Shown here: positions 1-64,000 of the stretch, in pieces
Layout of the letters: the number at the start of each line of letters is the position of its first letter
How positions within the stretch are numbered: the stretch's first letter is position 1
Origin: Mesobacillus persicus
GTDB lineage: Bacteria > Bacillota > Bacilli > Bacillales > Cytobacillaceae
Length of the DNA: 64,000 nucleotides
Direction: 5' to 3'
Assembly: GCF_900109925.1 (NCBI RefSeq)
Contig: NZ_FOBW01000005.1
Span: 62,001-126,000 of the forward strand
Made by a program: the position numbers and the translations under genes
Notes under the pieces: model-generated
What the model saw: only the letters and a program-made list of their open reading frames with translations
Told to the model about the DNA's origin: nothing
The model's database searches: none

Positions 1-137
1 AGGATGCACGAGGAAATAACACATCTTTAAATATTAAGGAGAACACGGTTTTCACTCCTGCAGTCAACGAAAGCTCAAAAAAAAGCACCAATGATGGCGC
101 CATCTCTGAAAGACCTGAAGATTTATTTTAGCTTAAT

Positions 138-437
138 TTAAAGTTTCCACTCTGGAAATTCACTTTCTTTTTGTTTTTCATATTCAGACATTCTAGAATA
201 CGAACTTCCTAGCTCCCTTACAATATAACCTTGCGGGCTAGTCGTTTCACACTTTCCGCTTAGCTCTTCTAGCTTAATCTTTGCGAACATGTTCGCCACT
301 TTAGCTAAGCTCTGAATGGTGTCCATTAATTCTGGGTTATCGTGGTTATAATTTTTCGCAACGGAGTTGATGTAATCAAGTCTATTTCGAATATGTTTAA
401 TCGTTTGAACGTCAAACTGTTCCTTCTCATCTTTCAT
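138..437 (-). CDS. small hypothetical protein
   Basis: I do not recognise this 99-residue protein. It is charged and soluble, with no signal peptide or membrane segment, and is probably mostly helical (KEQFDVQTIKHIRNRLDYIN near the N-terminus). The ATG at 437 is preferred over the TTG at 443 because an AAGGAG ribosome site (447-452) lies 9 nt upstream of the ATG but only 3 nt from the TTG. It stands alone, divergent from the acetyltransferase on its right, and the window edge hides what follows. A clean ribosome site and a full-length frame support a real gene; function is unknown. Confidence 0.6.
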   Translation of the reverse strand: MKDEKEQFDVQTIKHIRNRLDYINSVAKNYNHDNPELMDTIQSLAKVANMFAKIKLEELSGKCETTSPQGYIVRELGSSYSRMSEYEKQKESEFPEWKL

Positions 438-657
438 CCTCAATCACTCCTTACTTCTAAGCTTATGATTAAAAAGGAAAGGTTGAACCTAATTAAAAAA
501 TATTTAATCACTATTCCCCTTACCTTAGGGGGTCATGTATTACCCGATAGTACACGGGAAAAATCCCTATGCGAAGCAATCTTTTTGAATAAAACTGGAA
601 AATATATGTTAAAATTTGGTTTAATAATAGTCTACTATCTATTTGGGGGGAGAAAAT

Positions 658-1113
658 TTGGTTAGATTAGATAAAACGAACTCTAGTGAATTTAATGAGT
701 ATCTAAGATTTGCTGTTGAAAAATATGCCGATGAACACGTTAAGGCTGGAAATTGGAATGAGGAAGAAGCGATAAGTAAGGCAACTAAAGAGTACGAAAG
801 ACTTTTACCAGAAAGAGAAAAAACGGAAAAAAATCACCTATATACCATTAGGGATGAAGACAAAGAAGTAGGGATGATATGGCTTGCACAACATCCAAAC
901 GATAAAGGGTTTATTTTCGACATACATATTTGGGAAGGCAACCAAGGGCGCGGCTATGGAAAACAAGCAATGAAAGAAATAGAAAATGTGGCAAAAGAAT
1001 TAGGTTTGAAAAGTATAGGTCTTCACGTATTTGCTCACAATCAAGTCGCACGAGGCTTATATGAAAAACTCGGTTATTTAGAAACAGATATTATCATGGA
1101 TAAAAAGATTTAA
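658..1113 (+). CDS. GNAT family N-acetyltransferase, YycN-like
   Basis: Predicted acetyl-CoA-dependent N-acetyltransferase of 151 residues. The acetyl-CoA binding loop reads GNQGRGYGKQAM, the Q/RxxGxG/A motif of GNAT enzymes. It is followed by LGLKSIGLHVFAHNQVARGL and YEKLGYLETDIIM, the usual beta5 and C-terminal GNAT pattern. The N-terminal layout (EYLRFAVEKYADEHVKAGNW) and the LHVFAHNQ motif resemble Bacillus subtilis YycN. I chose the TTG at 658 because GGGGGGAG (645-652) sits 5 nt upstream; a longer reading from 643 would swallow that ribosome site. The substrate is not evident. It appears monocistronic. Confidence 0.85.
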   Translation: MVRLDKTNSSEFNEYLRFAVEKYADEHVKAGNWNEEEAISKATKEYERLLPEREKTEKNHLYTIRDEDKEVGMIWLAQHPNDKGFIFDIHIWEGNQGRGYGKQAMKEIENVAKELGLKSIGLHVFAHNQVARGLYEKLGYLETDIIMDKKI

Positions 1114-1239
1114 CAGTTCATTTAATATACTGCGGAAAACATAATAAAAAGTACGTTTTTCAGTAGCAAATTTAAATGAACCTTACGAAACTACTAACTT
1201 GTAAAAAAGAAGTCCTGTCATTGATTGAGTCATCAACGA

Positions 1240-1442
1240 TTGAAGAATAAGGGGAGATTTTTCCGTTAAATGATGATCAGATCACGATTTAGGGTGAATA
1301 GGGGGAGTTTTTCCCCCTATTCAAGTAAAAATACCTATTTTCACGCTTTTGTGAGGCCAATAAGTGGAATTTCTCCCTCTATTTAAGCTATTTTCAGTGC
1401 TATTTACAAATTAAGCGGAATTTCTCCCTCTATTTTTCAGAT
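1240..1442. repeat. dispersed intergenic repeat, copy A
   Basis: This gene-free stretch holds several short inverted modules such as GGGGGAGTTTTTCCCCC (1301-1317) and two copies of GGAATTTCTCCCTCTATTT (1360-1385 and 1420-1437). The same order of modules, including TTTTCACG, GAATTTCTCCCT and TATTTAAGCT, recurs near 24340-24530, so the two loci are diverged copies of one element. No coding potential is seen. The rest of the 1114-1587 gap shows only the terminator of the next gene. Confidence 0.65.
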
Positions 1443-1539
1443 AAAGTCCTAACCGGCGATAGCGAACTACCACTGTCCAGTCCAGGTCTTTTTGGCTATT
1501 TTATCTAAATAAATAGTGTTCAACTTAAATTGAGCCTAC

Positions 1540-1575
1540 AAAAAAAAATTCAGAGTACAACTCCTGCACTCTGAT
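1540..1575 (-). terminator. intrinsic terminator of the amidase gene
   Basis: Inverted repeat CAGAGT (1551-1556) / ACTCTG (1568-1573), with an A-run at 1541-1548 that reads as a U-run on the minus strand, just past the amidase stop codon. Confidence 0.7.
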
Positions 1576-1587
1576 TTTACCCTAAGG

Positions 1588-3012
1588 TTATTTATAGGTT
1601 TTCTCTAAAGGTTCCACGTAGGTTTGAAAAGCTTGTTCATAGGCATGACATGCTTGCAAAACAAGATGATCCGCAAACCGGTTTCCAGCTACCTGTAAAC
1701 CAACTGGCAGTCCACCACTCGTTAATCCAACTGGTAAAGAAGCGGCAGGATGTCCTGTGAAATTATAAATTTGCGTCAACATCCAATCGGTCGCAGGGTT
1801 CACACTTTTTCCATTAATCATCGATGGACCGGCTAAATGATGTTCAAATGCTGTTGTAGCTAAAACAGGAGAAAGGATCAAGTCGTAGTTGTTGAAGATA
1901 TTCTGAATTTCCTTCCAAACAAGGGTCCGTTTGATTTCGATGGCTTTATAATCGACTGCACTATATTTTCGGCCAATATGAATCATTTTGGCCATCCCCT
2001 CAGAAAAACTACCAGGGTCGTTGTCATACAGCTTTCCATAGGTAGCCGCAAATTTAACACACCACATTCCTGAAAAAGCACGAGTGAGTTCTTTTAAACT
2101 CATTCGTAAATCGACATCAACTTCTTCAACCTCGCAACCAAGCTCAGCAAAATGCCCAACGGCTTGATCCACAACCTGTCCAACATCCTCAGAAATCTCG
2201 TACAATCCAAAATCGCGGGTGTAGGCGATTTTTAAGCCTTTCATATCTCCATCCAAATTCGTAAAATCATCTCTTAAAGTCGGAACGGCATTCGGAACGT
2301 TCGCATCATAGCCCTGCATCACAGAAAATAACAAAGCGGCATCTTCCACGGTTCGTGCCATCGGCCCATTATGTAAGTATGGATGCTCGGAACCATAGAG
2401 ATTGTCCTCTCCTTCATGTGGTATGACCCCAAAGGTTGGCTTGAAGCCAAAGATCCCAGTGAGCGCGGCCGGAATACGAATCGAGCCTCCTCCATCACTT
2501 CCCTCGGCAAAAGGAGCAAGCTTAGCGGCTACGGCTGCTGCTGAGCCCCCACTTGATCCACCAGGGGTTAAGTTTTCATTCCACGGATTTTTCGTCACGC
2601 CAAACAAAGGATTATCGGTTACCCCTTTGTGACCAAATTCCGGTGTATTCGTTTTCCCTAATACGATACCACCGGCGGCCTTGATTCTTTTCAAAAAGAT
2701 AGGGTCTTCATCAGGAATATTGTCTTTAAAAGCCGGTGAACCGTAGGTGGTAAGTAGCCCTTTAGTTGGGGTTAAATCTTTAATCGCCACCGGGATCCCA
2801 TGAAGCTCCCCCAACTCCTCTCCCTTCATCATTAGGTCCTCTGCTTTTTTCGCTTCCTCAATGGCTTGCTCATTTAATGTGACATAAGCATTCCACTTCG
2901 AGTTATGCGTTTCGATTCGTTCAAGGAAAGCGCTTACGACTTCTACCGGTGAAAGTTCCTTTTGCTTGATTAAGTTTGCTAGTTCAGTAGCGGTATGATT
3001 GGTGATGGACAA
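1588..3012 (-). CDS. amidase signature family hydrolase
   Basis: Serine amidohydrolase of the amidase-signature family (GatA-related), hydrolysing an amide bond of unknown substrate in the cytoplasm. The Ser-cisSer-Lys triad is visible: the lysine in IPVAIKDLTP, the cis-serine within the GGSSGGS loop, and the nucleophile in EGSDGGGSIRIPA. About 474-482 residues is normal for a stand-alone amidase. No gatC or gatB neighbours are present, so it is unlikely to be the Glu-tRNA amidotransferase subunit. Start choice: the TTG at 3012 has AAGGAG 9 nt upstream (3022-3027); the TTG at 3036 is possible but lacks a well-placed ribosome site. Monocistronic, with its own terminator. Confidence 0.88.
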   Translation of the reverse strand: MSITNHTATELANLIKQKELSPVEVVSAFLERIETHNSKWNAYVTLNEQAIEEAKKAEDLMMKGEELGELHGIPVAIKDLTPTKGLLTTYGSPAFKDNIPDEDPIFLKRIKAAGGIVLGKTNTPEFGHKGVTDNPLFGVTKNPWNENLTPGGSSGGSAAAVAAKLAPFAEGSDGGGSIRIPAALTGIFGFKPTFGVIPHEGEDNLYGSEHPYLHNGPMARTVEDAALLFSVMQGYDANVPNAVPTLRDDFTNLDGDMKGLKIAYTRDFGLYEISEDVGQVVDQAVGHFAELGCEVEEVDVDLRMSLKELTRAFSGMWCVKFAATYGKLYDNDPGSFSEGMAKMIHIGRKYSAVDYKAIEIKRTLVWKEIQNIFNNYDLILSPVLATTAFEHHLAGPSMINGKSVNPATDWMLTQIYNFTGHPAASLPVGLTSGGLPVGLQVAGNRFADHLVLQACHAYEQAFQTYVEPLEKTYK

Positions 3013-3271
3013 ATCTTTCAACTCCTTTGATTGCAATAAAAATTAGGATATCTTCTCCCCTTTATTATACATAAAACGATTATCCTAGAGTGAATATTTT
3101 TTATATTCAGAAATAAAAAAGACCCAAAACTAGAATGGACAAAATAGCTATTATTAAATAGCTTAAATACCTACAAGGGGTGTTAAACCCCTTTTTATCC
3201 AGTCCAGTTCCTATCATTCTCGTTCATTCAGCAGCAATGATCCAAAGGATAGGTTCCTATCAGATCAGCAG

Positions 3272-3862
3272 TCAAAAGCGCTCATAACAAACAGAAGCAA
3301 GGTAGCCCGCAATTAAAATAGTAATCGTTGAAAAAACCACACTTTGTAGACCTAATGTTTGATAACCTAGTAGGACAATTAACCCATCCATAAAAGCAAT
3401 AATAAACCCTATATTTAAAGGGGTTGCTTTCGCAACAAAATAAGCAATCAGGTCCGTACCTCCAGTACTTGTCTTATATCGGAGCATAATGCCCACACCA
3501 ATCCCACAAATGGCCCCGCCTAGAATCGCACTAAGCCATATCGGCAGGAAAAACTGATAGGGAGCAAATAAATCAATGAACACAGCCGTCACAATCATCC
3601 CATAAAAACTACCATGAAACTGATTCCGGTCCTTCACCCATGCATAGATGATTAATGGAATACTTAATAACGCCGACCAAAGCCCCGCCGGAAAATCAAA
3701 ATAATATTGAAGAATAAGGGCAATACCAATTATCCCCCCATCAAGCAATTGATGAGGAACCAAAAAACCATTAATCCCAATCCCAAGCAAAATACTCCCA
3801 ATCACCAACGCTGCCGCCCGAGCAAAAATCCTAACCACCCCTTCCATCTCATAAGCCTTCAT
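3272..3862 (-). CDS. short YitT family membrane protein
   Basis: Integral membrane protein of 196 residues with about five or six hydrophobic helices. Family features are the N-terminal GINGFLVPHQLLDGGIIGIA segment and RYKTSTGGTDLIAYF in the middle, both typical of YitT/DUF161 proteins. Full-length YitT paralogues are around 280 residues and end in a soluble DUF2179 domain; this one stops after the last membrane helix (ASVCYERF), so it belongs to the short variants or has lost that domain. Function is unknown. It is followed by a gene-free stretch (3037-3271) with two small hairpins, neither clearly a terminator for this strand. Confidence 0.82.
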   Translation of the reverse strand: MKAYEMEGVVRIFARAAALVIGSILLGIGINGFLVPHQLLDGGIIGIALILQYYFDFPAGLWSALLSIPLIIYAWVKDRNQFHGSFYGMIVTAVFIDLFAPYQFFLPIWLSAILGGAICGIGVGIMLRYKTSTGGTDLIAYFVAKATPLNIGFIIAFMDGLIVLLGYQTLGLQSVVFSTITILIAGYLASVCYERF

Positions 3863-3897
3863 AATAATACCTATGACGGTTGTCCGAAAATCATTCT

Positions 3898-4030
3898 GGG
3901 GACGGTTCTCTTGCTTCCGACTTCAACCTAAAAAGCCACTCATCTTAACAACAAGATGAGTGGCTTTTTATTCCTTAGGGTTAGGGTTTGTTAATTTCAT
4001 AGCTGATATGGAAGCGGAAGAACCGTCCCC
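3898..4030. repeat. 133-bp inverted-repeat element carrying a hairpin
   Basis: The left end reads GGGGACGGTTCTCTTGCTTC (from 3898) and the right end GAAGCGGAAGAACCGTCCCC (4011-4030), which are near-perfect reverse complements. A strong hairpin (3930-3969) lies inside. Single copies or halves of the same ends recur throughout the window. The hairpin plus the right end recur together at 13684-13770. The structure suggests a small non-autonomous REP- or MITE-like element; no transposase is encoded. Confidence 0.7.
3930..3969 (+). terminator. strong hairpin with T-run inside the element
   Basis: AAAAAGCCACTCATCTT (3930-3946) pairs with AAGATGAGTGGCTTTTT (3953-3969). The stem is flanked by A and T runs, so it could stop transcription in either direction. 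An almost identical hairpin sits at 13684-13723. Confidence 0.7.
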
Positions 4031-4096
4031 ATGCTTCCAGAAAGATTTTTATTGAGTATAGATAGAAGTAAATTAATCTATTCTAGAGGTGGTAAA

Positions 4097-4327
4097 ATGA
4101 ATATTCGCAAAGAGGATCTTCATTTACTTATAGATCTTGTGAACGAAAAAGATACGAAACTCGTGTATGATCTCATCAGGGGTGTTATTGAAAAAAATAA
4201 TGAAAAAGACATTATTGTCGAAGCTGATAATTCCCCATTAACTGAAAAAGAAAAGAAGCTATTAAAACAAGCTGAAATTGATATTGAAAATGAAGATCTC
4301 ATTGATTGGGATGATTCTCATGCCTAA
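4097..4327 (+). CDS. antitoxin-like protein of a RelE-type pair
   Basis: Small acidic protein of 76 residues starting MNIRKEDLHLLIDLV. It resembles the second antitoxin in this window (15024-15245: MAIRREDIHKLIETV) in its opening and in its charged C-terminal half. The start follows AGAGGTGG at 4085-4092; an upstream extension to 4031 would run through a repeat tag and is rejected. The stop overlaps the ATG of the RelE/ParE-like frame at 4320, the usual antitoxin-toxin arrangement. Predicted role: bind and neutralise the partner and repress the operon. Because the partner looks eroded, this may now be an orphan antitoxin. Confidence 0.7.
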   Translation: MNIRKEDLHLLIDLVNEKDTKLVYDLIRGVIEKNNEKDIIVEADNSPLTEKEKKLLKQAEIDIENEDLIDWDDSHA

Positions 4328-4559
4328 ATATACAGTAAAACTAAGGAAACCCGCAGCAAAGTACTATGAGAAGTTACCGCCAAAATTAAAGCACAAGGTC
4401 AAAGAGGTTATTGAACAACTCCGAGAGAATCCATTTGCTATTGCTAACGTAATTATTAAAACCAGGATAGTTAAGAAACTAGTTTTAAGGTGCATCAATC
4501 AAAAACATCCCAGTATGATCGATAAGCTGACTAAATCAGATTCCTCTCAATATCCCTGA
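4320..4559 (+). pseudogene. RelE/ParE-type toxin, C-terminal half eroded
   Basis: The first roughly 40 residues (MPKYTVKLRKPAAKYYEKLP, then a helix ending in LRENPF) match the start of RelE/ParE-fold mRNA interferases and the intact toxin at 15238-15528. After that point the family core is missing: the intact copy continues with DIYRIRIGKYRIIYTV, whereas here the frame gives an unrelated lysine-rich tail. No other frame restores the core, so this is decay or truncation rather than one frameshift. The frame runs into the convergent jetD gene (stop at 4559, jetD ends at 4531). Probably inactive. Confidence 0.6.
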
Positions 4560-5814
4560 TCAAACTTGAAACAATCGCTTCCTGATAACCTGCCAGTTTT
4601 ACCTCTCTCATCATGGTGATTAAACGGTTCCAGTCAGGTGAAGAGAGATTATCCAATTTAGACAATCTACTTGAAATATCCTCATTAGACAAACTTCCTT
4701 TATAATTTTCCTGATCCATTCGCCATAGAATAACCCTGTCTTGATATCTTTTCTTCAATTTTTCAGCAATGACAATGCCTTCTGGATCAATATCCCCAGA
4801 ATAATAGAGTGTACAATTTGATTGAACAAGTCGATCTAATAGTTGCCAACTCGCAACCCTGAGTTGCCCATGAGTGCAGACGATTGGGGCTGTCGGAACA
4901 GCATCCATAATGGTCGAGCAAACACTTGAATTCTCGACAATCCATACTTTCGTTCCAAATGCTGGCCAGACTCTATCGACTTTAGTTAGTTCTTTTATCG
5001 GCATGTTCATGACGGAGTGAGTGTTGATAGCCGCTTGCCAAACAGGATGCACTTTGTTATTCGTTGATGCAAGCAAGCCTTGGCAGGTCACAAAGTTCCA
5101 CAGGTCATCTCTCATAATTCCGTATTCAGCAAGAAGGTCATTTAATTCCTCCACTGTTCTCGGAATTACGGCATCAGTATTTCCTTGTTTGATTTGGTTC
5201 ACATACATACAATGGAGCAGCAATTTCCCGCCAACCTCATTGGTGTCAAAAAAATGTGGATTCCCCGTGGTTCTTTGCGAAAAGAACGGAAGACGTTCAA
5301 ATTCTCCTTTTTTGGGAAGGTCAGCAAATGCCCGAAAAACAGTTAGCAATTTCTCGAACACTTCTTCTTTATTTTGTTTATAGAGAGACCATATCCACCT
5401 TGTATCAGAGGATTTCGCTTGAATCCACTCAAACCACCATCTACCATCAGGAATTTGTTTTACAAGAGAATCAATGAATTGATCCTCTTGTTGTTGCTCT
5501 CGTTCGGACTCTTCCTTCTTGGTAAAGATCTTTTCCTGTAACACAGCCTCTAACAAAGGTAATAGAGTATAATCTGCATAGCCTGTGTGTACTAATTCTT
5601 TTTCAAAATCGAGTAACGCAATACTCCCTTTTTCTTGCAGTCTTTCCTTTGACTGACCAAGAAAGCCGGCAATTGATTCAAGTTCCACTTCGGTAAACGT
5701 TTTGACACTTACCGCTCCCCCTACCCTTCCTAGTGAACGGTACTTTTGCTTAAACAACTGAAACAGTTTGAAGAAACCTGGCTCTTCTTTAAAAACTTGA
5801 AGCTTCTTATTCAC
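4531..5814 (-). CDS. jetD: Wadjet system protein JetD (TOPRIM nuclease subunit)
   Basis: 427-residue last gene of a Wadjet anti-plasmid operon. The C-terminal third has a TOPRIM-type signature, YYSGDIDPEGIVIA, at about residues 337-350; JetD subunits use this topoisomerase-VI-like domain to cut small circular DNA. The size and the four-gene order fit the DUF2399/TIGR02679 protein of type II cassettes. It starts with GTG at 5814 and overlaps jetC by 8 nt, implying translational coupling. The stop lies inside the tail of the convergent toxin remnant. Known biology: JetABC, an SMC-like loop extruder, brings the plasmid to JetD for cleavage. Confidence 0.88.
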   Translation of the reverse strand: MNKKLQVFKEEPGFFKLFQLFKQKYRSLGRVGGAVSVKTFTEVELESIAGFLGQSKERLQEKGSIALLDFEKELVHTGYADYTLLPLLEAVLQEKIFTKKEESEREQQQEDQFIDSLVKQIPDGRWWFEWIQAKSSDTRWIWSLYKQNKEEVFEKLLTVFRAFADLPKKGEFERLPFFSQRTTGNPHFFDTNEVGGKLLLHCMYVNQIKQGNTDAVIPRTVEELNDLLAEYGIMRDDLWNFVTCQGLLASTNNKVHPVWQAAINTHSVMNMPIKELTKVDRVWPAFGTKVWIVENSSVCSTIMDAVPTAPIVCTHGQLRVASWQLLDRLVQSNCTLYYSGDIDPEGIVIAEKLKKRYQDRVILWRMDQENYKGSLSNEDISSRLSKLDNLSSPDWNRLITMMREVKLAGYQEAIVSSLIRDIERNLI

Positions 5815-8800
5815 TTAGGACCAGTTCCTCCTTCTGTTCAAGCTCATCAATGACGAGCGACTTTTGCTTGCCATCCCATTGGTAGCGAATCACCGTCACG
5901 AAGTCAGCATTTTTAGGGCGGACTAGTTCACAGATTGATAAACTGGAAATCGTATCATAATCTCCCCACAACGCTTGTGAGTTCATAATATAGTTAAACC
6001 TGAGCTGTTCCACAACTTCGAACATATCGCGAATATTGTTTTCATCAACACCAGCAAATGCTTCATCTAGCGAAATAATAAAAGGCGCCATCTCGCTTGC
6101 TTCCTTATAGCGAGAATAGGCAGCAGTGAACAGTGGAATGTACATCGCCATCGCCTTTTCTCCCCCACTAAATTTAAAGAATGCATTGTTTGTCAGTTCC
6201 CGTTTTGGTTCGTTGACGCGACGGAAGGAAAGCACAAAAGTGAACCACTTCCGATAATCTAACACTTCTTTCAACACTTGGTGAAGGGTAGAGCCCTCAT
6301 TACGTAATTGAATGAGCTCTTTTGCCTTCGCAATCCGCGACTGGAAGTGCTTTGTAATCCGCTCTAAATCTTCTTCATTTAAAAACTTACTATCTCTTTG
6401 TAAAAGTTTTACAAGATCCTGAGTATCCAATTCTTGTTCTGATTCAGCGGTAAGTGGCTTCCAAGCAATCGAGAAAATTAAACCAGATGAATTATCTCGA
6501 TTAGCCATAATTTTATCCATTTCTTTTACCCAGCTTTGCGCACGTTTAATTCGGTTCCTGAGGATGACCCCCACACTTTTCACAATGATATCTTCATAGA
6601 GCTGTCGGTCTTGTTCATCCAACCACCCTTTTTGTTCTGCTAGCTCTTTCTTCAATGTAGAGGAAACAAAGTATGGACTTACCCGTTGGCCGTGATATTC
6701 CATTTGAATTATTCGTCGGCCCCTTAACTGTCGCCATTCATTTTTATAGGGCTCAAAATGCTCCCCGTAATCCTCGCTAAACCACTCCGGTGTTTCGACA
6801 TCTTCTGTATACTCAAACATTCGATATTCGGTTAAATGGGTTTGTTCATTAATAAAAGCTTTTGAAAGTTGTTCTAACAGCTTCGAACGTTCGTATTTTG
6901 TAAATATCGGCTCGAACTGCCCATAAATGGCGGAAGGGTCCTGTCCTTCAACTTCAAAGAAGCCACGACTTTTCTCAGTTTCGACAATATGCTTCCATTC
7001 GGTGTTCATGTTTTGCCAGAAATGCAACTCTTTCTCTGCATCAGCAAGCTTTTCCGCGCACCGTTCTTGATCGGCTTGTTTTTTAGGGAGAGCTTGATGA
7101 ATTCTATTTATTTCCATTTCTGCCTCATCGAATAACTGTAGAACCTCCCGAATTCTGTTTCTTATTTCATCAATCCCTTTTAACTGGAGTTGTTTTTCGA
7201 TGGATTGAATCACTGCTTTTAAATGAGAAAGTTGGTCACTTTTCCGATTTTGCTCCCCTTTAATCGAATCCAACTCTACCTCGATTTCTTCGATTCTTTC
7301 TTTATGGTCATTTATCCGCGATTGAGCATTCAACAAATGAATGGTATTCTTCTCGAATTTATATAAAAATTCAACATAACTTCCAGCCGCTTCAAGCGCC
7401 TGACTAATCTCCTCAATCGTTAACGAAATGTTCAGGTGGTTGCCCCGGTTACGAAGTTCTTTTTTTGTATTCATTAATTCTTCATGGGTAAGCTTCCATT
7501 TGTCATCAATCAAACGGAGTAATTCCTGTTCTCTATCGATCACTTGTTGCTTTCTCACCATTTGGTCATGAAGATCAGATAAATCTGTATCATTCGGAAT
7601 TTCTCGTTTCCAAACTTCAATTTCTTTCAGGTTTTCATCTAAAGCTAGTAGTTTTTGCTGAATCTGATCCAATTCCATTTGATGTTGCTGGAGTTTTTCT
7701 GTCCATAACTGGATTTGCTCTCGTTGATGACGCTTGCGTGATGTACGCCCAATAAATTTAGACGGCCCTTCGTTTGGGGCATGGCCAACTAGACATCCAA
7801 TTGAATATGAACCATCAACATCAAGATGAAACCCGCTGCCGTCTTTTTCAAGTGGAATTGAGCGCAGCACTTCATCGACTAATTCGTTCGAAATTGGGCT
7901 ATTTTCGTCTAAGTCCGGCATTAAATAGTCAGCAAGTGTATAGCCTAGTAATCGGGGCTCTGTCACAATTACAGCATCTTGTTCTGGAGTAATCGACCGT
8001 TCGGCAATCACGCTGTCCAAGACACCAGTCTTTTTTAAAGCCGATTCAATTCGTTCACGTTGTTCTTCGGTTACATGATCTTGAAATTCTACAGCAGCGT
8101 AAAATGGTAAAAAAGCTTGTCCAGTTTCTATTAATTTTTCACGATGAAGTTCCGTTCCCCTTGCTCTTTCAGGCTCTAACATCTTCTGCGTTTTAATCTT
8201 TTGCAGTTCGTCCTCGGTTTCTTTTATTTGTTCTAGCTTTCCATTGCGCTCATTCTTGGTTACAGCGATGTCTTTTTTCACTTCTGCTTCAAAATCATGA
8301 ATGGCGGAATACAATTTGTCCCGGACTTGGTCATATCGGTTTCGTTCATATAATCCTTGGATCAATCTAGCAATTTCTTGCCGATGTTCTGTAGAATAAT
8401 CGAGTTTCGGGTGTTCCTCCATCCATTCAAAGACATTGCTTTCCAATTGTTGATGTTGTTCATCAAACCACTCCTGCAGGTGGTCTAATTCCTTGATGTG
8501 TTCGTCGACAATTCTCTTTTTCTCCGAAGACTCACGCTGTAAATGACTGTGCTCTTCTCCTAAACGTTCTGCTTTTTCTGCTAGTTTTTCCACCCCGACT
8601 AATAGCCCCTGGTGGTCTTTTGCTTCTTTTAACCAAACGGTAAAATCAAAGGAGTCTGATGAAGAGCGTTCATAATCGTCTACATTTACTTCATGCTGAT
8701 GGAAGGCTGCATTTTCAGCATCAAGCGCTAACTCGTCTAAAAGTTCTTTTGCCTTTTGCTCATAGCCAAACTGTTCATTTTCTGTAGTCTCTTTTTCCTT

Positions 8801-9919
8801 CCATTTACTGCGAAGTTTTGTATTTAGGTCATCCCATTTCGTTTGCAGGTTCTTCACTTCATATGAGAGAGTTTCAGACTCAGCTACTTTTTTCCCCTTT
8901 TGTTCCTCTAACGACCAAACTTCATGTTTCTGTAAGGAAGATTTTTCTTGTTCAGCCACCGTTTTTTGTTGTTTATATGTTTGTAAATTCGTTGTCAGTT
9001 GTTCAATTTCTTTCCCTAAACTCTCAAATTGCCCTTCATAGTCTTGAACAAGCTTCTCAGCAGCTTTGCTCTTTTGCTGAGCTCGTTTCCATTGTTGTGC
9101 TCTTTCGGCAATAATGAATTTATTATAGGTATCATATGTTTTTTCAAGTCTTTGAATCGAATCAGATTCTCGCTCTAACTGTTCTAGTTGCTGGGCTGCT
9201 TGGTCCATATTTTCAATCGTGTCGGACAGATGCCGCAACTCATCATCAGTTAACGGTGGCAACGCGGACTCTAAGATTTCATAGATTACCGTTGGCTTAA
9301 AATCCTTTGAAAGTTTTGGGCTTCTTAATTGAATCAATAGCTTGATTAAGTCTTCGTATGCTTCGGTCGAGTTAAAGCCAAATACATACTTATTCACAAG
9401 CTCCATGTACTCTCTTTGGGTATGAACCACATACCCACCTTGGCCAATCCGATTTTCTAATTCTTTCGCAGATAACGGGACTTTCTCTCCGGAATGCTTT
9501 TGCGCTAAGTGGAAGTCTAGTCCAACCCGGCGATTATCGGTGATAAGAAAGTACCATGATTTAATCCCCTTATTCCGCTTTGCTTGCATCCCAATTCCTG
9601 TGGTAACGTATTGATTTGAATCTTGTTTTTTATATTCAATAAATAAATACCCTGTCCGCTCATCGCGGTCGACGACTTCTTTTTCACCAAGCAAATAATC
9701 TTCCATTCGTCTCGCTTTTGACCCAAAGGGATCAAGGCGATCGGGGGATTTCTTCCCATCTAATAAAACTGGGAGAAAGCTCTGCATCGTCACCGATTTC
9801 CCCGAACCATTAGATCCGCGGAGTAAAAGCTTGCCATCTTGAAATTGAAAAGTCTCTTCATCGTAATACCAAAAATTTAATAGACCCGCTCGATTCATCA
9901 CCCACCTATTGGTTGACAT
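5807..9919 (-). CDS. jetC: Wadjet system ATPase JetC (SMC/MukB-like)
   Basis: 1370-residue SMC-like ATPase, the motor of the Wadjet complex. Walker A is RGSNGSGKS at residues 34-42, a very long coiled-coil region rich in Glu, Gln and Lys spans the middle, and the C-terminal head carries the ABC signature FSGGEKAMA near 1250 and Walker B FIISLDEAFAGVDE near 1280. Length and order match the TIGR02680 protein of type II Wadjet cassettes. Its ATG follows the jetB stop directly (TAAATG), so the two are co-translated. The frame is intact with no sign of decay. Confidence 0.92.
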   Translation of the reverse strand: MSTNRWVMNRAGLLNFWYYDEETFQFQDGKLLLRGSNGSGKSVTMQSFLPVLLDGKKSPDRLDPFGSKARRMEDYLLGEKEVVDRDERTGYLFIEYKKQDSNQYVTTGIGMQAKRNKGIKSWYFLITDNRRVGLDFHLAQKHSGEKVPLSAKELENRIGQGGYVVHTQREYMELVNKYVFGFNSTEAYEDLIKLLIQLRSPKLSKDFKPTVIYEILESALPPLTDDELRHLSDTIENMDQAAQQLEQLERESDSIQRLEKTYDTYNKFIIAERAQQWKRAQQKSKAAEKLVQDYEGQFESLGKEIEQLTTNLQTYKQQKTVAEQEKSSLQKHEVWSLEEQKGKKVAESETLSYEVKNLQTKWDDLNTKLRSKWKEKETTENEQFGYEQKAKELLDELALDAENAAFHQHEVNVDDYERSSSDSFDFTVWLKEAKDHQGLLVGVEKLAEKAERLGEEHSHLQRESSEKKRIVDEHIKELDHLQEWFDEQHQQLESNVFEWMEEHPKLDYSTEHRQEIARLIQGLYERNRYDQVRDKLYSAIHDFEAEVKKDIAVTKNERNGKLEQIKETEDELQKIKTQKMLEPERARGTELHREKLIETGQAFLPFYAAVEFQDHVTEEQRERIESALKKTGVLDSVIAERSITPEQDAVIVTEPRLLGYTLADYLMPDLDENSPISNELVDEVLRSIPLEKDGSGFHLDVDGSYSIGCLVGHAPNEGPSKFIGRTSRKRHQREQIQLWTEKLQQHQMELDQIQQKLLALDENLKEIEVWKREIPNDTDLSDLHDQMVRKQQVIDREQELLRLIDDKWKLTHEELMNTKKELRNRGNHLNISLTIEEISQALEAAGSYVEFLYKFEKNTIHLLNAQSRINDHKERIEEIEVELDSIKGEQNRKSDQLSHLKAVIQSIEKQLQLKGIDEIRNRIREVLQLFDEAEMEINRIHQALPKKQADQERCAEKLADAEKELHFWQNMNTEWKHIVETEKSRGFFEVEGQDPSAIYGQFEPIFTKYERSKLLEQLSKAFINEQTHLTEYRMFEYTEDVETPEWFSEDYGEHFEPYKNEWRQLRGRRIIQMEYHGQRVSPYFVSSTLKKELAEQKGWLDEQDRQLYEDIIVKSVGVILRNRIKRAQSWVKEMDKIMANRDNSSGLIFSIAWKPLTAESEQELDTQDLVKLLQRDSKFLNEEDLERITKHFQSRIAKAKELIQLRNEGSTLHQVLKEVLDYRKWFTFVLSFRRVNEPKRELTNNAFFKFSGGEKAMAMYIPLFTAAYSRYKEASEMAPFIISLDEAFAGVDENNIRDMFEVVEQLRFNYIMNSQALWGDYDTISSLSICELVRPKNADFVTVIRYQWDGKQKSLVIDELEQKEELVLSE

Positions 9920-11083
9920 TTAGTTTTCTCCTCCTTCAAAATCCTCCGGAAACATTCCTGCTAGTACACCCAACAAAGGCTTTATTTTAATCAGTGAACT
10001 TTCTTCGTCTAGTTCAATCATCATCCAGTCTTTCATGCTTTCAATTAACTCAACCCTAATCGCACTTGTGGATTTTTCTCGAAAGTACTTTGACCAGCCT
10101 TGCTCATATCGTTTACGAAGATCCTCGAGTACTGCCTCCATTTCCCCTTCTGTCATGACAATCTCCCCATTTTCTTTTGGTGTATAACGGTCAAGATGTT
10201 CATGCAAAAAGTTTGAAAACTGAAGGATGATATCAGTTGATGCCTTCGAGGTAGGAAATAGTTGCTGATATTGTTTAGCCTGTGCCACCGATAAAAAGGC
10301 CGTGTTTTTATACAAATGCAATTTGTAATCACTATGACTCTCGATATCTTCTGATAATCGGTTTCTGAAGTTCCGTATATATAAAAAATCCGGGTCCTGC
10401 TGATCAATCCGATGTAAGCCCGGAGAAAAGAACAGCTTCCGATATACTCTTTTCCGGCGTTCGTCTTCTTGATTCAGTTTCCAATCTTCTTTTAACAATT
10501 CTTGCCAATCTTGATAGCTACTAAAATCATCGGGATAGGTGCGCATAAAGTAGCGACTGTAAAGGGTCGCTTCATATAATACTTCTTGGTCTTCATTATG
10601 GTCAAACCGGCCGATGTCGCCATCGATGGTGCGGATTAATTGAAAATCAACCAAAACCTTCATCGCGCGAATCAAGGATTTTCGATGAACATAAAGGGTC
10701 CAGTCCAATGGAAAGTCACCAGGATAATCCACTTGAATTTCCTGACTCAAATCTGATAAGAGAAACTGCTCATCCACCGACTTCCCTTCTAAAAAAGATA
10801 ACGCACAGCAAAAAATCGCATAATCCATTGGTTCCTGAAAATCTTGAATGCCCATCCACCGCTCTGGTTCTACCGGGATCTTCTCTAGCTTGATAAAATG
10901 CTGGTGAACAATTAAGCGCAGTCCAAACTTTTCGTCAATGTATCGACGAAGAACTTTTTCTCGTTCACGGATTAATTGGTACCATTCTGGATGTTCCGTT
11001 CGCAAAATCCAGTAATGATGAAACAACAGATCCATTCCTAGAATGGCCTTTTCATCAAACTCAAGTGTTTGCTCTAGCTTCAA
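9920..11083 (-). CDS. jetB: Wadjet system protein JetB (DUF2398/TIGR02678-like)
   Basis: 387 residues, soluble. In Wadjet, JetB (MukE-like) is a winged-helix partner that joins JetA to the JetC heads. The sequence has the pattern I associate with the TIGR02678/DUF2398 family: an N-terminal LLFHHYWILRTEHPEWY segment, then LRRYIDEKFGLRL and a tyrosine-rich middle (YEATLYSRYFMRTYPDDF). It starts with TTG at 11083, 7 nt after a strong GGGAGGGA site, and overlaps the jetA stop as TTGA. Assignment to type II rather than type I rests on these families and on gene sizes. Confidence 0.85.
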   Translation of the reverse strand: MKLEQTLEFDEKAILGMDLLFHHYWILRTEHPEWYQLIREREKVLRRYIDEKFGLRLIVHQHFIKLEKIPVEPERWMGIQDFQEPMDYAIFCCALSFLEGKSVDEQFLLSDLSQEIQVDYPGDFPLDWTLYVHRKSLIRAMKVLVDFQLIRTIDGDIGRFDHNEDQEVLYEATLYSRYFMRTYPDDFSSYQDWQELLKEDWKLNQEDERRKRVYRKLFFSPGLHRIDQQDPDFLYIRNFRNRLSEDIESHSDYKLHLYKNTAFLSVAQAKQYQQLFPTSKASTDIILQFSNFLHEHLDRYTPKENGEIVMTEGEMEAVLEDLRKRYEQGWSKYFREKSTSAIRVELIESMKDWMMIELDEESSLIKIKPLLGVLAGMFPEDFEGGEN

Positions 11084-12591
11084 CGCATGCTCCCTCCCTG
11101 CTCTTCAAATTCAAACAAAGCATCGGGCATTTTTAACGTTCCATCATCGGACTCTAGTAAAATGCTGTTCTCCTTATCAATCGTTACCTTAACCACCAAT
11201 CCATAGTCTGTCTTCACTTTCCGGTCTTTACTTGCCATCGATTTCCCAATCCAGCCCAATAAGACTTTACGAATGAAAGGTTCGACTTTCGATAAGGCAG
11301 AAAGCTGAATAACGCCTTCGGTCATATATTGATCAATGAGAACTCGTTCTTGTCTTCGTTCCTCGAGATATTGCTCTCGTTGACGCGTCTTTTTTTCCGC
11401 GTTAGAAGTCATTGACCCTGGCTTTGTTTTTTCACGATAACGGTTTGTCCTTGGCTTTAAGGTTAAAATGGTTGGATTTTCCTCCCATGTATCAGAATGC
11501 AGATTATCGGTTGTACCTTCTTCTAATTGCAAATGCTGAATCGTCATGCTCCCAAAAACAACGGAAGAGATTTTATGGGCGTCATCAAGTGACGGACTAT
11601 TGGCGAACCATTTGGCTAAATGAAGATAATCATTTTTGCGGCTCCGAAAATGTTGTTGCCTTTCGCCTATCCGTTGGACATACCTCGTCATTCGGCGGAT
11701 CATTTCGTTTGTCTGCCATTGCAGGACTTCCAATTCACTTTGTTGAGAAGTGGAGCCTAGGAACCACTGCCTTAAGGAGCCCCAATATTCCTGATACTCC
11801 GTTTTCCACTCTTGTTCAGATGAACTGACATCTTCGAGTCTAGGGATGGACCGGCGATGTTCAATTAATTTTTGAAAAAAGGAATCTAATTTTCCTAATG
11901 ATAGCTCGTTTAGTCGTTCCCCTATTTGCAGAGAAGTTTTTTGAAGCGAGACGATAAAATCTCGTAGATAGGTTGTAAATTGATTTTTATAAACAAGAAA
12001 GGCTTCCGTCTGCATCCGTTGGTCTGTCTGCTCACTATTAATATAGGCAATATAGTCTGCTGTACTTGTACGGATGGTTTGAAAATAACGGAAAACATCT
12101 TCCCAGATTCGCATATATTCTTCAGCGTTTTTCGATAAACCCTTTTCGATTTCTGTTTGCAGGGTAATCAATGCTTGTAGAAGGCGATCAAATTGCGATC
12201 GTTCCAATGAACCTTGGAAGGTGTCGCCGACTTTCTTTTCTAACACAACAAGCATTCTTTCGATTTCTATTGTATAAGGAGTAGATTGATAGCGAAATCG
12301 CTTTTTCTTATACTCCTCAATGGTCTTTGCACTCGTCATATCTTGACGGGCAATTAAGTTATTCCATTTCACAAGCTGCCCTAGTTGTTGATGTAGCTGA
12401 TCTTCTTGGTATTCAGAGAATGCTGGGATTGAGCGCATATAGTCGAGAATTTCCTCTGGTGCTATAAAATCCCTCATTCTTTCATGCTGATGATAAAAAT
12501 AGCGCAGGATTGTGCGGTAATGCGCCGCTGAGTCTGCCGTTAAATAACTAGCCTCGACCACTTTCTTCATGGTTACGTCCAAGATAATCAT
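11080..12591 (-). CDS. jetA: Wadjet system protein JetA (DUF2397/TIGR02677-like)
   Basis: 503 residues, first gene of the operon; the MukF/kleisin-like subunit. The N-terminal half is mostly helical (YRTILRYFYHQHERMRDFI, then EEILDYMRS). A basic, glutamine-rich stretch (EKKTRQREQYLEERRQER) lies near residue 405 and a small C-terminal beta-rich part follows. The start is uncertain: the ATG at 12591 abuts AAGG directly, while a TTG about 12 nt inside has better spacing. About 280 bp of AT-rich DNA upstream should hold the promoter; I could not identify a confident one. Confidence 0.85.
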   Translation of the reverse strand: MIILDVTMKKVVEASYLTADSAAHYRTILRYFYHQHERMRDFIAPEEILDYMRSIPAFSEYQEDQLHQQLGQLVKWNNLIARQDMTSAKTIEEYKKKRFRYQSTPYTIEIERMLVVLEKKVGDTFQGSLERSQFDRLLQALITLQTEIEKGLSKNAEEYMRIWEDVFRYFQTIRTSTADYIAYINSEQTDQRMQTEAFLVYKNQFTTYLRDFIVSLQKTSLQIGERLNELSLGKLDSFFQKLIEHRRSIPRLEDVSSSEQEWKTEYQEYWGSLRQWFLGSTSQQSELEVLQWQTNEMIRRMTRYVQRIGERQQHFRSRKNDYLHLAKWFANSPSLDDAHKISSVVFGSMTIQHLQLEEGTTDNLHSDTWEENPTILTLKPRTNRYREKTKPGSMTSNAEKKTRQREQYLEERRQERVLIDQYMTEGVIQLSALSKVEPFIRKVLLGWIGKSMASKDRKVKTDYGLVVKVTIDKENSILLESDDGTLKMPDALFEFEEQGGSMR

Positions 12592-12875
12592 CCTTATAAA
12601 TAGTCTATTAGTTCTATTCTATTAGATAGGGTAAATAATAGGAAATGAAAATTATAGTAAGATAAGTGCATTTAATGTTTGATCTATTGGATTCGTTTTA
12701 TATACAGATAGGCATTATCTTATTGCCCGCTTATTTAGTCCCCATGCTTAGAACTATTTGTTACCTGTTACCATCAACATTTTGAAATTGTAATAAATAA
12801 GGATATTCTCTTTTGAATACATGGTAAAATTCAAATGAAAGTATAGAGCAACCTTTAGAGAAGGAAAACTGTAAG

Positions 12876-13275
12876 ATGGAAGCAGTTATGACTAGGGTTG
12901 ATTTCCAAAAATTGCTGAGATGAGATTGAAAGATGCAGAAGTACTCTATGAAAATGGTCAGTATCAAGGAGCATATTACTTAGCCGGGTATGTCATTGAA
13001 TGTGCCCTTAATGTATTGCAAAGAAAACAAAAGAGCATGACTTTCCACCTCCACAAAGTGTTGTGAAAAAAATCTACACACATAATCTCGATAACTTACT
13101 AACAGCTTCAGGATTAAGGATCACTGATGATATGGTGATAAACTGGACGCTTATTAAGGACTGGAACGAGTCCATTCGATACGAGAATCCTGATGAGAAG
13201 AAAGCCAAGGATATTTTTGCGGCAATTACTGACCCGGAAGAGGGGGTATTTCAATGGATAAAACAGCATTGGTAG
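12876..13275 (+). pseudogene. HEPN-domain protein gene broken by two frameshifts
   Basis: Three consecutive frames together spell one HEPN-type protein. From 12876 the frame gives MTRVDF and stops at 12921. From about 12908 a second frame gives RLKDAEVLYENGQYQGAYYL and AGYVIECAL, the classic HEPN pattern, stopping near 13066. A third frame gives AKKTKEHDFPPPQSVVKK and continues (THNLDNLL) to a TAG at 13273-13275. An AAGGAA site lies 9 nt before the first ATG. HEPN proteins are often RNases or RNase-like partners in toxin and abortive-infection modules. The third segment alone could give a 70-residue fragment, but the full protein cannot be made without recoding. Confidence 0.75.
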
Positions 13276-13643
13276 AAATGGATTTTAAAAATGGAGAAAC
13301 TTTAATTAAGAGCTTAGATCAGGCACAATTTCATGTTCATTCTGCCTTTTGGTTTTTCAACTCAGAGTCTGAGCAATGGAGACTGATGATTGCATCAGAG
13401 CTAGTCGACGATTTAGGTCCAAAGGTAGCATACACACAAATCAAAACTGTAATCGACCATTCAGAACCTTCAATTGGAATTGAATTACAGAATATATCCG
13501 TTATTAGTCCCTCAAACATCCTTATAAAAATCTTAGGCTCAGCCATCAAGACCTCCCCTACTGATATTAATGGTATCCGATTTTCAAGAAATACAATTGG
13601 GAACAGTTTTATTGAGGATGTATATATATATAGACTTCAGTAA
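13254..13643 (+). CDS. hypothetical partner of the HEPN gene
   Basis: 129-residue soluble protein that overlaps the 3-prime end of the broken HEPN gene (ATG at 13254, HEPN stop at 13275), so the two form a translationally coupled pair. It reads DQAQFHVHSAFWFFNSESEQ, then LMIASELVDDLGPKVAY and a conserved-looking C-terminus GIRFSRNTIGNSFIEDVYIY. I have the impression that similar proteins occur beside HEPN genes in other bacteria, but I do not know a function. The reading frame is intact, so it outlived its partner, or the partner was lost recently. Confidence 0.65.
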   Translation: MDKTALVEMDFKNGETLIKSLDQAQFHVHSAFWFFNSESEQWRLMIASELVDDLGPKVAYTQIKTVIDHSEPSIGIELQNISVISPSNILIKILGSAIKTSPTDINGIRFSRNTIGNSFIEDVYIYRLQ

Positions 13644-13683
13644 TATAAATAATAAAACTTATACAAGTGTAATAATAAAGTGT

Positions 13684-13770
13684 AAAAAGCCACTCATCCC
13701 AGCAAAAAGATGAGTGGCTTTTTATTTGATTCATTTTCAAAACCGATACGGAAGCGGAAGAACCGTCCCC
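13684..13770 (+). repeat. terminator hairpin plus repeat tag
   Basis: Hairpin AAAAAGCCACTCATC (13684-13698) / GATGAGTGGCTTTTT (13709-13723), then the tag GAAGCGGAAGAACCGTCCCC (13751-13770). It is a second copy of the right half of the 3898-4030 element and probably terminates the preceding gene. Confidence 0.7.
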
Positions 13771-13798
13771 ACTTGACTTATTCGAAAACTAATACAAT

Positions 13799-13822
13799 AA
13801 TTAAATTGTGCACAATTTAATT
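13799..13822. promoter_or_regulatory. OhrR-type operator
   Basis: A perfect 24-bp palindrome made of AATTAAATTGTG and its reverse complement, centred at 13810/13811, upstream of ohrR. It closely resembles the Bacillus OhrR operator (AATT/ATTGTA-type arms). Position suggests autoregulation of ohrR and co-control of the downstream peroxiredoxin-like gene. Confidence 0.8.
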
Positions 13823-13843
13823 GTGGAGGAGGGATTTACTTCA

Positions 13844-14287
13844 ATGGATAGTGAACAATTTTTAAAGCTTGATAATCAACTTTGTTTTGCTATTTATGCC
13901 TGTTCGCGGGAAATCACCCGTTTGTATCGTCCCTTTTTAGATGGGTTGGGCATTACTTATCCGCAATTTTTAACGTTAACGGTTCTTTGGGAACATAAGC
14001 GTCTAACGGTAAAGGAAATTGGCGAACGCCTATATTTAGATAGCGGGACACTTACACCGATGTTAAAAAGAATGGAAGCATTAGAGTTAGTGAAAAGAGT
14101 CCGTGGAACAGAGGATGAGCGGAAGGTTTATATCGCCTTAACAGAGCGAGGGGAACAGCTGCGAGAAGAAGCGTTAAATTTTCCAGAAAAGTGCATCCCT
14201 CATTTTGGACTAACGAAAGACGAATACTTGGGTTTATTGAAACAAATGAACGAAATGATTGAAAGTTTACAAAAAGTAACGCGTTAA
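13844..14287 (+). CDS. ohrR: OhrR, MarR-family organic peroxide sensor
   Basis: 147-residue winged-helix repressor. The N-terminus LDNQLCFAIYACSREITRLY carries the reactive cysteine (Cys14) at the place of Cys15 in Bacillus subtilis OhrR, followed by ITYPQFLTLTVLWEH, the helix-turn-helix segment LYLDSGTLTPMLKRME, and the wing residues of GTEDERKVYIALT. A second cysteine (Cys20) is nearby. The ATG at 13844 follows GGAGGAGGG; an earlier GTG at 13808 lies inside the operator and is rejected. An organic hydroperoxide would oxidise the cysteine and release the operator at 13799-13822. The next gene begins 25 nt downstream, so the pair looks like one operon. Confidence 0.9.
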   Translation: MDSEQFLKLDNQLCFAIYACSREITRLYRPFLDGLGITYPQFLTLTVLWEHKRLTVKEIGERLYLDSGTLTPMLKRMEALELVKRVRGTEDERKVYIALTERGEQLREEALNFPEKCIPHFGLTKDEYLGLLKQMNEMIESLQKVTR

Positions 14288-14312
14288 CAAATACAAACAA
14301 TGAGGTGAAAGC

Positions 14313-14852
14313 ATGGATCTTCTATTACAAAGACCTACGCATGAAGATAAATCGTTTCGTGACATTTTAAACGGGCAAAAAAGCTTAGTAGTTTTCGTTC
14401 GCCACCCTGGTTGACCGGTTTGCCGAGAAATGCTCACGCAGTTGCGTGATCGATACCAAGAAGTTTCTGCAACAGGTTATCAGGTTCTAATTATTACCCC
14501 TTCGAATCGTTCTTTCTTAGAAAAATTTGATGAAGCGTTTGGGCCATACCCGTTCCCAATCTATGGCGATCCATCCCGTGCTCTTTACCGTGAAATGGGA
14601 CACGTTAGCATGGCAAAATCAAAGCTCCTTCTGAAAGCCGGAAAAGCCTTGTTAAAAGGTGGTTCTAAAACCTTCTTTCCTAGCGATGAAGAGCAGAAGA
14701 CCCTTGTCAAAAAAGCCATGAAAACACACGATGTCTACATTCAAGGTGGGTCTTGGCTGTTTAATGAGTCTGGCGAGGTAACATGGAGTCATATCGATAC
14801 GGCGCCGGAGGACCATGCTACGATTGATCAACTTTTACAACAAATGAAGTAG
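14313..14852 (+). CDS. predicted selenocysteine peroxiredoxin-like protein (AhpC/TSA_2 family)
   Basis: A 179-residue reading frame with one internal TGA (14412-14414) that fits selenocysteine at residue 34. The context is FVRHPG-U-PVCREML: peroxiredoxin-like proteins of the AhpC-TSA_2 (PF13911) type have CxxC here, so Sec replaces the first cysteine, giving a UxxC active site. The frame continues unbroken through IYGDPSRALYREMG and WLFNESGEVTWSHIDTAPED, both typical of the family. A 6-bp hairpin with a GU-containing loop begins 19 nt after the TGA. The ATG at 14313 follows GAGGTGAAAGC. Ordinary gene callers would split it and keep only the part from 14430. It follows ohrR and its operator, so a peroxide-detoxifying role is inferred. 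The alternative is a recent nonsense mutation. Confidence 0.78.
14434..14449 (+). promoter_or_regulatory. candidate bacterial SECIS hairpin
   Basis: Stem TCACGC / GCGTGA with loop AGTT, starting 19 nt after the in-frame TGA at 14412-14414. Bacterial SECIS elements sit within the coding sequence a short distance after UGA and carry a G-U in the apical loop; this fits loosely. Not verified by folding software. Confidence 0.5.
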
Positions 14853-14871
14853 AATCTAGTAATTTAGCATT

Positions 14872-14914
14872 AAAAAAGGAAACTTCGAGCCGTTTTGCTC
14901 CAAGTTTCCTTTTC
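14872..14914 (+). terminator. intrinsic terminator after the peroxiredoxin-like gene
   Basis: AAGGAAACTT (14876-14885) pairs with AAGTTTCCTT (14902-14911), flanked by A and T runs. Confidence 0.75.
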
Positions 14915-14933
14915 TATTATAATCACACATTTC

Positions 14934-14954
14934 GGAAGCAGAAGAACCGTCCCC
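14934..14954. repeat. repeat tag
   Basis: GAAGCAGAAGAACCGTCCCC at 14935-14954, preceded by G, immediately after a terminator hairpin. Same family as the ends of the 3898-4030 element. Confidence 0.75.
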
Positions 14955-15023
14955 ACGCTGCTAATGTCTAAGTTGTTATGGTAATGATTGCTGCGATATA
15001 ATAATGAAAAAGGAGATGAAGAA

Positions 15024-15245
15024 ATGGCAATTAGAAGAGAGGATATTCATAAATTAATTGAAACAGTACCTGAGGAAAAACTAGATGAACTTGTAAAGGT
15101 CATTAAGCTTTTCGCGATTTCTGAAGAAGAACCGACAGATGATGAAGTTCAGGCAATCAATGAAGCACGTAAAGAATATGAGACAGGTCAAACCCTCCCC
15201 TACACAGTAGATAAATTACGTAAAGAGTTTTTAGAAAATGAGTAA
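15024..15245 (+). CDS. antitoxin of a RelE-type toxin-antitoxin pair
   Basis: 73-residue acidic protein (MAIRREDIHKLIETVPEEKL, C-terminus LRKEFLENE). It has AAGGAG (15010-15015) 8 nt upstream of the ATG, and its stop overlaps the toxin start as ATGAGTAA. The sequence parallels the antitoxin at 4097-4327. Predicted to bind the toxin through its C-terminal half and to autorepress. An upstream in-frame start at 14988 has no ribosome site. Confidence 0.78.
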   Translation: MAIRREDIHKLIETVPEEKLDELVKVIKLFAISEEEPTDDEVQAINEARKEYETGQTLPYTVDKLRKEFLENE

Positions 15246-15528
15246 ATATTCACTAGAGTTATCTAAGAGCTCTAAAAAGTTTCTTGATAAAAGTGACAAG
15301 GTTACTAGGGAGCGTATTATTAACGTTCTACACGCTCTAACTGAGAATCCTTACTCATACCCAGGTATCATCAAGTTAATTGGATACCATGATATCTATC
15401 GTATCAGAATAGGTAAATATAGAATTATCTACACTGTTCTCAGCGAAAAACTCGTCATTCTATTCAAGATATCGACAGTCGCGGAGGTATATACAAACAA
15501 ATATAATATCCTACTCCTAAGTCCCTAA
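15238..15528 (+). CDS. RelE/ParE-family toxin
   Basis: 96-residue basic protein with a complete RelE fold pattern: MSKYSLELSKSSKKFLDK, helices ending in ALTENPY, then DIYRIRIGKYRIIYTVLSEK, the arginine/tyrosine core of RelE-like mRNA interferases, and a hydrophobic C-terminus. Coupled to the antitoxin by a short overlap. It is bordered by repeat tags at 14934 and 15665, which suggests mobility or local rearrangement. The precise target (ribosome-dependent mRNA cleavage or gyrase) cannot be read from the sequence. Confidence 0.82.
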   Translation: MSKYSLELSKSSKKFLDKSDKVTRERIINVLHALTENPYSYPGIIKLIGYHDIYRIRIGKYRIIYTVLSEKLVILFKISTVAEVYTNKYNILLLSP

Positions 15529-15616
15529 AATACCCCTTATTTAGAAATCCCTTAGCCTTTCACTCTACACTCCACTTATAATAATTCATACGGTTTTTAA
15601 AACGATATAACAAAGA

Positions 15617-15685
15617 GACTGTTTCTGCTTCCTACTGAACGTTTGTTTACCTAAATCATCAAAAGGAAGCAGCAGAACCGTCCCC
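15617..15685. repeat. degenerate inverted pair of repeat tags
   Basis: A decayed left end, GACTGTTTCTGCTTCC (15617-15632), faces a clear right end, GAAGCAGCAGAACCGTCCCC (15666-15685). It forms a small element about 70 bp long between the toxin and the SDR gene. Confidence 0.6.
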
Positions 15686-15705
15686 ATGCTTCAAAGAACC
15701 GCCGG

Positions 15706-16425
15706 CTAAAACGGATTCGTTGCCCACTGTGCGGAGGTTTTAATGAAAATGCGCTGCTCTAGTTGGAGCAAACCGAGGATGTGTTCTGCGATGTCCTCTG
15801 CTTGCATGAATTTATTAGGATCCCGTGGCTCTGAGACTCTCCCACGTGTAAAGTCAGTATCTACAAGACTTGGCGTTAATACGCTCACGCGAATATTGTG
15901 GCGGCGTACTTCTTGCATGAGGGATTCGCTCATGCCAATCACAGCAAACTTCGAAGCACTATAGGCGCTCGAGCCTTCCGTTCCTTTTAATCCAGACATC
16001 GAGGAAATATTGATAATGTCGCCCTTGTTTTTCTCGATCATGCCTGGCAGTGCAGCTTTTGTGACGTAGACTATTCCCATGACATTGGTGTCCAGTACCT
16101 TTTTCCACTCATCCGTAGAAAGCTCTAGAAACGAACCTCTTGCACCAACCCCGGCGTTATTGATGAGAATATCAATGCCCCCAAGTTCATTTTCTATCTT
16201 ACTAACTGCTTTTTGAACCTCAGACTCTTGCGAAACATCCGCAGTAGCCGTAACAAAGGTGGCGCCAAGATCAGTTAATTCTTCTCGAACGGTTTCGAAG
16301 CTTTCCTCTGAACGGGCAATCAACCCGAGTTCAACGCCTTGTTTCGCTAGGGCAATGGCTGTTGCACGGCCAATCCCTCTACTTCCACCTGTAATCAATG
16401 CTTTTTTCCCTTTTAATGATTGCAT
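15706..16425 (-). CDS. short-chain dehydrogenase, YoxD-like
   Basis: 239-residue SDR-family NAD(P)-dependent oxidoreductase. The cofactor loop is TGGSRGIGRA, NNAG occurs in INNAGVGARG, the catalytic serine lies in INISSMSGLKG, and the Tyr-Lys pair is in YSASKFAVIG. N- and C-termini (MQSLKGKKALITGG and RIFIKTSAQWATNPF) resemble Bacillus subtilis YoxD, annotated as a 3-oxoacyl-ACP reductase homologue. The ATG at 16425 lies 9 nt from GGAGGG; the ATG at 16434 touches the ribosome site and is rejected. The true substrate is unknown. Monocistronic. Confidence 0.88.
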   Translation of the reverse strand: MQSLKGKKALITGGSRGIGRATAIALAKQGVELGLIARSEESFETVREELTDLGATFVTATADVSQESEVQKAVSKIENELGGIDILINNAGVGARGSFLELSTDEWKKVLDTNVMGIVYVTKAALPGMIEKNKGDIINISSMSGLKGTEGSSAYSASKFAVIGMSESLMQEVRRHNIRVSVLTPSLVDTDFTRGRVSEPRDPNKFMQAEDIAEHILGLLQLEQRIFIKTSAQWATNPF

Positions 16426-16553
16426 TAGAAACATCCCTCCATAAAAAATAAGTTGCCCTCATTCTAACGATTAAGTTTGATAAGTACAAAGCATACGCAA
16501 TCGCTTATGAACTAGGAATCTCAATAAGTTCATTCATAAATGAAAAATTCCCG

Positions 16554-17753
16554 CTACTCCATGAAGGCCTTGAACTTTTCAATAACAGCTTCTGTTAAAA
16601 TCCCTTCCTCATAAAAATGATTCGTATACACATTTAAAATCATTTCATTCTCTTCGGTCATCTCGATTTTTAGCAATACTCGATTGATAATATCCGCCAG
16701 CTCTTGAGGATTCCGATACATCGTATTCCAGGCACGAACCTGCCATTCTAATTCATCACTCAATGCGGCTTGCTCGAGCTCATCAGTTGGTACAGGTTCG
16801 TTCGCTTCGGCATATGGATCTTCATACACATCTGTGTAAATAAACTGAATTGGATTGCATTCCTCTAGCCCATATGTAAACCGTTCGTTTCCTACTGTAA
16901 CAACTAGTTCCTCAGCTTCAAACTCAATTTTCCCGTTTTCCAAAATAATTTTATCAGTCAAAGATTGGACCACGCACGTCACATCGGGTGTGATCAACCA
17001 ATACTGTTGATCTGGATTTAGCTGTTCCGCATACTCCATCAAGGTCGTTTCCTCTAGTTTCTCTTCATCTCTCAATCTCACAAAGAGACTAGGGCGATAA
17101 TAATACCGAGCATCCAGGTCTTTCATCTCAATCGTCCATTCATTATCCGGAGAGTCAAACAACACTCGAAATCCATATCCATCCTTGGTCTTCTGCAATT
17201 CGTCGTACACCAACCAGTTTCCCACTTCAATAGGATGATCACCTTCTTCCGAGACAATCCCCTTAAAAGTAAACTGAATGAGCGCTTTCGTTGAAAAACC
17301 ACCATCCGTATTAAGATACAGGTGAAGAGCGTCCCTCTCCCTTTCCAATCGCTCAATCGTCGAATCATGCAAACTCTCAGCAAAGATTTCCTGAACGGTA
17401 GACGGCAAGGTTGCTACAGCTTGCTTTGTCTGTTCATAAGCAGCATCTAGGATTTGTTCAAATTTCTTATCGTTTTCCCGCATCCATTGTAAATAATCTT
17501 CACGAACGGCCTTTGGCAAGGTAGGCTGATTTAACTGCCCATTTTCTAGATAGGGTAGGAAACGACTAGGCAAAATCTGAACCAATTCATCTTTCACCTC
17601 GTCAAGCTCGGCTGTCAAACGCCCCTGAAGATCTTCCCCTTCTTCCTGTGCTTCCCTTAAGGTTACCTCCCATTCTTCGTCGGATTCATGAATCGGCAAG
17701 AGATTGCATTTTAGAAATTTTTCTTTCGCTTCTTTTGACAGATTCCACATCAT
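16554..17753 (-). CDS. DUF4085-like hypothetical protein
   Basis: 399-residue acidic, soluble protein starting MMWNLSKEAKEKFLKCNLLP after GGGAGGGGAG. I recognise it only as resembling the DUF4085 proteins found in Bacillus; no catalytic motif is apparent. The N-terminal half is helical (ELDEVKDELVQILPSRF), followed by a mixed region with many aromatics (YYYRPSLFVRLRDEEK). It is a single gene between the SDR and the germination operon, with about 100 bp before each. The extra upstream residues to 17819 have no ribosome site. Confidence 0.65.
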   Translation of the reverse strand: MMWNLSKEAKEKFLKCNLLPIHESDEEWEVTLREAQEEGEDLQGRLTAELDEVKDELVQILPSRFLPYLENGQLNQPTLPKAVREDYLQWMRENDKKFEQILDAAYEQTKQAVATLPSTVQEIFAESLHDSTIERLERERDALHLYLNTDGGFSTKALIQFTFKGIVSEEGDHPIEVGNWLVYDELQKTKDGYGFRVLFDSPDNEWTIEMKDLDARYYYRPSLFVRLRDEEKLEETTLMEYAEQLNPDQQYWLITPDVTCVVQSLTDKIILENGKIEFEAEELVVTVGNERFTYGLEECNPIQFIYTDVYEDPYAEANEPVPTDELEQAALSDELEWQVRAWNTMYRNPQELADIINRVLLKIEMTEENEMILNVYTNHFYEEGILTEAVIEKFKAFME

Positions 17754-17925
17754 GTCAACTCCCCTCCCTCTCATAGTTTTTGTTAATCGTGTGATACTAG
17801 TATTCATTCTATAGAACACAAGTCCATTCCTTTTTTATGGGATTGTATTCAAAAAAAATAAGCCAGACACTTTCGTCTGACTTACCGCCACCATTCCCGT
17901 CAAAAGACTTACACTCCAGTCTTTT

Positions 17926-19047
17926 CTACTCAATGACACCCGTACTCTTAATCAATGCGTTAACGTTTACTTCAAAAGTTGCCTTTGGATAAAGTTCTTG
18001 CCACTCTTCATTTCGCTTATTGTTGTTAAGTCTAGTTGATTTATATCTAAGGCCAAAGCCTAGAGGATCTACCCCTTCCTTTTGAAACATCTTTAGGACT
18101 TCGGTTAAATCTTTCTTAATGGTTTTACTAGCGGCCTCACTGTAGTCTTGAAGTTTTCTAAAATCTGTTTCCCTGTCGGATTCTTGGATAATCCCAACCG
18201 CTTCCACATCCATTTTTATGATTGGCTGTTGTTTAGAATCGACTTGGATTTGAAAGTTCACTTCAGATGTATCGATGGCCACCGTAAAGTTCTGATCGTC
18301 ATTTTTCACCCTAACATCGTAACGTTCGAAGTTATTGGACATTAAGTTATAGACGGCTGTTTGTTTTTGATTTAACTCGACGGTCTTATTCTCGTCATTG
18401 ACGATGAGTGCCTTGTTAATATCAATCCTTTTCTTTTCCTCATTTGTAGATAGAACGGGCATTATAGGATCAATACCATTCCCGAACACTCTTCTCCTAA
18501 AATCAAATAGATAAGAGGTTACAATAAGCTGACTTTCCACCCCATTTTGGTCAAAGAAGTTAAATAAAGCGTGAGACCCTGCCATTTCCGATTCAGGCTC
18601 TGCTTTTAACACCTTTTCAGCTGATGGTTTACCAATACCTACATATGAAACCATTTGAATATCCCGTCTTCTTATGAAAAAATCCATGATTTCTTTTAAT
18701 TCGTGATGAAGAATTCCTTCCCCAAAGACAATCACTTTTGCATGACCAAAATCAAGTTCCTTATCGGTTTGAGTTTTTAAGTGCCGAATCGCGGTACTTA
18801 ATGATTCACTTTCCTTCGTCAAATAGGTGTATTCTGTACCTGATTGTTTAACTGACCCTGATGGAACCGCAAGTTTTAAAATCACCCGGTACGGTGTTTC
18901 TTCATTATCTGTGTGATCAACGCCAATCGATAACACAAAAATCCGCTTATCAATATCCTTAAACCCGCACCCTGATTGAATGAGAAGCATCGCGACAAAA
19001 CTTAAGAGTAGAAGTGTTTTTCCGAAGCGCTGAACTTTTTTTATCAA
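17926..19047 (-). CDS. spore germination lipoprotein, GerAC family
   Basis: 373-residue C subunit of a nutrient germinant receptor. Signal peptide LLLLSFVAMLLIQSGC ends in a lipobox, so Cys is expected to carry diacylglycerol and anchor the protein on the outer face of the spore inner membrane. Family motifs include DKRIFVLSIGVDHT near the N-terminus and the segment KVIVFGEGILHHELKEIMDF. The TTG start at 19047 follows AAGGAGGG by 7 nt and overlaps the B-subunit stop as TTGA. It is the last gene of an A-B-C operon. Confidence 0.92.
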   Translation of the reverse strand: MIKKVQRFGKTLLLLSFVAMLLIQSGCGFKDIDKRIFVLSIGVDHTDNEETPYRVILKLAVPSGSVKQSGTEYTYLTKESESLSTAIRHLKTQTDKELDFGHAKVIVFGEGILHHELKEIMDFFIRRRDIQMVSYVGIGKPSAEKVLKAEPESEMAGSHALFNFFDQNGVESQLIVTSYLFDFRRRVFGNGIDPIMPVLSTNEEKKRIDINKALIVNDENKTVELNQKQTAVYNLMSNNFERYDVRVKNDDQNFTVAIDTSEVNFQIQVDSKQQPIIKMDVEAVGIIQESDRETDFRKLQDYSEAASKTIKKDLTEVLKMFQKEGVDPLGFGLRYKSTRLNNNKRNEEWQELYPKATFEVNVNALIKSTGVIE

Positions 19048-20138
19048 GACTTCGCCCTCCTTAAAATAAACCAAAAAAGGCTAATCAACCCAAAAAGGGA
19101 ACAAAGTAATAGATTGAAAAAATAACTTGAAAACAAGCTTAGTTGATATTCGGTAAGATACTTCGTAATCTGGATACTCCCTAACCAAATGACACCGACG
19201 ATAATGTATGGAGTTAGGTTGATGTCTTTGAACTTGAACCGTTTGGTTGTAATCACACTTTTTGTCAATTCCAGAACGACATGCCAGTGTATTAAAATAC
19301 TCAAAAAGGAAATCGCCAAATACAAAATCAGAAAAACAAAGAGAATCCGCTCAATTACCCCTAGATCTAATCGAAGGGTGTCGCTTGTAAAAATCCATGG
19401 ATAGGCAATTTTTTCGATTCCTTCAAAACCGTTCATCCCAATAGGAATAAAATAGGTCGTAAACAAAACTCCCCCTCCCAACAGTCCGATAAGGAGGATT
19501 TGTTTTATGGTAATCTTATGCTTTTTCGTAAAAAAGCGATTGAAAATAATAAGGTTGAATCCTCCTAAAAATAAATAAGTTGATGCCGAAAGCGCTGAAA
19601 AACTTGGTAGCTCGTATGTATGCATCATCGCTTCCCGAATGAAGTCCCATTCTAGTTCTGGAGTTGTGTAGGATTTTATCATGATGAGGACAATAACTGG
19701 TAGGCAGCACAATAGGACAAATTCAACGGTGTAAAGGACGCTGCTCGTCTTCATTAGAATCCCATATGAGATAAAAAACAGGAGAATGCTTGTGATAAAC
19801 ACCAAAGGCATGTCAGGTGTCAAGAACCGCTTTAATAAAAAGGAGTAGGTAACAAGTGTGATCAACCCTGCCACTGACCATGCGCCGGCGATGAACAGAA
19901 GCAAGAGCTTACCGAACCAACCTGGCATGTATTTTCCCATCAATTCAGGCAGCCCTTGCCCAGGAAAAGCATTAAAAAATCTGGCGACTATATAGCATAA
20001 CGCTAGCCCTATGAATATCGCTAAAATCATCGAGACAATGGCTCCCTCCGACTTCTTGGCTAGAAGAATCTTCGGAACAGACGCCACAACATTGGCTAAC
20101 ATATTTACAAATACTAGATAGTAAAAATAACGGCTCAT
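19044..20138 (-). CDS. spore germination permease-like protein, GerAB family
   Basis: 364-residue integral membrane protein with about ten helices, of the GerAB/APC-type superfamily that binds the germinant amino acid or sugar. The early loop FPGQGLPELMGKYMPGWFGK and the ending LFGLISLFWFILRRAKS are typical. It starts with an ATG overlapping the A-subunit stop (ATGA at 20135-20138), showing tight coupling. Which nutrient it recognises cannot be inferred. Confidence 0.92.
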   Translation of the reverse strand: MSRYFYYLVFVNMLANVVASVPKILLAKKSEGAIVSMILAIFIGLALCYIVARFFNAFPGQGLPELMGKYMPGWFGKLLLLFIAGAWSVAGLITLVTYSFLLKRFLTPDMPLVFITSILLFFISYGILMKTSSVLYTVEFVLLCCLPVIVLIMIKSYTTPELEWDFIREAMMHTYELPSFSALSASTYLFLGGFNLIIFNRFFTKKHKITIKQILLIGLLGGGVLFTTYFIPIGMNGFEGIEKIAYPWIFTSDTLRLDLGVIERILFVFLILYLAISFLSILIHWHVVLELTKSVITTKRFKFKDINLTPYIIVGVIWLGSIQITKYLTEYQLSLFSSYFFNLLLCSLFGLISLFWFILRRAKS

Positions 20139-21499
20139 GACGGCTTCACCCTAGTTTCTGCCTGCTTCTTTTTAAAAAAGATTTTAAAATAAGGTTCTCC
20201 AAAGCTATCTCGATTGGCTACGTACATCAATAATCCAATGAGGCCAAGCGTTAATCCAGCCAGACCAGCTAACGTTGCAGCCAATAGTAACAAATACCTC
20301 ATAAAGCGAATCGCAAAGCTCATTTCGTTAATTGGAATGACAAAGGTTGAAATCGCAACCGCACCTACAATGATAATGATAATGTTTGAAGCGAGCGCTG
20401 CTTCAGTTGCTGCCGTACCGAGAATCAACCCGCCAACCGTTGTCGCCGTTCCTGTCACTGCTTTCGGAAGCCGAATACTTGCCTCGGTAAGGAGCTCCAT
20501 GAAAATCAACATAAACAACACTTCAATAAACGACGGATATGGAACCCCTATTCGGCTACCAGCAATCGAAAGCGCAAGCTCGACCCGGAACACCTCAGGA
20601 TTGAACGATGTCGCAGCGACATAAAGCCCTGGAAGAATGAGACTGACAAACAAACCAAGATAACGAAGAAACTTGGAAAACTTGGTGACCCAATACATCC
20701 CATAATTGTCCTCCATCGACGTCATAAAATCCCAAAAAATCGCTGGGGCAATTATTGTCGTCGGAGAGCCATCCAATAATAAAACCACTTTTCCCCCCGC
20801 AAGGTTGTAAACGACCCGATCCGTTCGTTCTGTCATCATCATGATGGGGATTAACGAGCGTTTCTGGTTATTTATAAACCTCTGTATCTGGGTTGATGTT
20901 TGTACAACCGGTTCATCTAATGATTCTAATTGGCTTTTAATCTGCTCAAGTACCCCATCAAGAACATACTCCTCATCATAGATGATGGCTAATGACTGAT
21001 TGCTTTTCTTCCCTATTTCCATCGTTTCGACCGTAAGCGAAGGCTTATGATATCGTTGACGAATTAAGTTTAGATTCGTCGCCAAATCCTCACTTAGCGC
21101 ATACTGTGGTCCCATAATAGTCGGCTCAATATTCGTTTCTCTTACTGTATCGGTGTTAACCTTTTTGATTTCGAATAACAACAACTCGTCCTTTAACTTC
21201 ACCACGACACTGCCCTTTGTGAGCTCTAAAAGGACTTGTTCTTTTGAAGTGAATTCTTGCTGATTAGGTAATGATTTTAAATAGGCTTCTACATGTTGTT
21301 CACTCGCTAATTCAAAAAAAGGCTTAATAACAATCTGTTGCAGTTGCGCCCCGTCCACGACCGACTTGATATAGACCAACTCAGCTTGTTTATCATCTAG
21401 ACGGAGCGGTTTATGTAAAATATCACTCGAAGGCTTCAGTTCGTTTATTAGCCACTCAAGCTCCACTTCCACATCAGACTTACGATTCTTAAATGGCAT
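20135..21499 (-). CDS. spore germination protein, GerAA family
   Basis: 454-residue A subunit of the germinant receptor, first in the operon. A soluble N-terminal domain is followed by the family block LLDGSPTTIIAPAIFWDFM and about five membrane helices; the conserved PYPSFIEVLFMLIFMELLTE and INEMSFAIRFMRYLLLLAA segments are present. GerAA proteins form the oligomeric channel of the receptor. The start at 21499 (MPFKNRKSDV) follows AGGAGAA by 6 nt; an upstream TTG at 21523 is less likely. Expression in the forespore by sigma-G is expected for the family, but I could not identify the promoter by eye. Confidence 0.92.
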   Translation of the reverse strand: MPFKNRKSDVEVELEWLINELKPSSDILHKPLRLDDKQAELVYIKSVVDGAQLQQIVIKPFFELASEQHVEAYLKSLPNQQEFTSKEQVLLELTKGSVVVKLKDELLLFEIKKVNTDTVRETNIEPTIMGPQYALSEDLATNLNLIRQRYHKPSLTVETMEIGKKSNQSLAIIYDEEYVLDGVLEQIKSQLESLDEPVVQTSTQIQRFINNQKRSLIPIMMMTERTDRVVYNLAGGKVVLLLDGSPTTIIAPAIFWDFMTSMEDNYGMYWVTKFSKFLRYLGLFVSLILPGLYVAATSFNPEVFRVELALSIAGSRIGVPYPSFIEVLFMLIFMELLTEASIRLPKAVTGTATTVGGLILGTAATEAALASNIIIIIVGAVAISTFVIPINEMSFAIRFMRYLLLLAATLAGLAGLTLGLIGLLMYVANRDSFGEPYFKIFFKKKQAETRVKPS

Positions 21500-21563
21500 G
21501 TAAATTTCTCCTATTGTGGTCAAAGTATACTAGTATCGTGTCCGAAAACAGATATGTCATTCA

Positions 21564-21583
21564 GGGACGGTTCTCTTGCTTCC
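21564..21583. repeat. repeat tag
   Basis: GGGACGGTTCTCTTGCTTCC. The preceding GTCCGAAAA and TCATTC are shared with the flank of the tag at 3898, so homology extends beyond the tag itself. Confidence 0.7.
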
Positions 21584-21619
21584 TTTTTTATGGTGAAGCG
21601 AGATCTGACCGAAATCAGG

Positions 21620-21870
21620 GATGAATTGTGGATGTAACCATTTTCGTTGAGCCGATGACGCTGGTTGCAGGGAGGAATTCTGGGCGGAACCAACTTCACA
21701 AGGTCGATGACGATGACTTCTTGGAGGAATTCTGGCCGTAATCATCTTCATAAGGTCAATGACGATGATTTTAAGGAAGAATTCCGGACGGAACCTTCTT
21801 CATAAGGCCGATGAAGATCATTTCAGCGAAGAATTCTGAGCCTAACCATCTTCATAAGCCCAATTTCTTA
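21620..21870. repeat. 52-bp degenerate tandem repeat, about five copies
   Basis: Units begin at about 21620, 21672, 21724, 21776 and 21828, an exact 52-bp spacing. Each contains GAGGAATTCTGG-like sequence followed by CTTCATAAGG and CGATGACGATGA variants. Copies differ at many positions, so the array is old. 52 is not a multiple of three and stops occur, so it is not coding. It lies between the germination operon and ahpC. Confidence 0.8.
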
Positions 21871-22010
21871 CAGAATACTTTATACGCATAATTCCCCCCT
21901 CATCTCTCATTCATCTCTAACAGATGAGAATTAATAGATTCTAATGCGAATAAATTGACCCCTACAAACTGAAAAGATTATAATTTCGTTTAGAAAAACA
22001 TTGCTTACAC

Positions 22011-22067
22011 TTGACCAATATAAATAACTCTAATATAATAATTTATATTGAATTAGAATTATTATAG
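22011..22067 (+). promoter_or_regulatory. sigma-A promoter with PerR box for ahpCF
   Basis: -35 TTGACC (22011-22016), 17-bp spacer, -10 TATAAT (22034-22039). TTAGAATTATTATAG (22053-22067) matches the PerR consensus TTATAATNATTATAA at 12 of 14 defined positions and would overlap the start region, as expected for PerR repression relieved by peroxide. Confidence 0.82.
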
Positions 22068-22128
22068 AGTAGAACACAGAACACTCTAGTAGTAATTCAA
22101 AATACATAACTCTAGGAGGAAACAACTA

Positions 22129-22692
22129 ATGTCATTAATCGGAAAAGAAATTCTACCTTTCAAAGCACAAGCGTACAAAAATGGAGATTTTGTTGAAGTA
22201 ACAGAAGAAAACTTAAAAGGTCAATGGAGCGTAGTTTGCTTCTACCCTGCAGACTTTACATTCGTTTGCCCAACTGAGCTTGAAGACCTTCAAAACCAAT
22301 ATGCAACTCTAAAAGAACTTGGAACAGAAGTATATTCAGTATCTACTGATACTCACTTTGTTCACAAAGCATGGCATGATTCTTCAGAAGCAATCGGCAA
22401 AATCACTTACACAATGATCGGAGATCCTTCTCACGTAATTTCTCGTAACTTCGACGTTTTAATCGAAGAAGAAGGTATTGCTGACCGCGGTACATTCATC
22501 ATCGATCCAGACGGTGTTGTACAAGCTGTTGAAATCAACGCTGGCGGAATTGGTCGTGACGCAAGCACTCTAGTAAACAAAATCAAAGCAGCACAATATG
22601 TTCGTAACAACCCAGGCGAAGTTTGCCCAGCTAAATGGGAAGAAGGTTCTGAAACACTTAAGCCAAGCCTTGATCTTGTAGGAAAGATTTAA
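22129..22692 (+). CDS. ahpC: alkyl hydroperoxide reductase peroxidase subunit AhpC
   Basis: 187-residue typical 2-Cys peroxiredoxin that reduces H2O2, organic peroxides and probably peroxynitrite in the cytoplasm. Peroxidatic Cys47 lies in [13 protein letters not shown] and resolving Cys166 in [10 protein letters not shown]. Length and C-terminal [10 protein letters not shown] match Bacillus AhpC. AGGAGG lies just upstream of the ATG. Codon use looks optimised (frequent GAA, AAA, GCA, CGT), consistent with high expression. It is co-transcribed with ahpF after a 14-nt gap from the PerR-type promoter at 22011-22067. Confidence 0.97.
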
Positions 22693-22706
22693 GAGGAGCG
22701 ATAAGA

Positions 22707-24236
22707 ATGGCACTTGACGCAGAAATTAAATCCCAATTAAACCAGTATCTACAACTATTAGAAAACGATATTCTGCTTAAAGTCAGTGCAGGTTCAGATG
22801 ACGTGTCAAAGGAGATGCTAGCTCTTGTTGAAGAGCTAGCATCTATGTCATCTAAAATCACTGTAGAAAAAGTAGAATTATATCGCACTCCAAGCTTCAG
22901 CATCAACCGTGTCGGCGAGGAAACTGGCGTCACGTTCGCTGGTGTTCCACTAGGACATGAGTTTACTTCATTAGTTTTAGCACTACTTCAAGTAAGTGGC
23001 CGTGCTCCAAAAATCGATCAAAGTGTGATTGATCAGATTAAGAACATTAAAGGTGAATATAACTTTGAAACCTATGTTAGCTTAACTTGCCACAACTGCC
23101 CTGATGTTGTCCAAGCGCTAAACATTATGAGTGTTCTTAACCCTGGTATTACGCACACAATGATTGACGGTGCAGCTTTTAAAGAAGAAGTTGAAGCGAA
23201 AGACGTATTAGCGGTACCAGCCGTTTACCTAAATGGCGAATTCTTCAACGGCGGCCGGATTACCCTTCAAGAAATCCTTGCGAAACTTGGCTCAGGCCCA
23301 AGTGCAGAAGATTTCACTGATAAAGGTCCATTCGACGTTCTTGTTGTCGGCGGTGGTCCTGCTGGAGCAAGTGCAGCGATTTATGCAGCACGTAAAGGAA
23401 TCAAAACAGGAATTGTTGCTGAGCGCTTTGGTGGTCAGATTCTTGACACTCTTAGCATCGAAAACTTTATTTCTGTAAAAGCAACAGAAGGTCCGAAACT
23501 TGCGATGGCTCTTGAAGAGCATGTGAAAGAGTATGACATCGATGTCATGGACTTAGTCCGTGCTAAGGGCTTAGAAAAGAAAGAACTATTCGAGCTTGAA
23601 CTTGAAAATGGTGCGGTTCTAAAAAGTAAATCCGTAATCATTTCAACGGGTGCTCGCTGGCGTAATGTGAACGTCCCTGGTGAACAAGAACTAAAAAACA
23701 AAGGTGTCGCTTATTGCCCACACTGTGATGGTCCATTGTTTGCAGGAAAAGACGTTGCTGTTATCGGTGGCGGAAACTCTGGAATCGAAGCAGCGATTGA
23801 CTTGGCAGGAATTGTGAAACACGTAACAGTTCTTGAGTTTGCTCCTGAATTAAAAGCAGACCAAGTTCTTCAAGAGCGTCTTCACAGCCTACCAAACGTA
23901 ACGGTTGTCACCAACGCCGCTACTCAAGAAATCACTGGTACAGACAACGTAACTGGAATTACTTATAAAGATCGCGAAACAGGCGAAGAGCATCATGTTG
24001 CCTTACAAGGTGTGTTCGTCCAAATCGGTCTTGTTCCTAACACAGAATGGCTAGAAGGTACACTAGAGCGCAACCGCATCGGTGAAATCATTACTGAGAA
24101 AAACGGATCTACGACAATGCCTGGCGTATTCGCTGCAGGAGATTGTACAGACAGCGCCTACAATCAAATCATCATTTCTATGGGATCAGGTGCAACAGCC
24201 GCACTAGGTGCATTTGATTACCTCATCAGAAACTAA
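22707..24236 (+). CDS. ahpF: alkyl hydroperoxide reductase flavoprotein AhpF
   Basis: 509-residue NADH-dependent disulfide reductase that recharges AhpC. The N-terminal double-thioredoxin-fold domain carries CHNC at residues 128-131, the FAD site is [19 protein letters not shown] from about 213, the redox pair YCPHC lies at 337-340, and the NADH site is [17 protein letters not shown]. The C-terminal FAD motif is FAAGDCTDS. All electron-transfer cysteines are present. A strong terminator follows. Confidence 0.97.
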
Positions 24237-24260
24237 GGACACTTCATTGTCCTACTAAAA

Positions 24261-24301
24261 AAGCCGCTAGATTATCTGTTTGATAATCTAGCGACTTTTT
24301 T
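24261..24301 (+). terminator. terminator of ahpCF
   Basis: GCTAGATTATC / GATAATCTAGC inverted repeat around a 5-nt loop, followed by a run of seven T. Confidence 0.85.
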
Positions 24302-24339
24302 TATCTAGAAATTTACTTGAAAAACTAGCGAAAGCAAAA

Positions 24340-24530
24340 TAAAGGGAGATTTCCCCTTATTTGTAGACTAGAGCTTGTTTTGAAGGTCTATAAGGGGAGA
24401 TTTCCCCTTATACAGATAAAAATCCCACATTTTCACGTTTTTCGAGCCCATAGGGGGAATTTCTCCCTTTATTTAAGCTTTTTTCAAGGCCATTAACCAA
24501 TTAAGGCGAGTTCTTCCCTCTATTATAAAT
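24340..24530. repeat. dispersed intergenic repeat, copy B
   Basis: Shares with the copy at 1240-1442 the ordered blocks GGGGGAATTTCTCCCT, TTTATTTAAGCT, TTTTCACG and TTCCCTCTAT. It contains its own palindromes such as AAGGGGAGATTTCCCCTTAT (from about 24402). No open frame. The rest of the gap up to 24653 shows nothing else. Confidence 0.65.
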
Positions 24531-24653
24531 AGTTAGTAGAACTAACGTTAAAAAGCAGAGCAAATTTTCGTATGATCTTCTTTTCCTTTTATTTGTTAAG
24601 CTTTTTGGATTTCTACATCTAAAAAAAGACCCGTTTTTCTTCTCCCCCTCCCG

Positions 24654-25508
24654 CTATATATTAAATTTCTCCTTAAGGTAGTGATAGACGCCATCTTCAT
24701 CGCAAGTAAAATCGGTTACGTCATCGACCACTTCTTTAATCCGCTCGGATGCATTTTTCATCGCGACGGAATAGCCAACAAACTTCAACATAGGTAAGTC
24801 ATTGTCGCTATCCCCAATTGCCAGCGTGTCTTCTACCGATAAATCAAACTGTTTTAACATCTGTTCAATGCCCGTTGCTTTATTCATGTCAGCGACCATT
24901 ACTTCAACATTGTGGTCAGAAGAAATTGAGGTACTAAACCTTATTTCCTTTTTTAATACTTCAAGCTCGTCCTTCCAACGATTGATATGCTCTTTTGTCC
25001 TTGCAAAAAAATAAAACTTCGAAAACTCAGTTCCTTCCACCTGATCCTTCCAATCAATCTCATCCTTAATGGCTTGCTTCCGTGAGAGCCATTCATTGAT
25101 GCCAACGGTTTCTGGTTTCGGATCTCTAATTTCATTTTCCACATATGGTTGGTCTTGTTTTAAAGTAACTCGAGCTGCTCCGTATGGGAAAAGCTCATAA
25201 TAGACCTTATTTTCTCTAGCTTTTTCAATAATGATTTCCACCAATTCACGACTAAGGCTATGCTGAAAGACAGCTTCACTCCCGACATACCCCGCCATAC
25301 CATTGGATGTAATGTATCCATCCACTTGAAACCCTTCTGGCACAACTCCTTCTATTTCATCAAATGCACGACCTGTCGCTATAAACACAAAGATTCCCCG
25401 ACTTCGCACGTCATCAATTACTTCTTTCGTATGTATACTGACCTTATTTTTATGATTTAAAATCGTCCCATCCATGTCTAAAAAAATCGCTTTCGGTTTG
25501 AAGCTCAC
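24654..25508 (-). CDS. HAD-superfamily (Cof-type) phosphatase
   Basis: 284-residue Cof-subfamily HAD hydrolase. Motif I is FLDMDGTIL with the nucleophile and acid-base aspartates, motif II is the threonine in FIATGRAFDEI, motif III is the lysine in NKATGIEQML, and motif IV is AIGDSDNDLPML. The C2 cap domain lies between motifs II and III. Such enzymes dephosphorylate sugar phosphates, nucleotides or flavin precursors; the substrate is not predictable here. The start is GTG at 25508 with a weak GGGGAT site. Monocistronic. Confidence 0.88.
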   Translation of the reverse strand: MSFKPKAIFLDMDGTILNHKNKVSIHTKEVIDDVRSRGIFVFIATGRAFDEIEGVVPEGFQVDGYITSNGMAGYVGSEAVFQHSLSRELVEIIIEKARENKVYYELFPYGAARVTLKQDQPYVENEIRDPKPETVGINEWLSRKQAIKDEIDWKDQVEGTEFSKFYFFARTKEHINRWKDELEVLKKEIRFSTSISSDHNVEVMVADMNKATGIEQMLKQFDLSVEDTLAIGDSDNDLPMLKFVGYSVAMKNASERIKEVVDDVTDFTCDEDGVYHYLKEKFNI

Positions 25509-25590
25509 TTGTAAATCCCCCTACGTTGATAAAAGAGTTTATTGAGCAAGTATACATGTTGCTCTATCCAACCTCAATTATTTTTGTATA

Positions 25591-25636
25591 AAAAAATGCA
25601 CCCCACTTGAAAGACCTTTGTCCACAATTGGGGTGC
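25591..25636 (-). terminator. terminator of the M4 protease gene
   Basis: GCACCCCA (25598-25605) / TGGGGTGC (25629-25636), with an A-run to the left that reads as a U-run on the minus strand. Confidence 0.75.
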
Positions 25637-25649
25637 AACTCTAGAGTGT

Positions 25650-27341
25650 TTATTCGTTTGTTGAAGCGTAGATTCCTACTGCGTCAAATCCTTCATTTAC
25701 TGCAACAGTTTCTGCACTGTCTTCACCATATAGATCAATGGCCGACTGAACAACCGCAACACGCGCATCGCTAAAATCAGATGTTGATGTTAAATAAACC
25801 ATTAAAGCACGATAGAAAATCTTTCCTAATGCCTCTCTACCAATCTCTTGCCCAATCAAGTACGCAGCATGGTTGGTGATCGAAGAATTCACGTGAACAC
25901 CGCCATTATCAACGTTTAATGGCATGTCATAAAACTCATCCATGTGGTCTGGATAAACCTTGCGATCATCCGTAGCATACGCTGCTCTTTGTGCATTGCT
26001 TACTACAACACTGTTTGGATCGCTTAAGCTACGTAATCTTGTAACACCGTCCGCTTTCGCAGCTGGCGCCATAATGTCTTCTCCCATTTCCCAATCGCTA
26101 TCATCAACAAGGGCACCGAAGATATCTGCAATCGATTCATTAAGCGCACCAGATTGATTGCGGTACTGCAGATTAGCTGTTTTAGAGATAACACCATGAG
26201 TCATTTCATGAGCCGCGACGTCAAGACCAGCTGATAGAGAAATAAAGAACTCACCGTCTCCATCGCCATAGGTCATCCAACGACCATTCCAGAATGCATT
26301 GTTATAATCTTGACCATAGTGAACAAAGGATTGGATAGCCATTCCTTCCCCATCAAGAGAATTGCGGCCATGCTCATTCAAGAAATACTCATACACCTTT
26401 TCGGAATTATAGTGTGCATCTACCGCGGCACGATCATAATCACTCTTAAAGGAAGCAGAATTCCCAGTAAATACCGTATCATTACTAGCGGAACCGTCAT
26501 TTTTAGCATCGTAGGTAATAATCCCTTCAAGATTTGGATGAGAGAAATCTGCTAAAGCAAACTGAGTACCAGATTTCGGTTCTTTCACACGAGAAACATG
26601 CAATTCTCTATGGGCACCGTGAACTCCTAACCCAACTCCCTTTTGTGTTTTAATTTCATCGGCATGCATGATGCCATTATATTTATCGATGACCGCTCCA
26701 GTGTTGGCATCGACAAACACAAACCAGTTGCCCGGCGCATCTCCCATAAAATTCACGTTCGCTTTATAAGCCGTATAGTTTTTACCTTCAAACGGATAAA
26801 CAACAAGCTCTGCCGTTGGTTCGTATGTAAATTCACTAGGAGCGTTGACAGAGGACTTAGCGATTTGAAGTGCTTCCTCTGCTCCGATAGAAGCAGTTGT
26901 ATTCACTGGTTCCTCAACTAACGTCTGATTCACTCTACCGTTTACACCAACCACTTCGTTTTCCTTGTTAAAGTGAACAACCACCTCAGACCCTTCCACA
27001 GGAACGCCATTCACCGCTTGGTTAAAACGAACATGCGTCATCCCCAATTCATCTTTTGCAACATTCTTCACCTTTAAGTTCTTATCCGGGTTCTTCACTT
27101 TGGTTTTCGTTTCATTTTTCTTAAGATAATTTACTGCATTGGTAGAGTTGCTCGCTGAGAATTTTTGTGCATGTTTTTCCTTCACGAAAAATGGAACATT
27201 TGCGTTTTCATTCCACTTTTTCTGAGCTTGTACACTACTTACACTAGCAGAATCGGAATTCGCAAACACACTGCTCATAGGCACCGCCCCTAGCAATAAG
27301 GCTGAAGACAGAGCAACAGGCATAATCAACTTTTTCTTCAT
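25650..27341 (-). CDS. secreted neutral metalloprotease (bacillolysin, M4)
   Basis: 563-residue preproprotein. It has a signal peptide (KKKLIMPVALSSALLLGAVP), an FTP/PepSY propeptide of about 200 residues that acts as intramolecular chaperone, and a thermolysin-like catalytic domain. Zinc ligands are HEMTH (378-382) and Glu402 in GALNESIADIFG; the transition-state histidine is in NGGVHVNSS (about 483). The protein is made as a zymogen, exported by Sec and self-cleaved. It is a single gene with AGGAGG before the ATG and about 440 bp upstream that should hold its regulation. Confidence 0.95.
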   Translation of the reverse strand: MKKKLIMPVALSSALLLGAVPMSSVFANSDSASVSSVQAQKKWNENANVPFFVKEKHAQKFSASNSTNAVNYLKKNETKTKVKNPDKNLKVKNVAKDELGMTHVRFNQAVNGVPVEGSEVVVHFNKENEVVGVNGRVNQTLVEEPVNTTASIGAEEALQIAKSSVNAPSEFTYEPTAELVVYPFEGKNYTAYKANVNFMGDAPGNWFVFVDANTGAVIDKYNGIMHADEIKTQKGVGLGVHGAHRELHVSRVKEPKSGTQFALADFSHPNLEGIITYDAKNDGSASNDTVFTGNSASFKSDYDRAAVDAHYNSEKVYEYFLNEHGRNSLDGEGMAIQSFVHYGQDYNNAFWNGRWMTYGDGDGEFFISLSAGLDVAAHEMTHGVISKTANLQYRNQSGALNESIADIFGALVDDSDWEMGEDIMAPAAKADGVTRLRSLSDPNSVVVSNAQRAAYATDDRKVYPDHMDEFYDMPLNVDNGGVHVNSSITNHAAYLIGQEIGREALGKIFYRALMVYLTSTSDFSDARVAVVQSAIDLYGEDSAETVAVNEGFDAVGIYASTNE

Positions 27342-27784
27342 ATATTTCGACCTCCTAAATAATTGATAGGTTTCATTATGAATGAAAAGTCTGACTATTT
27401 CATGAGTAATATGAATCTTTTAAAAACTCAATTTAATGGTAAATATTCCCTAGCAAGCTATCTTGTTATAGTAAAAACGTCCCGTTTTATAAGACAGAAG
27501 CTTCAAAACGGTAGGTCGTATGTAAGACAATAAGAATCAGTCGAATTTGCCAGATTTTATTACTATAATAAAAAGGCAACACCGGCTAAGCACTATTCCC
27601 CTTTCACAGCTTGCCGTTCTCAGACAAGTCCTTTTGTTAGTGTCTACTATATATGAATCCTCATAAACGTGGTAAGCTAATCTTGTGGATGCTAGTTTTA
27701 ATCCATAATAAAAACTCTCCTAAAATTGGAGAGTAGTGCATAGATTCTTTATTTTAAACAGTGTAGGAGTAACTAGATAAACGA
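27342..27784. other. gene-free upstream region of the M4 protease
   Basis: 443 bp of AT-rich DNA between divergent genes. I see one perfect hairpin, ACTCTCC (27714-27720) / GGAGAGT (27728-27734), but no confident promoter or binding site. Regulation of extracellular proteases usually needs long upstream regions, which fits the length. Confidence 0.4.
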
Positions 27785-27967
27785 ATGAAAATATATAAGT
27801 TAAAGAAACCATTTAAAGGAATCAACAAAGGAACACATTTCTACTTAATTGCTGAATCTGAATTTATCGGAATCAAAGAGTTTGTTTTACGATCGAAAGA
27901 CTTAACAAAAAGGCTATCCATTAATGAAACCGAGTTGAAGAAGAACTTTATCTTGATAAGAAGATAA
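27785..27967 (+). CDS. small hypothetical protein
   Basis: 60-residue basic protein (MKIYKLKKPFKGINKGTHFY start, C-terminus FILIRR). A TAGGAG motif lies upstream, but about 15 nt from the ATG, longer than ideal. Soluble; no family recognised. It is convergent with the histidine kinase gene. Confidence 0.5.
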   Translation: MKIYKLKKPFKGINKGTHFYLIAESEFIGIKEFVLRSKDLTKRLSINETELKKNFILIRR

Positions 27968-28011
27968 AGGATGGATGAAGGTAGGTCCTCACTTTTATAT
28001 TGAAACGTTCA

Positions 28012-29262
28012 TTAAACTTCATTCTCCACCCCATAAATCGGAATCTTAATCGTAAAAATAGTTCCTTTATGCGGAGTACTAGATACGGAAAGTGTCCCAC
28101 CATGTAATTCAATAATTTTCTTCGTAAGCGATAATCCTAAGCCCGTTCCTGTATCCTTCGTGGAGAAAAAGGGATCGAAAATATACTTTAAATGTTCGTT
28201 CTCAATCCCTTTCCCATTATCCTTAAACTGAAAAAGTATAGTGTTCTTTTCCCTCGTACATAGTAGACGAATTTCCAGGTCATGAATTCCCTTCGATTCC
28301 ACCGCATTATTGAATAAATTGATAAATACTTGAATGAGTTCACTTTGATTAATAAGAATAAGAGTATCTGCTAATTCCTCGCTCATGCTCACATGGAGAT
28401 CTATCTTTTTCAGAATGGCTTCGCTGTACAGCAAACCCTTAAAATGATTGATAAAATCAATGACTAACTTAGGTTCCTTCAACATAGGTGAAGATTTCGA
28501 AACCATTAAAAAATCGCTGATAATTTTATTTGCCCGGTCTAACTCAGGGATAAGCAGCGTTTGAAAAAGGTGAGGATTTGCTTCCATCTGACCTTGTCCA
28601 ACCAGCTGTAAATACCCTCGTACAGTTGTTAATGGATTACGAACTTCATGTGCAATACTCGCAGATATTTGGCCAATCATATTCATTTTTTCTGCTTCTT
28701 TTAAGTGATTTAAGAAATGAAAGAGACCAACGACCCGTAAAATCTCACCATTTTCATCATAGATAATCCTCGTATTAATAATGCCGTAGTTTGAATCTAA
28801 GACCTCTAAGTCATGAATCTCTTCCCTAGTTCGGAGCGTTTCTAGCAGTTTAATTTGGGAGTCATCCATTCTTAATAAGGTTGAAATATGCTGGCCAATG
28901 ACATTCACTTGGCTTCCATTTAAATCATTGACCGTCTGCTTATTGCAAAGCGTGATGATTCCATCTTTATTAATAAAAACAATATGATGCGGCACTAAAT
29001 CAAGCATGGGTTGTAGAAAAGCTTCTAGCTCCTCGAAGCTATTTTTAAGCGACGGGTAAGTTAAATGGATTGGTGCATGACCATTTTCACGAACTTCTTC
29101 CATTGAGATTGATAAATCCTGTTTCGCTTTCCGAATTCTTAGGTTCGTTTTTTCATCAAAATAGTCAATCTCTACCGGAAGCTCTGCGATTAAACGTTTA
29201 TATAAATTTAATTCCTCTTCTGCTGACTGAAAAGTATGGAGGTTATTTTTATCCTTAGACAC
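28012..29262 (-). CDS. PAS-domain sensor histidine kinase (sporulation-kinase type)
   Basis: 416-residue soluble kinase without membrane segments. A central PAS domain (LVPHHIVFINKDGIITLCN) precedes the HisKA box with phosphorylated histidine in SIAHEVRNPLTTVRGYLQLV, then the N box (NLFNNAVESK), G1 (DNGKGIE), F box (IFDPFFSTKDTG) and G2 (TGLGLSLTKKIIELHGG). The architecture and the H-box are those of the KinA/KinE-type kinases that feed the Spo0F phosphorelay. No response regulator is adjacent, as expected for orphan phosphorelay kinases. GTG start at 29262 with GGAGTG 6 nt upstream. Confidence 0.88.
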   Translation of the reverse strand: MSKDKNNLHTFQSAEEELNLYKRLIAELPVEIDYFDEKTNLRIRKAKQDLSISMEEVRENGHAPIHLTYPSLKNSFEELEAFLQPMLDLVPHHIVFINKDGIITLCNKQTVNDLNGSQVNVIGQHISTLLRMDDSQIKLLETLRTREEIHDLEVLDSNYGIINTRIIYDENGEILRVVGLFHFLNHLKEAEKMNMIGQISASIAHEVRNPLTTVRGYLQLVGQGQMEANPHLFQTLLIPELDRANKIISDFLMVSKSSPMLKEPKLVIDFINHFKGLLYSEAILKKIDLHVSMSEELADTLILINQSELIQVFINLFNNAVESKGIHDLEIRLLCTREKNTILFQFKDNGKGIENEHLKYIFDPFFSTKDTGTGLGLSLTKKIIELHGGTLSVSSTPHKGTIFTIKIPIYGVENEV

Positions 29263-29502
29263 TCAGTTCACTCCAATTCCAAATGGCAACGGGGAAAGTA
29301 CCCCCAGTGTGTATATTTTAGCAGAATTGGATCTTAACACCAATATGGTAAATACCTCACCCTAGTTATTTTTTGTCTGGTTAGTACGAATGGAGAAAGT
29401 TATCTAATGTATACAAGCCTCACTTTTGCTTTTATCGTCACCATCTGGGATTTGCGCAGAGTTCCGATTGTCTACTCATAAGAGAGATTTCTCCCGACTG
29501 TG

Positions 29503-29934
29503 TTACTCTGATAATTCAAACTCCCATAACCCCAGCTGCCCTTTTGCGGGAACACACTCATCCAACCCCTTCATCCCCTCAACTTCCCAAGCATAGTTAC
29601 CGACTCTATAATCGCCTAAAAAATAATCATTACCTGATACAATCCGGCCATCTTCCAAAACGGCCCAAGTCTCGTTGTTTTCAACAACTTTCAAGCAATT
29701 GACAAGTTTGCAAACGGCAATAATTACTCCATTGGGGAGAGTGTCTATTGTGTAATCATGCTTACCAAGGAGCGACTGAATGGCCACATGGCTACAGACT
29801 TTTTTATCGATTTTTTTACTAGTATGTATAGCAAGTGGTCCCCGATGATTCGTTTTCCAGGACCTTGTTTCATATGTAGCCTCCCGAACAACAAAAAGCG
29901 TCGCCCATGGCTGAATCATTGACAAAACCTTCAT
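29503..29934 (-). CDS. ASCH-domain protein
   Basis: 143 residues with the ASCH signature near the N-terminus: MKVLSMIQPWATLFVV followed by YETRSW and RGPLAIHTSKK. ASCH proteins have a PUA-like fold and are thought to bind RNA or modified nucleotides; some cleave modified nucleosides. C-terminal WEVEGMKGLDECVPAKGQLG is also typical. The role here is unknown. A repeat tag lies just upstream (29964). Confidence 0.8.
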   Translation of the reverse strand: MKVLSMIQPWATLFVVREATYETRSWKTNHRGPLAIHTSKKIDKKVCSHVAIQSLLGKHDYTIDTLPNGVIIAVCKLVNCLKVVENNETWAVLEDGRIVSGNDYFLGDYRVGNYAWEVEGMKGLDECVPAKGQLGLWEFELSE

Positions 29935-29956
29935 ATCATTAGCCCCTATTATGAAA

Positions 29957-29984
29957 GAAGCAAGGGGACGGTTCCCTTGCTTCC
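29957..29984. repeat. repeat tag forming its own hairpin
   Basis: GAAGCAAGGG and CCCTTGCTTC flank GACGGTT, so the tag GGGACGGTTCCCTTGCTTCC is itself a snap-back palindrome here. Confidence 0.7.
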
Positions 29985-30051
29985 TCTAAACTTTAAGTAT
30001 TTTAGAAAAACGAATAACGACGAAATCACGGAGAATGAAATTCTTGTTAAC

Positions 30052-30738
30052 TCAACCATATTGATCAACAAAAACTCCCTCACCCGCTTTGTAATCTGCA
30101 TACAAAACGTCCTTATAATTTTGAATGGAATTTGATTTTAGTTCGTTTTTTAACCACTCTTCGTCTTTTTCAATGGATTTTAAGTTATCCCATATCACTT
30201 CTCCCTCGATGATCAGAGTGACAGGTAAAGTTACACGGTTATATGACAACTGTAAATCGGACATGGTTGGTGACTGAAACGGGGGTTTTTTTAGCACACT
30301 TAATTGCCCATCTGTTTCAAGGATGGCAAACTCAACCTCTCTTAAGGAGAACACATCTTTGACACGTAAAAGATGCTGTAACTGATTAATATCCAGCCTA
30401 TTCTTTCTTAAAACCTCTCTCTGGATTCTCCCATGACGTATCACAATTGCCGGTTCTCCCTCAAGGAGTTTTCTTGTCCGTTTAAATTTTTGGGTGATTA
30501 ATTCCGTCCCAAAGACTAATGAAGACCAAATAAATAATCCGTAAAAAAGGTGAGACAATTTAACATCATTATCAAAGATTGCACTTCCTACTAGTTCCCC
30601 CAAAAGGATAGCTGCTATAAAATCAAAAGGGGTCAGTTGAGTAATCGTTCCCCTACCTAAGATCTTCGTTATAACAAATAACCCAATATAGCCTGCAATA
30701 AGTTCAATTGTAATTGAGCCGAAGTTTATTTTTCTCAC
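30052..30738 (-). CDS. DUF421/YetF-family membrane protein
   Basis: 228 residues. Three N-terminal membrane helices (ITIELIAGYIGLFVITKILG, then FIAAILLGELVGSAIF) are followed by two copies of the small DUF421 soluble fold (GEPAIVIRHGRIQREVLRKN and LPVTLIIEGEVIWDNLKSI). The motif DINQLQHLLRVKDVFSLREVE is characteristic of YetF-like proteins, which several Bacillus genomes carry in multiple copies, some linked to spore properties. No operon partner is evident. The end (DVLYADYKAGEGVFVDQYG) is an extension I do not recognise. Confidence 0.8.
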   Translation of the reverse strand: MRKINFGSITIELIAGYIGLFVITKILGRGTITQLTPFDFIAAILLGELVGSAIFDNDVKLSHLFYGLFIWSSLVFGTELITQKFKRTRKLLEGEPAIVIRHGRIQREVLRKNRLDINQLQHLLRVKDVFSLREVEFAILETDGQLSVLKKPPFQSPTMSDLQLSYNRVTLPVTLIIEGEVIWDNLKSIEKDEEWLKNELKSNSIQNYKDVLYADYKAGEGVFVDQYG

Positions 30739-31073
30739 CCTCCTAAATGTCTTTACTTCAAAAAGCTCCGAGCATTGTGCTCCCCGAATTAAACAGAGCC
30801 GTTATTGGTGATAAAATGGGGATAAAAACGCTCCAGTCACCAATAACAAGTCAATATCCCTTATTTGTATAGAATTGTTCAGTGGACTGGCAATTATTCT
30901 GGTTTAACGATTTTTTGCCCACCCCAAAACGGAATTAACCCTTTTCCCCCTTTCAAGAGATCCTCTATTCTCAACACATAAAGCGAAAATTTATTAGACT
31001 ATTCAAAATAAAACCGAAACTTTTCACTCAGAAAAACGTACATTACAGGAGGAAAAAAAAGGGAGTGTTGACC
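30739..31073. other. gene-free region with a perfect inverted repeat
   Basis: GTTATTGGTGA (30801-30811) and TCACCAATAAC (30837-30847) form an 11-bp perfect stem around a 25-nt loop, between divergent genes. It lacks a T-run, so a regulatory site or small-RNA structure is as likely as a terminator. Nothing else is evident apart from AGGAGG at 31047. Confidence 0.4.
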
Positions 31074-31943
31074 TTGAAAAAATTAACCACGATTCTTATC
31101 GGGTTCCTGCTCATCCTACTACTCGCTGCATGCAATGGAACCACGGAAACAGTGGACCAAAACGAATCAACGGAAGAAACGGCTACAGAAAAAGAAACTG
31201 CGCCTGAATCTTTAACATTAGAGGAGGTTTTTGAAAAGACCACTACAGCTTCAGAAGATCTTCACAGTTTCGCGGTGGACATGAATTTAGTCCAAGAAAT
31301 TGCCTCTGACCTAGAAGAAGCAAATATGGAACTCAACTCCTCGATTTTTATGGAGGTCGTTTCAGATCCTATCTCTTTTTATCAAAAAATGCAGATGAGT
31401 ATCCCGAATACAAAGGAAACGCTCGAGACCGAAAGCTATTTTTCAAAGGACGGGTTTTACATGCATGACCCCTTGGGCGGGACTTGGATGAAGTTTCCTT
31501 CTGAAATGACGGATCAATTGCTGCAAGTATCCAATCAACAAACCAATCCTGGAGAGGAAATTAAAAGGCTGCAAGAATTTAGTGACGATTTCTCTTTTGA
31601 AGAAAAGGATAATGAATATCACCTCACTCTAACTGCATCTGGAGAGGAATTTAATGACTTTATCCAAGAAACCATTAAGCAAACGCTCCCTGCCGATATG
31701 GCCGCAGACACTGAGGAGTTGGAAAATATAAAAATCCATGCAGTCGCTTACGACATTATTATTGATAAAGAAACCTTTTTCCCTAAAGCCATAAATATGA
31801 ACATGGATATGGAAATCATGGTTGAAGATCAAACGGTTCAACTCACCCAGCGAATGGATGGTCAATATTCGAAACACAATGAAATTGACGAAATTGTGAT
31901 TCCAGAAGAAGTCATGGATACGGCAGAAGAAGTACCGTTGTAA
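31074..31943 (+). CDS. lipoprotein, DUF6612-like
   Basis: About 289-residue secreted lipoprotein. The signal peptide ILIGFLLILLLAAC ends in a lipobox with acylated cysteine, then an acidic low-complexity linker (QNESTEETATEKETAPES), then a beta-rich domain with LHSFAVDMNLVQ and YDIIIDKETFFPKAINMNMD, as seen in DUF6612-type (LolA/LprG-like) proteins. Possible starts are GTG 31065, TTG 31068 and TTG 31074; GGGAG 8 nt before the last makes it my choice. Function is unknown; lipid binding is only an inference from the fold class. A terminator follows. Confidence 0.75.
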   Translation: MKKLTTILIGFLLILLLAACNGTTETVDQNESTEETATEKETAPESLTLEEVFEKTTTASEDLHSFAVDMNLVQEIASDLEEANMELNSSIFMEVVSDPISFYQKMQMSIPNTKETLETESYFSKDGFYMHDPLGGTWMKFPSEMTDQLLQVSNQQTNPGEEIKRLQEFSDDFSFEEKDNEYHLTLTASGEEFNDFIQETIKQTLPADMAADTEELENIKIHAVAYDIIIDKETFFPKAINMNMDMEIMVEDQTVQLTQRMDGQYSKHNEIDEIVIPEEVMDTAEEVPL

Positions 31944-32452
31944 TACCACTTCAAATCTAAGTACATTACATGGGTAAATATCTAAAAGTGCCCCCCAAAT
32001 TTACCACTTGGGGGGATTTTCATTTTCCCACTTTTCTTCTTCAAGGTGGAAGCATTCTCCTTAGGAAGACAGGCTTTCACCTCTTCATTACCCTCATGAT
32101 AAGATACCTTAACGAGAACAAGTCGCTTACCCTACAAGAGAATCACAGCCCGACCATGGTAATCCCCAACTGATCCCCTTAGATTCATTCGGACACCCCC
32201 TTCATAAAAAAAGGCAAACAAAGAACCGTCCCCATATCGATAAAACCGATGGATTGGCTTGGGTGATACAGATAAGTTGAATTTATATTTTGATGGGCTA
32301 GCTTTTATAATTAGTTTGGGATTAGTATTTGTTTTTTGCTAAACATTCTAGGTAGTTGTCTTGGTGGGCCCATTTCTAGCTTCGCTCGTGTTACTGACGT
32401 ACATATTTTCCAAAATCGAATCAAATCAATTCATTTTAGTGAGGTGGAAAGT
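31944..32452. other. gene-free region with terminator and tag
   Basis: A strong hairpin CCCCCCAA (31991-31998) / TTGGGGGG (32008-32015) with a following TTTT terminates the lipoprotein gene. AAGAACCGTCCCC at 32221-32233 is a half repeat tag. No coding or RNA gene is visible in the remainder. Confidence 0.6.
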
Positions 32453-32791
32453 TTGAAGAATAAGGTTATTTTGCTTGCATCCGATCAGCTTGGGAAGGGA
32501 GATAAAGTTTTAGGAGAAGGAGTGTTGGAAACCTTCTTCACCATACTTAAGCAAAAAGAAGAGCTTCCTGAGGCTGTTTTTTGCATGAACAGTGGGGTTT
32601 TCACCCTTACAGAACGCTCGCTTGTTTCTCTCCAATTAAAGGATCTCGAAGCAAAAGGGGTCGACGTTCTCGCTTGTAAAACTTGTGTGGACTACTATGA
32701 GATTGAGGGCGACCTTGTTGTAGGAAGAATAAGCGGAATGGACCATTTCATTGAATTAGCTTCAAAATATGAAATCCTGACACTGTCTTAG
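32453..32791 (+). CDS. DsrE-like protein, YedF C-terminal-domain type
   Basis: 112 residues matching the DsrE-like half of selenium-metabolism YedF proteins: VILLASDQLGKGDKVLGEGV, then ELPEAVFCMNSGVFTLTERS and GVDVLACKTCVDYYEIEGDL. Canonical YedF (TIGR03527) fuses an N-terminal TusA-like domain to this one; here the TusA-like part is a separate gene at 34073, so the protein is split. The TTG start at 32453 follows GAGGTGG; upstream in-frame residues to 32336 have no ribosome site. It is followed 51 nt later by the transporter gene. It probably carries or handles sulfur or selenium through its cysteines. Confidence 0.8.
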   Translation: MKNKVILLASDQLGKGDKVLGEGVLETFFTILKQKEELPEAVFCMNSGVFTLTERSLVSLQLKDLEAKGVDVLACKTCVDYYEIEGDLVVGRISGMDHFIELASKYEILTLS

Positions 32792-32842
32792 GTTTCACAT
32801 TTTTCAGACACTTTCCCAAATAAGAGGAGATGAAGCTTAACG

Positions 32843-34069
32843 ATGGATTTGTACAATAAAATATTTAAGGAATATTGGAATCCTTATGTGGCAATTAGTC
32901 TTGCAGGACTGGTGAGTGCCTTGTATTTCGGTCTCACAGGAACGGTTTGGGCGGTTACTGGGGAATTCACTAGATTTGGTGGCCATGTTCTTCAATGGGT
33001 TGGAATCGATCCGTCGGAGTGGGATTATTTTCAACTAGTTGGATTGCAAGGAACGCCACTCGAGCGGACGGATGGTTGGATTGTCATTGGGATGTTAGTT
33101 GGAGCTTTAATCATGATTTTGATTAGCAATAGCTTTAAAATTCGCATCCCCAACCAACGACGTCGCCTTGTCCAGGGATTTATTGGCGGAATCATTGCCG
33201 GGTTTGGTGCTCGCTTGGCCCTTGGGTGCAACCTCGCTGCCTTTTTTACCGGAGTTCCGCAATTCTCCTTTCATGCCTGGGTGTTTATGGTGATGACCGC
33301 GATCGGAACCTACTTGGGGGTAAAAGTCGTTAACACGAAATGGTGGCTAGGTAAACCAAACCTGCAAAAAGGTGCAGGAAAAGTGGCCTTAAAACGAAAG
33401 GCAAAAAAGAGCAATCTCCAGCCGGTTATAGGTTTACTGTTAGCTGTTGTTTACACCGGGGTGGTCGTATTTTTATTCGCTGTCGGCCAGAACCTGCTTG
33501 CGATTGGAGCGATTGCAGGGGCTTTGTTTGGGATATTGATTGAACGTGGCCAAATTTGCTTTACCTCTGCCTTCCGGGATATGTGGATTAGTGGGCGCGC
33601 GGTGATGTCGAAAGCCATTTCTGTCGGGATGATGGTCAGTGTCGTCTTTACCTTTATCTATATTCAAACCGGTGCCGCCGCCCAAATCATTAAAATAGCG
33701 GCTCCAAGTACCGTGATTGGTGGATTGTTGTTCGGTTTTGGTATTGTTCTCGCCGGCGGTTGTGAAACCGGAATGATGTATCGAGCGATGGAGGGCCAGG
33801 TATTGTTCTGGGTCGTCGGCGCAGGCAATATCGTCGGTGCCACCCTTCTCGCCTATGGTTGGGATCATCTTGGTATATTTAATGCTTTAGCGAAAGATTG
33901 GCCAGCAGTGAACTTAATTGAAGTTTGGGGACATACAGGTGCACTCATTGGAACGCTGGCCATGTTGGCCCTTTGGTTCCTCTTCTCCAGCTGGTGGGAA
34001 AAGCGCTTCCGCTATGGAAAAGGAATCACCAAAACAGAAACTCCAAAACTAGCAACAAAGGAGGTTTAA
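32843..34069 (+). CDS. yedE: YeeE/YedE-family transporter, selenium-type YedE
   Basis: 408-residue membrane protein with about ten helices and two YeeE/YedE repeats. The conserved cysteine motifs are ALGCNLAAFFTGVPQ and GQICFTSAFRD, with a further GGCETGMMYRAMEG. Members move thiosulfate (YeeE) or, in genomes with selenium metabolism, probably a selenium compound (YedE). The length is that of YedE rather than the shorter YeeE. The next gene is a TusA-like protein whose key residue is encoded by TGA, which supports the selenium branch. A DsrE-like gene precedes it. Confidence 0.88.
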   Translation: MDLYNKIFKEYWNPYVAISLAGLVSALYFGLTGTVWAVTGEFTRFGGHVLQWVGIDPSEWDYFQLVGLQGTPLERTDGWIVIGMLVGALIMILISNSFKIRIPNQRRRLVQGFIGGIIAGFGARLALGCNLAAFFTGVPQFSFHAWVFMVMTAIGTYLGVKVVNTKWWLGKPNLQKGAGKVALKRKAKKSNLQPVIGLLLAVVYTGVVVFLFAVGQNLLAIGAIAGALFGILIERGQICFTSAFRDMWISGRAVMSKAISVGMMVSVVFTFIYIQTGAAAQIIKIAAPSTVIGGLLFGFGIVLAGGCETGMMYRAMEGQVLFWVVGAGNIVGATLLAYGWDHLGIFNALAKDWPAVNLIEVWGHTGALIGTLAMLALWFLFSSWWEKRFRYGKGITKTETPKLATKEV

Positions 34070-34072
34070 CTC

Positions 34073-34318
34073 TTGTTACAAGACGTTGAGATTGATTACA
34101 CATTAGATATTCGCGGGGAGCCTTGACCCTACCCTGTTATTTATGCGCTGGATGCGCTGAAAACCATGAAAGTTGGAGAAGTGTTACAGATAATCGCCGA
34201 CTGTCCACAGTCCTTCCAAAGTGTTCCAGAAGAAGCCGTCAAGCATGGCTACGAGCTAATCACTGATCCGGTGAAGGATGGCCAAGACATCTATTTTTAT
34301 ATAAAAGTTATTGCATAA
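34073..34318 (+). CDS. predicted selenocysteine-containing TusA/YedF-like protein
   Basis: 81-residue frame with one internal TGA (34124-34126) at residue 18. The context is LDIRGEP-U-PYPVIYAL; TusA, SirA, YeeD and YedF proteins have the invariant CPxP motif (typically RGEPCPxP) at exactly this place, so Sec replaces the sulfur-carrier cysteine. After it the family pattern continues: LKTMKVGEVLQIIADCPQS and DIYFYIKVIA. The TTG start at 34073 lies 8 nt after AAAGGAGG. It directly follows yedE (4 nt after the stop) and is closed by a terminator. Gene finders that read TGA as stop will miss it. Predicted role: accept and pass on the selenium or sulfur imported by YedE. Confidence 0.8.
34145..34157 (+). 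promoter_or_regulatory. weak candidate SECIS hairpin
   Basis: GCGC (34145-34148) / GCGC (34154-34157) with loop TGGAT, 18 nt after the TGA. The stem is short; other folds are possible. Confidence 0.3.
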
Positions 34319-34324
34319 AAGCGT

Positions 34325-34360
34325 AAGGCAGGCACCGTGTAAACAGTGCCTGCCTTTTTT
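34325..34360 (+). terminator. terminator of the selenium cluster
   Basis: AAGGCAGGCAC (34325-34335) / GTGCCTGCCTT (34346-34356), a perfect 11-bp stem, then T-run. Confidence 0.85.
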
Positions 34361-34423
34361 CTTTTAGGCCGAACGCTTTTTCATTTTTAAAAATCTGCAA
34401 CAAATGAAGGGCAAATTCAATAG

Positions 34424-34864
34424 TTAGCTAGACCGCCTCACTACCGGTTCCACGCTCACTTCAACATTCCCTTTCAATGTTTGCGAGATGAAACAAGCCT
34501 TTTCCGCTCGTTCAGCTAGTTGGATAATTGCTTCTTCGGAATCAAGATTTGAAACATGAATAACAGGTTTATGAATAATCTTTTCAAAGTTTAAATGTTT
34601 CCCGTCTTTCGATACGATGCCATCTGAACTGATTTCAAGTTGGGAATATTCTACCTTTCGATTGCTCAAAATCGCCGCAAGCGTAATTAAATAGCAGTTG
34701 GCAGCTGCGGCAATCAATAATTCTTCTGGGTTTGCTCCAGTCCCAGGACCATCTAGTTGCCTTGGCGTTGAAATCACCGTCTCCCAATCCTCAGCCTCAA
34801 TCTTTCCAAGCCCCAAACGATCGCCTTCCCATTTTCCCTTCACTGTAAATACATGGTTTTCCAT
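34424..34864 (-). CDS. OsmC/Ohr-family peroxide-reducing protein
   Basis: 146 residues. Catalytic cysteines are in AAAANCYLITLA and ERAEKACFISQTLKGN, the two conserved positions of OsmC-type thiol peroxidases. GTGANPEELLIAA is also a family block. It probably reduces organic hydroperoxides or protects thiols. It is convergent with the selenium cluster and transcribed alone. No OhrR-type palindrome is seen upstream. Confidence 0.85.
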   Translation of the reverse strand: MENHVFTVKGKWEGDRLGLGKIEAEDWETVISTPRQLDGPGTGANPEELLIAAAANCYLITLAAILSNRKVEYSQLEISSDGIVSKDGKHLNFEKIIHKPVIHVSNLDSEEAIIQLAERAEKACFISQTLKGNVEVSVEPVVRRSS

Positions 34865-34927
34865 ATGTAATCCCCACCTTAATAATAGTTATAATATTCT
34901 ATTATTATTGTAACAGATGGGGCAAAT

Positions 34928-34999
34928 GGGGACGGACCTTTTGCTTCCTAATTTATATAAATAAACCACTTAACAACAAAGAAGCAAAAGGTCCGTCCC
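34928..34999. repeat. 72-bp mini-element with perfect 19-bp inverted ends
   Basis: GGGACGGACCTTTTGCTTC (34929-34947) and GAAGCAAAAGGTCCGTCCC (34981-34999) are exact reverse complements separated by 33 bp of AT-rich DNA. It is a variant of the repeat tag (GGTCC in place of GAACC); the same variant recurs at 40455-40473. Confidence 0.8.
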
Positions 35000-35097
35000 T
35001 TTGCTTCTCTCTAGTTCGCACCACCATTTTCCCAATTCAATCATATGGTCTCATGAAAACATATTAATTAATTTTCACTCTAAAAAGGACAGCTAAG

Positions 35098-35208
35098 ATG
35101 CGAAATACTTATTTTGGAAATGACCCAGGTCGAAACGCTTCTTTTCCACGAATCAACTTGCAAAGAAGTAATTATCAGCTGTCAAAACCGACCTACCTAG
35201 AGTTGTGA
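35098..35208 (+). CDS. possible tiny gene, 36 residues
   Basis: ATG at 35098 is preceded by AAAAAGGACAGCTAAG, a usable ribosome site, and opens a 36-codon frame to a TGA at 35206-35208 (MRNTYFGNDPGRNASFPRIN at the start). It lies within an otherwise gene-free interval and no family is recognised. It could be chance. Confidence 0.25.
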   Translation: MRNTYFGNDPGRNASFPRINLQRSNYQLSKPTYLEL

Positions 35209-35217
35209 TAAGACTTC

Positions 35218-36174
35218 CTAATCCAAACTTTCCTTCAGTCTCATAACATCTTCTAATGGTAATCCAGTAATATCCGCTACCTCCTCTTCAGCCCCGCCTT
35301 TTTTTAGAATCCTTGTAGCGATTTCAATTGCTTTTTGTTTTTCTCCTTGTTCTATTCCCTCAATTCGCCCCTCTTTAAGCCCCTCTTCACGTGCCTCTTT
35401 ACGAGCGAATTTGGCGAAGGCTGTATCTTCTAATGAAAGACCCATATGTGCATCCTCCTTTTTAATTAATGGTTTTAATTCTTTATACATTTTACCTTCT
35501 GCGTTGTCCGGCAAACGTAGAATATGATCGATGAAGATAAATAGCTGTTGAATCGTTTTCCGATTCAATTCTCTTACATTCATTTTATCCTCTAAAATCA
35601 GTCTCATCAATTTTTGTTTATATTTATATTTTAAATCGACATCTTTGTTGCTGTTAATCAGATAAAATCCTGCCAAAACGGCTAAAGCAAAGGGATTATT
35701 TGATTGAAGAAGTTCTGTTTCCGATTGTGAGGCGATCCTGTAGGTATTGTAGTGGTAATTTAAATGGGTACCAAAGAATTCATAATGAAAGGAGTTCATT
35801 TTGACTGTAGAAACGTTTGAAGTAAAAATAGCAAGGGCGAAAATTCGTTGATCATACAAATCCATTACGCGGTAAAAATACTGAAACATTCTTTTACTAA
35901 AATCTTTCTTATATCCTCCTTGTACTTCAATGTGGACGAAAACCCATTGTTCCAGACCATTTTTCAATTTCAGTTTTACAAGCTTATCAGCGTAACGATG
36001 ATTGCTTTTGGAATCGGGAATAATGGTATGAAGTTCTTGTTCCAAAAATTCAGGTTGACTAGTAAAATCAATCTCTTCGTATAGCTCAGGTGAGAAAAAT
36101 AAAAGAAACTCTTCAAATAGTTCCGTAATGACCTCCTTCCATAAAAAATCATATTCTGGGTGACCAACTTCCAA
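35218..36174 (-). CDS. Rpn-family PD-(D/E)XK nuclease / putative transposase
   Basis: 318-residue protein of the recombination-promoting nuclease group (YhgA/RpnA-like). The nuclease core is recognisable as RYADKLVKLKLKNG followed by WVFVHIEVQGGYKKDFSKRM, with the D...ExQ residues, then FQYFYRVMDLY. The C-terminal third is charged and helical (FAKFARKEAREEGLKEGRIE), ending in a small helical motif (GLPLEDVMRLKESL). RpnA-type proteins cut DNA and promote RecA-independent recombination; some act in defence or as toxins. Monocistronic. Confidence 0.8.
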   Translation of the reverse strand: MEVGHPEYDFLWKEVITELFEEFLLFFSPELYEEIDFTSQPEFLEQELHTIIPDSKSNHRYADKLVKLKLKNGLEQWVFVHIEVQGGYKKDFSKRMFQYFYRVMDLYDQRIFALAIFTSNVSTVKMNSFHYEFFGTHLNYHYNTYRIASQSETELLQSNNPFALAVLAGFYLINSNKDVDLKYKYKQKLMRLILEDKMNVRELNRKTIQQLFIFIDHILRLPDNAEGKMYKELKPLIKKEDAHMGLSLEDTAFAKFARKEAREEGLKEGRIEGIEQGEKQKAIEIATRILKKGGAEEEVADITGLPLEDVMRLKESLD

Positions 36175-36270
36175 TGATCATCAACACCTTTCTTCAAACT
36201 CGACGTCAAACCCCGTTAGACTATAGCGTTAGGAGTTATTCATCGGGGACGCTTTCTTCTAGCTTTAAAA

Positions 36271-36663
36271 TTAACTCAGTATTTCACTAGTTTTTTCTCT
36301 CATTTCTTTAAATCGTTCATTTAACAGCTTCCCTACTTTTTTATCCGCATTAAAATGCATCATGATGCTCTTAATTTCGCGCCGATGGAAATGGCCTTGT
36401 TCATGAATTTTATATCCCCTGCCATTGAGTTTAAATCTAACCATAAAACTATCAGCGTTCTTCTTGTCTTCCCGGGGATAGACTTGAACAAAGTTTAGTG
36501 CTGCCTCCTGGCAGGTACAATCTGGATTCAGACAATAGGAATCTGCAATAAGAAACAGCTTTCCCATATAAGCTAAGTGGAAATAATCATTGTCTTGGTC
36601 GGGGAAAACTTCTGAGTAGCAAACAGTGTAGCCCTTAGCAATCTTTCTCAGCACAGCATGCAT
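36271..36663 (-). CDS. hypothetical protein with Cys-rich CLNPDCTCQE motif
   Basis: 130 residues. The most striking feature is CLNPDCTCQEA in the middle, a CxxxxCxC arrangement likely to bind zinc or iron, followed by LNFVQVYPRED. Similar motifs occur in uncharacterised bacterial proteins but I cannot name the family with certainty. The C-terminus is basic and helical (KKVGKLLNERFKEMREKT). No operon partners. Confidence 0.6.
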   Translation of the reverse strand: MHAVLRKIAKGYTVCYSEVFPDQDNDYFHLAYMGKLFLIADSYCLNPDCTCQEAALNFVQVYPREDKKNADSFMVRFKLNGRGYKIHEQGHFHRREIKSIMMHFNADKKVGKLLNERFKEMREKTSEILS

Positions 36664-37003
36664 AGTACCGCTCCTTAAAATGAATAATTGACCGGTAACA
36701 TTCCCATCTATTTAGTTTTCGAGTGAATTTATTTTAATAGAAAAAGTATAGTAGTGGATTTTAAATGGTGTGAATTTGAGGGGAACATTACAGGGTTTGT
36801 TATCTATCGTTCGATGAACCTCCTTTACGGAAAAATTATATCATAGTGGATAAAGGAATCTTTGGGAATCTAATAGACATTTCTACAATTTTGTGTACAC
36901 CTGAGTTTTCCTTCTCAGCTATACTTCCTAAAGACAGAAAAAAGACTGCAAGTGCATAACACCATACAGTCTTAGGTAATGAAAGAAACATATGAATCTA
37001 TTT
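36664..37003. other. gene-free region with terminator of the downstream small gene
   Basis: AAGACTG (36942-36948) / CAGTCTT (36967-36973) with a preceding A-run (36936-36943) reads as a minus-strand terminator for the gene at 37004-37186. Nothing else is evident in this 340-bp interval. Confidence 0.6.
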
Positions 37004-37186
37004 TCACACCCACTGAATCGAACCAAACTCCCCGTGAGGATGGTTTTGCAATTTGTTTCTTCTATATTCATATTCTAATTTTGTAAGTGTCATTTCATGT
37101 AACTGTTTATCGTCTTTTTTATATACGTTAAATAAGATTAGTAAATTAATAAGTTTTTGCCGTCTTTTTTCAGTATTCTTTCTCAT
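37004..37186 (-). CDS. FbpA-like small basic protein
   Basis: 60-residue basic protein (MRKNTEKRRQKLINLLILFN, then DDKQLHEMTLTKLEYEYRR, then NHPHGEFGSI near the C-terminus). The central block resembles the Fur-regulated basic protein FbpA family (LYELTLSELE pattern), small helper proteins of iron sparing in Bacillus. I do not see a clear Fur box upstream, so the assignment is tentative. The ATG at 37186 follows GGGAGTGG by 6 nt. Confidence 0.6.
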   Translation of the reverse strand: MRKNTEKRRQKLINLLILFNVYKKDDKQLHEMTLTKLEYEYRRNKLQNHPHGEFGSIQWV

Positions 37187-37429
37187 CAGGACCACTCCCT
37201 CAGTTTTTTCTTATGGTGGACACGTTTAGTTTGTCTGATTCATTTGGTTTGTTTTATTACTTACATTATAACCCTACAATTCCTACCTGTAAAGTATGAA
37301 TTAGAATTAAAAAAGGACCACTGTCGGCGTGACAGTGCCCTGATCAAGCTTTTTAACATGGCTGAGACGTGAAACATACCTGTGAACCAAGCGTCCAGTT
37401 CTCTAATGTGTAACGGACATTGAAAATCT

Positions 37430-38641
37430 CTAAACAGATGCAGACGCCTGAGGTTTCTCCACTAAAAAATGGTCCTTCTTCCCGTGAAGGAAATAGTAAG
37501 GAATCGCAGTAAACAGAATGAAAAACCCGAGCAAAGTGTAAAGTGAACTGTAACCAATTAACGGAATGATAAAGCCGATTACATACGGACCCAGCCCGAG
37601 ACCTCCATCAAGTGCATTGAAGTAAGTCGAAGTGGCGAAACCCATTCGATGAGGAGCCGTCAATTTTACCGCAATCGCCTGAGCGCAGGATTGGATATTG
37701 CCAAATCCCAAACCAATGAGCATCGCAGCAAATAAAAAGCCGAGGGTCGTGGTGGCGGTGCTCAGGACAATCATCCCTGCCGCAAAGAGAAAGAAGGCCG
37801 GATACATCACATAGTTGGCGCCTTTCGCATCCATCAATCGACCAGTAAACGGACGCGATAGTAAAATAACAATGGAATAGACGATAAAGTAGAGACTTGC
37901 AGCCTCAACAAGATCTCGTTCAAGCGCGTAAAAATTAATATACGAAAGCACACTCGAATAACAAAAAGCAACCATTAAGGTAATGAGGGCAATCGGCAAA
38001 GCTCTTGGTTCTAAAAAGTTCGCTAATTGGAACCCTCTTTTTTCACTAGTTTCCGGCTGTTCTCCTTCTATATCTGGGACATATAGAAAAAAAGCCGTCA
38101 CTAAACTCATGAGTCCCAAACCAAAGCACAGAGAAAAAATAACTTCATAGGTTGCATGTTGACTTAAATACAGTCCAATAAATGGTCCGAACGCGGCAGC
38201 CAACGCAATACTCATACTAAAAAAACCAATTCCTTCGCCTTTACGTGTTCTAGGAATGATTTGGGCCACAATCGTCCCGGCTGCTGTACCCGCTATTCCA
38301 ACCGCAATACCATGGACAAATCGCGTGGTAAGCAAAACAGCAATTCCCAGATTGATAAAATAAAGCGGAGTAGTTAGGGCGAGTAAAAGTAACCCAATCA
38401 TTAATACTTTTTTTCGACCGATTTTTTCAATCTTACGACCAATATAAAACCTTGCAATGATTTCCCCAATGATAAAAATTCCAGCGACCAACCCAGCTAC
38501 GCTAGTTGAAGCATCAAACTCCTGCATCGCATAAACCGCCATAGTCACCATCAACAGGTAAAAAATAAATGTTAAGAAAAAATTGATAGAAAACAAAAGA
38601 ATAAAGTCCTTTGTCCACAGTCTTTCTCGCGTATTCCCCAC
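37430..38641 (-). CDS. MFS transporter
   Basis: 403-residue major-facilitator protein with twelve predicted helices. The loop 2-3 signature is GRKIEKIGRKKVLMIGLLL and a related RPFTGRLMDAKGAN occurs in the second half. No substrate-specific motif is evident; the sequence looks like a drug or sugar efflux type. The start is GTG at 38641 with GGGG 9 nt upstream. About 240 bp separate it from the divergent gene on the right. Confidence 0.82.
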   Translation of the reverse strand: MGNTRERLWTKDFILLFSINFFLTFIFYLLMVTMAVYAMQEFDASTSVAGLVAGIFIIGEIIARFYIGRKIEKIGRKKVLMIGLLLLALTTPLYFINLGIAVLLTTRFVHGIAVGIAGTAAGTIVAQIIPRTRKGEGIGFFSMSIALAAAFGPFIGLYLSQHATYEVIFSLCFGLGLMSLVTAFFLYVPDIEGEQPETSEKRGFQLANFLEPRALPIALITLMVAFCYSSVLSYINFYALERDLVEAASLYFIVYSIVILLSRPFTGRLMDAKGANYVMYPAFFLFAAGMIVLSTATTTLGFLFAAMLIGLGFGNIQSCAQAIAVKLTAPHRMGFATSTYFNALDGGLGLGPYVIGFIIPLIGYSSLYTLLGFFILFTAIPYYFLHGKKDHFLVEKPQASASV

Positions 38642-38901
38642 GTTTATATCCCCTTCAGTTTAACAATATGTAACAAAACTACATCGAGTATACCATAATA
38701 CCGCTCATAATGTTCACAATAGTCAAACTATTGACGCAAGGCCCCTGTCACAACCGAATAGATCTTTTTTATAAAAAAACAGGATATAAAATCCTGGGGC
38801 ACATTCTGTATGAATCTTTCTAATTCTAAAAAAACCGGTTTCGTCATATTTTTAAAGGGTCAACCACAACTGGAATAATTTTGAAATTAGGAGGGGATGA
38901 G

Positions 38902-39594
38902 TTGAAGAAGTTTTTCGTTCTTTTCATGTTGTTGATTTTAGTACTTCCTGTCCAAACCTTTGCTACAAAAACAGATGAGTTATCAAAAGCGGTGGAGGAG
39001 GCAAACAGAGAAAAGATTTCTTATTATAAGGAAGGTTCTTCTACCATCATTCATAAAAGCCAGGAGCAGGAAATCACGATTGAAACGGTAGTCGATGATA
39101 TATCTCTACAAGAAGAAAAGGAGGCTGCCTTGCACAAAGAACTTTACGAAGAAGGAACAAGGTTGATGTCGGATGGGATGGATCAGGCCCGAACATTTGA
39201 AGAATTCAAGAAAGCCCTCACTGAAGTGGAATCCTATATAACAGAGAAAGAAGATGCCTTCGATGAGACCAAAGAGGAGTTTTTAAAAGAAAAAGTCGAA
39301 ATGGAAACTCGTAACGTGATTATGATTTCTGCCCATTATAAAACCGTGAAAGACTCCTTGTTTACAACAAAGCACCATGCCTTTTATTACTATGATCCTG
39401 ATGAAAAAGTATTGATACCCAATGACAAGGTTCGAACGGTACCGGAAGTGGAGGCATTTGAAAAGGAGTCAGCCGCCGACATTGTAGAAGATAATAACTA
39501 TTTAAACAGTTTTTATGTGGTGTTACTGTTAGCTGTGATGTGCTTCTTGCCTTATGTCATCGGAAGCTTCAAGAAACACTTGGCCCGAACATAA
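38902..39594 (+). CDS. hypothetical secreted, membrane-anchored protein
   Basis: About 230 residues. N-terminal signal peptide (FFVLFMLLILVLPVQTFA), a charged helical ectodomain (EKEAALHKELYEEGTRLMSD, then KVEMETRNVIMIS) and a C-terminal membrane helix (FYVVLLLAVMCFLPYVIG) with basic tail. The topology suggests an extracytoplasmic domain tethered at its C-terminus. No family recognised. The TTG at 38902 follows AGGAGGGG; an upstream TTG at 38881 would include that ribosome site. Confidence 0.65.
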   Translation: MKKFFVLFMLLILVLPVQTFATKTDELSKAVEEANREKISYYKEGSSTIIHKSQEQEITIETVVDDISLQEEKEAALHKELYEEGTRLMSDGMDQARTFEEFKKALTEVESYITEKEDAFDETKEEFLKEKVEMETRNVIMISAHYKTVKDSLFTTKHHAFYYYDPDEKVLIPNDKVRTVPEVEAFEKESAADIVEDNNYLNSFYVVLLLAVMCFLPYVIGSFKKHLART

Positions 39595-39913
39595 TCATTT
39601 TAACAGTCCTATTTTTTATATGATTTTTTTATTTCATTTCCTCCGAGTACATCCCATTGGATGAACAAGAGGTATCCCCTTCGAAACCTGACACACCCGA
39701 ATGACCTCGTTTCACAAAAAAACAGGTCACAGGCTCATCACAACATCGAGAATCATGATACCATCCTATGAAACAAGTAAATTCGGGATGTCGCAGGCCT
39801 TGTCCACATCAAAGTTTGCCTCTTTATAAAAGGCTGTTATCGGAAACTTTATGAGTTTTAATTTGATGCTACTAAATAAAAAATGAGTACAACCGGCCAT
39901 GTTTTTTCCGAAT
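39595..39913. other. gene-free region, nothing recognised
   Basis: 319 bp between convergent genes. No hairpin of terminator quality, repeat tag or coding frame stands out. Confidence 0.4.
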
Positions 39914-40138
39914 TCACAGTCTTTTTGCAACAGACCCCCACAACTTTAGAACAATCTTACACGAATAGTAGCTGATAAAGAAAATAAATATGACTGACAG
40001 GAGATCTCCATTAACTCCAATCCATGCGTTAGGGTCAATGTAAATCGCTCCAATGGCAGGTATAAACGAGAATACTACGGTTAAAACCAAAGCTATCATC
40101 TGCAACCTATTTACTACCTTTAACTTTTCCTTATCCAT
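39914..40138 (-). CDS. small two-helix membrane protein
   Basis: 74 residues: a short charged N-terminus (MDKEKLKVVNRLQ) and two hydrophobic helices (MIALVLTVVFSFIPAIGAIY and LLSVIFIFFISYYSCKIVL). The ATG at 40138 follows GGAGAGGTGG. No family recognised; alone on its strand. Confidence 0.55.
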   Translation of the reverse strand: MDKEKLKVVNRLQMIALVLTVVFSFIPAIGAIYIDPNAWIGVNGDLLSVIFIFFISYYSCKIVLKLWGSVAKRL

Positions 40139-40313
40139 TGAACCACCTCTCCTATCCTTAAACATTAATTACCATTACGCTCAGGCATGTCATGAGTGGC
40201 AGAAAATCCACCGAACACCTCCATATTCACCATTATAACAGTTAATCATTATGGTAAAGAAAGCAACAATCTTTGTGAAAACCGCCTTCTAAAAAGAAGA
40301 GTAAAACTTAACA

Positions 40314-40475
40314 GACCGGTATGAGTGTCCAAATAGATTGTTAAGACAAATATATGGTACAAGCAACAATGTTTTTTCAGTTTGAATTTAGCACAAAGTG
40401 AAATTAGACCTTCTCACTACCATAATGTTTGACTTTCTGTAAGCCTTATCAAAAGAAGCAAAAGGTCCGTCCCTT
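40314..40475. repeat. dispersed composite repeat ending in a tag, copy 1
   Basis: The block TTTGAATTTAGCACAAAGTG and the preceding roughly 70 bp align with 54764-54860, and both end with TTATCAA followed by a repeat tag (here GAAGCAAAAGGTCCGTCCC at 40455-40473). No frame. The remainder of 40139-40481 shows nothing else. Confidence 0.6.
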
Positions 40476-40481
40476 TGCTCC

Positions 40482-41453
40482 CTAATCCTGTTCTGCAAAA
40501 TAATGGTCAACTGCATGTTTGAATGATTCGATAAAAAACGATGTGGCTTTTTTGCTGATTTCTGCATTTGGGCTAATGATATCAAAGCCATGATAACAGC
40601 CTTTATACAATTGAAATTCTACTGGGACACCCGCTTCTTTTAAGTTCGTTACATACTGAATCGTCTCATCTCGGAACGGTTCGATATCCCCAACAAAGGT
40701 AATCGTCGGTGGAAGATGATGATAATCGGTTGCCCGGGCAGCTGCCGCATAAATCGGTACCTCTTTCTCAAATCTATCCCCTAGATATAATTTCCAAGCC
40801 CAGCGATTGGTTGTTGAATTCCAAATCGGTGCATTGTTTTCTCTTGCCGATTCCGTGATCATGCGGTCATCAATCATCGGATATAAAGGCATTTGAAAGG
40901 CAATATTTACTTCTGCAGTATCCCTAACATAAAGAGTAAGCGCTGCAGTTAAGCCTCCGCCGGCACTCTCCCCGCCTACGACAAGTTGATCTTCTCTAAT
41001 GCCAAGTTCCTTTGCATGACTCTTCATCCATAAAAGCGCAGCGTAAGAATCCTCTAGTGCCGCTGGATAAGGAGCTTCTATTGATAAACGATAATCAGGA
41101 GCGACAATCACACAGTCTCTAGCTTCAATTAGTCTTTTATAGGTACTCGCAAACAACTCAGGTATCCCTTGTGAATACCCGCCACCATGTAACCAAAGAA
41201 CCCCAGGGACATCTTTCTTTTGGTTGTGAGAGGTATAAATACAAATCCGCAATTTTGAACCATCTTTCCGCGTCACCCACTCTTCCCTCAATTGCAATCC
41301 CTCAATGGTTTTTCCTTTGCGATTCTCCGTTTGTTTCTTTACCGTGTGCATAAATTTTATATACTTCGTTTCAGTTGGTTTACTGATTAATAGATTATAA
41401 AGCCTTCCTCTCAGCCTTAACTGCTTATCAATCATTTTATTAGTGACTTTCAC
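40482..41453 (-). CDS. alpha/beta hydrolase esterase, HSL family
   Basis: 323-residue carboxylesterase of the hormone-sensitive-lipase group. The oxyanion motif HGGGYSQG, nucleophile elbow GGESAGGGLT, catalytic aspartate in FVGDIEPFRDE and histidine in KGCYHGFDI are all in order. It probably hydrolyses short acyl esters in the cytoplasm. The GTG start at 41453 follows AGGAGGT by 7 nt. Monocistronic; a repeat tag lies just beyond its stop. Confidence 0.88.
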   Translation of the reverse strand: MKVTNKMIDKQLRLRGRLYNLLISKPTETKYIKFMHTVKKQTENRKGKTIEGLQLREEWVTRKDGSKLRICIYTSHNQKKDVPGVLWLHGGGYSQGIPELFASTYKRLIEARDCVIVAPDYRLSIEAPYPAALEDSYAALLWMKSHAKELGIREDQLVVGGESAGGGLTAALTLYVRDTAEVNIAFQMPLYPMIDDRMITESARENNAPIWNSTTNRWAWKLYLGDRFEKEVPIYAAAARATDYHHLPPTITFVGDIEPFRDETIQYVTNLKEAGVPVEFQLYKGCYHGFDIISPNAEISKKATSFFIESFKHAVDHYFAEQD

Positions 41454-41616
41454 CGATTGAACCTCCTACCTCGTAAGTGACTGTTAAGCCTATTATACTT
41501 AAAATATCTCCGAGATTATGCCGATTAGTATGTTTATATTAGTTTTATTTAGGGATAAAAAAGGAAGTTAAGCTAATGGTGCAGAAGTGTTCAAGATGTG
41601 AGAGGGGATTGTTGAT

Positions 41617-42093
41617 ATGAAAAATAAAAATACAATAGTAATAGTATCTATTGTTATTATGTCTATTTTTGTTTTAGTGAATCTAATAAAGAAGGATTTA
41701 TGGGATGTTAATGCATATTTATTAAAAGAAGAAGTGTTGTCTATTGATAAATCTGTAGAAATAGTAAATTTAATGGATATAACCCCATTTGAATGGGATG
41801 TAACATATTCTTTTGACCCCTATACTCCAAAAGATACCATATATAAAACAATTGGATATAAATGGGATGAGATCAGTGAAACGGTAAGTGAAGGAATGAA
41901 CCAAATTGTTTTTCTAAAGGATGGAAAAGTAGTTTGTTATTTATATGGATACCCTGAAAACAATGGATATGGCATCTATTTTACGAGTCAAAATCAAATA
42001 GGTGTAACCTCTGCTTCAGTGCTTAGTGCGGAGGATGATTTAACTTTCCAAGTGGTAAAAAGTGATAATGTTTTATATTTGAAAAACAATTAA
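41617..42093 (+). CDS. hypothetical membrane-anchored protein
   Basis: 158 residues with an N-terminal hydrophobic helix (TIVIVSIVIMSIFVLVNLI) and an extracytoplasmic domain rich in aromatics (PFEWDVTYSFDPYTPKDTIY). The domain YLYGYPENNGYGIYF looks beta-rich. AGAGGGG precedes the ATG. The gene is noticeably more AT-rich than its neighbours, which may indicate transfer or relaxed selection. No family recognised. Confidence 0.6.
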   Translation: MKNKNTIVIVSIVIMSIFVLVNLIKKDLWDVNAYLLKEEVLSIDKSVEIVNLMDITPFEWDVTYSFDPYTPKDTIYKTIGYKWDEISETVSEGMNQIVFLKDGKVVCYLYGYPENNGYGIYFTSQNQIGVTSASVLSAEDDLTFQVVKSDNVLYLKNN

Positions 42094-42162
42094 AAATCAA
42101 ATACATCGTCAACTAATGGCGTAAGATCTCGGCGCCTGACCCCCACTGCTCTAATCGCAATT

Positions 42163-42190
42163 AAAAAAAGAAGCCCGCCATACGGCGAGC
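42163..42190 (-). terminator. terminator of hmp
   Basis: GCCCGCC / GGCGAGC imperfect stem with an A-run (42163-42169) reading as a U-run on the minus strand. GGCGCCTGACCCCCACT just to the left (42131-42147) resembles another short REP-like sequence. Confidence 0.6.
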
Positions 42191-42208
42191 AAAAGAGAAA
42201 ATGCTATC

Positions 42209-43432
42209 TTATTTAGAGGATGAAGTAGAAACTGGTTCTTCTAATTGACTGGCTGGCCCGAAGAATTCGAAATGAATGTTTTCTGCAGGTACACCCCATT
42301 CTTTAAGTGAACGATACACAATTTGCATAAATGGCAGTGGTCCGCAGAAATAGAAGTCTGCTTGATTGCTAGGTACCACTGATTTTAACCAGGCTAGATC
42401 AATGAATCCTTCTTTATCATAGTTCTTCGCTGCACGGTCTTCCGAAGTTGGTTCAGAATAAGCGACAAAGTTGTTAACATTTTTATTGTCGGTCGCTAAT
42501 TGCGCGATTTCCTCTTTTAATGCATGCACACTGCTGTTTAGTGCACCATGAATGAACGTAACTTCACGCTCTGGCTGCTGTTCAACGATCGTTTTCGCCA
42601 TGCTGACCATCGGTGTTAATCCGACCCCACCGCTGATTAAGACAGCTGGCGTTTCTTTTGCTTCAAGAACGAAATCACCAGCAGGCACGCTCGCCAAAAT
42701 TTTATCGCCTTCTTGAAGGGATTGATGTAAGTAATTTGAGACAACACCCTTGTCCTCGCGCTTCACACTGATGCGGTAAAAGTCTTTTCCTGGCGCATCC
42801 GATAAGCTGTAATGGCGGATATGTGTATAATTTTCTCCTTCTGGCTGAACTTTTACAGTCAGATATTGTCCTGGTTGATAAGAAGCAATCTCGTTTCCAT
42901 CTTCAGGTTTTAAATAGAAAGAAGTGATGACATCGCTTTCTTTTATCTTATTAGCAACAACAAAGGATCTAAATCCTTCCCAACCGCCTTCTTGCTCTTT
43001 TGCTTCTTTATACATTTCCGCTTCAATACCGATGAATGCATCTGCGATAACCCCATACGCTTCCGCCCAAGCGTCAATAATCTCATCTGTCGCTGCATCG
43101 CCTAAAACTTCCTTAATGGCCGCTAAAAGATTCTCCCCAACAATCGGATAATGCTCTGGTAAAATACCTAATGCACGGTGTTTTTCACCAATCTGTTTTA
43201 CAACCGGAATAATGGCCCCTAAATTGTCAATATTCGCTGCAGCTGCATAAACAACATTCGCCAATGCAGTTTGCTGACGCCCTTGTCGCTGATTCGCATG
43301 GTTAAAAATATTCAGAAGTTCTGGATGATTACTAAACATACGCTGGTAAAAGTGGCTTGTGATGTCCTTTCCGTGTTTTTCTAATTCTGGTACCGTACTT
43401 TTAATAATTTCAATCGTTTTTTCATTTAACAT
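42209..43432 (-). CDS. hmp: flavohemoglobin Hmp (nitric oxide dioxygenase)
   Basis: 407 residues. Globin domain (SHFYQRMFSNHPELLNIFNH, with the proximal histidine region IGEKHRALGILPEHYPIVGE), then FAD-binding RHYSLSDAPGKDFYRISVKR, NAD-binding GGVGLTPMVSMAK and the terminal FCGPLPFMQ. It oxidises NO to nitrate with O2 and NADH. It is divergent from nsrR, with two NsrR-like palindromes in the 200-bp space between them, so NO-dependent derepression is expected. Confidence 0.95.
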   Translation of the reverse strand: MLNEKTIEIIKSTVPELEKHGKDITSHFYQRMFSNHPELLNIFNHANQRQGRQQTALANVVYAAAANIDNLGAIIPVVKQIGEKHRALGILPEHYPIVGENLLAAIKEVLGDAATDEIIDAWAEAYGVIADAFIGIEAEMYKEAKEQEGGWEGFRSFVVANKIKESDVITSFYLKPEDGNEIASYQPGQYLTVKVQPEGENYTHIRHYSLSDAPGKDFYRISVKREDKGVVSNYLHQSLQEGDKILASVPAGDFVLEAKETPAVLISGGVGLTPMVSMAKTIVEQQPEREVTFIHGALNSSVHALKEEIAQLATDNKNVNNFVAYSEPTSEDRAAKNYDKEGFIDLAWLKSVVPSNQADFYFCGPLPFMQIVYRSLKEWGVPAENIHFEFFGPASQLEEPVSTSSSK

Positions 43433-43470
43433 GTTACCGTCCCCTTTTTCTCAAAAAATAGTTTATTTAC

Positions 43471-43544
43471 AAAAGATATATTTATTTTACATGTTTATAA
43501 TATAATAACAGTGCTAACAAAAGATACATTTTAAATACATCTTT
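43471..43544. promoter_or_regulatory. two NsrR-type operators between hmp and nsrR
   Basis: The clearer site (43520-43544) has arms AAAGATACATTT and AAATACATCTTT, matching the Bacillus NsrR consensus of ATAT/ACATTTTAAAT-like dyads. A weaker one, AAGATATATTTATTTTACAT, lies at 43473-43492 nearer hmp. They probably repress hmp and may autoregulate nsrR. Confidence 0.7.
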
Positions 43545-43653
43545 CATAAATTTGTCACAATTTTAGTAGAATTAGAGAAGTTAATCACTGTCACCACATT
43601 TTTTAAAAAATGATATAATGGAACTAACCAGACCATTCAAGGGGATTTTTAGC

Positions 43654-44097
43654 ATGAGGCTAACGAACTATACCGATTATTCCTTACGGGTTCTAATATT
43701 CTTGGCATTAAAAGAGGAAGATGAACTAAGCACGATAAAAGAAATTTCTGAGGTTTACAGTATTTCGAAAAACCACTTAATGAAGATCATTCATCAGCTT
43801 GGCCAGCTTGGCTATATTGAGACGATTCGCGGCCGAAACGGCGGTATCAAACTCGCCAAGAAGCCGAAAGAGATCAATATCGGAGACGTTGTATCAAAAA
43901 CTGAAGAGGATTTTCATATTGTTGATTGTTTTCAGGAAGGCGGCTATTGTGCGATTTCTCCCGCATGCAAACTAAAGCACGCACTATATGAAGCCTTTCT
44001 CGCCTTTATAAACGTCCTAAATGGATATACATTAGAAGACATGATCCATAACAGAGATGATTTGCATCAGCTATTCCAGTCAACGGTGGATCATTAG
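43654..44097 (+). CDS. nsrR: NsrR, Rrf2-family nitric-oxide-sensing repressor
   Basis: 147 residues. Winged-helix N-terminus (MRLTNYTDYSLRVLIFLALK, recognition region ISKNHLMKIIHQLGQLGYIE) and the three iron-sulfur cysteines Cys92, Cys99 and Cys105 in DCFQEGGYCAISPAC. A [4Fe-4S] cluster destroyed by NO would release DNA. The ATG at 43654 follows AAGGGGA by 8 nt; the longer reading from 43618 includes that site and is rejected. The next-door hmp gene is its classical target. Confidence 0.93.
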   Translation: MRLTNYTDYSLRVLIFLALKEEDELSTIKEISEVYSISKNHLMKIIHQLGQLGYIETIRGRNGGIKLAKKPKEINIGDVVSKTEEDFHIVDCFQEGGYCAISPACKLKHALYEAFLAFINVLNGYTLEDMIHNRDDLHQLFQSTVDH

Positions 44098-44103
44098 ATG
44101 GAG

Positions 44104-44134
44104 AAAAAGGCAGCGGTGAAGTTCGCTGCCTTTT
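44104..44134 (+). terminator. terminator of nsrR
   Basis: AAAAAGGCAGCG (44104-44115) / CGCTGCCTTTT (44124-44134). Confidence 0.85.
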
Positions 44135-44253
44135 CTATCCCCCACCTCCAAGACTTTACGATTCTCGACGGGAATTCCTCCTTCTATATGTTGCAATCTA
44201 GATTCGGTGGCTTGTCGCACCTTTTAGTAGCTGTTTGAGGAAATTTGCTAAGC

Positions 44254-44487
44254 GTTTTATTCCCTCTAGGGGAATTTCCTGTCCATTTATTCCCTCTAAG
44301 GGGAATAAATTAGGTTCGATATTCTCCTTGAGAGAATAAACTATGTTAGATATTCTCCTTGAGAGAATAAACTATGTTAGATATTCTCCTCGAGGGAATA
44401 TCCGTGCCATTTTAGGGAATATAACGTCTCTCAGAGGGAATATAATTTTGCATCCTTTTATTATATTCTCCCTAAGGGTAATATAAT
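44254..44487. repeat. array of short palindromes, partly with 31-bp period
   Basis: Seven consecutive dyads built on ATTC(C/T)C ... GGGAAT, for example TTTATTCCCTC/GGGGAATAAA (44287-44309) and ATATTCTCC/GAGAGAATAAA. Three units at about 44321, 44352 and 44383 repeat every 31 bp with the linker CTATGTTAGAT. No open frame and no cas genes. The other parts of 44098-44913 hold only the nsrR terminator and unremarkable AT-rich sequence. Confidence 0.75.
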
Positions 44488-44913
44488 TTACCCCCACCCC
44501 TATAAATTCACAAACCCTTCACACTATCTCGCATGTTCATGACAGAAACCTCCCTAGTAGTGCCCTATTTTCTTATCAAACCTAATAAGGATACATAAAA
44601 CCTCGCCCAATCCCCTCTAAAAGACCCTTTTTCCCATGCTCTAACTCCCAGACTGAGATCCAACCACCATAAAATACCTATAATAAATAGAGAAAATTAG
44701 CAGCTATATGGAGGGTATCGTAGTGAAAGTCTGGTATAGCTCGCCAATCACTAAGACTTATTAAGCAAACCGGGTAGTTTGGTTCGAGATGAATGTTCCA
44801 ATCTAGATAAAGAACTCCCCTTCCCTCTAGTTTTATTTAGCTAAGTAAAGATATAATGAATAAATATAAAACATTCACGGTACAACAACCCAAAACAAAG
44901 AAGGTGTTATAGC

Positions 44914-45540
44914 TTGTCCTCTGAAAAAGAAGTGAAGATTTATTTTGTTCGTCATGGTGAAACTCAATATAATACCGAAAAACGGATACAGGGATTCTGC
45001 GATTCCCCCCTCACCGACCGCGGCATTTCTCAAGCGAGGTCCGTGGGGAAAGGCTTGGAAGACATTGAATTCACTGCTGTATACACTAGTGAAAGTCAGA
45101 GAGTCATAGACACTGCTAACTTCGCAGTAGGTCATAGGAATCTACCAACTAAAACAGACCCACGGCTAAAAGAAATGAATTTTGGTGCCCTGGAATCTCT
45201 TTTAGCATCGGAGATCTCTGAGCGATATGGAGATGTCCTCGAAAGATTATTTGCCCTAAACGACATGAACCTGGCTCCACCAGAAGGCGAAAGCTACACC
45301 CAGCTCTATACTCGCACCACTTCGATGATTAAAGAGATTATTGAAACTCATAAAAACGAAGGCGGAAACATCCTCGTGTTCTCACACGGAGTCACAATCG
45401 GTATTTATTTAATGCAATTAGCACAAATGTCTCGTTTTCCACACCATGATAATTGCGGTGTCTCAGTCGTAAGGTATACACATAATCAATTCGAAGTCGA
45501 AACGATTGCGAGTACAGACTTTAGGGACCATTCCCAATAA
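44914..45540 (+). CDS. histidine phosphatase (phosphoglycerate-mutase superfamily)
   Basis: 208 residues. The catalytic RHG motif is in YFVRHGETQYN, the second histidine in ILVFSHGVTIGIYL, and LKEMNFGALE supplies the conserved glutamate region. This type hydrolyses phosphomonoesters (broad-specificity phosphatase, PhoE/CobC-like). TTG start at 44914 following AAGGTG. An isolated gene; its substrate is not predictable. Confidence 0.85.
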   Translation: MSSEKEVKIYFVRHGETQYNTEKRIQGFCDSPLTDRGISQARSVGKGLEDIEFTAVYTSESQRVIDTANFAVGHRNLPTKTDPRLKEMNFGALESLLASEISERYGDVLERLFALNDMNLAPPEGESYTQLYTRTTSMIKEIIETHKNEGGNILVFSHGVTIGIYLMQLAQMSRFPHHDNCGVSVVRYTHNQFEVETIASTDFRDHSQ

Positions 45541-46008
45541 AAAAAAAGCCCTATGATCCGGGTTGTCACAGTGTCAAATCATTAGTTAATTCCATCAATC
45601 ATTCGACCAAAAAAACTTGTGGAAGGCTCCCCTCCCTCTTTTGAGGCAGAAGGACCGTCCACAAGTTTTCTTAAGATGTACAAAAAAGGTAATTCTGATA
45701 CTGCGGAGAAAATCTAAAACAGGTGAAATAACTTATAAAACACACTATGTTTATCACCATGAATATAAGTACAAATAGCAAACAGAAGACGCCTGGATTT
45801 TTAATTTCAAGCGTCTTTTTCTATAATTGATTTATAAAACTAAAGCACCTTAGGAAGGACGAAGCTTTTAAGATAACAAGTTCTCAGAGAGATTTTTAAT
45901 AATTACTATTGACGCAATAATAGCCATACCTATATAAAAATAGCCAATTTTAACTTGATTACCACTCTTTACTTTTTCAATTCCTATCATCTAAAGTTGA
46001 ATAACATA
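45541..46008. other. gene-free region with two hairpins
   Basis: AAAACTTGTGGA (45612-45623) pairs perfectly with TCCACAAGTTTT (45658-45669); the right arm overlaps a decayed repeat tag (GGACCGTCC). A second stem, AAGACGC (45786-45792) / GCGTCTT (45811-45817) plus T-run, looks like a plus-strand terminator without an obvious gene directly before it. No coding frame is visible. Confidence 0.55.
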
Positions 46009-46302
46009 TTAAAGTGGAACATTTTCGAAGTGTTCCACAGTTGGAAATGGATCATAGAAATGATGTAGTTGTTTTTTCCATTCTTGATACTCTTTCGATT
46101 GTCGAAATCCAATTGTATGGTCTGCTAATGTTTCCCACTTCACCAACAATAAATATTTCCCCTTAACTTCCATACATCGTTGTAATTCGTGAACTATATA
46201 ACCTGGCATTGATGATATGATTTTTGATGCTTCTTGAAATACTTCCTCATATTCCTCTTCCATCCCTTGTTTAACTTGTAGCATAACTGCTTCTAAAATC
46301 AA
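46009..46302 (-). CDS. antibiotic-biosynthesis-monooxygenase (ABM) fold protein
   Basis: 97-residue ferredoxin-like fold protein. ILEAVMLQVKQGMEEEYEEV, MPGYIVHELQRCME, KYLLLVKWETLADH and the final SKEYQEWKKQLHHF form the usual ABM pattern seen in small monooxygenases and heme-degrading enzymes. The TTG start at 46302 follows GGGGGAG. Substrate unknown. It lies downstream of the AEC carrier on the same strand, about 220 bp away. Confidence 0.75.
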   Translation of the reverse strand: MILEAVMLQVKQGMEEEYEEVFQEASKIISSMPGYIVHELQRCMEVKGKYLLLVKWETLADHTIGFRQSKEYQEWKKQLHHFYDPFPTVEHFENVPL

Positions 46303-46520
46303 CTAATCTCCCCCTTTTAAAAAGCATATCATTGCTTATTAACACTACTGCCCGTTAGTCTAGTAACTACCCACTTGGTCTATAAAATCAAAATAGCAAA
46401 TGGTAGACCATTTAACATAGGAATTATCACGTCGTCACTAGGTTATTTGGGTTGCGATTTTGTATGCTATTTCGTATTTTTATCCACCGAAAAGGAACTA
46501 CCTATTTTATTGATCCGGCA

Positions 46521-47447
46521 TCAAAATAAGATCTTGGATAAGTAAACAACAAAGGTAACGGTTATACTGCTGGCTATTGTGGAGACGATGACGGTTTGTG
46601 CCGCGTATTCAGGGTAATTATTGTATTCTAATGCAAATAGCGCACTGTTTCGCGAAGACGGAAAGGAACTCGCAATCAATAATCCCTGGGCAAGTGTACC
46701 GTCCAATTTCAAAGCAAAAATGATCACTAAAGCTACGGCTGGAGAAATGATTAGCCGTCCACTCAAACTAAGAATAAGCGGCAGAGATAATTTATGAAAT
46801 TTTAAGTAGGCGCTCTGTGCTCCAAGTGTAATTAACGCAACTGCGAGAAATGCGTCCGCCACACTGGTGATCGGATTCCACAAAAAGTCAGGAAGTGGAA
46901 TCGAAAAAGCGTGTAAAATCAATCCAAGCAATAAGGCATAAAGGATTGGAATCTTGAGGAACTCTTTCATAATCCCCCGGAAGTCAGTGGTGTTCGCAGA
47001 AATAGAATTGACCAAACCATAGGTATAGGTCAGGAGATTTTGGAAGACCATCATGAGAATCTGAATGGACTGCCCAACCGGATTTCCTACGAAGACAAGT
47101 TGGCTTACAGGGAGTCCAAAATTTCCGGAGTTATTAAGTACCACACTGTTTTTATAGGTAGAAGCTAGTTTTTTATCAAACTTAAAAATTCTTGCCACAC
47201 CCTCCGTCAAAAAAATCAGACTAACGCTCTGACAGGCCCAAAAGAAAAAAATAGACAAGAGCATTTCAGCACTAATTCGACTTTCATAGATATTGACAAA
47301 ACCAATGACTGGAAGCAGCAAATAGGTAGTTAATTTAGACAGTGTATTCAAATCAAACTTGAATTTCCTATGTAAGAAAGCACCTGCACCAATAAGAATA
47401 AAGACAGGCGTAATGATATTCAGGATAATGGACCCAATCAGTTGCAT
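46521..47447 (-). CDS. AEC-family (auxin efflux carrier-like) transporter
   Basis: 308-residue membrane protein with about ten helices. Family blocks include TYLLLPVIGFVNIY near the N-terminus, VVLNNSGNFGLPVSQLVF in the middle and ASSFPSSRNSALFALEYNN near the C-terminus. Bacterial AEC carriers often export or exchange carboxylates such as malate or malonate. Placed after the CitM and FAH genes on the same strand, a carboxylate role fits. It has its own upstream gap of 118 bp, which contains a terminator. Confidence 0.85.
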   Translation of the reverse strand: MQLIGSIILNIITPVFILIGAGAFLHRKFKFDLNTLSKLTTYLLLPVIGFVNIYESRISAEMLLSIFFFWACQSVSLIFLTEGVARIFKFDKKLASTYKNSVVLNNSGNFGLPVSQLVFVGNPVGQSIQILMMVFQNLLTYTYGLVNSISANTTDFRGIMKEFLKIPILYALLLGLILHAFSIPLPDFLWNPITSVADAFLAVALITLGAQSAYLKFHKLSLPLILSLSGRLIISPAVALVIIFALKLDGTLAQGLLIASSFPSSRNSALFALEYNNYPEYAAQTVIVSTIASSITVTFVVYLSKILF

Positions 47448-47521
47448 ACTCTCGCCCCCTTTCTCTTTCTCTATTAAAAAAACTTGAAGTACCTTATCCT
47501 TAGACGAGCCAAGCCTACGAT

Positions 47522-47558
47522 AAAAAACGAACTTTAGTGAATGCTAAAGTTCGTTTTT
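47522..47558 (-). terminator. terminator between FAH and AEC genes
   Basis: AAAAAACGAACTTTAG (47522-47537) / CTAAAGTTCGTTTTT (47544-47558): a long perfect stem flanked by A and T runs. Confidence 0.85.
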
Positions 47559-47565
47559 CCCTTAT

Positions 47566-48363
47566 TTATTTTACATAATTACGCAGCTTCCCGATTTTCT
47601 CAACCTCCACCGTTACGACGTCCCCCGATTTCATCGGACAACTGCCGGAAGGGGAACCGGTAGCTAGAACATCACCTGGCTCTAATGTCATAACCTGTGA
47701 CACCCAACTGATCAGATAAGGAATCGAAAGGGACATCTGATTCGTATTGCCATCTTGTACGACTTCATCGTTTAAAGTGGTAACAATTCGTAAATTCGTT
47801 GGATCCAAACCTGTTACAATCCAAGGTCCCAACGGTCCAAATGTGTCAAAACCCTTGCCTCGTGTAAATTGGGGATCTGTTTTTGTTAGATCCCTAGCCG
47901 TCACATCATTGAAGATCGTACAGCCAAACACATAATCTAAGGCTTCTTCTTCCTTTATATACTTCCCTCGTTTTCCAATAACGAGAGCCACTTCCCCCTC
48001 CAACTCAACCTGCTTCGTTAAACGTTCCGGAGGAAGGACGATTTCCCCCTCGTTTGGAATCAAGCTAGTGGTCGGTTTTAAAAATAAAAACGGCTCCTTC
48101 AGATTGGCCTCCCCGCCAGTCTCTTTTGCGTGTTCGGCATAGGTCCAGCCAAAATTAACCACTTTTTGAGGTTTTACAGGGGGCATGATCTTGACATCTT
48201 CCAGGTTCCATTTTACCCCATCAAATTCGAATTGATGGTTGATCACTTCATCGAAGCTGCTGTTTAATTGAAAGATTTTACCGTCTTCAACCACTCCGTA
48301 GTACTCTTGGCCACTTTGATTTTGATAACGAACAATCGTTTTCGTTTTTTGCATTACTTTCAT
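47566..48363 (-). CDS. fumarylacetoacetate hydrolase (FAH) family protein
   Basis: 265 residues. The FAH catalytic core is clear: metal-binding glutamates in QVELEGEVALVIGKRGKYI, aspartate in TIFNDVTARDL, GKGFDTFGPLGPWIV and GDVLATGSPSGSCP. FAH-family enzymes hydrolyse C-C bonds of acylpyruvates or decarboxylate oxaloacetate. An oxaloacetate decarboxylase role would fit beside citrate uptake, but this is inference. Start: the ATG at 48363 has AAGGA 7 nt upstream; the ATG at 48369 is too close. Confidence 0.87.
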   Translation of the reverse strand: MKVMQKTKTIVRYQNQSGQEYYGVVEDGKIFQLNSSFDEVINHQFEFDGVKWNLEDVKIMPPVKPQKVVNFGWTYAEHAKETGGEANLKEPFLFLKPTTSLIPNEGEIVLPPERLTKQVELEGEVALVIGKRGKYIKEEEALDYVFGCTIFNDVTARDLTKTDPQFTRGKGFDTFGPLGPWIVTGLDPTNLRIVTTLNDEVVQDGNTNQMSLSIPYLISWVSQVMTLEPGDVLATGSPSGSCPMKSGDVVTVEVEKIGKLRNYVK

Positions 48364-48542
48364 TGACATTTCCTTACCATCTCCGTACTCATGCTCTTCT
48401 CACAGCATGTATATTCTAGTTGTTCCCACACAAAACCAAACCATCCATAAAGGCGAGGCTTTAGGACATACCTATTCAGCTGAGTCCTACCAAATTTACC
48501 TTCGCATACAACCCTATACATAATTGTACCACTTCAATCCTA

Positions 48543-49880
48543 TTACACAGCTATAATCCCGATGAATACAGCCATGGCGATTAAAACAAGACTAATCCCC
48601 CACAGCCAAAATAGAGAGTAGCGAATATGACGTCCCATTTCTAATCCAGATAAACCAAGAGCTAGCCAGACTGCTGGTGCTAAAGGACTAACAAATTTCC
48701 CAACAATATTCCCAATAATCATCGCATAAGCGGTCGATAAAGAATCGATTCCAAATCCTGTTGCTATTTGGTCGACGACAGGCAATAACGCAAAGTAATA
48801 AGCATCTGTACTTAATAATAAATCAAATGGAACCCCTAAGAAACCAACAATTAAATGGAGATACGGGGCGATCGTTCCCGGAAGGACTCCTACGATATCA
48901 TTGGCGATGGCATTTAACATTCCTGTCCCATCAAGGATTCCTAAAAACAGACCCGCTGCAAGAATAATCGTTGCCATGGTTAAGGCATTCGGTGCATGTT
49001 CGCGAATTCTCCCCATCTGGTCTTTCACATTCGGAAAGTTAATAGGAAGTGCAATACTCACACCAATCATAAACGCTAATCCAGCGGGAATAATGCCTGT
49101 CATAAGCACCCCAATCACCGCTAAAGCAATGATTGCATTGATCCACAGCAGTTTTGGACGAGCTAAACTGTTTTTCTTTTCATCGTGTTCTGTATCGTTC
49201 TGTTCCTCTTCTTCGTACGCCAATTCAACTGCGGCTGCGACTTCTAAGGAACCATACATTCTTTCAATTCGACGTTTTTCACGCATTCCAAGGAAAACAG
49301 CTAGAAGTACCATGATGACCATCCCGATAATTTGAATCGGAATCAGGGGTCGCCATAATTCGGTGACATCCATTCCAAGTACGGAAGCTGTTCGTCCAAG
49401 CGGCCCAGCCCATGGAAGCATGTTAACCATACCCGCACTTCCCGCAATAAGGAGTAAGAGTAAATACGGATTCATGTTCAGACGTTTGTATAATGGAAGA
49501 AGGGCGGGAATGGTAATTAAGAAGGTAGAAGCACCCGATCCATCTAATTGAGCAACGGCCGCGATAAAAACGGTTACAATACAAACCGTAATCACATTCC
49601 CCCTTGTAAGGGCTACCATTTTATTGATCATCGGATCAAAAAGTCCCACATCTTGCATGATTCCAAAGAAAATGATTGCAAAAATAAACATGATGGCAAT
49701 GGAAACGACAGAACCAATTCCCTCTTCAAAAAACACACCTATTTCCGAAAAGGCAAAGCCCGCTAGCAGTGCCCCAATAATCGGAGGTAAAACCATCGCA
49801 ACAATCGGCGTCACTTTTCCACTAATAAGCAAGGCAACAATAACGAAGATAATCATAAAACCAATCAAACTTAAACTCAT
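48543..49880 (-). CDS. citM: CitM-type metal-citrate/proton symporter
   Basis: 445-residue CitMHS-family carrier with about twelve helices, importing citrate complexed to a divalent metal. Recognisable blocks are VAQLDGSGASTFLITIPALL, NMLPWAGPLGRTASVLG and LLSTDAYYFALLPVVDQIA; a charged cytoplasmic loop (EEEEQNDTEHDEKKN) splits the halves. It lies 171 bp downstream of the citST two-component genes on the same strand, the arrangement known for the citST-citM locus of Bacillus subtilis, so citrate induction through the response regulator is expected. Confidence 0.92.
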   Translation of the reverse strand: MSLSLIGFMIIFVIVALLISGKVTPIVAMVLPPIIGALLAGFAFSEIGVFFEEGIGSVVSIAIMFIFAIIFFGIMQDVGLFDPMINKMVALTRGNVITVCIVTVFIAAVAQLDGSGASTFLITIPALLPLYKRLNMNPYLLLLLIAGSAGMVNMLPWAGPLGRTASVLGMDVTELWRPLIPIQIIGMVIMVLLAVFLGMREKRRIERMYGSLEVAAAVELAYEEEEQNDTEHDEKKNSLARPKLLWINAIIALAVIGVLMTGIIPAGLAFMIGVSIALPINFPNVKDQMGRIREHAPNALTMATIILAAGLFLGILDGTGMLNAIANDIVGVLPGTIAPYLHLIVGFLGVPFDLLLSTDAYYFALLPVVDQIATGFGIDSLSTAYAMIIGNIVGKFVSPLAPAVWLALGLSGLEMGRHIRYSLFWLWGISLVLIAMAVFIGIIAV

Positions 49881-50051
49881 AACCTGTCCCCTTCCTACAT
49901 GATGTATTTTCTCTACTAACTAGTTTTATAGATGCTAGCGCATACTAGGAGAGTACGAGAAACATATCTAAATTTTTAGATTAATAAAAAATTACCACAT
50001 AGGAAGGGATGGTGAAATAATGACTACATAAGTAAAATAATACGCATAAGA

Positions 50052-50777
50052 TTAATTTTGTTCATAAGTTTCACGAAGGACATATTTTCGCTCCGGTCTT
50101 CCGACACTTCCATAAATTAATTTTGTTTCGATTTTATTGGTGAGCACCAAATATTCCAAATACCTGCGAGCAGTGGATCGACTTGCACCAATTTCGGTAC
50201 TAAGCTCTACCGCCGTAATTTCCTCCACTTTCTTTTCCTCAAACAAAGTAGTTATTTCATTTAGGGTAATTGGGTCAATCCCTTTTGGATGATGACTGTT
50301 TGTTGTAGAAGCAGAAATAGAACGTAAAGACTCCTTATTTCCCTTAATGAAATCAATTTCCTCCTGGCTTAATTCTTTGTTAGCATCCAGGTGCTGCCGG
50401 AAATCTTGATATCTCATTAAAGTTTGTTCAAACCGTACATGGTCAAATGGTTTGACAATATAGTCAAAAATCCCGCCGCGTAACGCTTCTTGGATGATGC
50501 CTACTTCCTTGGCAGCGGTTACGACAATGAGATCGATTTGACGATAGCTAGTGCGAATCTGCCAAAGAAGGTCCAATCCCTCAACATCAGGTATGTACAC
50601 ATCCAATAAAATCAGATCCGGAATCGTTTTCGCCCCTTTAAGGTAAGTGAGCGCCTCCTTCCCACTGCTAGCCACATGTTGGACCGTAAATCCTTCTACC
50701 TTTTCAACATATTGCCGATTCACTTCAGCCACCCTAAAATCATCCTCTATGATTAGCACAGAATATATTTCAGTCAT
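50052..50777 (-). CDS. citT: CitT-like response regulator
   Basis: 241 residues. The receiver domain has the acidic pair in VLIIEDDFRV, phosphoacceptor Asp in LILLDVYIPDVEGLDLL and Lys in DYIVKPFDHVRFEQ. The C-terminus carries a winged/HTH domain (AVELSTEIGASRSTARRYLE). This is the CitB/DcuR-type architecture for citrate or C4-dicarboxylate control. The ATG at 50777 follows GAGGGG, two bases after the kinase stop codon; a longer start inside the kinase gene is rejected. Confidence 0.9.
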   Translation of the reverse strand: MTEIYSVLIIEDDFRVAEVNRQYVEKVEGFTVQHVASSGKEALTYLKGAKTIPDLILLDVYIPDVEGLDLLWQIRTSYRQIDLIVVTAAKEVGIIQEALRGGIFDYIVKPFDHVRFEQTLMRYQDFRQHLDANKELSQEEIDFIKGNKESLRSISASTTNSHHPKGIDPITLNEITTLFEEKKVEEITAVELSTEIGASRSTARRYLEYLVLTNKIETKLIYGSVGRPERKYVLRETYEQN

Positions 50778-50779
50778 GT

Positions 50780-52405
50780 TTATCCCCTCATGTCTTTTGG
50801 TATGCTTATGATAAAACAAGCTCCTCCCAAATCTCCTTCTTCCAAATAAATCTCTCCGCCAATCTCTTGCAACACTTGCCTTGATAACGCTAATCCCGTA
50901 CCTCGGTGCTGCCCTTTCTTAGTAGAAAAACCCTGTTCAAATAGGTGCGGATAGTCCTGGTCTCTTATTCCATTGCCCGAATCCTCGATCTCAAAAATGA
51001 CATCATCACCCAAATCAGAAAAGAAAATAGAAACTTCCTTTTTCCTGTCTTTAGATTCTCTGACTTCATCGAATGCATTTTCAATGACATTGCCTAAGGC
51101 TGTTAAAATCGCGTCTTTTTGGTTTTCATTAAAATGAAAATCAAGATGGCTATCAGGTTGAATAGATAAGGTGATGCCCAACTCTTGTGCTTGATTGAAT
51201 TTCCCCTGTAATAAAGCATGAATTAAGGGATCGGATACTTTTTCTGTTAAAAACTTGACCCGTTTACTTTGAAGATTATTTTCTTTTTTGATAAACTCAA
51301 TCGCCTCTGGCAACTTATTATGAATCAATAGTCCAAGGATGATATGGAGCTTATTGGAATGCTCATGCGTCAGCGCTCGTTGGGCGTTCGCATATTGCTT
51401 GATTCGCGACAATTCTTCTGTCATCATCTGTAACTCGCTTTTTTTACGAAAAGTAAAAACAGCACCCGTGATCGAATTATCACTATATAATGGGGTTTGG
51501 TTCACAAGAACAATGTTTTCGCCTAGGACCATTTCTCTGTCATTAAACTTCTCTCCAAAAGAATGAAAACCCGGTATAACCTCTTGTATCGATGCTCCAA
51601 AATAATCTTCTTGTCCTTTATCCCTGCTAATGATTTGTTTTGCAGCTGAATTGGTAGCTTGAATGATTCCTCTGTTATCAATGGCGATAATCCCTTCATG
51701 TGTAGATTGTAAAATCGCCTCGTTCTGTAAATAAAGATAAGAAATTTCTTCTGGTTCTAGATGAAACAAAACTCTTTTAATATAAGAGGAAATCACAATG
51801 GCTCCAATGATCCCAATCAGTAAAACAATCCCAAGTGTATACCAAATGGATTTGCTTTGATTGGTAATAATGTTCTGCACATTCTCATTCAAATAGCCAA
51901 CGGAAACGACACCCACGATTTCCCCATCTGAGTAGATTGGCGCCTTCCCCCGGATGGATAACCCAAGTGTTCCGCTCTTTTTTGAAACATAGGATTGGCC
52001 AAAGAGCAGGGCTCGGTCATTGTCTCCTCCTACCATTTTTTCTCCAATCCGGCTGGGATTTGGATGAGAGTATCTGATTCCTTGGCTGTCCCCAACCACA
52101 ATAAATTCAGCTCCGGTTGTTTCTTTAATAGGATTCACAATGGCTTGTATAACCGAGGAAGGATCTTCCAAGTGAAACGCTTCCTTGATCTCTGGCATAT
52201 AGGAGATACTATGGGCCAAATTTAATGCCCGTTTCCCTACCTGGTCTTCAATGATATTGGAAATGAACTGATTCAGGAATACAACAAAAATGGAAAACAC
52301 CCCGAAAATCAACAAGGTCATCAGCGCAATCATTTTTAGCCTTAAAGTAAATCTCACTTTTGGATACAATCCTCGTTTTTTATTGTTTCGCAAAGTCTGT
52401 TCCAT
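50780..52405 (-). CDS. citS: CitS-like sensor histidine kinase
   Basis: 541 residues. N-terminal membrane helix (MIALMTLLIFGVFSIFVVFL), an extracytoplasmic PAS/sCache domain (AEFIVVGDSQGIRYSHPNP, GTLGLSIRGKAPIY) that should bind citrate, second helix (LGIVLLIGIIGAIVISSYI), a cytoplasmic PAS (GIIAIDNRGIIQATN), the HisKA-like box ALTHEHSNKLHIILGLLIHN, and an ATPase domain (NVIENAFDEV, GNGIRDQDYPHLFEQGFST, GTGLALSRQ). Typical of the CitA/DcuS family. Paired with the regulator directly downstream. Confidence 0.9.
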   Translation of the reverse strand: MEQTLRNNKKRGLYPKVRFTLRLKMIALMTLLIFGVFSIFVVFLNQFISNIIEDQVGKRALNLAHSISYMPEIKEAFHLEDPSSVIQAIVNPIKETTGAEFIVVGDSQGIRYSHPNPSRIGEKMVGGDNDRALLFGQSYVSKKSGTLGLSIRGKAPIYSDGEIVGVVSVGYLNENVQNIITNQSKSIWYTLGIVLLIGIIGAIVISSYIKRVLFHLEPEEISYLYLQNEAILQSTHEGIIAIDNRGIIQATNSAAKQIISRDKGQEDYFGASIQEVIPGFHSFGEKFNDREMVLGENIVLVNQTPLYSDNSITGAVFTFRKKSELQMMTEELSRIKQYANAQRALTHEHSNKLHIILGLLIHNKLPEAIEFIKKENNLQSKRVKFLTEKVSDPLIHALLQGKFNQAQELGITLSIQPDSHLDFHFNENQKDAILTALGNVIENAFDEVRESKDRKKEVSIFFSDLGDDVIFEIEDSGNGIRDQDYPHLFEQGFSTKKGQHRGTGLALSRQVLQEIGGEIYLEEGDLGGACFIISIPKDMRG

Positions 52406-52730
52406 ACTGATTTCTCACCTGACCTGGGTAGTTATTTGGAAAGTGATGGATGAAATGCATTGGGAGTTTCCCCTTGTCTGATTATAGTATTCTTCTATAC
52501 TGCTGGCTATATAGTTTTCTAACATTTCCAGCCTTATAATAGGGAAAAATAAGGAGGGATAAACAATACTTTGCATAAAAAAGTCCCCTATTTCAACTAC
52601 AACAGGGGATTTTTGTGTTTAGTATTTTAAATGTGGGCCATATAATTGGAGGAATCAATTTTTCATATTTCTGGATGGTGTCTGGCACCAAGGAATCTTT
52701 GAAGTAAGTGATTTTGGAGATTTAATGAAG
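52406..52730. other. gene-free region with terminator
   Basis: TCCCCT (52584-52589) / AGGGGA (52604-52609), flanked by A and T runs, forms a bidirectional terminator serving the coiled-coil gene at 52731. A fragment GGTGTCTGGCACC (52677-52689) matches part of the palindrome at 58878-58927. Confidence 0.6.
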
Positions 52731-53198
52731 TTAACTTAATCGTCCTTTAATCTGGGCAATTTCTCTTTCCTGCCTCGCAGTTTTCTCCCAAATAAAGTCT
52801 TGATCCGTCTCGATTTTCGTAAAGCGCTCTAGTATCTCTTTATGCCGTTCTTCTGCCTTTTTCTCTAGTTCTTGAAGCTTTTCTTGAATATTTATTTGGT
52901 CTTGTTTCATTTCTTGTAGGTCTTGTTTCATTCCTTGCTGTTCTTGCTTCATTTCTCGTAGTTCTTGTTTCATTCCTTGCTGTTCTGACTTCATTCCTTG
53001 TAGTTCTTGTTTCATTCCTTGCTGTTCTTGCTTCATTTCTCGTAGTTCTTGTTTCATTTCTTGCTGTTCTTGCTTCATTTCTCGTAGTTCTTGTTTCATT
53101 TCTTGCTGTTCTTGCTTCGTTTCTATTTGTTCAGTGTGAATGTTACCTACCATCTTAATTAACTGTGATAACATACTTTCGATTTTTTCTTCATTCAT
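52731..53198 (-). CDS. heptad-repeat coiled-coil protein
   Basis: 155 residues. Residues from about 28 to 105 are a run of heptads of the form KQELREM, KQEQQEM and KQELQGM, encoded by nearly identical 21-bp and 42-bp DNA repeats. The ends are unique: MNEEKIESMLSQLIKMVGNI at the N-terminus and DFIWEKTARQEREIAQIKGR near the C-terminus. The repeats predict a long parallel coiled coil, and the number of units is likely to vary by slippage. No enzymatic domain. Similar small proteins with heptad tracts occur in Bacillus, but their role is unknown. Confidence 0.75.
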   Translation of the reverse strand: MNEEKIESMLSQLIKMVGNIHTEQIETKQEQQEMKQELREMKQEQQEMKQELREMKQEQQGMKQELQGMKSEQQGMKQELREMKQEQQGMKQDLQEMKQDQINIQEKLQELEKKAEERHKEILERFTKIETDQDFIWEKTARQEREIAQIKGRLS

Positions 53199-53470
53199 GG
53201 CTCTCTCACCTCCTACCTGATATTATAAATTAACGCTACTAAAAATCCACCATATTTTTAAAGTAACTTTGATAATTTCGGTAGTTTCTTTTACTAAAGT
53301 TCGAATAATCTTGATCCACACTCATGTACAACACACTTGATAAACAAGAAAATCCGAGACGACATAGCACGTGGCAGCCAATACAATACTCATTCTAAAA
53401 AACCCCGCAATTCCCACAGTGCATAGCCCTATCAAATGTTAACCACTCTCTTTTTCATTAACAATAGAAG

Positions 53471-53923
53471 CTAATCACTCCCTAAATACACCCTAAGTAT
53501 TTTGAGATGAAGTAGCTGAAATAAAAGTAAAAAAGGGTAAGTAACCGCAGATAACCAATAGTTCCAACCGTTGTGATAAAAATACCCTGAGGCAATGGAT
53601 AGATATTCAAAAATTAGGCTGAATACAGTCCAACCCAATAGATACAGTAGCTGTTTCCCAATCGGTTGACGAAAAGGAAAAAGGTTCATAAATAGAACAC
53701 CTGAAGTAGGAAAAATGAACAAAATTGGCAAAAAGCCAGCGAAATCTACCCCAGTTTTAAAATAACCATAAAAATCATATTTAAGATCTAACGTGATATC
53801 AGTAGAAAAACCTAACACAATAGAAAACAGGGCAATTGCGTATAACTCATGCCTAGGTAACTTCTTTGAAGCGAATAAAGCCACTATGATAAAAACGACA
53901 ATAGAAAAAAGTAAGAAAACCAT
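53471..53923 (-). CDS. CBO0543-like membrane protein
   Basis: 150-residue membrane protein with about five hydrophobic helices (VFLLFSIVVFIIVALFASKK at the start, FLPILFIFPTSGVLFMNLFP in the middle). The layout, with a Tyr-rich turn LSIASGYFYHNGWNYW before the last helix, resembles the uncharacterised CBO0543 family of spore-formers. It is preceded by a gene-poor region (53924-54202) with no clear promoter. Confidence 0.6.
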   Translation of the reverse strand: MVFLLFSIVVFIIVALFASKKLPRHELYAIALFSIVLGFSTDITLDLKYDFYGYFKTGVDFAGFLPILFIFPTSGVLFMNLFPFRQPIGKQLLYLLGWTVFSLIFEYLSIASGYFYHNGWNYWLSAVTYPFLLLFQLLHLKILRVYLGSD

Positions 53924-54202
53924 ACAGTGTTCCTTCCTCGGTATATGAATTCATACTAGACATTGTTGCCCTAGGTACAATGAACTAAACAATAGAAACG
54001 TTTATGGAGGAGTTCGATAAAAAAAGCTGGTTGGACTAAACACCCCAATCCCACCAAAAAATAGTGAAATTTTCAGTTCCATCTTAAGTCACCTATACCA
54101 ATAAATTGGATAATTATGTTAGTCTAGTAGTATCGATGTTTGTTGAGGACACTATCCTAACTTATAACCACAGATACTAACTAATAAGAAAGGGATTTTT
54201 GA

Positions 54203-54511
54203 ATGATTCGAATAAAACGTGAAACAAGCTATCCTGATAGACTCAGAGATTATAAAGTAATCGTAGATGAGAAAGAGGTTGGCTCTTTGGGATCAGGAGG
54301 TACACTTGAAACCTCAATAAGTCCAGGTTTCCATACCCTCTATCTAAAAATTGATTGGTGCACTAGTAACAAAATTGAATTTGAAGTCCAAGAGGAAGAA
54401 ACATTGGAATTTACATGCGGAGGATTAAGCGGCCTTAAATTCCTCGCAGTATGGTGGTTTATCACCTTTGGGCGTCATCGGTATTTATGGATTAAGCAAA
54501 TCACTACTTAG
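54203..54511 (+). CDS. hypothetical protein
   Basis: 102 residues. The N-terminal 75 look like a small beta-sandwich (DYKVIVDEKEVGSLGSGGTL, then SISPGFHTLYLKIDW), reminiscent of PEGA-type domains, followed by a hydrophobic C-terminal stretch (LKFLAVWWFITFG). AGAAAGGGA precedes the ATG. Function unknown. Confidence 0.6.
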   Translation: MIRIKRETSYPDRLRDYKVIVDEKEVGSLGSGGTLETSISPGFHTLYLKIDWCTSNKIEFEVQEEETLEFTCGGLSGLKFLAVWWFITFGRHRYLWIKQITT

Positions 54512-54960
54512 GGGTTATTAAAAAACCAGGGTCGGTCCCCCAGTGAAGTAAACTCTACTTCGTTGAGGAACCGACCCTCTATTCTATCTTTCACTTCCCC
54601 CCGTGTAAAATACTCCCCGATAGCAGGACACCCCCAAATTCCTTTTCCATGTCCCAAAACGAAATCATACTCTTTCCTAACAAGCACGAAGTCTAGCAAA
54701 TATATTTGATAGTTCAATAAGCTCATCCCTCCTGCTGTAGGTAGAAGGGAACATCCTTAAAAGACTGTTACGGGTACCCAAACAAATATTCAGGAAATAT
54801 ATTGGACGAGCGCAACTAGTGTTATCTTTGAATTTAGCACATAGTGAATTTAGAATAGTAAACACCAGGACGAACTTGGTGTATCTCGAAGGTTATCAAG
54901 CAAGGCAAAACAGGAACCGTCCCCATCTTTTTAAAAAAGTATTTTGTGTCCATCCCCCTC
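54512..54960. other. gene-poor region with hairpin and composite repeat
   Basis: AGGGTCGGT (54528-54536) / ACCGACCCT (54570-54578), with an A-run at 54519-54525, forms a minus-strand terminator-like hairpin. A minus-strand frame (54508-54726) reads through it and is doubtful. A second copy of the composite repeat (54764-54924) follows, sharing TTTGAATTTAGCACATAGTG and a terminal tag CAGGAACCGTCCCC (54911-54924) with 40314-40475. Confidence 0.55.
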
Positions 54961-55025
54961 TTGACACCTCAAGTGTATTAACCATATAATACACCTATAA
55001 CAAGTGTATGAACTACTTAATACAC
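54961..55025 (+). promoter_or_regulatory. promoter and duplicated operator of the GntR/ABC operon
   Basis: -35 TTGACA (54961-54966), 18-bp spacer, -10 TATAAT (54985-54990). Two dyads with arms GTGTATTA/TAATACAC (54973-54994) and GTGTATGA/TAATACAC (55004-55025) repeat every 31 bp; the first overlaps the -10. This is the layout of a GntR (YtrA) autorepression site. Confidence 0.8.
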
Positions 55026-55062
55026 ACACTTCAGTGGTATCGAAAGGATAGGAGTTGTATCC

Positions 55063-55443
55063 ATGAATGTGAATTTTAATAATCGTGATCCGGTTTATTT
55101 GCAGATTGTCCGTTATTTTAAGGAGAAGATTGCCATTGGTGAATTAGAGCCTGGACAGGAAATCCCGTCAAGACGGGAGCTGGCAAATAGAATGAAAGTG
55201 AATCCGAACACAGCGCAACGAGCGTACAAGGAAATGGAGGAACAAGGTTTGATTTATACAGAGAAGAATCACCCAAGTAAAATCACGACAGATAACAAGA
55301 TATTAGGTCAGGTGAGAACCGAGCTATTAGTCGAAGCCGTTGATCAGTTTGTGACATCTGTTCGTTCCATTAATGTTCCAGTCGAGGAGCTGCTTGACTT
55401 GGTAAAGGAAAAGTACACAGAAAACAGTGAGAAGGAGGTTTAA
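55063..55443 (+). CDS. GntR-family regulator, YtrA subfamily
   Basis: 126 residues. GntR winged helix (PVYLQIVRYFKEKIAIGEL, recognition segment PSRRELANRMKVNPNTAQRA, wing TEKNHPSKIT) with a short C-terminal dimerisation helix instead of an effector domain, which defines the YtrA type. Such regulators control adjacent ABC exporters in response to cell-wall-active compounds. It is the first gene of a four-gene operon and probably binds the duplicated operator upstream. Confidence 0.9.
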   Translation: MNVNFNNRDPVYLQIVRYFKEKIAIGELEPGQEIPSRRELANRMKVNPNTAQRAYKEMEEQGLIYTEKNHPSKITTDNKILGQVRTELLVEAVDQFVTSVRSINVPVEELLDLVKEKYTENSEKEV

Positions 55444-55445
55444 AC

Positions 55446-56135
55446 ATGATTGAAGTAAAAGGGGTTGAAAAGAGATACGGCCTGAAGAAAATTTTAAAAG
55501 GCGTTTCTTTTACGGCGAATAAGGGTGAAATCACTTGTTTAATAGGAATAAATGGCGTCGGGAAAACAACGATTTTAAAGGCAATCATGGCACTTACCCC
55601 CTTTCAGAAAGGACAGATTTTAATCGACGGGAAACCGATTGATAAACATTCATTTGAGAAAATCACCTTTATCCCGGATAGCCTGACGATGCTTCCAAAC
55701 ATGACAATAAATGAGGCCATGGAGTTTATGAAAGACTTTTATACTTGCTGGAATCAGAAGCGTGCCAACGAGTTGCTCGGTTTCTTTCGATTAGACCCAA
55801 GCAATCGAATCTCTTCGCTATCAAAAGGAAATACCGCAAAGGTGAATCTTTTACTAGGTTTAGCACTTGATGTTGATTATGTCTTAATGGACGAACCGTT
55901 CTCGGGAATTGATCTGTTCAGCCGAGAGGAAATTGCCAATGTGTTTACCAGCCATTTGATCGAGAATCGCGGCGTGATCATCACGACACATGAAATCGGA
56001 GATATTGAACATTTGCTTGATAAGGTTGTTCTCCTAGATGACGGCTTGGTAACAAAGGAATTTAGTGCAGAAGAGGCACGTGAAAAGGAAGGAAAGTCTG
56101 TCATTGACGTGATGAGAGAGGTGTATCAAAAATGA
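55446..56135 (+). CDS. ABC transporter ATP-binding protein
   Basis: 229 residues. Walker A GINGVGKTT, Q-loop region ITFIPDSLTM, signature SLSKGNTAKVNLL (a variant of LSGGQ), Walker B VDYVLMDEPFSG and the H-loop ITTHEIGDIEH. It pairs with the membrane subunit downstream, whose ATG overlaps its stop. The variant signature and the small size are common in YtrB/BcrA-like exporters. Confidence 0.9.
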   Translation: MIEVKGVEKRYGLKKILKGVSFTANKGEITCLIGINGVGKTTILKAIMALTPFQKGQILIDGKPIDKHSFEKITFIPDSLTMLPNMTINEAMEFMKDFYTCWNQKRANELLGFFRLDPSNRISSLSKGNTAKVNLLLGLALDVDYVLMDEPFSGIDLFSREEIANVFTSHLIENRGVIITTHEIGDIEHLLDKVVLLDDGLVTKEFSAEEAREKEGKSVIDVMREVYQK

Positions 56136-56965
56136 AAAATTACTTGCAACTCGTTAATTTTGAATTTAACCGGATTGCGAAGCTCTTTACGGTTCTACTA
56201 GGCATCACATTTGTTGCCCAAATGATCGGCGTGGTTGTGCAATCAAGAAGTTATCTGAACATGGCGAATGAAAAAATGTATAAAGAAATGATGCCACAGG
56301 CGGAGTTTCTTGAAAATTTCGGTCAAATGAGCTTTTTACAAATCGCAAGAAGCTCCTGGTTCTTCGGCCCCATCGCGTTGTGTATCGCCGGGGTTGCGTT
56401 TTATATCTTTTTTATTTGGTATCGTGATTGGATTGGGAAAAACACATTTATTTACCGACTATTAATGCTCCCTACATCAAGGTTGAATATTTTCTTTGCA
56501 AAGATTACAACGATTCTTATCATGACATTTGGTTTTGTCGCCGTTCAACTCATAATCATCCCAATTGAGATGTTGGTTATGAAAGCTATGGTTCCGGATG
56601 AATTCAGATTGGATATGGGTGTGGTGGAAGTTCTAACGACGATGCCTGAATTAACGCTCATTTATCCAAGTAGCATCATGCAATTTATCTTCCATTATGG
56701 TTTAGGATTGTTGGCTGTCTCTATTCTCTTCACCGGGATCTTATTTGAAAGAAGTTTCAAGTGGAAAGGAATATTTGCGGGCCTTCTATATGGTGGCATC
56801 GCTGTGATTGTGTTGATTTTGCCACTACTTTTACACGAGTTCGTTCTAAATAGTTATTTTTATCCAATTGAATTATTTGTCCTTGAAATCGTCATGGGTT
56901 TGATTGTATTCGCGGCATCTATTTGGGTGAGTGGATTCTTATTAAAGAATAAGGTCACCGTATAA
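56132..56965 (+). CDS. ABC transporter membrane subunit
   Basis: 277 residues with six predicted helices (AKLFTVLLGITFVAQMIGVV first; VLEIVMGLIVFAASIWVSGF last). The first extracytoplasmic loop is short. It is translationally coupled to the ATPase gene by a 4-nt overlap. Typical of the ABC-2 type permeases of peptide or antibiotic export and sensing modules. Confidence 0.85.
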   Translation: MKNYLQLVNFEFNRIAKLFTVLLGITFVAQMIGVVVQSRSYLNMANEKMYKEMMPQAEFLENFGQMSFLQIARSSWFFGPIALCIAGVAFYIFFIWYRDWIGKNTFIYRLLMLPTSRLNIFFAKITTILIMTFGFVAVQLIIIPIEMLVMKAMVPDEFRLDMGVVEVLTTMPELTLIYPSSIMQFIFHYGLGLLAVSILFTGILFERSFKWKGIFAGLLYGGIAVIVLILPLLLHEFVLNSYFYPIELFVLEIVMGLIVFAASIWVSGFLLKNKVTV

Positions 56966-56977
56966 GGAGTGGTTAAA

Positions 56978-58201
56978 ATGAGAAAATACTGGAAGTTTAT
57001 GAGCATCCTTGTTGTGATTATCCTTAGTATTGGGACTTTCTATGTAAAATCTGTTACGTCAGAAGCAAATCATCCAGAGTTTGTGATTGACACACAAAGC
57101 GGTGATGCAAAAGAGATCGAACCATTGAAGTTAGTGGGTTATTATTCAGATACTTCCTCGATGGATTATACAAGTACGGATGTAAAAATCAGTTCGGAAG
57201 GTTCTACATATGAGCGTCGTAGTTTTCTCGACCAGATCATCGGAGAGCCGCCGGCAGTGATTAAGGAATATCAGGAAAAGTATCGTTCATTTATGCGTGG
57301 CAAAGGGTTAAACGTAAACTCCTTTTTTGAGAACAATCAGTTTCTGGCCTACGCAGATGTTGATTATAAAACTGATTCGTTCCATTCGCATGATTTTAAA
57401 TTTCCTATCTCGATTTTAAACAAAGAAGATGCTAGCGTGCAGTCATTTACGGTCGATATTCCAGATAGTGAAAATATGGACTATGCTTATATGGAAGATT
57501 TACAAATAATTGAGGACGAGTTATACATCATCACGAATAACATGATTCGAAATCCTGAAGGCTCGTTTGATGAAAAACATGTCTATACCATCGATTTAGC
57601 TAATCAGACATTAAGCAATGATGACACCTTTTCCCAGGTTCCAGAAGGGCAAGAAGGGAACCACATCGTAGCACAAGTCATTCGAACAAGTCCGACAGAA
57701 GCAAATGACCACATGATTCTTCTACAAAAGGAAATAAAAGTGATTCATGACCCTGAATCGTACCGAGAAGAAGTGGTGAAACAAGAGGTCATTTCCTACA
57801 ATTTAGCAACAAAAGAGAAAGAAAGCATCTCTGTGTCAGACTTGCCATTCAATAGCGAGCTTAGCTTCTTTGATGGCTCTACCATTTATTTTATTGGAAT
57901 AGAGGGACAAGAAATCTTCGTCACTCCGTATCATTTAGCAGACGGCCAAGCTGGTGAAGAGTATAGGCTCCAACTATCAGGTGAAGATGGACATGGGTCT
58001 GCTCCAATGACAACGATAAAGGACGGGAAACTCTATCTATCTGGCCAGCAATTAACTCCAAAATTAAACATTAATGCTGCAGATGTCATCGTTGCAGATG
58101 TGGAAACCGGAGACATCCTTTTTAAAGGACAAATCACTTTAGACGATCCTAAGGCAAAGAACCAATACGAATTATACCTGCATGAAATGCTTGTGGAATA
58201 G
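56978..58201 (+). CDS. hypothetical exported protein in the ABC operon
   Basis: 407 residues. An uncleaved or cleaved N-terminal helix (FMSILVVIILSIGTFYVKSV) precedes a large extracytoplasmic domain with repeated beta segments (EDLQIIEDELYIITNN, FDGSTIYFIGIEGQEI, TIKDGKLYLSGQQ), compatible with a beta-propeller. No known family is evident. The ATG at 56978 has AAGGAG 8 nt upstream. It is the last gene of the GntR/ABC operon, so it may sense or sequester the transported compound. Confidence 0.7.
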   Translation: MRKYWKFMSILVVIILSIGTFYVKSVTSEANHPEFVIDTQSGDAKEIEPLKLVGYYSDTSSMDYTSTDVKISSEGSTYERRSFLDQIIGEPPAVIKEYQEKYRSFMRGKGLNVNSFFENNQFLAYADVDYKTDSFHSHDFKFPISILNKEDASVQSFTVDIPDSENMDYAYMEDLQIIEDELYIITNNMIRNPEGSFDEKHVYTIDLANQTLSNDDTFSQVPEGQEGNHIVAQVIRTSPTEANDHMILLQKEIKVIHDPESYREEVVKQEVISYNLATKEKESISVSDLPFNSELSFFDGSTIYFIGIEGQEIFVTPYHLADGQAGEEYRLQLSGEDGHGSAPMTTIKDGKLYLSGQQLTPKLNINAADVIVADVETGDILFKGQITLDDPKAKNQYELYLHEMLVE

Positions 58202-58236
58202 AAGTGGATAAAGGTTCCAACCGCCCTTAGGAAAAT

Positions 58237-58258
58237 GGAGGGACCGTTCCCTTGTTTT
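58237..58258. repeat. repeat tag variant
   Basis: GGAGGGACCGTTCCCTTGTT, in the space between the ABC operon and the sigma factor. Confidence 0.5.
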
Positions 58259-58318
58259 GAGCGGAGAGAGAATGGTTCTTTCCTTCTAGCAAACGAGGAT
58301 AAAAGGAGCTGTTAAACC

Positions 58319-58873
58319 ATGCCGGTTATAGAAGAGGCTGTGGTGAACACAAACTCAGATCAAGCCATATTGGACCAAGGAATGAATGAACAAAAAGTGA
58401 ATGAGCTCTATAAAGAATATCAAAAGAAAATGTATGGCCTCGCATTTTCTTTTGTAAAAGATCGCTATTTGGCGGAAGACCTTTCCCATGAAATCCTCGT
58501 CAAATGCTATCTATCTCGCAAAAAATTTAATGGCGATTGTTCTCTGTATTCGTGGATGTATCGAATCGCGGTCAATCATTGTATTGATTTTTTACGAAAG
58601 AGATCCCGTCAACGAGATTTCCTTCATGAAGATTTCGAGCAGTCTCATATTGCTGTGGTCCGCACACCTGAAACTGAGGTTTTAAACATTTGCGAGAAGG
58701 AAGAACTCAGAAACAAATTAAGCCTACTCCCTTCGATGTATGAGGAAGTCCTTACTCTCTACTACTTTAAGGGCCAATCGTTAAAAGAAATCGAAACCCA
58801 TTTAAAATTAAATCTCTCGACAATTAAAACAAGGCTTTCTCGGGCAAAGAAGATGTTGAGAGAGATGTATTAG
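58319..58873 (+). CDS. ECF-type RNA polymerase sigma factor
   Basis: 184 residues. Sigma-70 region 2 (LYKEYQKKMYGLAFSFVKDR, LAEDLSHEILVKCYL, SLYSWMYRIAVNHCIDFLRK) and region 4 (LPSMYEEVLTLYYFKGQSLK, LKLNLSTIKTRLSRAKKML) are complete. No anti-sigma gene is adjacent: downstream is a palindrome and then convergent genes. AAAGGAG precedes the ATG. The N-terminal 20 residues are an unusual extension before the core. The activating signal is unknown. Confidence 0.9.
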   Translation: MPVIEEAVVNTNSDQAILDQGMNEQKVNELYKEYQKKMYGLAFSFVKDRYLAEDLSHEILVKCYLSRKKFNGDCSLYSWMYRIAVNHCIDFLRKRSRQRDFLHEDFEQSHIAVVRTPETEVLNICEKEELRNKLSLLPSMYEEVLTLYYFKGQSLKEIETHLKLNLSTIKTRLSRAKKMLREMY

Positions 58874-58877
58874 CAAA

Positions 58878-58927
58878 AACAGGTGACAGGCACCCTCCAA
58901 TTATCTGGAAGGTGTCTGTCACCTGTT
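58878..58927. repeat. 50-bp palindrome, likely bidirectional terminator
   Basis: AACAGGTGACAGGCACC pairs with GGTGTCTGTCACCTGTT, with CTCCA/TGGAAG at the tip. It lies between the convergent sigma factor and membrane operon. The core GGTGACAGGCACC resembles REP-like sequences; a half copy is at 52677. Confidence 0.7.
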
Positions 58928-58983
58928 AAATTATATGTATTTGTGCGGGACATAACCTACCCCTCCATCCCGCGCCTACAAAC

Positions 58984-59685
58984 CTACTCCCTCACCAACT
59001 CATAGGTATTAAACTCGCCCTCAGGCGCGGTATTAAAATAACTGGTTCCATTCATGTCATATCGCACGGCATAGGTAATCCCCCCACCACCATCACGAAT
59101 GCCTTTGATTTGGACGGATCCAGTTGACGGCACCATGAGTTCCTTTGGTTGATGCTGAATCATAAATGACTCCGAACTGGGCGTACCATCAACCAAAACT
59201 TGTACATAGTCGCCATCCTCTGCCGCATAATCCCATACCCAAATTTTCGTCTCATCCGCATCAGAGGAATGAGTAATCGTATAATCCTGTGCCCCAAGGT
59301 TTTCATCCTCTTGAAGGAGTACGACACCGGCAGATATGCCTGTTGACACCTGATTTTCAAGGGCATTTTTTGCCGACTCAGATGTATCCACTGTTGCCGT
59401 ATTCGTAAAGAACATCGCCACCACTCCAATGGCGATCGCAAGATACCCTAACCGCTTCATCCCTTTTAATTGTTTCCCGTGGAATCCTCGTCCCTTATCA
59501 TTAGGTACTCCATCCTGCTCTTTCCCTTGTTCGAGAATCTGTCCAGCCTTTCCCTGCTGGACTTCATCATATCCCAACTCATCATCAGCCTGATTTTCCT
59601 CATTAGCATTCATTTGTGCAGCATGCTTTGATTTTTCTTTCGCACGTTTGATCCGTTCTCGCAAATCCTTTTGATTCTGCCTCAT
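58984..59685 (-). CDS. membrane-anchored protein, last gene of the AAA+ operon
   Basis: 233 residues. A basic, then acidic cytoplasmic N-terminus (KDLRERIKRAKEKSKHAAQM), one membrane helix (LGYLAIAIGVVAMFF) at about residues 80-95, and an extracytoplasmic domain of about 135 residues with beta-rich character (TKIWVWDYAAEDGDYVQVLV, GSVQIKGIRDGGGG, VRYDMNGTSYFN). No family recognised. The ATG overlaps the stop of the preceding gene (ATGA at 59682-59685), so it is coupled to it and part of the four-gene operon. Confidence 0.75.
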   Translation of the reverse strand: MRQNQKDLRERIKRAKEKSKHAAQMNANEENQADDELGYDEVQQGKAGQILEQGKEQDGVPNDKGRGFHGKQLKGMKRLGYLAIAIGVVAMFFTNTATVDTSESAKNALENQVSTGISAGVVLLQEDENLGAQDYTITHSSDADETKIWVWDYAAEDGDYVQVLVDGTPSSESFMIQHQPKELMVPSTGSVQIKGIRDGGGGITYAVRYDMNGTSYFNTAPEGEFNTYELVRE

Positions 59686-60125
59686 GCTTCCTCACCTTCT
59701 TCAAGAACAGGATTCCGATGAAAATAGAAACTCATCCCTAGCCGTCCAAGGACAACAAAAACAACCATTAAGATAAAAAATAATGTTTGCCTCGTATCAC
59801 TTACCGTCTGATAACCAACATTCAGGATGGAGATGCCAATATTTAAAATAATCATGCCAACAAAAAATATCTTCACAAAAGGATACAACCACGGAAAAAC
59901 ACCGTAGATTCTCCGAAGAGGTGAAATCAGTAATGAAAGTCCAATCACAAAGCCACTTAGCCCAATCATCGAAAGAGCTGTATCCGGCCCTGCAAACCCA
60001 GAAGTTCGAATGGCACTAACATACGAAAAAAACATCAATGGGGTAAAAATGAGAATAAGCAGGACCAAGCTCATTGGAAAGAGTAAATATATAAACGCCA
60101 ACGTACTCCCTAGTATTTTTCGCAT
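59682..60125 (-). CDS. four-helix membrane protein of the AAA+ operon
   Basis: 147 residues with about four hydrophobic segments (LGSTLAFIYLLFPMSLVLLI, LSMIGLSGFVIGLSLLISPL, FFVGMIILNIGISIL, FFILMVVFVVLGRLG). No motif recognised. The ATG at 60125 is preferred, because GAGG lies 9 nt upstream and the AAA+ stop codon is 4 nt before it; the longer reading to 60155 overlaps the AAA+ gene. Confidence 0.75.
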   Translation of the reverse strand: MRKILGSTLAFIYLLFPMSLVLLILIFTPLMFFSYVSAIRTSGFAGPDTALSMIGLSGFVIGLSLLISPLRRIYGVFPWLYPFVKIFFVGMIILNIGISILNVGYQTVSDTRQTLFFILMVVFVVLGRLGMSFYFHRNPVLEEGEEA

Positions 60126-60129
60126 CACC

Positions 60130-63100
60130 TTACACCTCTTCAATATCTTCCGCATGAATCGCTGTGAGTATTTCCTCCGTTAAGCGCTTCTCCATACTCA
60201 AACGACTTGCCTGGTTATTCAATGATTTCTCATATAAATTGCGTACATAACGACCATTTCCGAAATGATCCACCGAGCTTACACGTTGGAATATCCCCAT
60301 TAGCTTGTCCTTTGCCTCTTCTGTTAGGACAAAGCCCTTTTCTTCATAAAACTTCTCCGCGATCTCCATTAATTCATTCGAAGAATAATCCGGGAAATCA
60401 ATGATATGAGGAAATCTTGAACGTAAGCCAGGATTCAAGTTTAAAAAGTGCTCCATATCCTCAGGATAGCCAGCTAAAATGACGACCAGCCGATCACGAT
60501 GATCATCCATTAGTTTGACAAGGGTATCGATGGCTTCCTTGCCAAAGTCATTCTGGCCACCTTGTGCAAGTGCATAGGCTTCATCGATGAAAAGGACCCC
60601 ATCCATCGCTTTCATCATCACTTCTTTTGTCTTCATTGCCGTTTGCCCAACATAGCCAGCCACCAAATCGGAGCGATCGGTTTCCACCAATGTATTCGTT
60701 TGGATCACACCAAGATTATATAAAACATGGGCCACAATTCTTGCCATCATGGTCTTGCCCGTACCAGGGTTTCCTCGGAAAATCATGTGCATCGTCTGTG
60801 TTTCGTCCACTTTCAAGCCAAAGTTTTTCCGCTCTTGTTCCAAACGTAATCGAGCTTGCAGACTACGGATATACTCCTTCACTTCATCCAGACCGATGAT
60901 GCTAGCTAACTCTGTTTCTAAATCAAAATTCTTCAAGATTTTTTCTGTTGGCTTGATATCCGTCGGTAAAATCACATTCAATCCTTCCACTCGCACATCA
61001 TTCATGGCAATCCGTACCGATTGATTTCGGGTCACTTCTTCAATGAAATTTCGAACCATCCGACCATTGCCAGATTCACCAATCGTTCTCCGGTGTTTCT
61101 TTGTTATTTCCGCTAATAAAACAGACTCTGCTTCATGAGCAAGGATAAACCCTTTATAAGAAATTTGGATTTTAGCAATTTCAAATAATTCATTTGGTGA
61201 GTAATCTGGAAAATGAATGCGATGAGGGAAACGCGATTCAAGTCCAGTATTCACCTGTAAAAAATCATCCATTTCCTTTTCATATCCAGCTAAAATGACC
61301 ACAATATCCTCACGAAAATCTTCCATCAGCTTCACCAAAGTATTGATTGCTTCCATTCCATAGCTTCCACCACTTGTCGCAAGTGCGTAGGCTTCGTCAA
61401 TAAACAACACCCCACCGAGGGCAGAACGAAAGACTTCCTCGGTTTTCTTCGCTGTATGTCCTGCATATTGCCCAGTCAAGCCCCCGCTATCCACTTCAAC
61501 CAAGTGTCCGGATTTTAATAGCTCCATTTCCTTAAACATAGTTGCGACAATTCTTGCAATCGTTGTTTTCCCCGTTCCAGGATTCCCGCTAAAAATCATA
61601 TGCAAAGTTTGCGATGTATCCACCTTAAATCCTGCATTTCGCCGCTTTTCCTGGGCGATTAAAAAATGATATTGGTTACGAACAAAATCTTTCACATGCT
61701 CCAGTCCAATAATCGGTGCAAGATTGGCTTCCAAATCAAAGGTAGTACTTTCATCAAATTTAAAATCTTCATACGTCAATTCATTCATGTCTGCATCCTG
61801 CTCATGAATCAGCCGCTGAGATTGATTTAAAATCGCCGCCTCAATGGTATTTCGCACAAGCCTGCCGTTACCACTGTCGTTTTTCCCTTTAATTTGGCTC
61901 TTGTCATAAAATTGAATTAATGGTTTCTGACAAGATTCTGCGATGGTATACCCTTTTTGTTTCGCAATCATTCCCGTTATTTCCCACATCTCTTCTGAAG
62001 TATAGTCTGGGAAATGGATGAAATTAGGAAAACGCGATTTTAAGCCTGGATTTGCTTTTAGAAACGTCTCCATTTCCTTGCTATACCCTGCAAGAATGAC
62101 CACCAAGTCATCACGGTAATCTTCCATTCCTTTGACAAGCGTATCAATGGCTTCCACACCAAATGTGTCATGTTCATTTCGGTAAAGAGCGTAAGCTTCA
62201 TCAATAAACAAGACCCCACCGAGAGCGGATTTAATCACATCATTTGTAAGTCTAGCTGTTTGTCCAACATATTCCCCAACCAAATCAGCACGACTCACTT
62301 CCCTTAACTGACCGGTGGATAACACACCAATCGCTTTTAAATATTTCGCAACAATACGAGCAATCGTCGTTTTCCCTGTACCGGGATTCCCGGTAAACAC
62401 CATATGCATGGCAATCCCCGCATTTTTCATCCCTCGGCTTTGCCGAAGCTTTTGGACCTTAACATGATCTTCCAATTGCAAGACGTAGTCCTTCACTTGT
62501 TTTAATCCGATAATCCGGTCCAGTTCTTTCTTAATCTGCTCGATTCCTGTTTGGTTTGTATCACGGACATATTGATGTAATGGGATGATTTCCTGATGAA
62601 TCTGTGCCATAATCCTGCCATCGGTTATCATTAAATGGACCGGAACAGGATCATTTTGCGGATTTCTCAACTTATATTCCGCCAATGGTTTAAAAATCTC
62701 TTGTTCCACAACAAGTCCTAAACCAGATATACCGGTTGAACCTGAAAATTTCCCTGCAATATAGGAAATCACCCCACCCGACCATTCAAGCCTCATCAAT
62801 AGTTGGCTTCTCGCTTTTTCTTGCAATTGTATGAGGGCTCGTTCTGCCAACTGCTTGATTTCTTCATCGGTATACCGCTCCATATGAACTAGGTCATCCA
62901 TCGCCCCAATCATTTTCGAACCAGTTACATCTTGTAAGCTTTGCTCCGACTTCTCATAAAGAAAAACAAGGTATTTTCCATTCGCATAGATTTCACTGAT
63001 TGATTGTTGGAGCAATGCTCCAGTTGCCTCAACCAATTTATTTTTATCCATAATATAACGCGCTGGAAGTGCATAACTTCCAGATATGGTTAGTTGCCCG

Positions 63101-63750
63101 ATTGCATCTAGCACTCTCGATGGTGCTTTATCGATGTTTTCAAATAAGACGACATCTGTTTTCGCATATAAACATTTATATAAGTCCGATAAAAATAATT
63201 GAAATTCAGAGTCTGTTGCATAAGAGGATAGATCCATCATCGAGACCGTCTCGTGCTTCACTAAATTTTGTTGTTTGAGCAACTCAGCCATTAGGACAAT
63301 ACTTTGCCGTCTGCCAGACCCAGGGTGACCAAAAAGAACGAGTGTATTTTTCGGTTTGTTTTTTGACATGCCCGTAACAAATGGTCGTTTAAATGCAAGG
63401 CAAAGTTCATCCAAATAACGCTTCTGCCCGATCATTTTTCTCCCCAATTCACTTCGAATCCATTTAAAGTCTCCTTCTAATCTTTCACCCTGAGGTGCTG
63501 GCTGTTTTTCTTCTCTACTATCCTGAGGAACGGTTGATTGATAGCGAACAGCTGGATTCTCTTCTGACCTGGTTGGCCTTGGGATTGATTTCGTCCCTTG
63601 ATTATGTCTTACAGGCTGAGTTGGCCTACTTGCTGTTTTCGCAGTTACTCCTTCTTTATTGATCCAACCATGCCTTTTTATGCTGCGAATGACTTGCCAC
63701 TCTGGGAATAAAAACTTAAGGATTTCTTTTATATTCCAATTGATTCTCAT
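60130..63750 (-). CDS. giant protein with one degenerate and three CbxX/CfxQ-type AAA+ modules
   Basis: About 1206 residues. After a low-complexity linker, residues about 100-300 form a degenerate AAA module (FGHPGSGRR for Walker A, VVLFENIDKA for Walker B). Then come three canonical CbxX/CfxQ (SpoVK-like) modules: Walker A GNPGTGKT at about 458, 726 and 997, Walker B LFIDEAYAL about 60 residues later in each, and matching SRFP.. arginine-finger and sensor-2 (GNGR.VRN) blocks. Single-module relatives are SpoVK, CbbX (Rubisco activase) and EccA of type VII secretion. The order suggests a hexamer-like unit made on one chain. The ATG at 63750 follows AGGTGG; an upstream GTG (63762) is less likely. 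Confidence 0.88.
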   Translation of the reverse strand: MRINWNIKEILKFLFPEWQVIRSIKRHGWINKEGVTAKTASRPTQPVRHNQGTKSIPRPTRSEENPAVRYQSTVPQDSREEKQPAPQGERLEGDFKWIRSELGRKMIGQKRYLDELCLAFKRPFVTGMSKNKPKNTLVLFGHPGSGRRQSIVLMAELLKQQNLVKHETVSMMDLSSYATDSEFQLFLSDLYKCLYAKTDVVLFENIDKAPSRVLDAIGQLTISGSYALPARYIMDKNKLVEATGALLQQSISEIYANGKYLVFLYEKSEQSLQDVTGSKMIGAMDDLVHMERYTDEEIKQLAERALIQLQEKARSQLLMRLEWSGGVISYIAGKFSGSTGISGLGLVVEQEIFKPLAEYKLRNPQNDPVPVHLMITDGRIMAQIHQEIIPLHQYVRDTNQTGIEQIKKELDRIIGLKQVKDYVLQLEDHVKVQKLRQSRGMKNAGIAMHMVFTGNPGTGKTTIARIVAKYLKAIGVLSTGQLREVSRADLVGEYVGQTARLTNDVIKSALGGVLFIDEAYALYRNEHDTFGVEAIDTLVKGMEDYRDDLVVILAGYSKEMETFLKANPGLKSRFPNFIHFPDYTSEEMWEITGMIAKQKGYTIAESCQKPLIQFYDKSQIKGKNDSGNGRLVRNTIEAAILNQSQRLIHEQDADMNELTYEDFKFDESTTFDLEANLAPIIGLEHVKDFVRNQYHFLIAQEKRRNAGFKVDTSQTLHMIFSGNPGTGKTTIARIVATMFKEMELLKSGHLVEVDSGGLTGQYAGHTAKKTEEVFRSALGGVLFIDEAYALATSGGSYGMEAINTLVKLMEDFREDIVVILAGYEKEMDDFLQVNTGLESRFPHRIHFPDYSPNELFEIAKIQISYKGFILAHEAESVLLAEITKKHRRTIGESGNGRMVRNFIEEVTRNQSVRIAMNDVRVEGLNVILPTDIKPTEKILKNFDLETELASIIGLDEVKEYIRSLQARLRLEQERKNFGLKVDETQTMHMIFRGNPGTGKTMMARIVAHVLYNLGVIQTNTLVETDRSDLVAGYVGQTAMKTKEVMMKAMDGVLFIDEAYALAQGGQNDFGKEAIDTLVKLMDDHRDRLVVILAGYPEDMEHFLNLNPGLRSRFPHIIDFPDYSSNELMEIAEKFYEEKGFVLTEEAKDKLMGIFQRVSSVDHFGNGRYVRNLYEKSLNNQASRLSMEKRLTEEILTAIHAEDIEEV

Positions 63751-63762
63751 TGTATGGACCAC

Positions 63763-63984
63763 CTACCATTCCGTCATTCGTTCCACTGGTCGAAAGCCTT
63801 TTGTCTTTAAATGGTCGATATGATGCTGAAAATTTCCCATCGCGTCAGAAGGGTCAAGTCTGGCGAAGTTTAGTTTATCCAAAATATCCCGATTGAATGA
63901 AATCGAGAGAAGAACTTGGTTTCCCATATGACCAGTTGCTGTATTTAATGCATATTCGGTCACATGAATCAAACACCTCTCCAC
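63763..63984 (-). CDS. small protein leading the AAA+ operon
   Basis: Up to 73 residues, ending 12 bp before the AAA+ start (TAG at 63765-63763). The core reads YALNTATGHMGNQVLLSISF, then NRDILDKLNFARLDPSDAMG and TKGFRPVERMTEW. No family recognised. The start is unclear: GTG 63984, TTG 63972 or GTG 63963, with GGAGAGG lying between the first and the others. Sequence beyond 64000 would settle it. It is probably part of the same transcription unit. Confidence 0.6.
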   Translation of the reverse strand: MERCLIHVTEYALNTATGHMGNQVLLSISFNRDILDKLNFARLDPSDAMGNFQHHIDHLKTKGFRPVERMTEW

Positions 63985-64000
63985 TGGTAAGGAAGCAAAC

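Follow-up and report, generated by a model that had tools for sequence, protein, structure and literature searches.

A putative OhrR-linked operon encoding a peroxiredoxin-like selenoprotein in Mesobacillus persicus

Peroxiredoxin (Prx)-like selenoproteins with the motif UxxC are a listed predicted family (PMC13188914, PMC9312934; papers cited here by PMC number are quoted from excerpts). The examples given in 2006 come mostly from Deltaproteobacteria, and the same survey counted only three selenoproteins in Bacillales (PMC1794560). For "Prx-like 1", a marine survey reported 225 selenocysteine (Sec) forms versus 2,740 Cys forms (PMC2398784). The gene described below can be compared with several known systems. 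Prx-like thiol:disulfide oxidoreductase selenoproteins (PF00578, UxxC or UxxU; WP_010940744.1, PMC13188914) possess the same Prx-like domain with Sec first in UxxC; judged by their description, our group differs in that no close Cys homologue was found and in that ohrR is linked. The AhpC/TSA selenoprotein assigned to PF13911 and cd02970 (PMC9312934, PMC13188914) belongs to the same Pfam family and also contains Sec, but, again by description, within UxxS instead of UxxC. The model of SelL-related redox proteins (NF040769) is matched by our protein, which stays under its cut-off (97.3 of 120 bits). Eukaryotic SelL has two Sec residues in the motif UxxU, whereas our protein has one Sec in UxxC. 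PRXL2/AhpC-TSA_2 proteins, including human prostamide/PGF synthase, share the fold, the CxxC columns and PF13911; in contrast to them, our protein is bacterial, OhrR-linked and carries Sec in place of the first Cys. Finally, the OhrR-Ohr response likewise involves an OhrR with N-terminal Cys and an AATT-N-AATT palindrome over the promoter, here a proposed operator, but the gene proposed to be controlled in our unit encodes a Prx-fold selenoprotein, not Ohr. Prx-like UxxC selenoproteins are already known; among the literature matches listed there was no description of an OhrR-linked selenoprotein or of an operon of this kind.

The window (the whole analysed stretch of 64,000 nucleotides, G000:C21:62001-126000) comes from a 4.64-Mb genome. 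As the best explanation of the whole, we suggest with a probability of about 0.7 that its positions 13773-14913 represent a peroxide-inducible operon consisting of ohrR followed by the Sec-Prx gene.

The in-frame TGA and the hairpin behind it

An earlier note, made from the letters of the window, had proposed a hidden selenoprotein with a frame continuous from ATG to 14852 except for one TGA. Translation confirms this single frame of 179 residues, in which TGA is residue 34. The features concerned are:

14302..14307, plus strand: ribosome binding site GAGGTG, seen by eye, 5 bases 5' of the ATG
14313..14852, plus strand: putative selenoprotein gene, peroxiredoxin-like (PRXL2/SelL-related), with U34-P-V-C37; from translation, profile and homologue comparison
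14412..14414, plus strand: TGA, taken as the Sec34 codon; from frame and homologues
14421..14423, plus strand: codon of Cys37, the second UxxC residue, invariant in 24 of 24 aligned proteins
14434..14449, plus strand: bacterial SECIS hairpin TCACGC-AGTT-GCGTGA; from folding and comparison of 39 loci

The TGA stands in the context VVFVRHPG-U-PVCREM (motif GUPVC) and is followed by 145 residues and a TAG stop. Ordinary ORF calling hides the gene: the standard list gives only the remainder, 14430-14852, with 140 residues and no active site, exactly the truncated call that had been predicted.

At E 1e-3, matches were found in 58 of 193 genomes of the family. In 50 of them the match reaches E < 1e-56 and contains exactly one TGA. 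The remaining eight comprise short or decayed fragments (G117, G157, G095, G075, G076, G046), a distant relative without stop in G100 (E 7e-8, 23% identity) and a weak match in G081. One of these gene remnants is in the genus of the window, and some have several stops. Among 398 sampled genomes of the class, 12 matched at E < 1e-36, with one TGA each and spread over 8 families including that of the window. We fetched 40 loci, 39 of them distinct. Of these, 30 belong to the family, where the check at column level covers 30 of the 50 genomes with the gene, and 9 come from 7 families elsewhere in the class. The locus of Mesobacillus maritimus PL-B2 (L052; one locus in the genome_contigs search, 85% identical to the window protein) encodes the same protein as L023 of G094, a genome of the same genus as the window, and does not enter any count of 39. 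We discarded the frame of L043 (motif UQAC) as one arisen by chance.

All 39 distinct loci have TGA at the one column of residue 34 and Cys three residues on. Among 19 aligned distant relatives lacking TGA, the Sec34 column holds Cys in 7 (L080 among them) and Thr in 11. In the latter, Cys comes three residues later, which is the TxxC arrangement of ordinary peroxiredoxins; one further sequence is unaligned at this place. These distant relatives belong to other subfamilies; all close relatives inspected are predicted to use Sec, Cys at the Sec34 column being met only in the distant ones. A search of plasmids gave 12 records, none of which reaches 60% identity; 11 carry the annotation peroxiredoxin-like, and 1 is unannotated.

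Comparison of seven pairs, aligned outward from the TGA without gaps, gave pN < pS both before (28 codons) and after it (60 codons) in 7/7 cases; for the window and G094, pN is 0.066 and pS 0.305 after the TGA. Purifying selection acts on the protein on both sides of the TGA, and the note's view that the part behind it is no decay is supported.

The sel genes, on whose presence the earlier claim hung, were found in the window genome: selA (576 bits), selB (367 bits) and selD (395 bits), as well as tRNA-Sec (63.5 bits; SeC(tca) by ARAGORN), each over its cut-off. The selD gene itself contains one TGA. Two more frames with one TGA were seen, a formate dehydrogenase alpha gene over cut-off (G000:C24:54196-56217(-)) and a second, partial match below cut-off in a 1001-aa frame (G000:C33:114955-115707(+)), and both are likely to represent further selenoproteins. 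Because of these three TGA codons, the Sec machinery probably has three other customers in this genome.

In the class sample, selA is over cut-off in 86 of 398 genomes, namely in 12/12 with the TGA gene versus 74/386 others (Fisher p 5e-9, uncorrected for kinship). Within the family, 170 of 193 genomes have selB over cut-off; since it is so common, its co-occurrence with the gene is weak (48/50 genomes with the gene, 122/143 without; p 0.03). The 23 family genomes without selB were read off best E-values. They include G079 and G145, which have the gene and whose assemblies consist of 560 and 720 contigs, and 13 genomes of genus g20, of which 0/13 have it.

Bacterial SECIS elements are hairpins just 3' of UGA with a G in the apical loop, for which the 27th nucleotide after UGA is a usual place. 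The hairpin with a GU loop that the note had placed at SECIS distance was recovered at 14434-14449, its loop G being the 27th nucleotide. Across the loci, the hairpin spans columns 22-39 (numbering starts at the U of UGA) and has seven pairs and the loop AGUU, which is the same in 39/39; in the window, the outermost bases do not pair, and six pairs are left. Taken alone, the window hairpin folds no better than shuffled sequences (z -1.0, 32/200 as good), so the support for SECIS comes from comparison across the 39 loci. There, 98.5% of cells are paired, against at most 68% in slid controls. Only one pair, 25-36, changes on both sides (A-U in 18, G-C in 11 and G-U in 9 of 39), which is no excess over shuffles (257/500); the number of cells with both-side change and the covariation score lie above all 500 shuffles. 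Constraint on silent positions is stronger evidence than these pair changes. Gln43 is CAG and Leu44 is TTG in 39/39 loci, residue 42 is encoded by ACG or GCG in 39/39, and codons 41, 43, 44, 45 and 46 show the five lowest relative synonymous entropies among 68 testable columns, a column being testable when 30 rows or more share the residue. A scan of 13600-15000 with Rfam gave 10 matches, all below gathering scores, none inside the gene and one on the hairpin after it.

If the TGA were a real stop, the locus would be a pseudogene, the product of a sequencing error, or a gene for 33 residues with an independent gene starting at 14430. The standard ORF finder, which returns 14430-14852 only, and the decayed copies in some relatives speak for such a view. 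A start at 14430, however, drops residues 34 and 37, which are invariant in the alignment, and 50 of 50 strong family homologues with one TGA each exclude the sequencing error that the note had named as the danger to its claim. Together with selection up- and downstream, the SECIS constraint and the presence of sel genes, this leaves a genuine stop with hardly any probability; stop codon, pseudogene and sequencing error are rejected as explanations. That the TGA is read as selenocysteine is, on comparative grounds, near certain.

The ohrR gene, the palindrome and their distribution

To the selenoprotein of the earlier note we add an OhrR gene, a palindrome and the operon that they suggest:

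13773..13801, plus strand: putative sigma-A-type promoter TTGACT-17-AATAAT, 10 of 12 consensus positions
13799..13822, no strand assigned: perfect 24-nt palindrome AATTAAATTGTGCACAATTTAATT, in which two AATT-N-AATT cores flank GTGCAC; proposed as OhrR operator
13844..14287, plus strand: ohrR, MarR-family organic-hydroperoxide sensor with Cys14, by homology
14874..14913, plus strand: terminator-like hairpin after the gene, -19.8 kcal/mol, z -6.7

The ohrR gene ends 25 bases 5' of the selenoprotein start codon. The best PDB match of its product is OhrR 1z91 of Bacillus subtilis (E 8e-41); Cys14 aligns with position 15 of 1z91, that is, with the sensing Cys15 of B. subtilis OhrR, and is shared by all 12 OhrR-type proteins aligned (the window and 11/11 others). 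With the Vibrio-type OhrR model, the product does not reach the cut-off. By eye, a further Cys can be seen near residue 117-120 in those OhrR proteins that are encoded next to Sec-Prx (window, L113-L117, L053, L056, L120); it is missing in the paralogues L118 and L119, and L088, beside a glutathione peroxidase, has one nearby. An OhrR with the further Cys is perhaps a two-Cys sensor.

The promoter is weak evidence when taken alone, as the shuffled region gives 3.0 such sites on average. Of the 6 ohrR-linked family loci, read by eye, 5 have TTGACA or TTGACT at a like distance 5' of the palindrome; the sixth has TGGACA. Overlapping the putative promoter, the palindrome is composed of the halves AATT-A-AATT and AATT-T-AATT flanking GTGCAC. 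It has one match in the window; 100 shuffles give none, even with 3 mismatches allowed. The plain OhrR consensus has 2 matches in the window versus 0.69 expected, a count reached in 13/100 shuffles and thus not above chance. A study of Chromobacterium OhrR describes a protected repeat with GTGCAC at its centre and cites AATT-N-AATT as the core of OhrR sites in other bacteria (PMC3469484). A terminator scan did not flag the hairpin at 14874-14913 on the plus strand. We infer that ohrR and the selenoprotein gene form a two-gene unit and are transcribed together, and control of the selenoprotein gene by OhrR is likely.

Directly upstream ohrR was found at 8 of the 39 distinct loci (6 of the family and 2 of family f49); in the other 31 it is absent from the 1.5-kb flanks searched. 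All six ohrR-linked family loci have the core TTGTGCACAA 5' of ohrR. A weight matrix derived from these six was applied to the 6 loci of the same clade that lack an adjacent ohrR. It finds a site directly 5' of the selenoprotein gene in four of them (L026, L027, L029 and L031; 0/2000 shuffles each) and no site in the other two (L025, L030). Neither the 18 family loci of the RHLG-U type nor the 9 class loci gave a site, the score of class locus L060 being borderline (27/2000 shuffles). The two ohrR-linked loci of f49 have no site 5' of ohrR by a simpler consensus (6 mismatches).

A branch supported at 100/100 separates the 12 loci with RHPG-U or RYPG-U from the rest. On the tree, the OhrR link requires three label changes, two of them forced, which may equal one gain followed by losses; clustering of the link is not significant (224/500 shuffles), with 27 of 39 rows in no group. 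OhrR control thus seems to belong to the clade of the window, with a further ohrR link in f49.

Two other OhrR-type genes were met. In the window genome, a second one (41% identical) adjoins a Cys-type glutathione peroxidase gene (L088:1492-2498(-), C23). In G145, an OhrR paralogue is followed by a different Prx-like frame with TGA (L110:1468-1950(+), G145:C317; GFVUPFC), behind which a hairpin with the same AGUU loop occurs. This locus is a candidate second OhrR-selenoprotein pair of another subfamily.

Fold, motif and presumed chemistry of the product

Both Prx-type Pfam families recognize the protein: PF00578 (AhpC-TSA) with 46.7 bits over residues 10-99 (gathering cut-off 26) and PF13911 (AhpC-TSA_2) with 55.1 bits (cut-off 27). 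The SelL_rel_redox model of NCBIfam, whose cut-off of 120 bits is a curated one, is matched by all 24 members scanned. An AlphaFold model built from 24 of the 39 proteins has the Prx fold with mean pLDDT 88. In Foldseek, its best PDB matches are human prostamide/PGF synthase and structures of the peroxiredoxin Q/Bcp type, with TM-scores of about 0.65-0.68; identity to PGF synthase is only 18-19%. The same enzyme is the best PDB match by profile (E 9e-9). Its C44 and C47 align with U34 and C37; the title of 9usa gives both of these Cys residues as mutated.

The earlier note had located the TGA exactly at the first Cys of CxxC in a PF13911-type family. This stands only in part: the match to PF13911 starts as late as residue 43, beyond the active site, but PGF synthase and 7 of the 19 distant TGA-less relatives do have Cys at that column. 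Residues invariant in 24 aligned proteins include R30, G33, U34, C37, Q43, L44, R45, G77, P78 and P80; conservation of Q43-L44-R45 may be partly due to the RNA.

The classical motif PxxxTxxC/U is absent, the protein having RHPGUPVC with no Thr three residues before Sec34. Instead, Sec34 occupies the position of Thr in ordinary TxxC, and the ordinary peroxidatic Cys falls at the Cys37 column. Because this is the case in 11 of 19 distant relatives, an attack of Sec34 on peroxide does not follow from homology to ordinary peroxiredoxins. It is reasonable nevertheless, since PGF synthase has its CxxC at the same columns. Most likely, the product is a Sec enzyme of the PRXL2/Prx-like group under OhrR control; its peroxidase chemistry, including the attacking residue, substrate and reductant, we infer from these comparisons.

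The presumed operon would work as follows. When no peroxide is present, reduced OhrR would sit on the palindrome at 13799-13822 and block the promoter. An organic hydroperoxide would oxidise Cys14, the OhrR protein would leave its presumed site and both genes would be transcribed. At the UGA (14412-14414), SelB bound to the hairpin at 14434-14449 would, with Sec-tRNA(Sec), insert Sec34. In the resulting Prx-fold enzyme, Sec34 would attack the peroxide, Cys37 would resolve the selenenic acid by forming a selenenylsulfide with it, and the enzyme would be restored by thioredoxin or a comparable reductant.

UxxC also fits, as a motif, a thiol:disulfide oxidoreductase. The protein could then be a thiol:disulfide oxidoreductase or repair reductase similar to thioredoxin or TlpA, with Sec34 as nucleophile and no peroxidase activity. 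UxxC is a thioredoxin-type motif, the UxxC group of PF00578 is listed as "Prx-like thiol:disulfide oxidoreductase" (PMC13188914), models of ResA and StoA match weakly (4/24 and 1/24 proteins, respectively), and ResA structures appear among the Foldseek matches. The peroxidatic-type Cys of TxxC at the Cys37 column in 11 of 19 distant relatives makes this alternative stronger and our best explanation less sure. On the other hand, peroxide defence is suggested by the OhrR linkage and the palindrome, a glutathione peroxidase adjoins the second OhrR of the genome, and the structures that resemble the model most are those of PGF synthase and peroxiredoxin Q/Bcp. We regard a thioredoxin-like disulfide reductase as a serious rival with an appreciable, though minor, chance of being true.

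Another alternative is suggested by PGF synthase, the best match by profile and by fold with C44/C47 at Sec34/Cys37: instead of hydroperoxides in general, the enzyme might reduce a specific organic peroxide or endoperoxide like human PRXL2B. Identity of only 18-19% speaks against such a transfer of function, and these bacteria are not known to contain a natural endoperoxide substrate. Hence we find a specific endoperoxide reductase improbable, and prefer the peroxidase of organic hydroperoxides.

Other genes and the meaning of the operon

A different selenoprotein candidate was encountered in the family. Here, an N-terminal Prx domain with in-frame TGA (PF00578, TW-U-PNC) is joined to the signalling domain of methyl-accepting chemotaxis proteins (PF00015), over 453-495 residues in all:

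L081:1637-2995 (G073:C9), plus strand: Prx-MCP fusion frame
L082:1631-3115 (G163:C7), plus strand: Prx-MCP fusion frame; the further loci with the TGA Prx domain are L093-L101 and L103

At E < 1e-60, this Prx domain with TGA occurs in 12 of 193 family genomes. Ten of the 12 loci include the MCP tip, the frames of the other two ending early, and CAGCUGGUCCAGCUG follows UGA in 10 of 12. The fusion is a candidate selenocysteine redox chemoreceptor. We found no description of it among the best 12 of 24 literature matches, and its novelty may exceed that of the Sec-Prx operon.

In the window itself, adjacent genes of DUF2398 and DUF2397, presumably parts of a Wadjet type II defence system, lie at 9920-12591(-). 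Downstream of the operon, a small gene without Pfam match precedes a gene for a ParE/RelE-type toxin (PF05016) at 15024-15528(+); the two are probably a toxin-antitoxin pair.

We think it slightly better than an even bet that this branch of Bacilli possesses a peroxidase family whose close members are all Sec proteins and which, in the clade of the window, is under OhrR and made on demand against organic hydroperoxides. If our assumptions are true, these bacteria would use Sec for defence against peroxides besides formate dehydrogenase, and the OhrR link may be of more than one origin. These Bacillus relatives are mostly aerobic or facultative. Selenoproteins are rarely retained in aerobic bacteria, Sec being easily oxidised (PMC13188914). 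The presence, in one family, of selB in 170 and of the TGA Prx-like gene in 50 of 193 genomes contrasts with that rarity. Should the selenoenzyme indeed be controlled by OhrR, it would offer a clean system for asking why Sec, and not Cys, is kept in peroxide chemistry.
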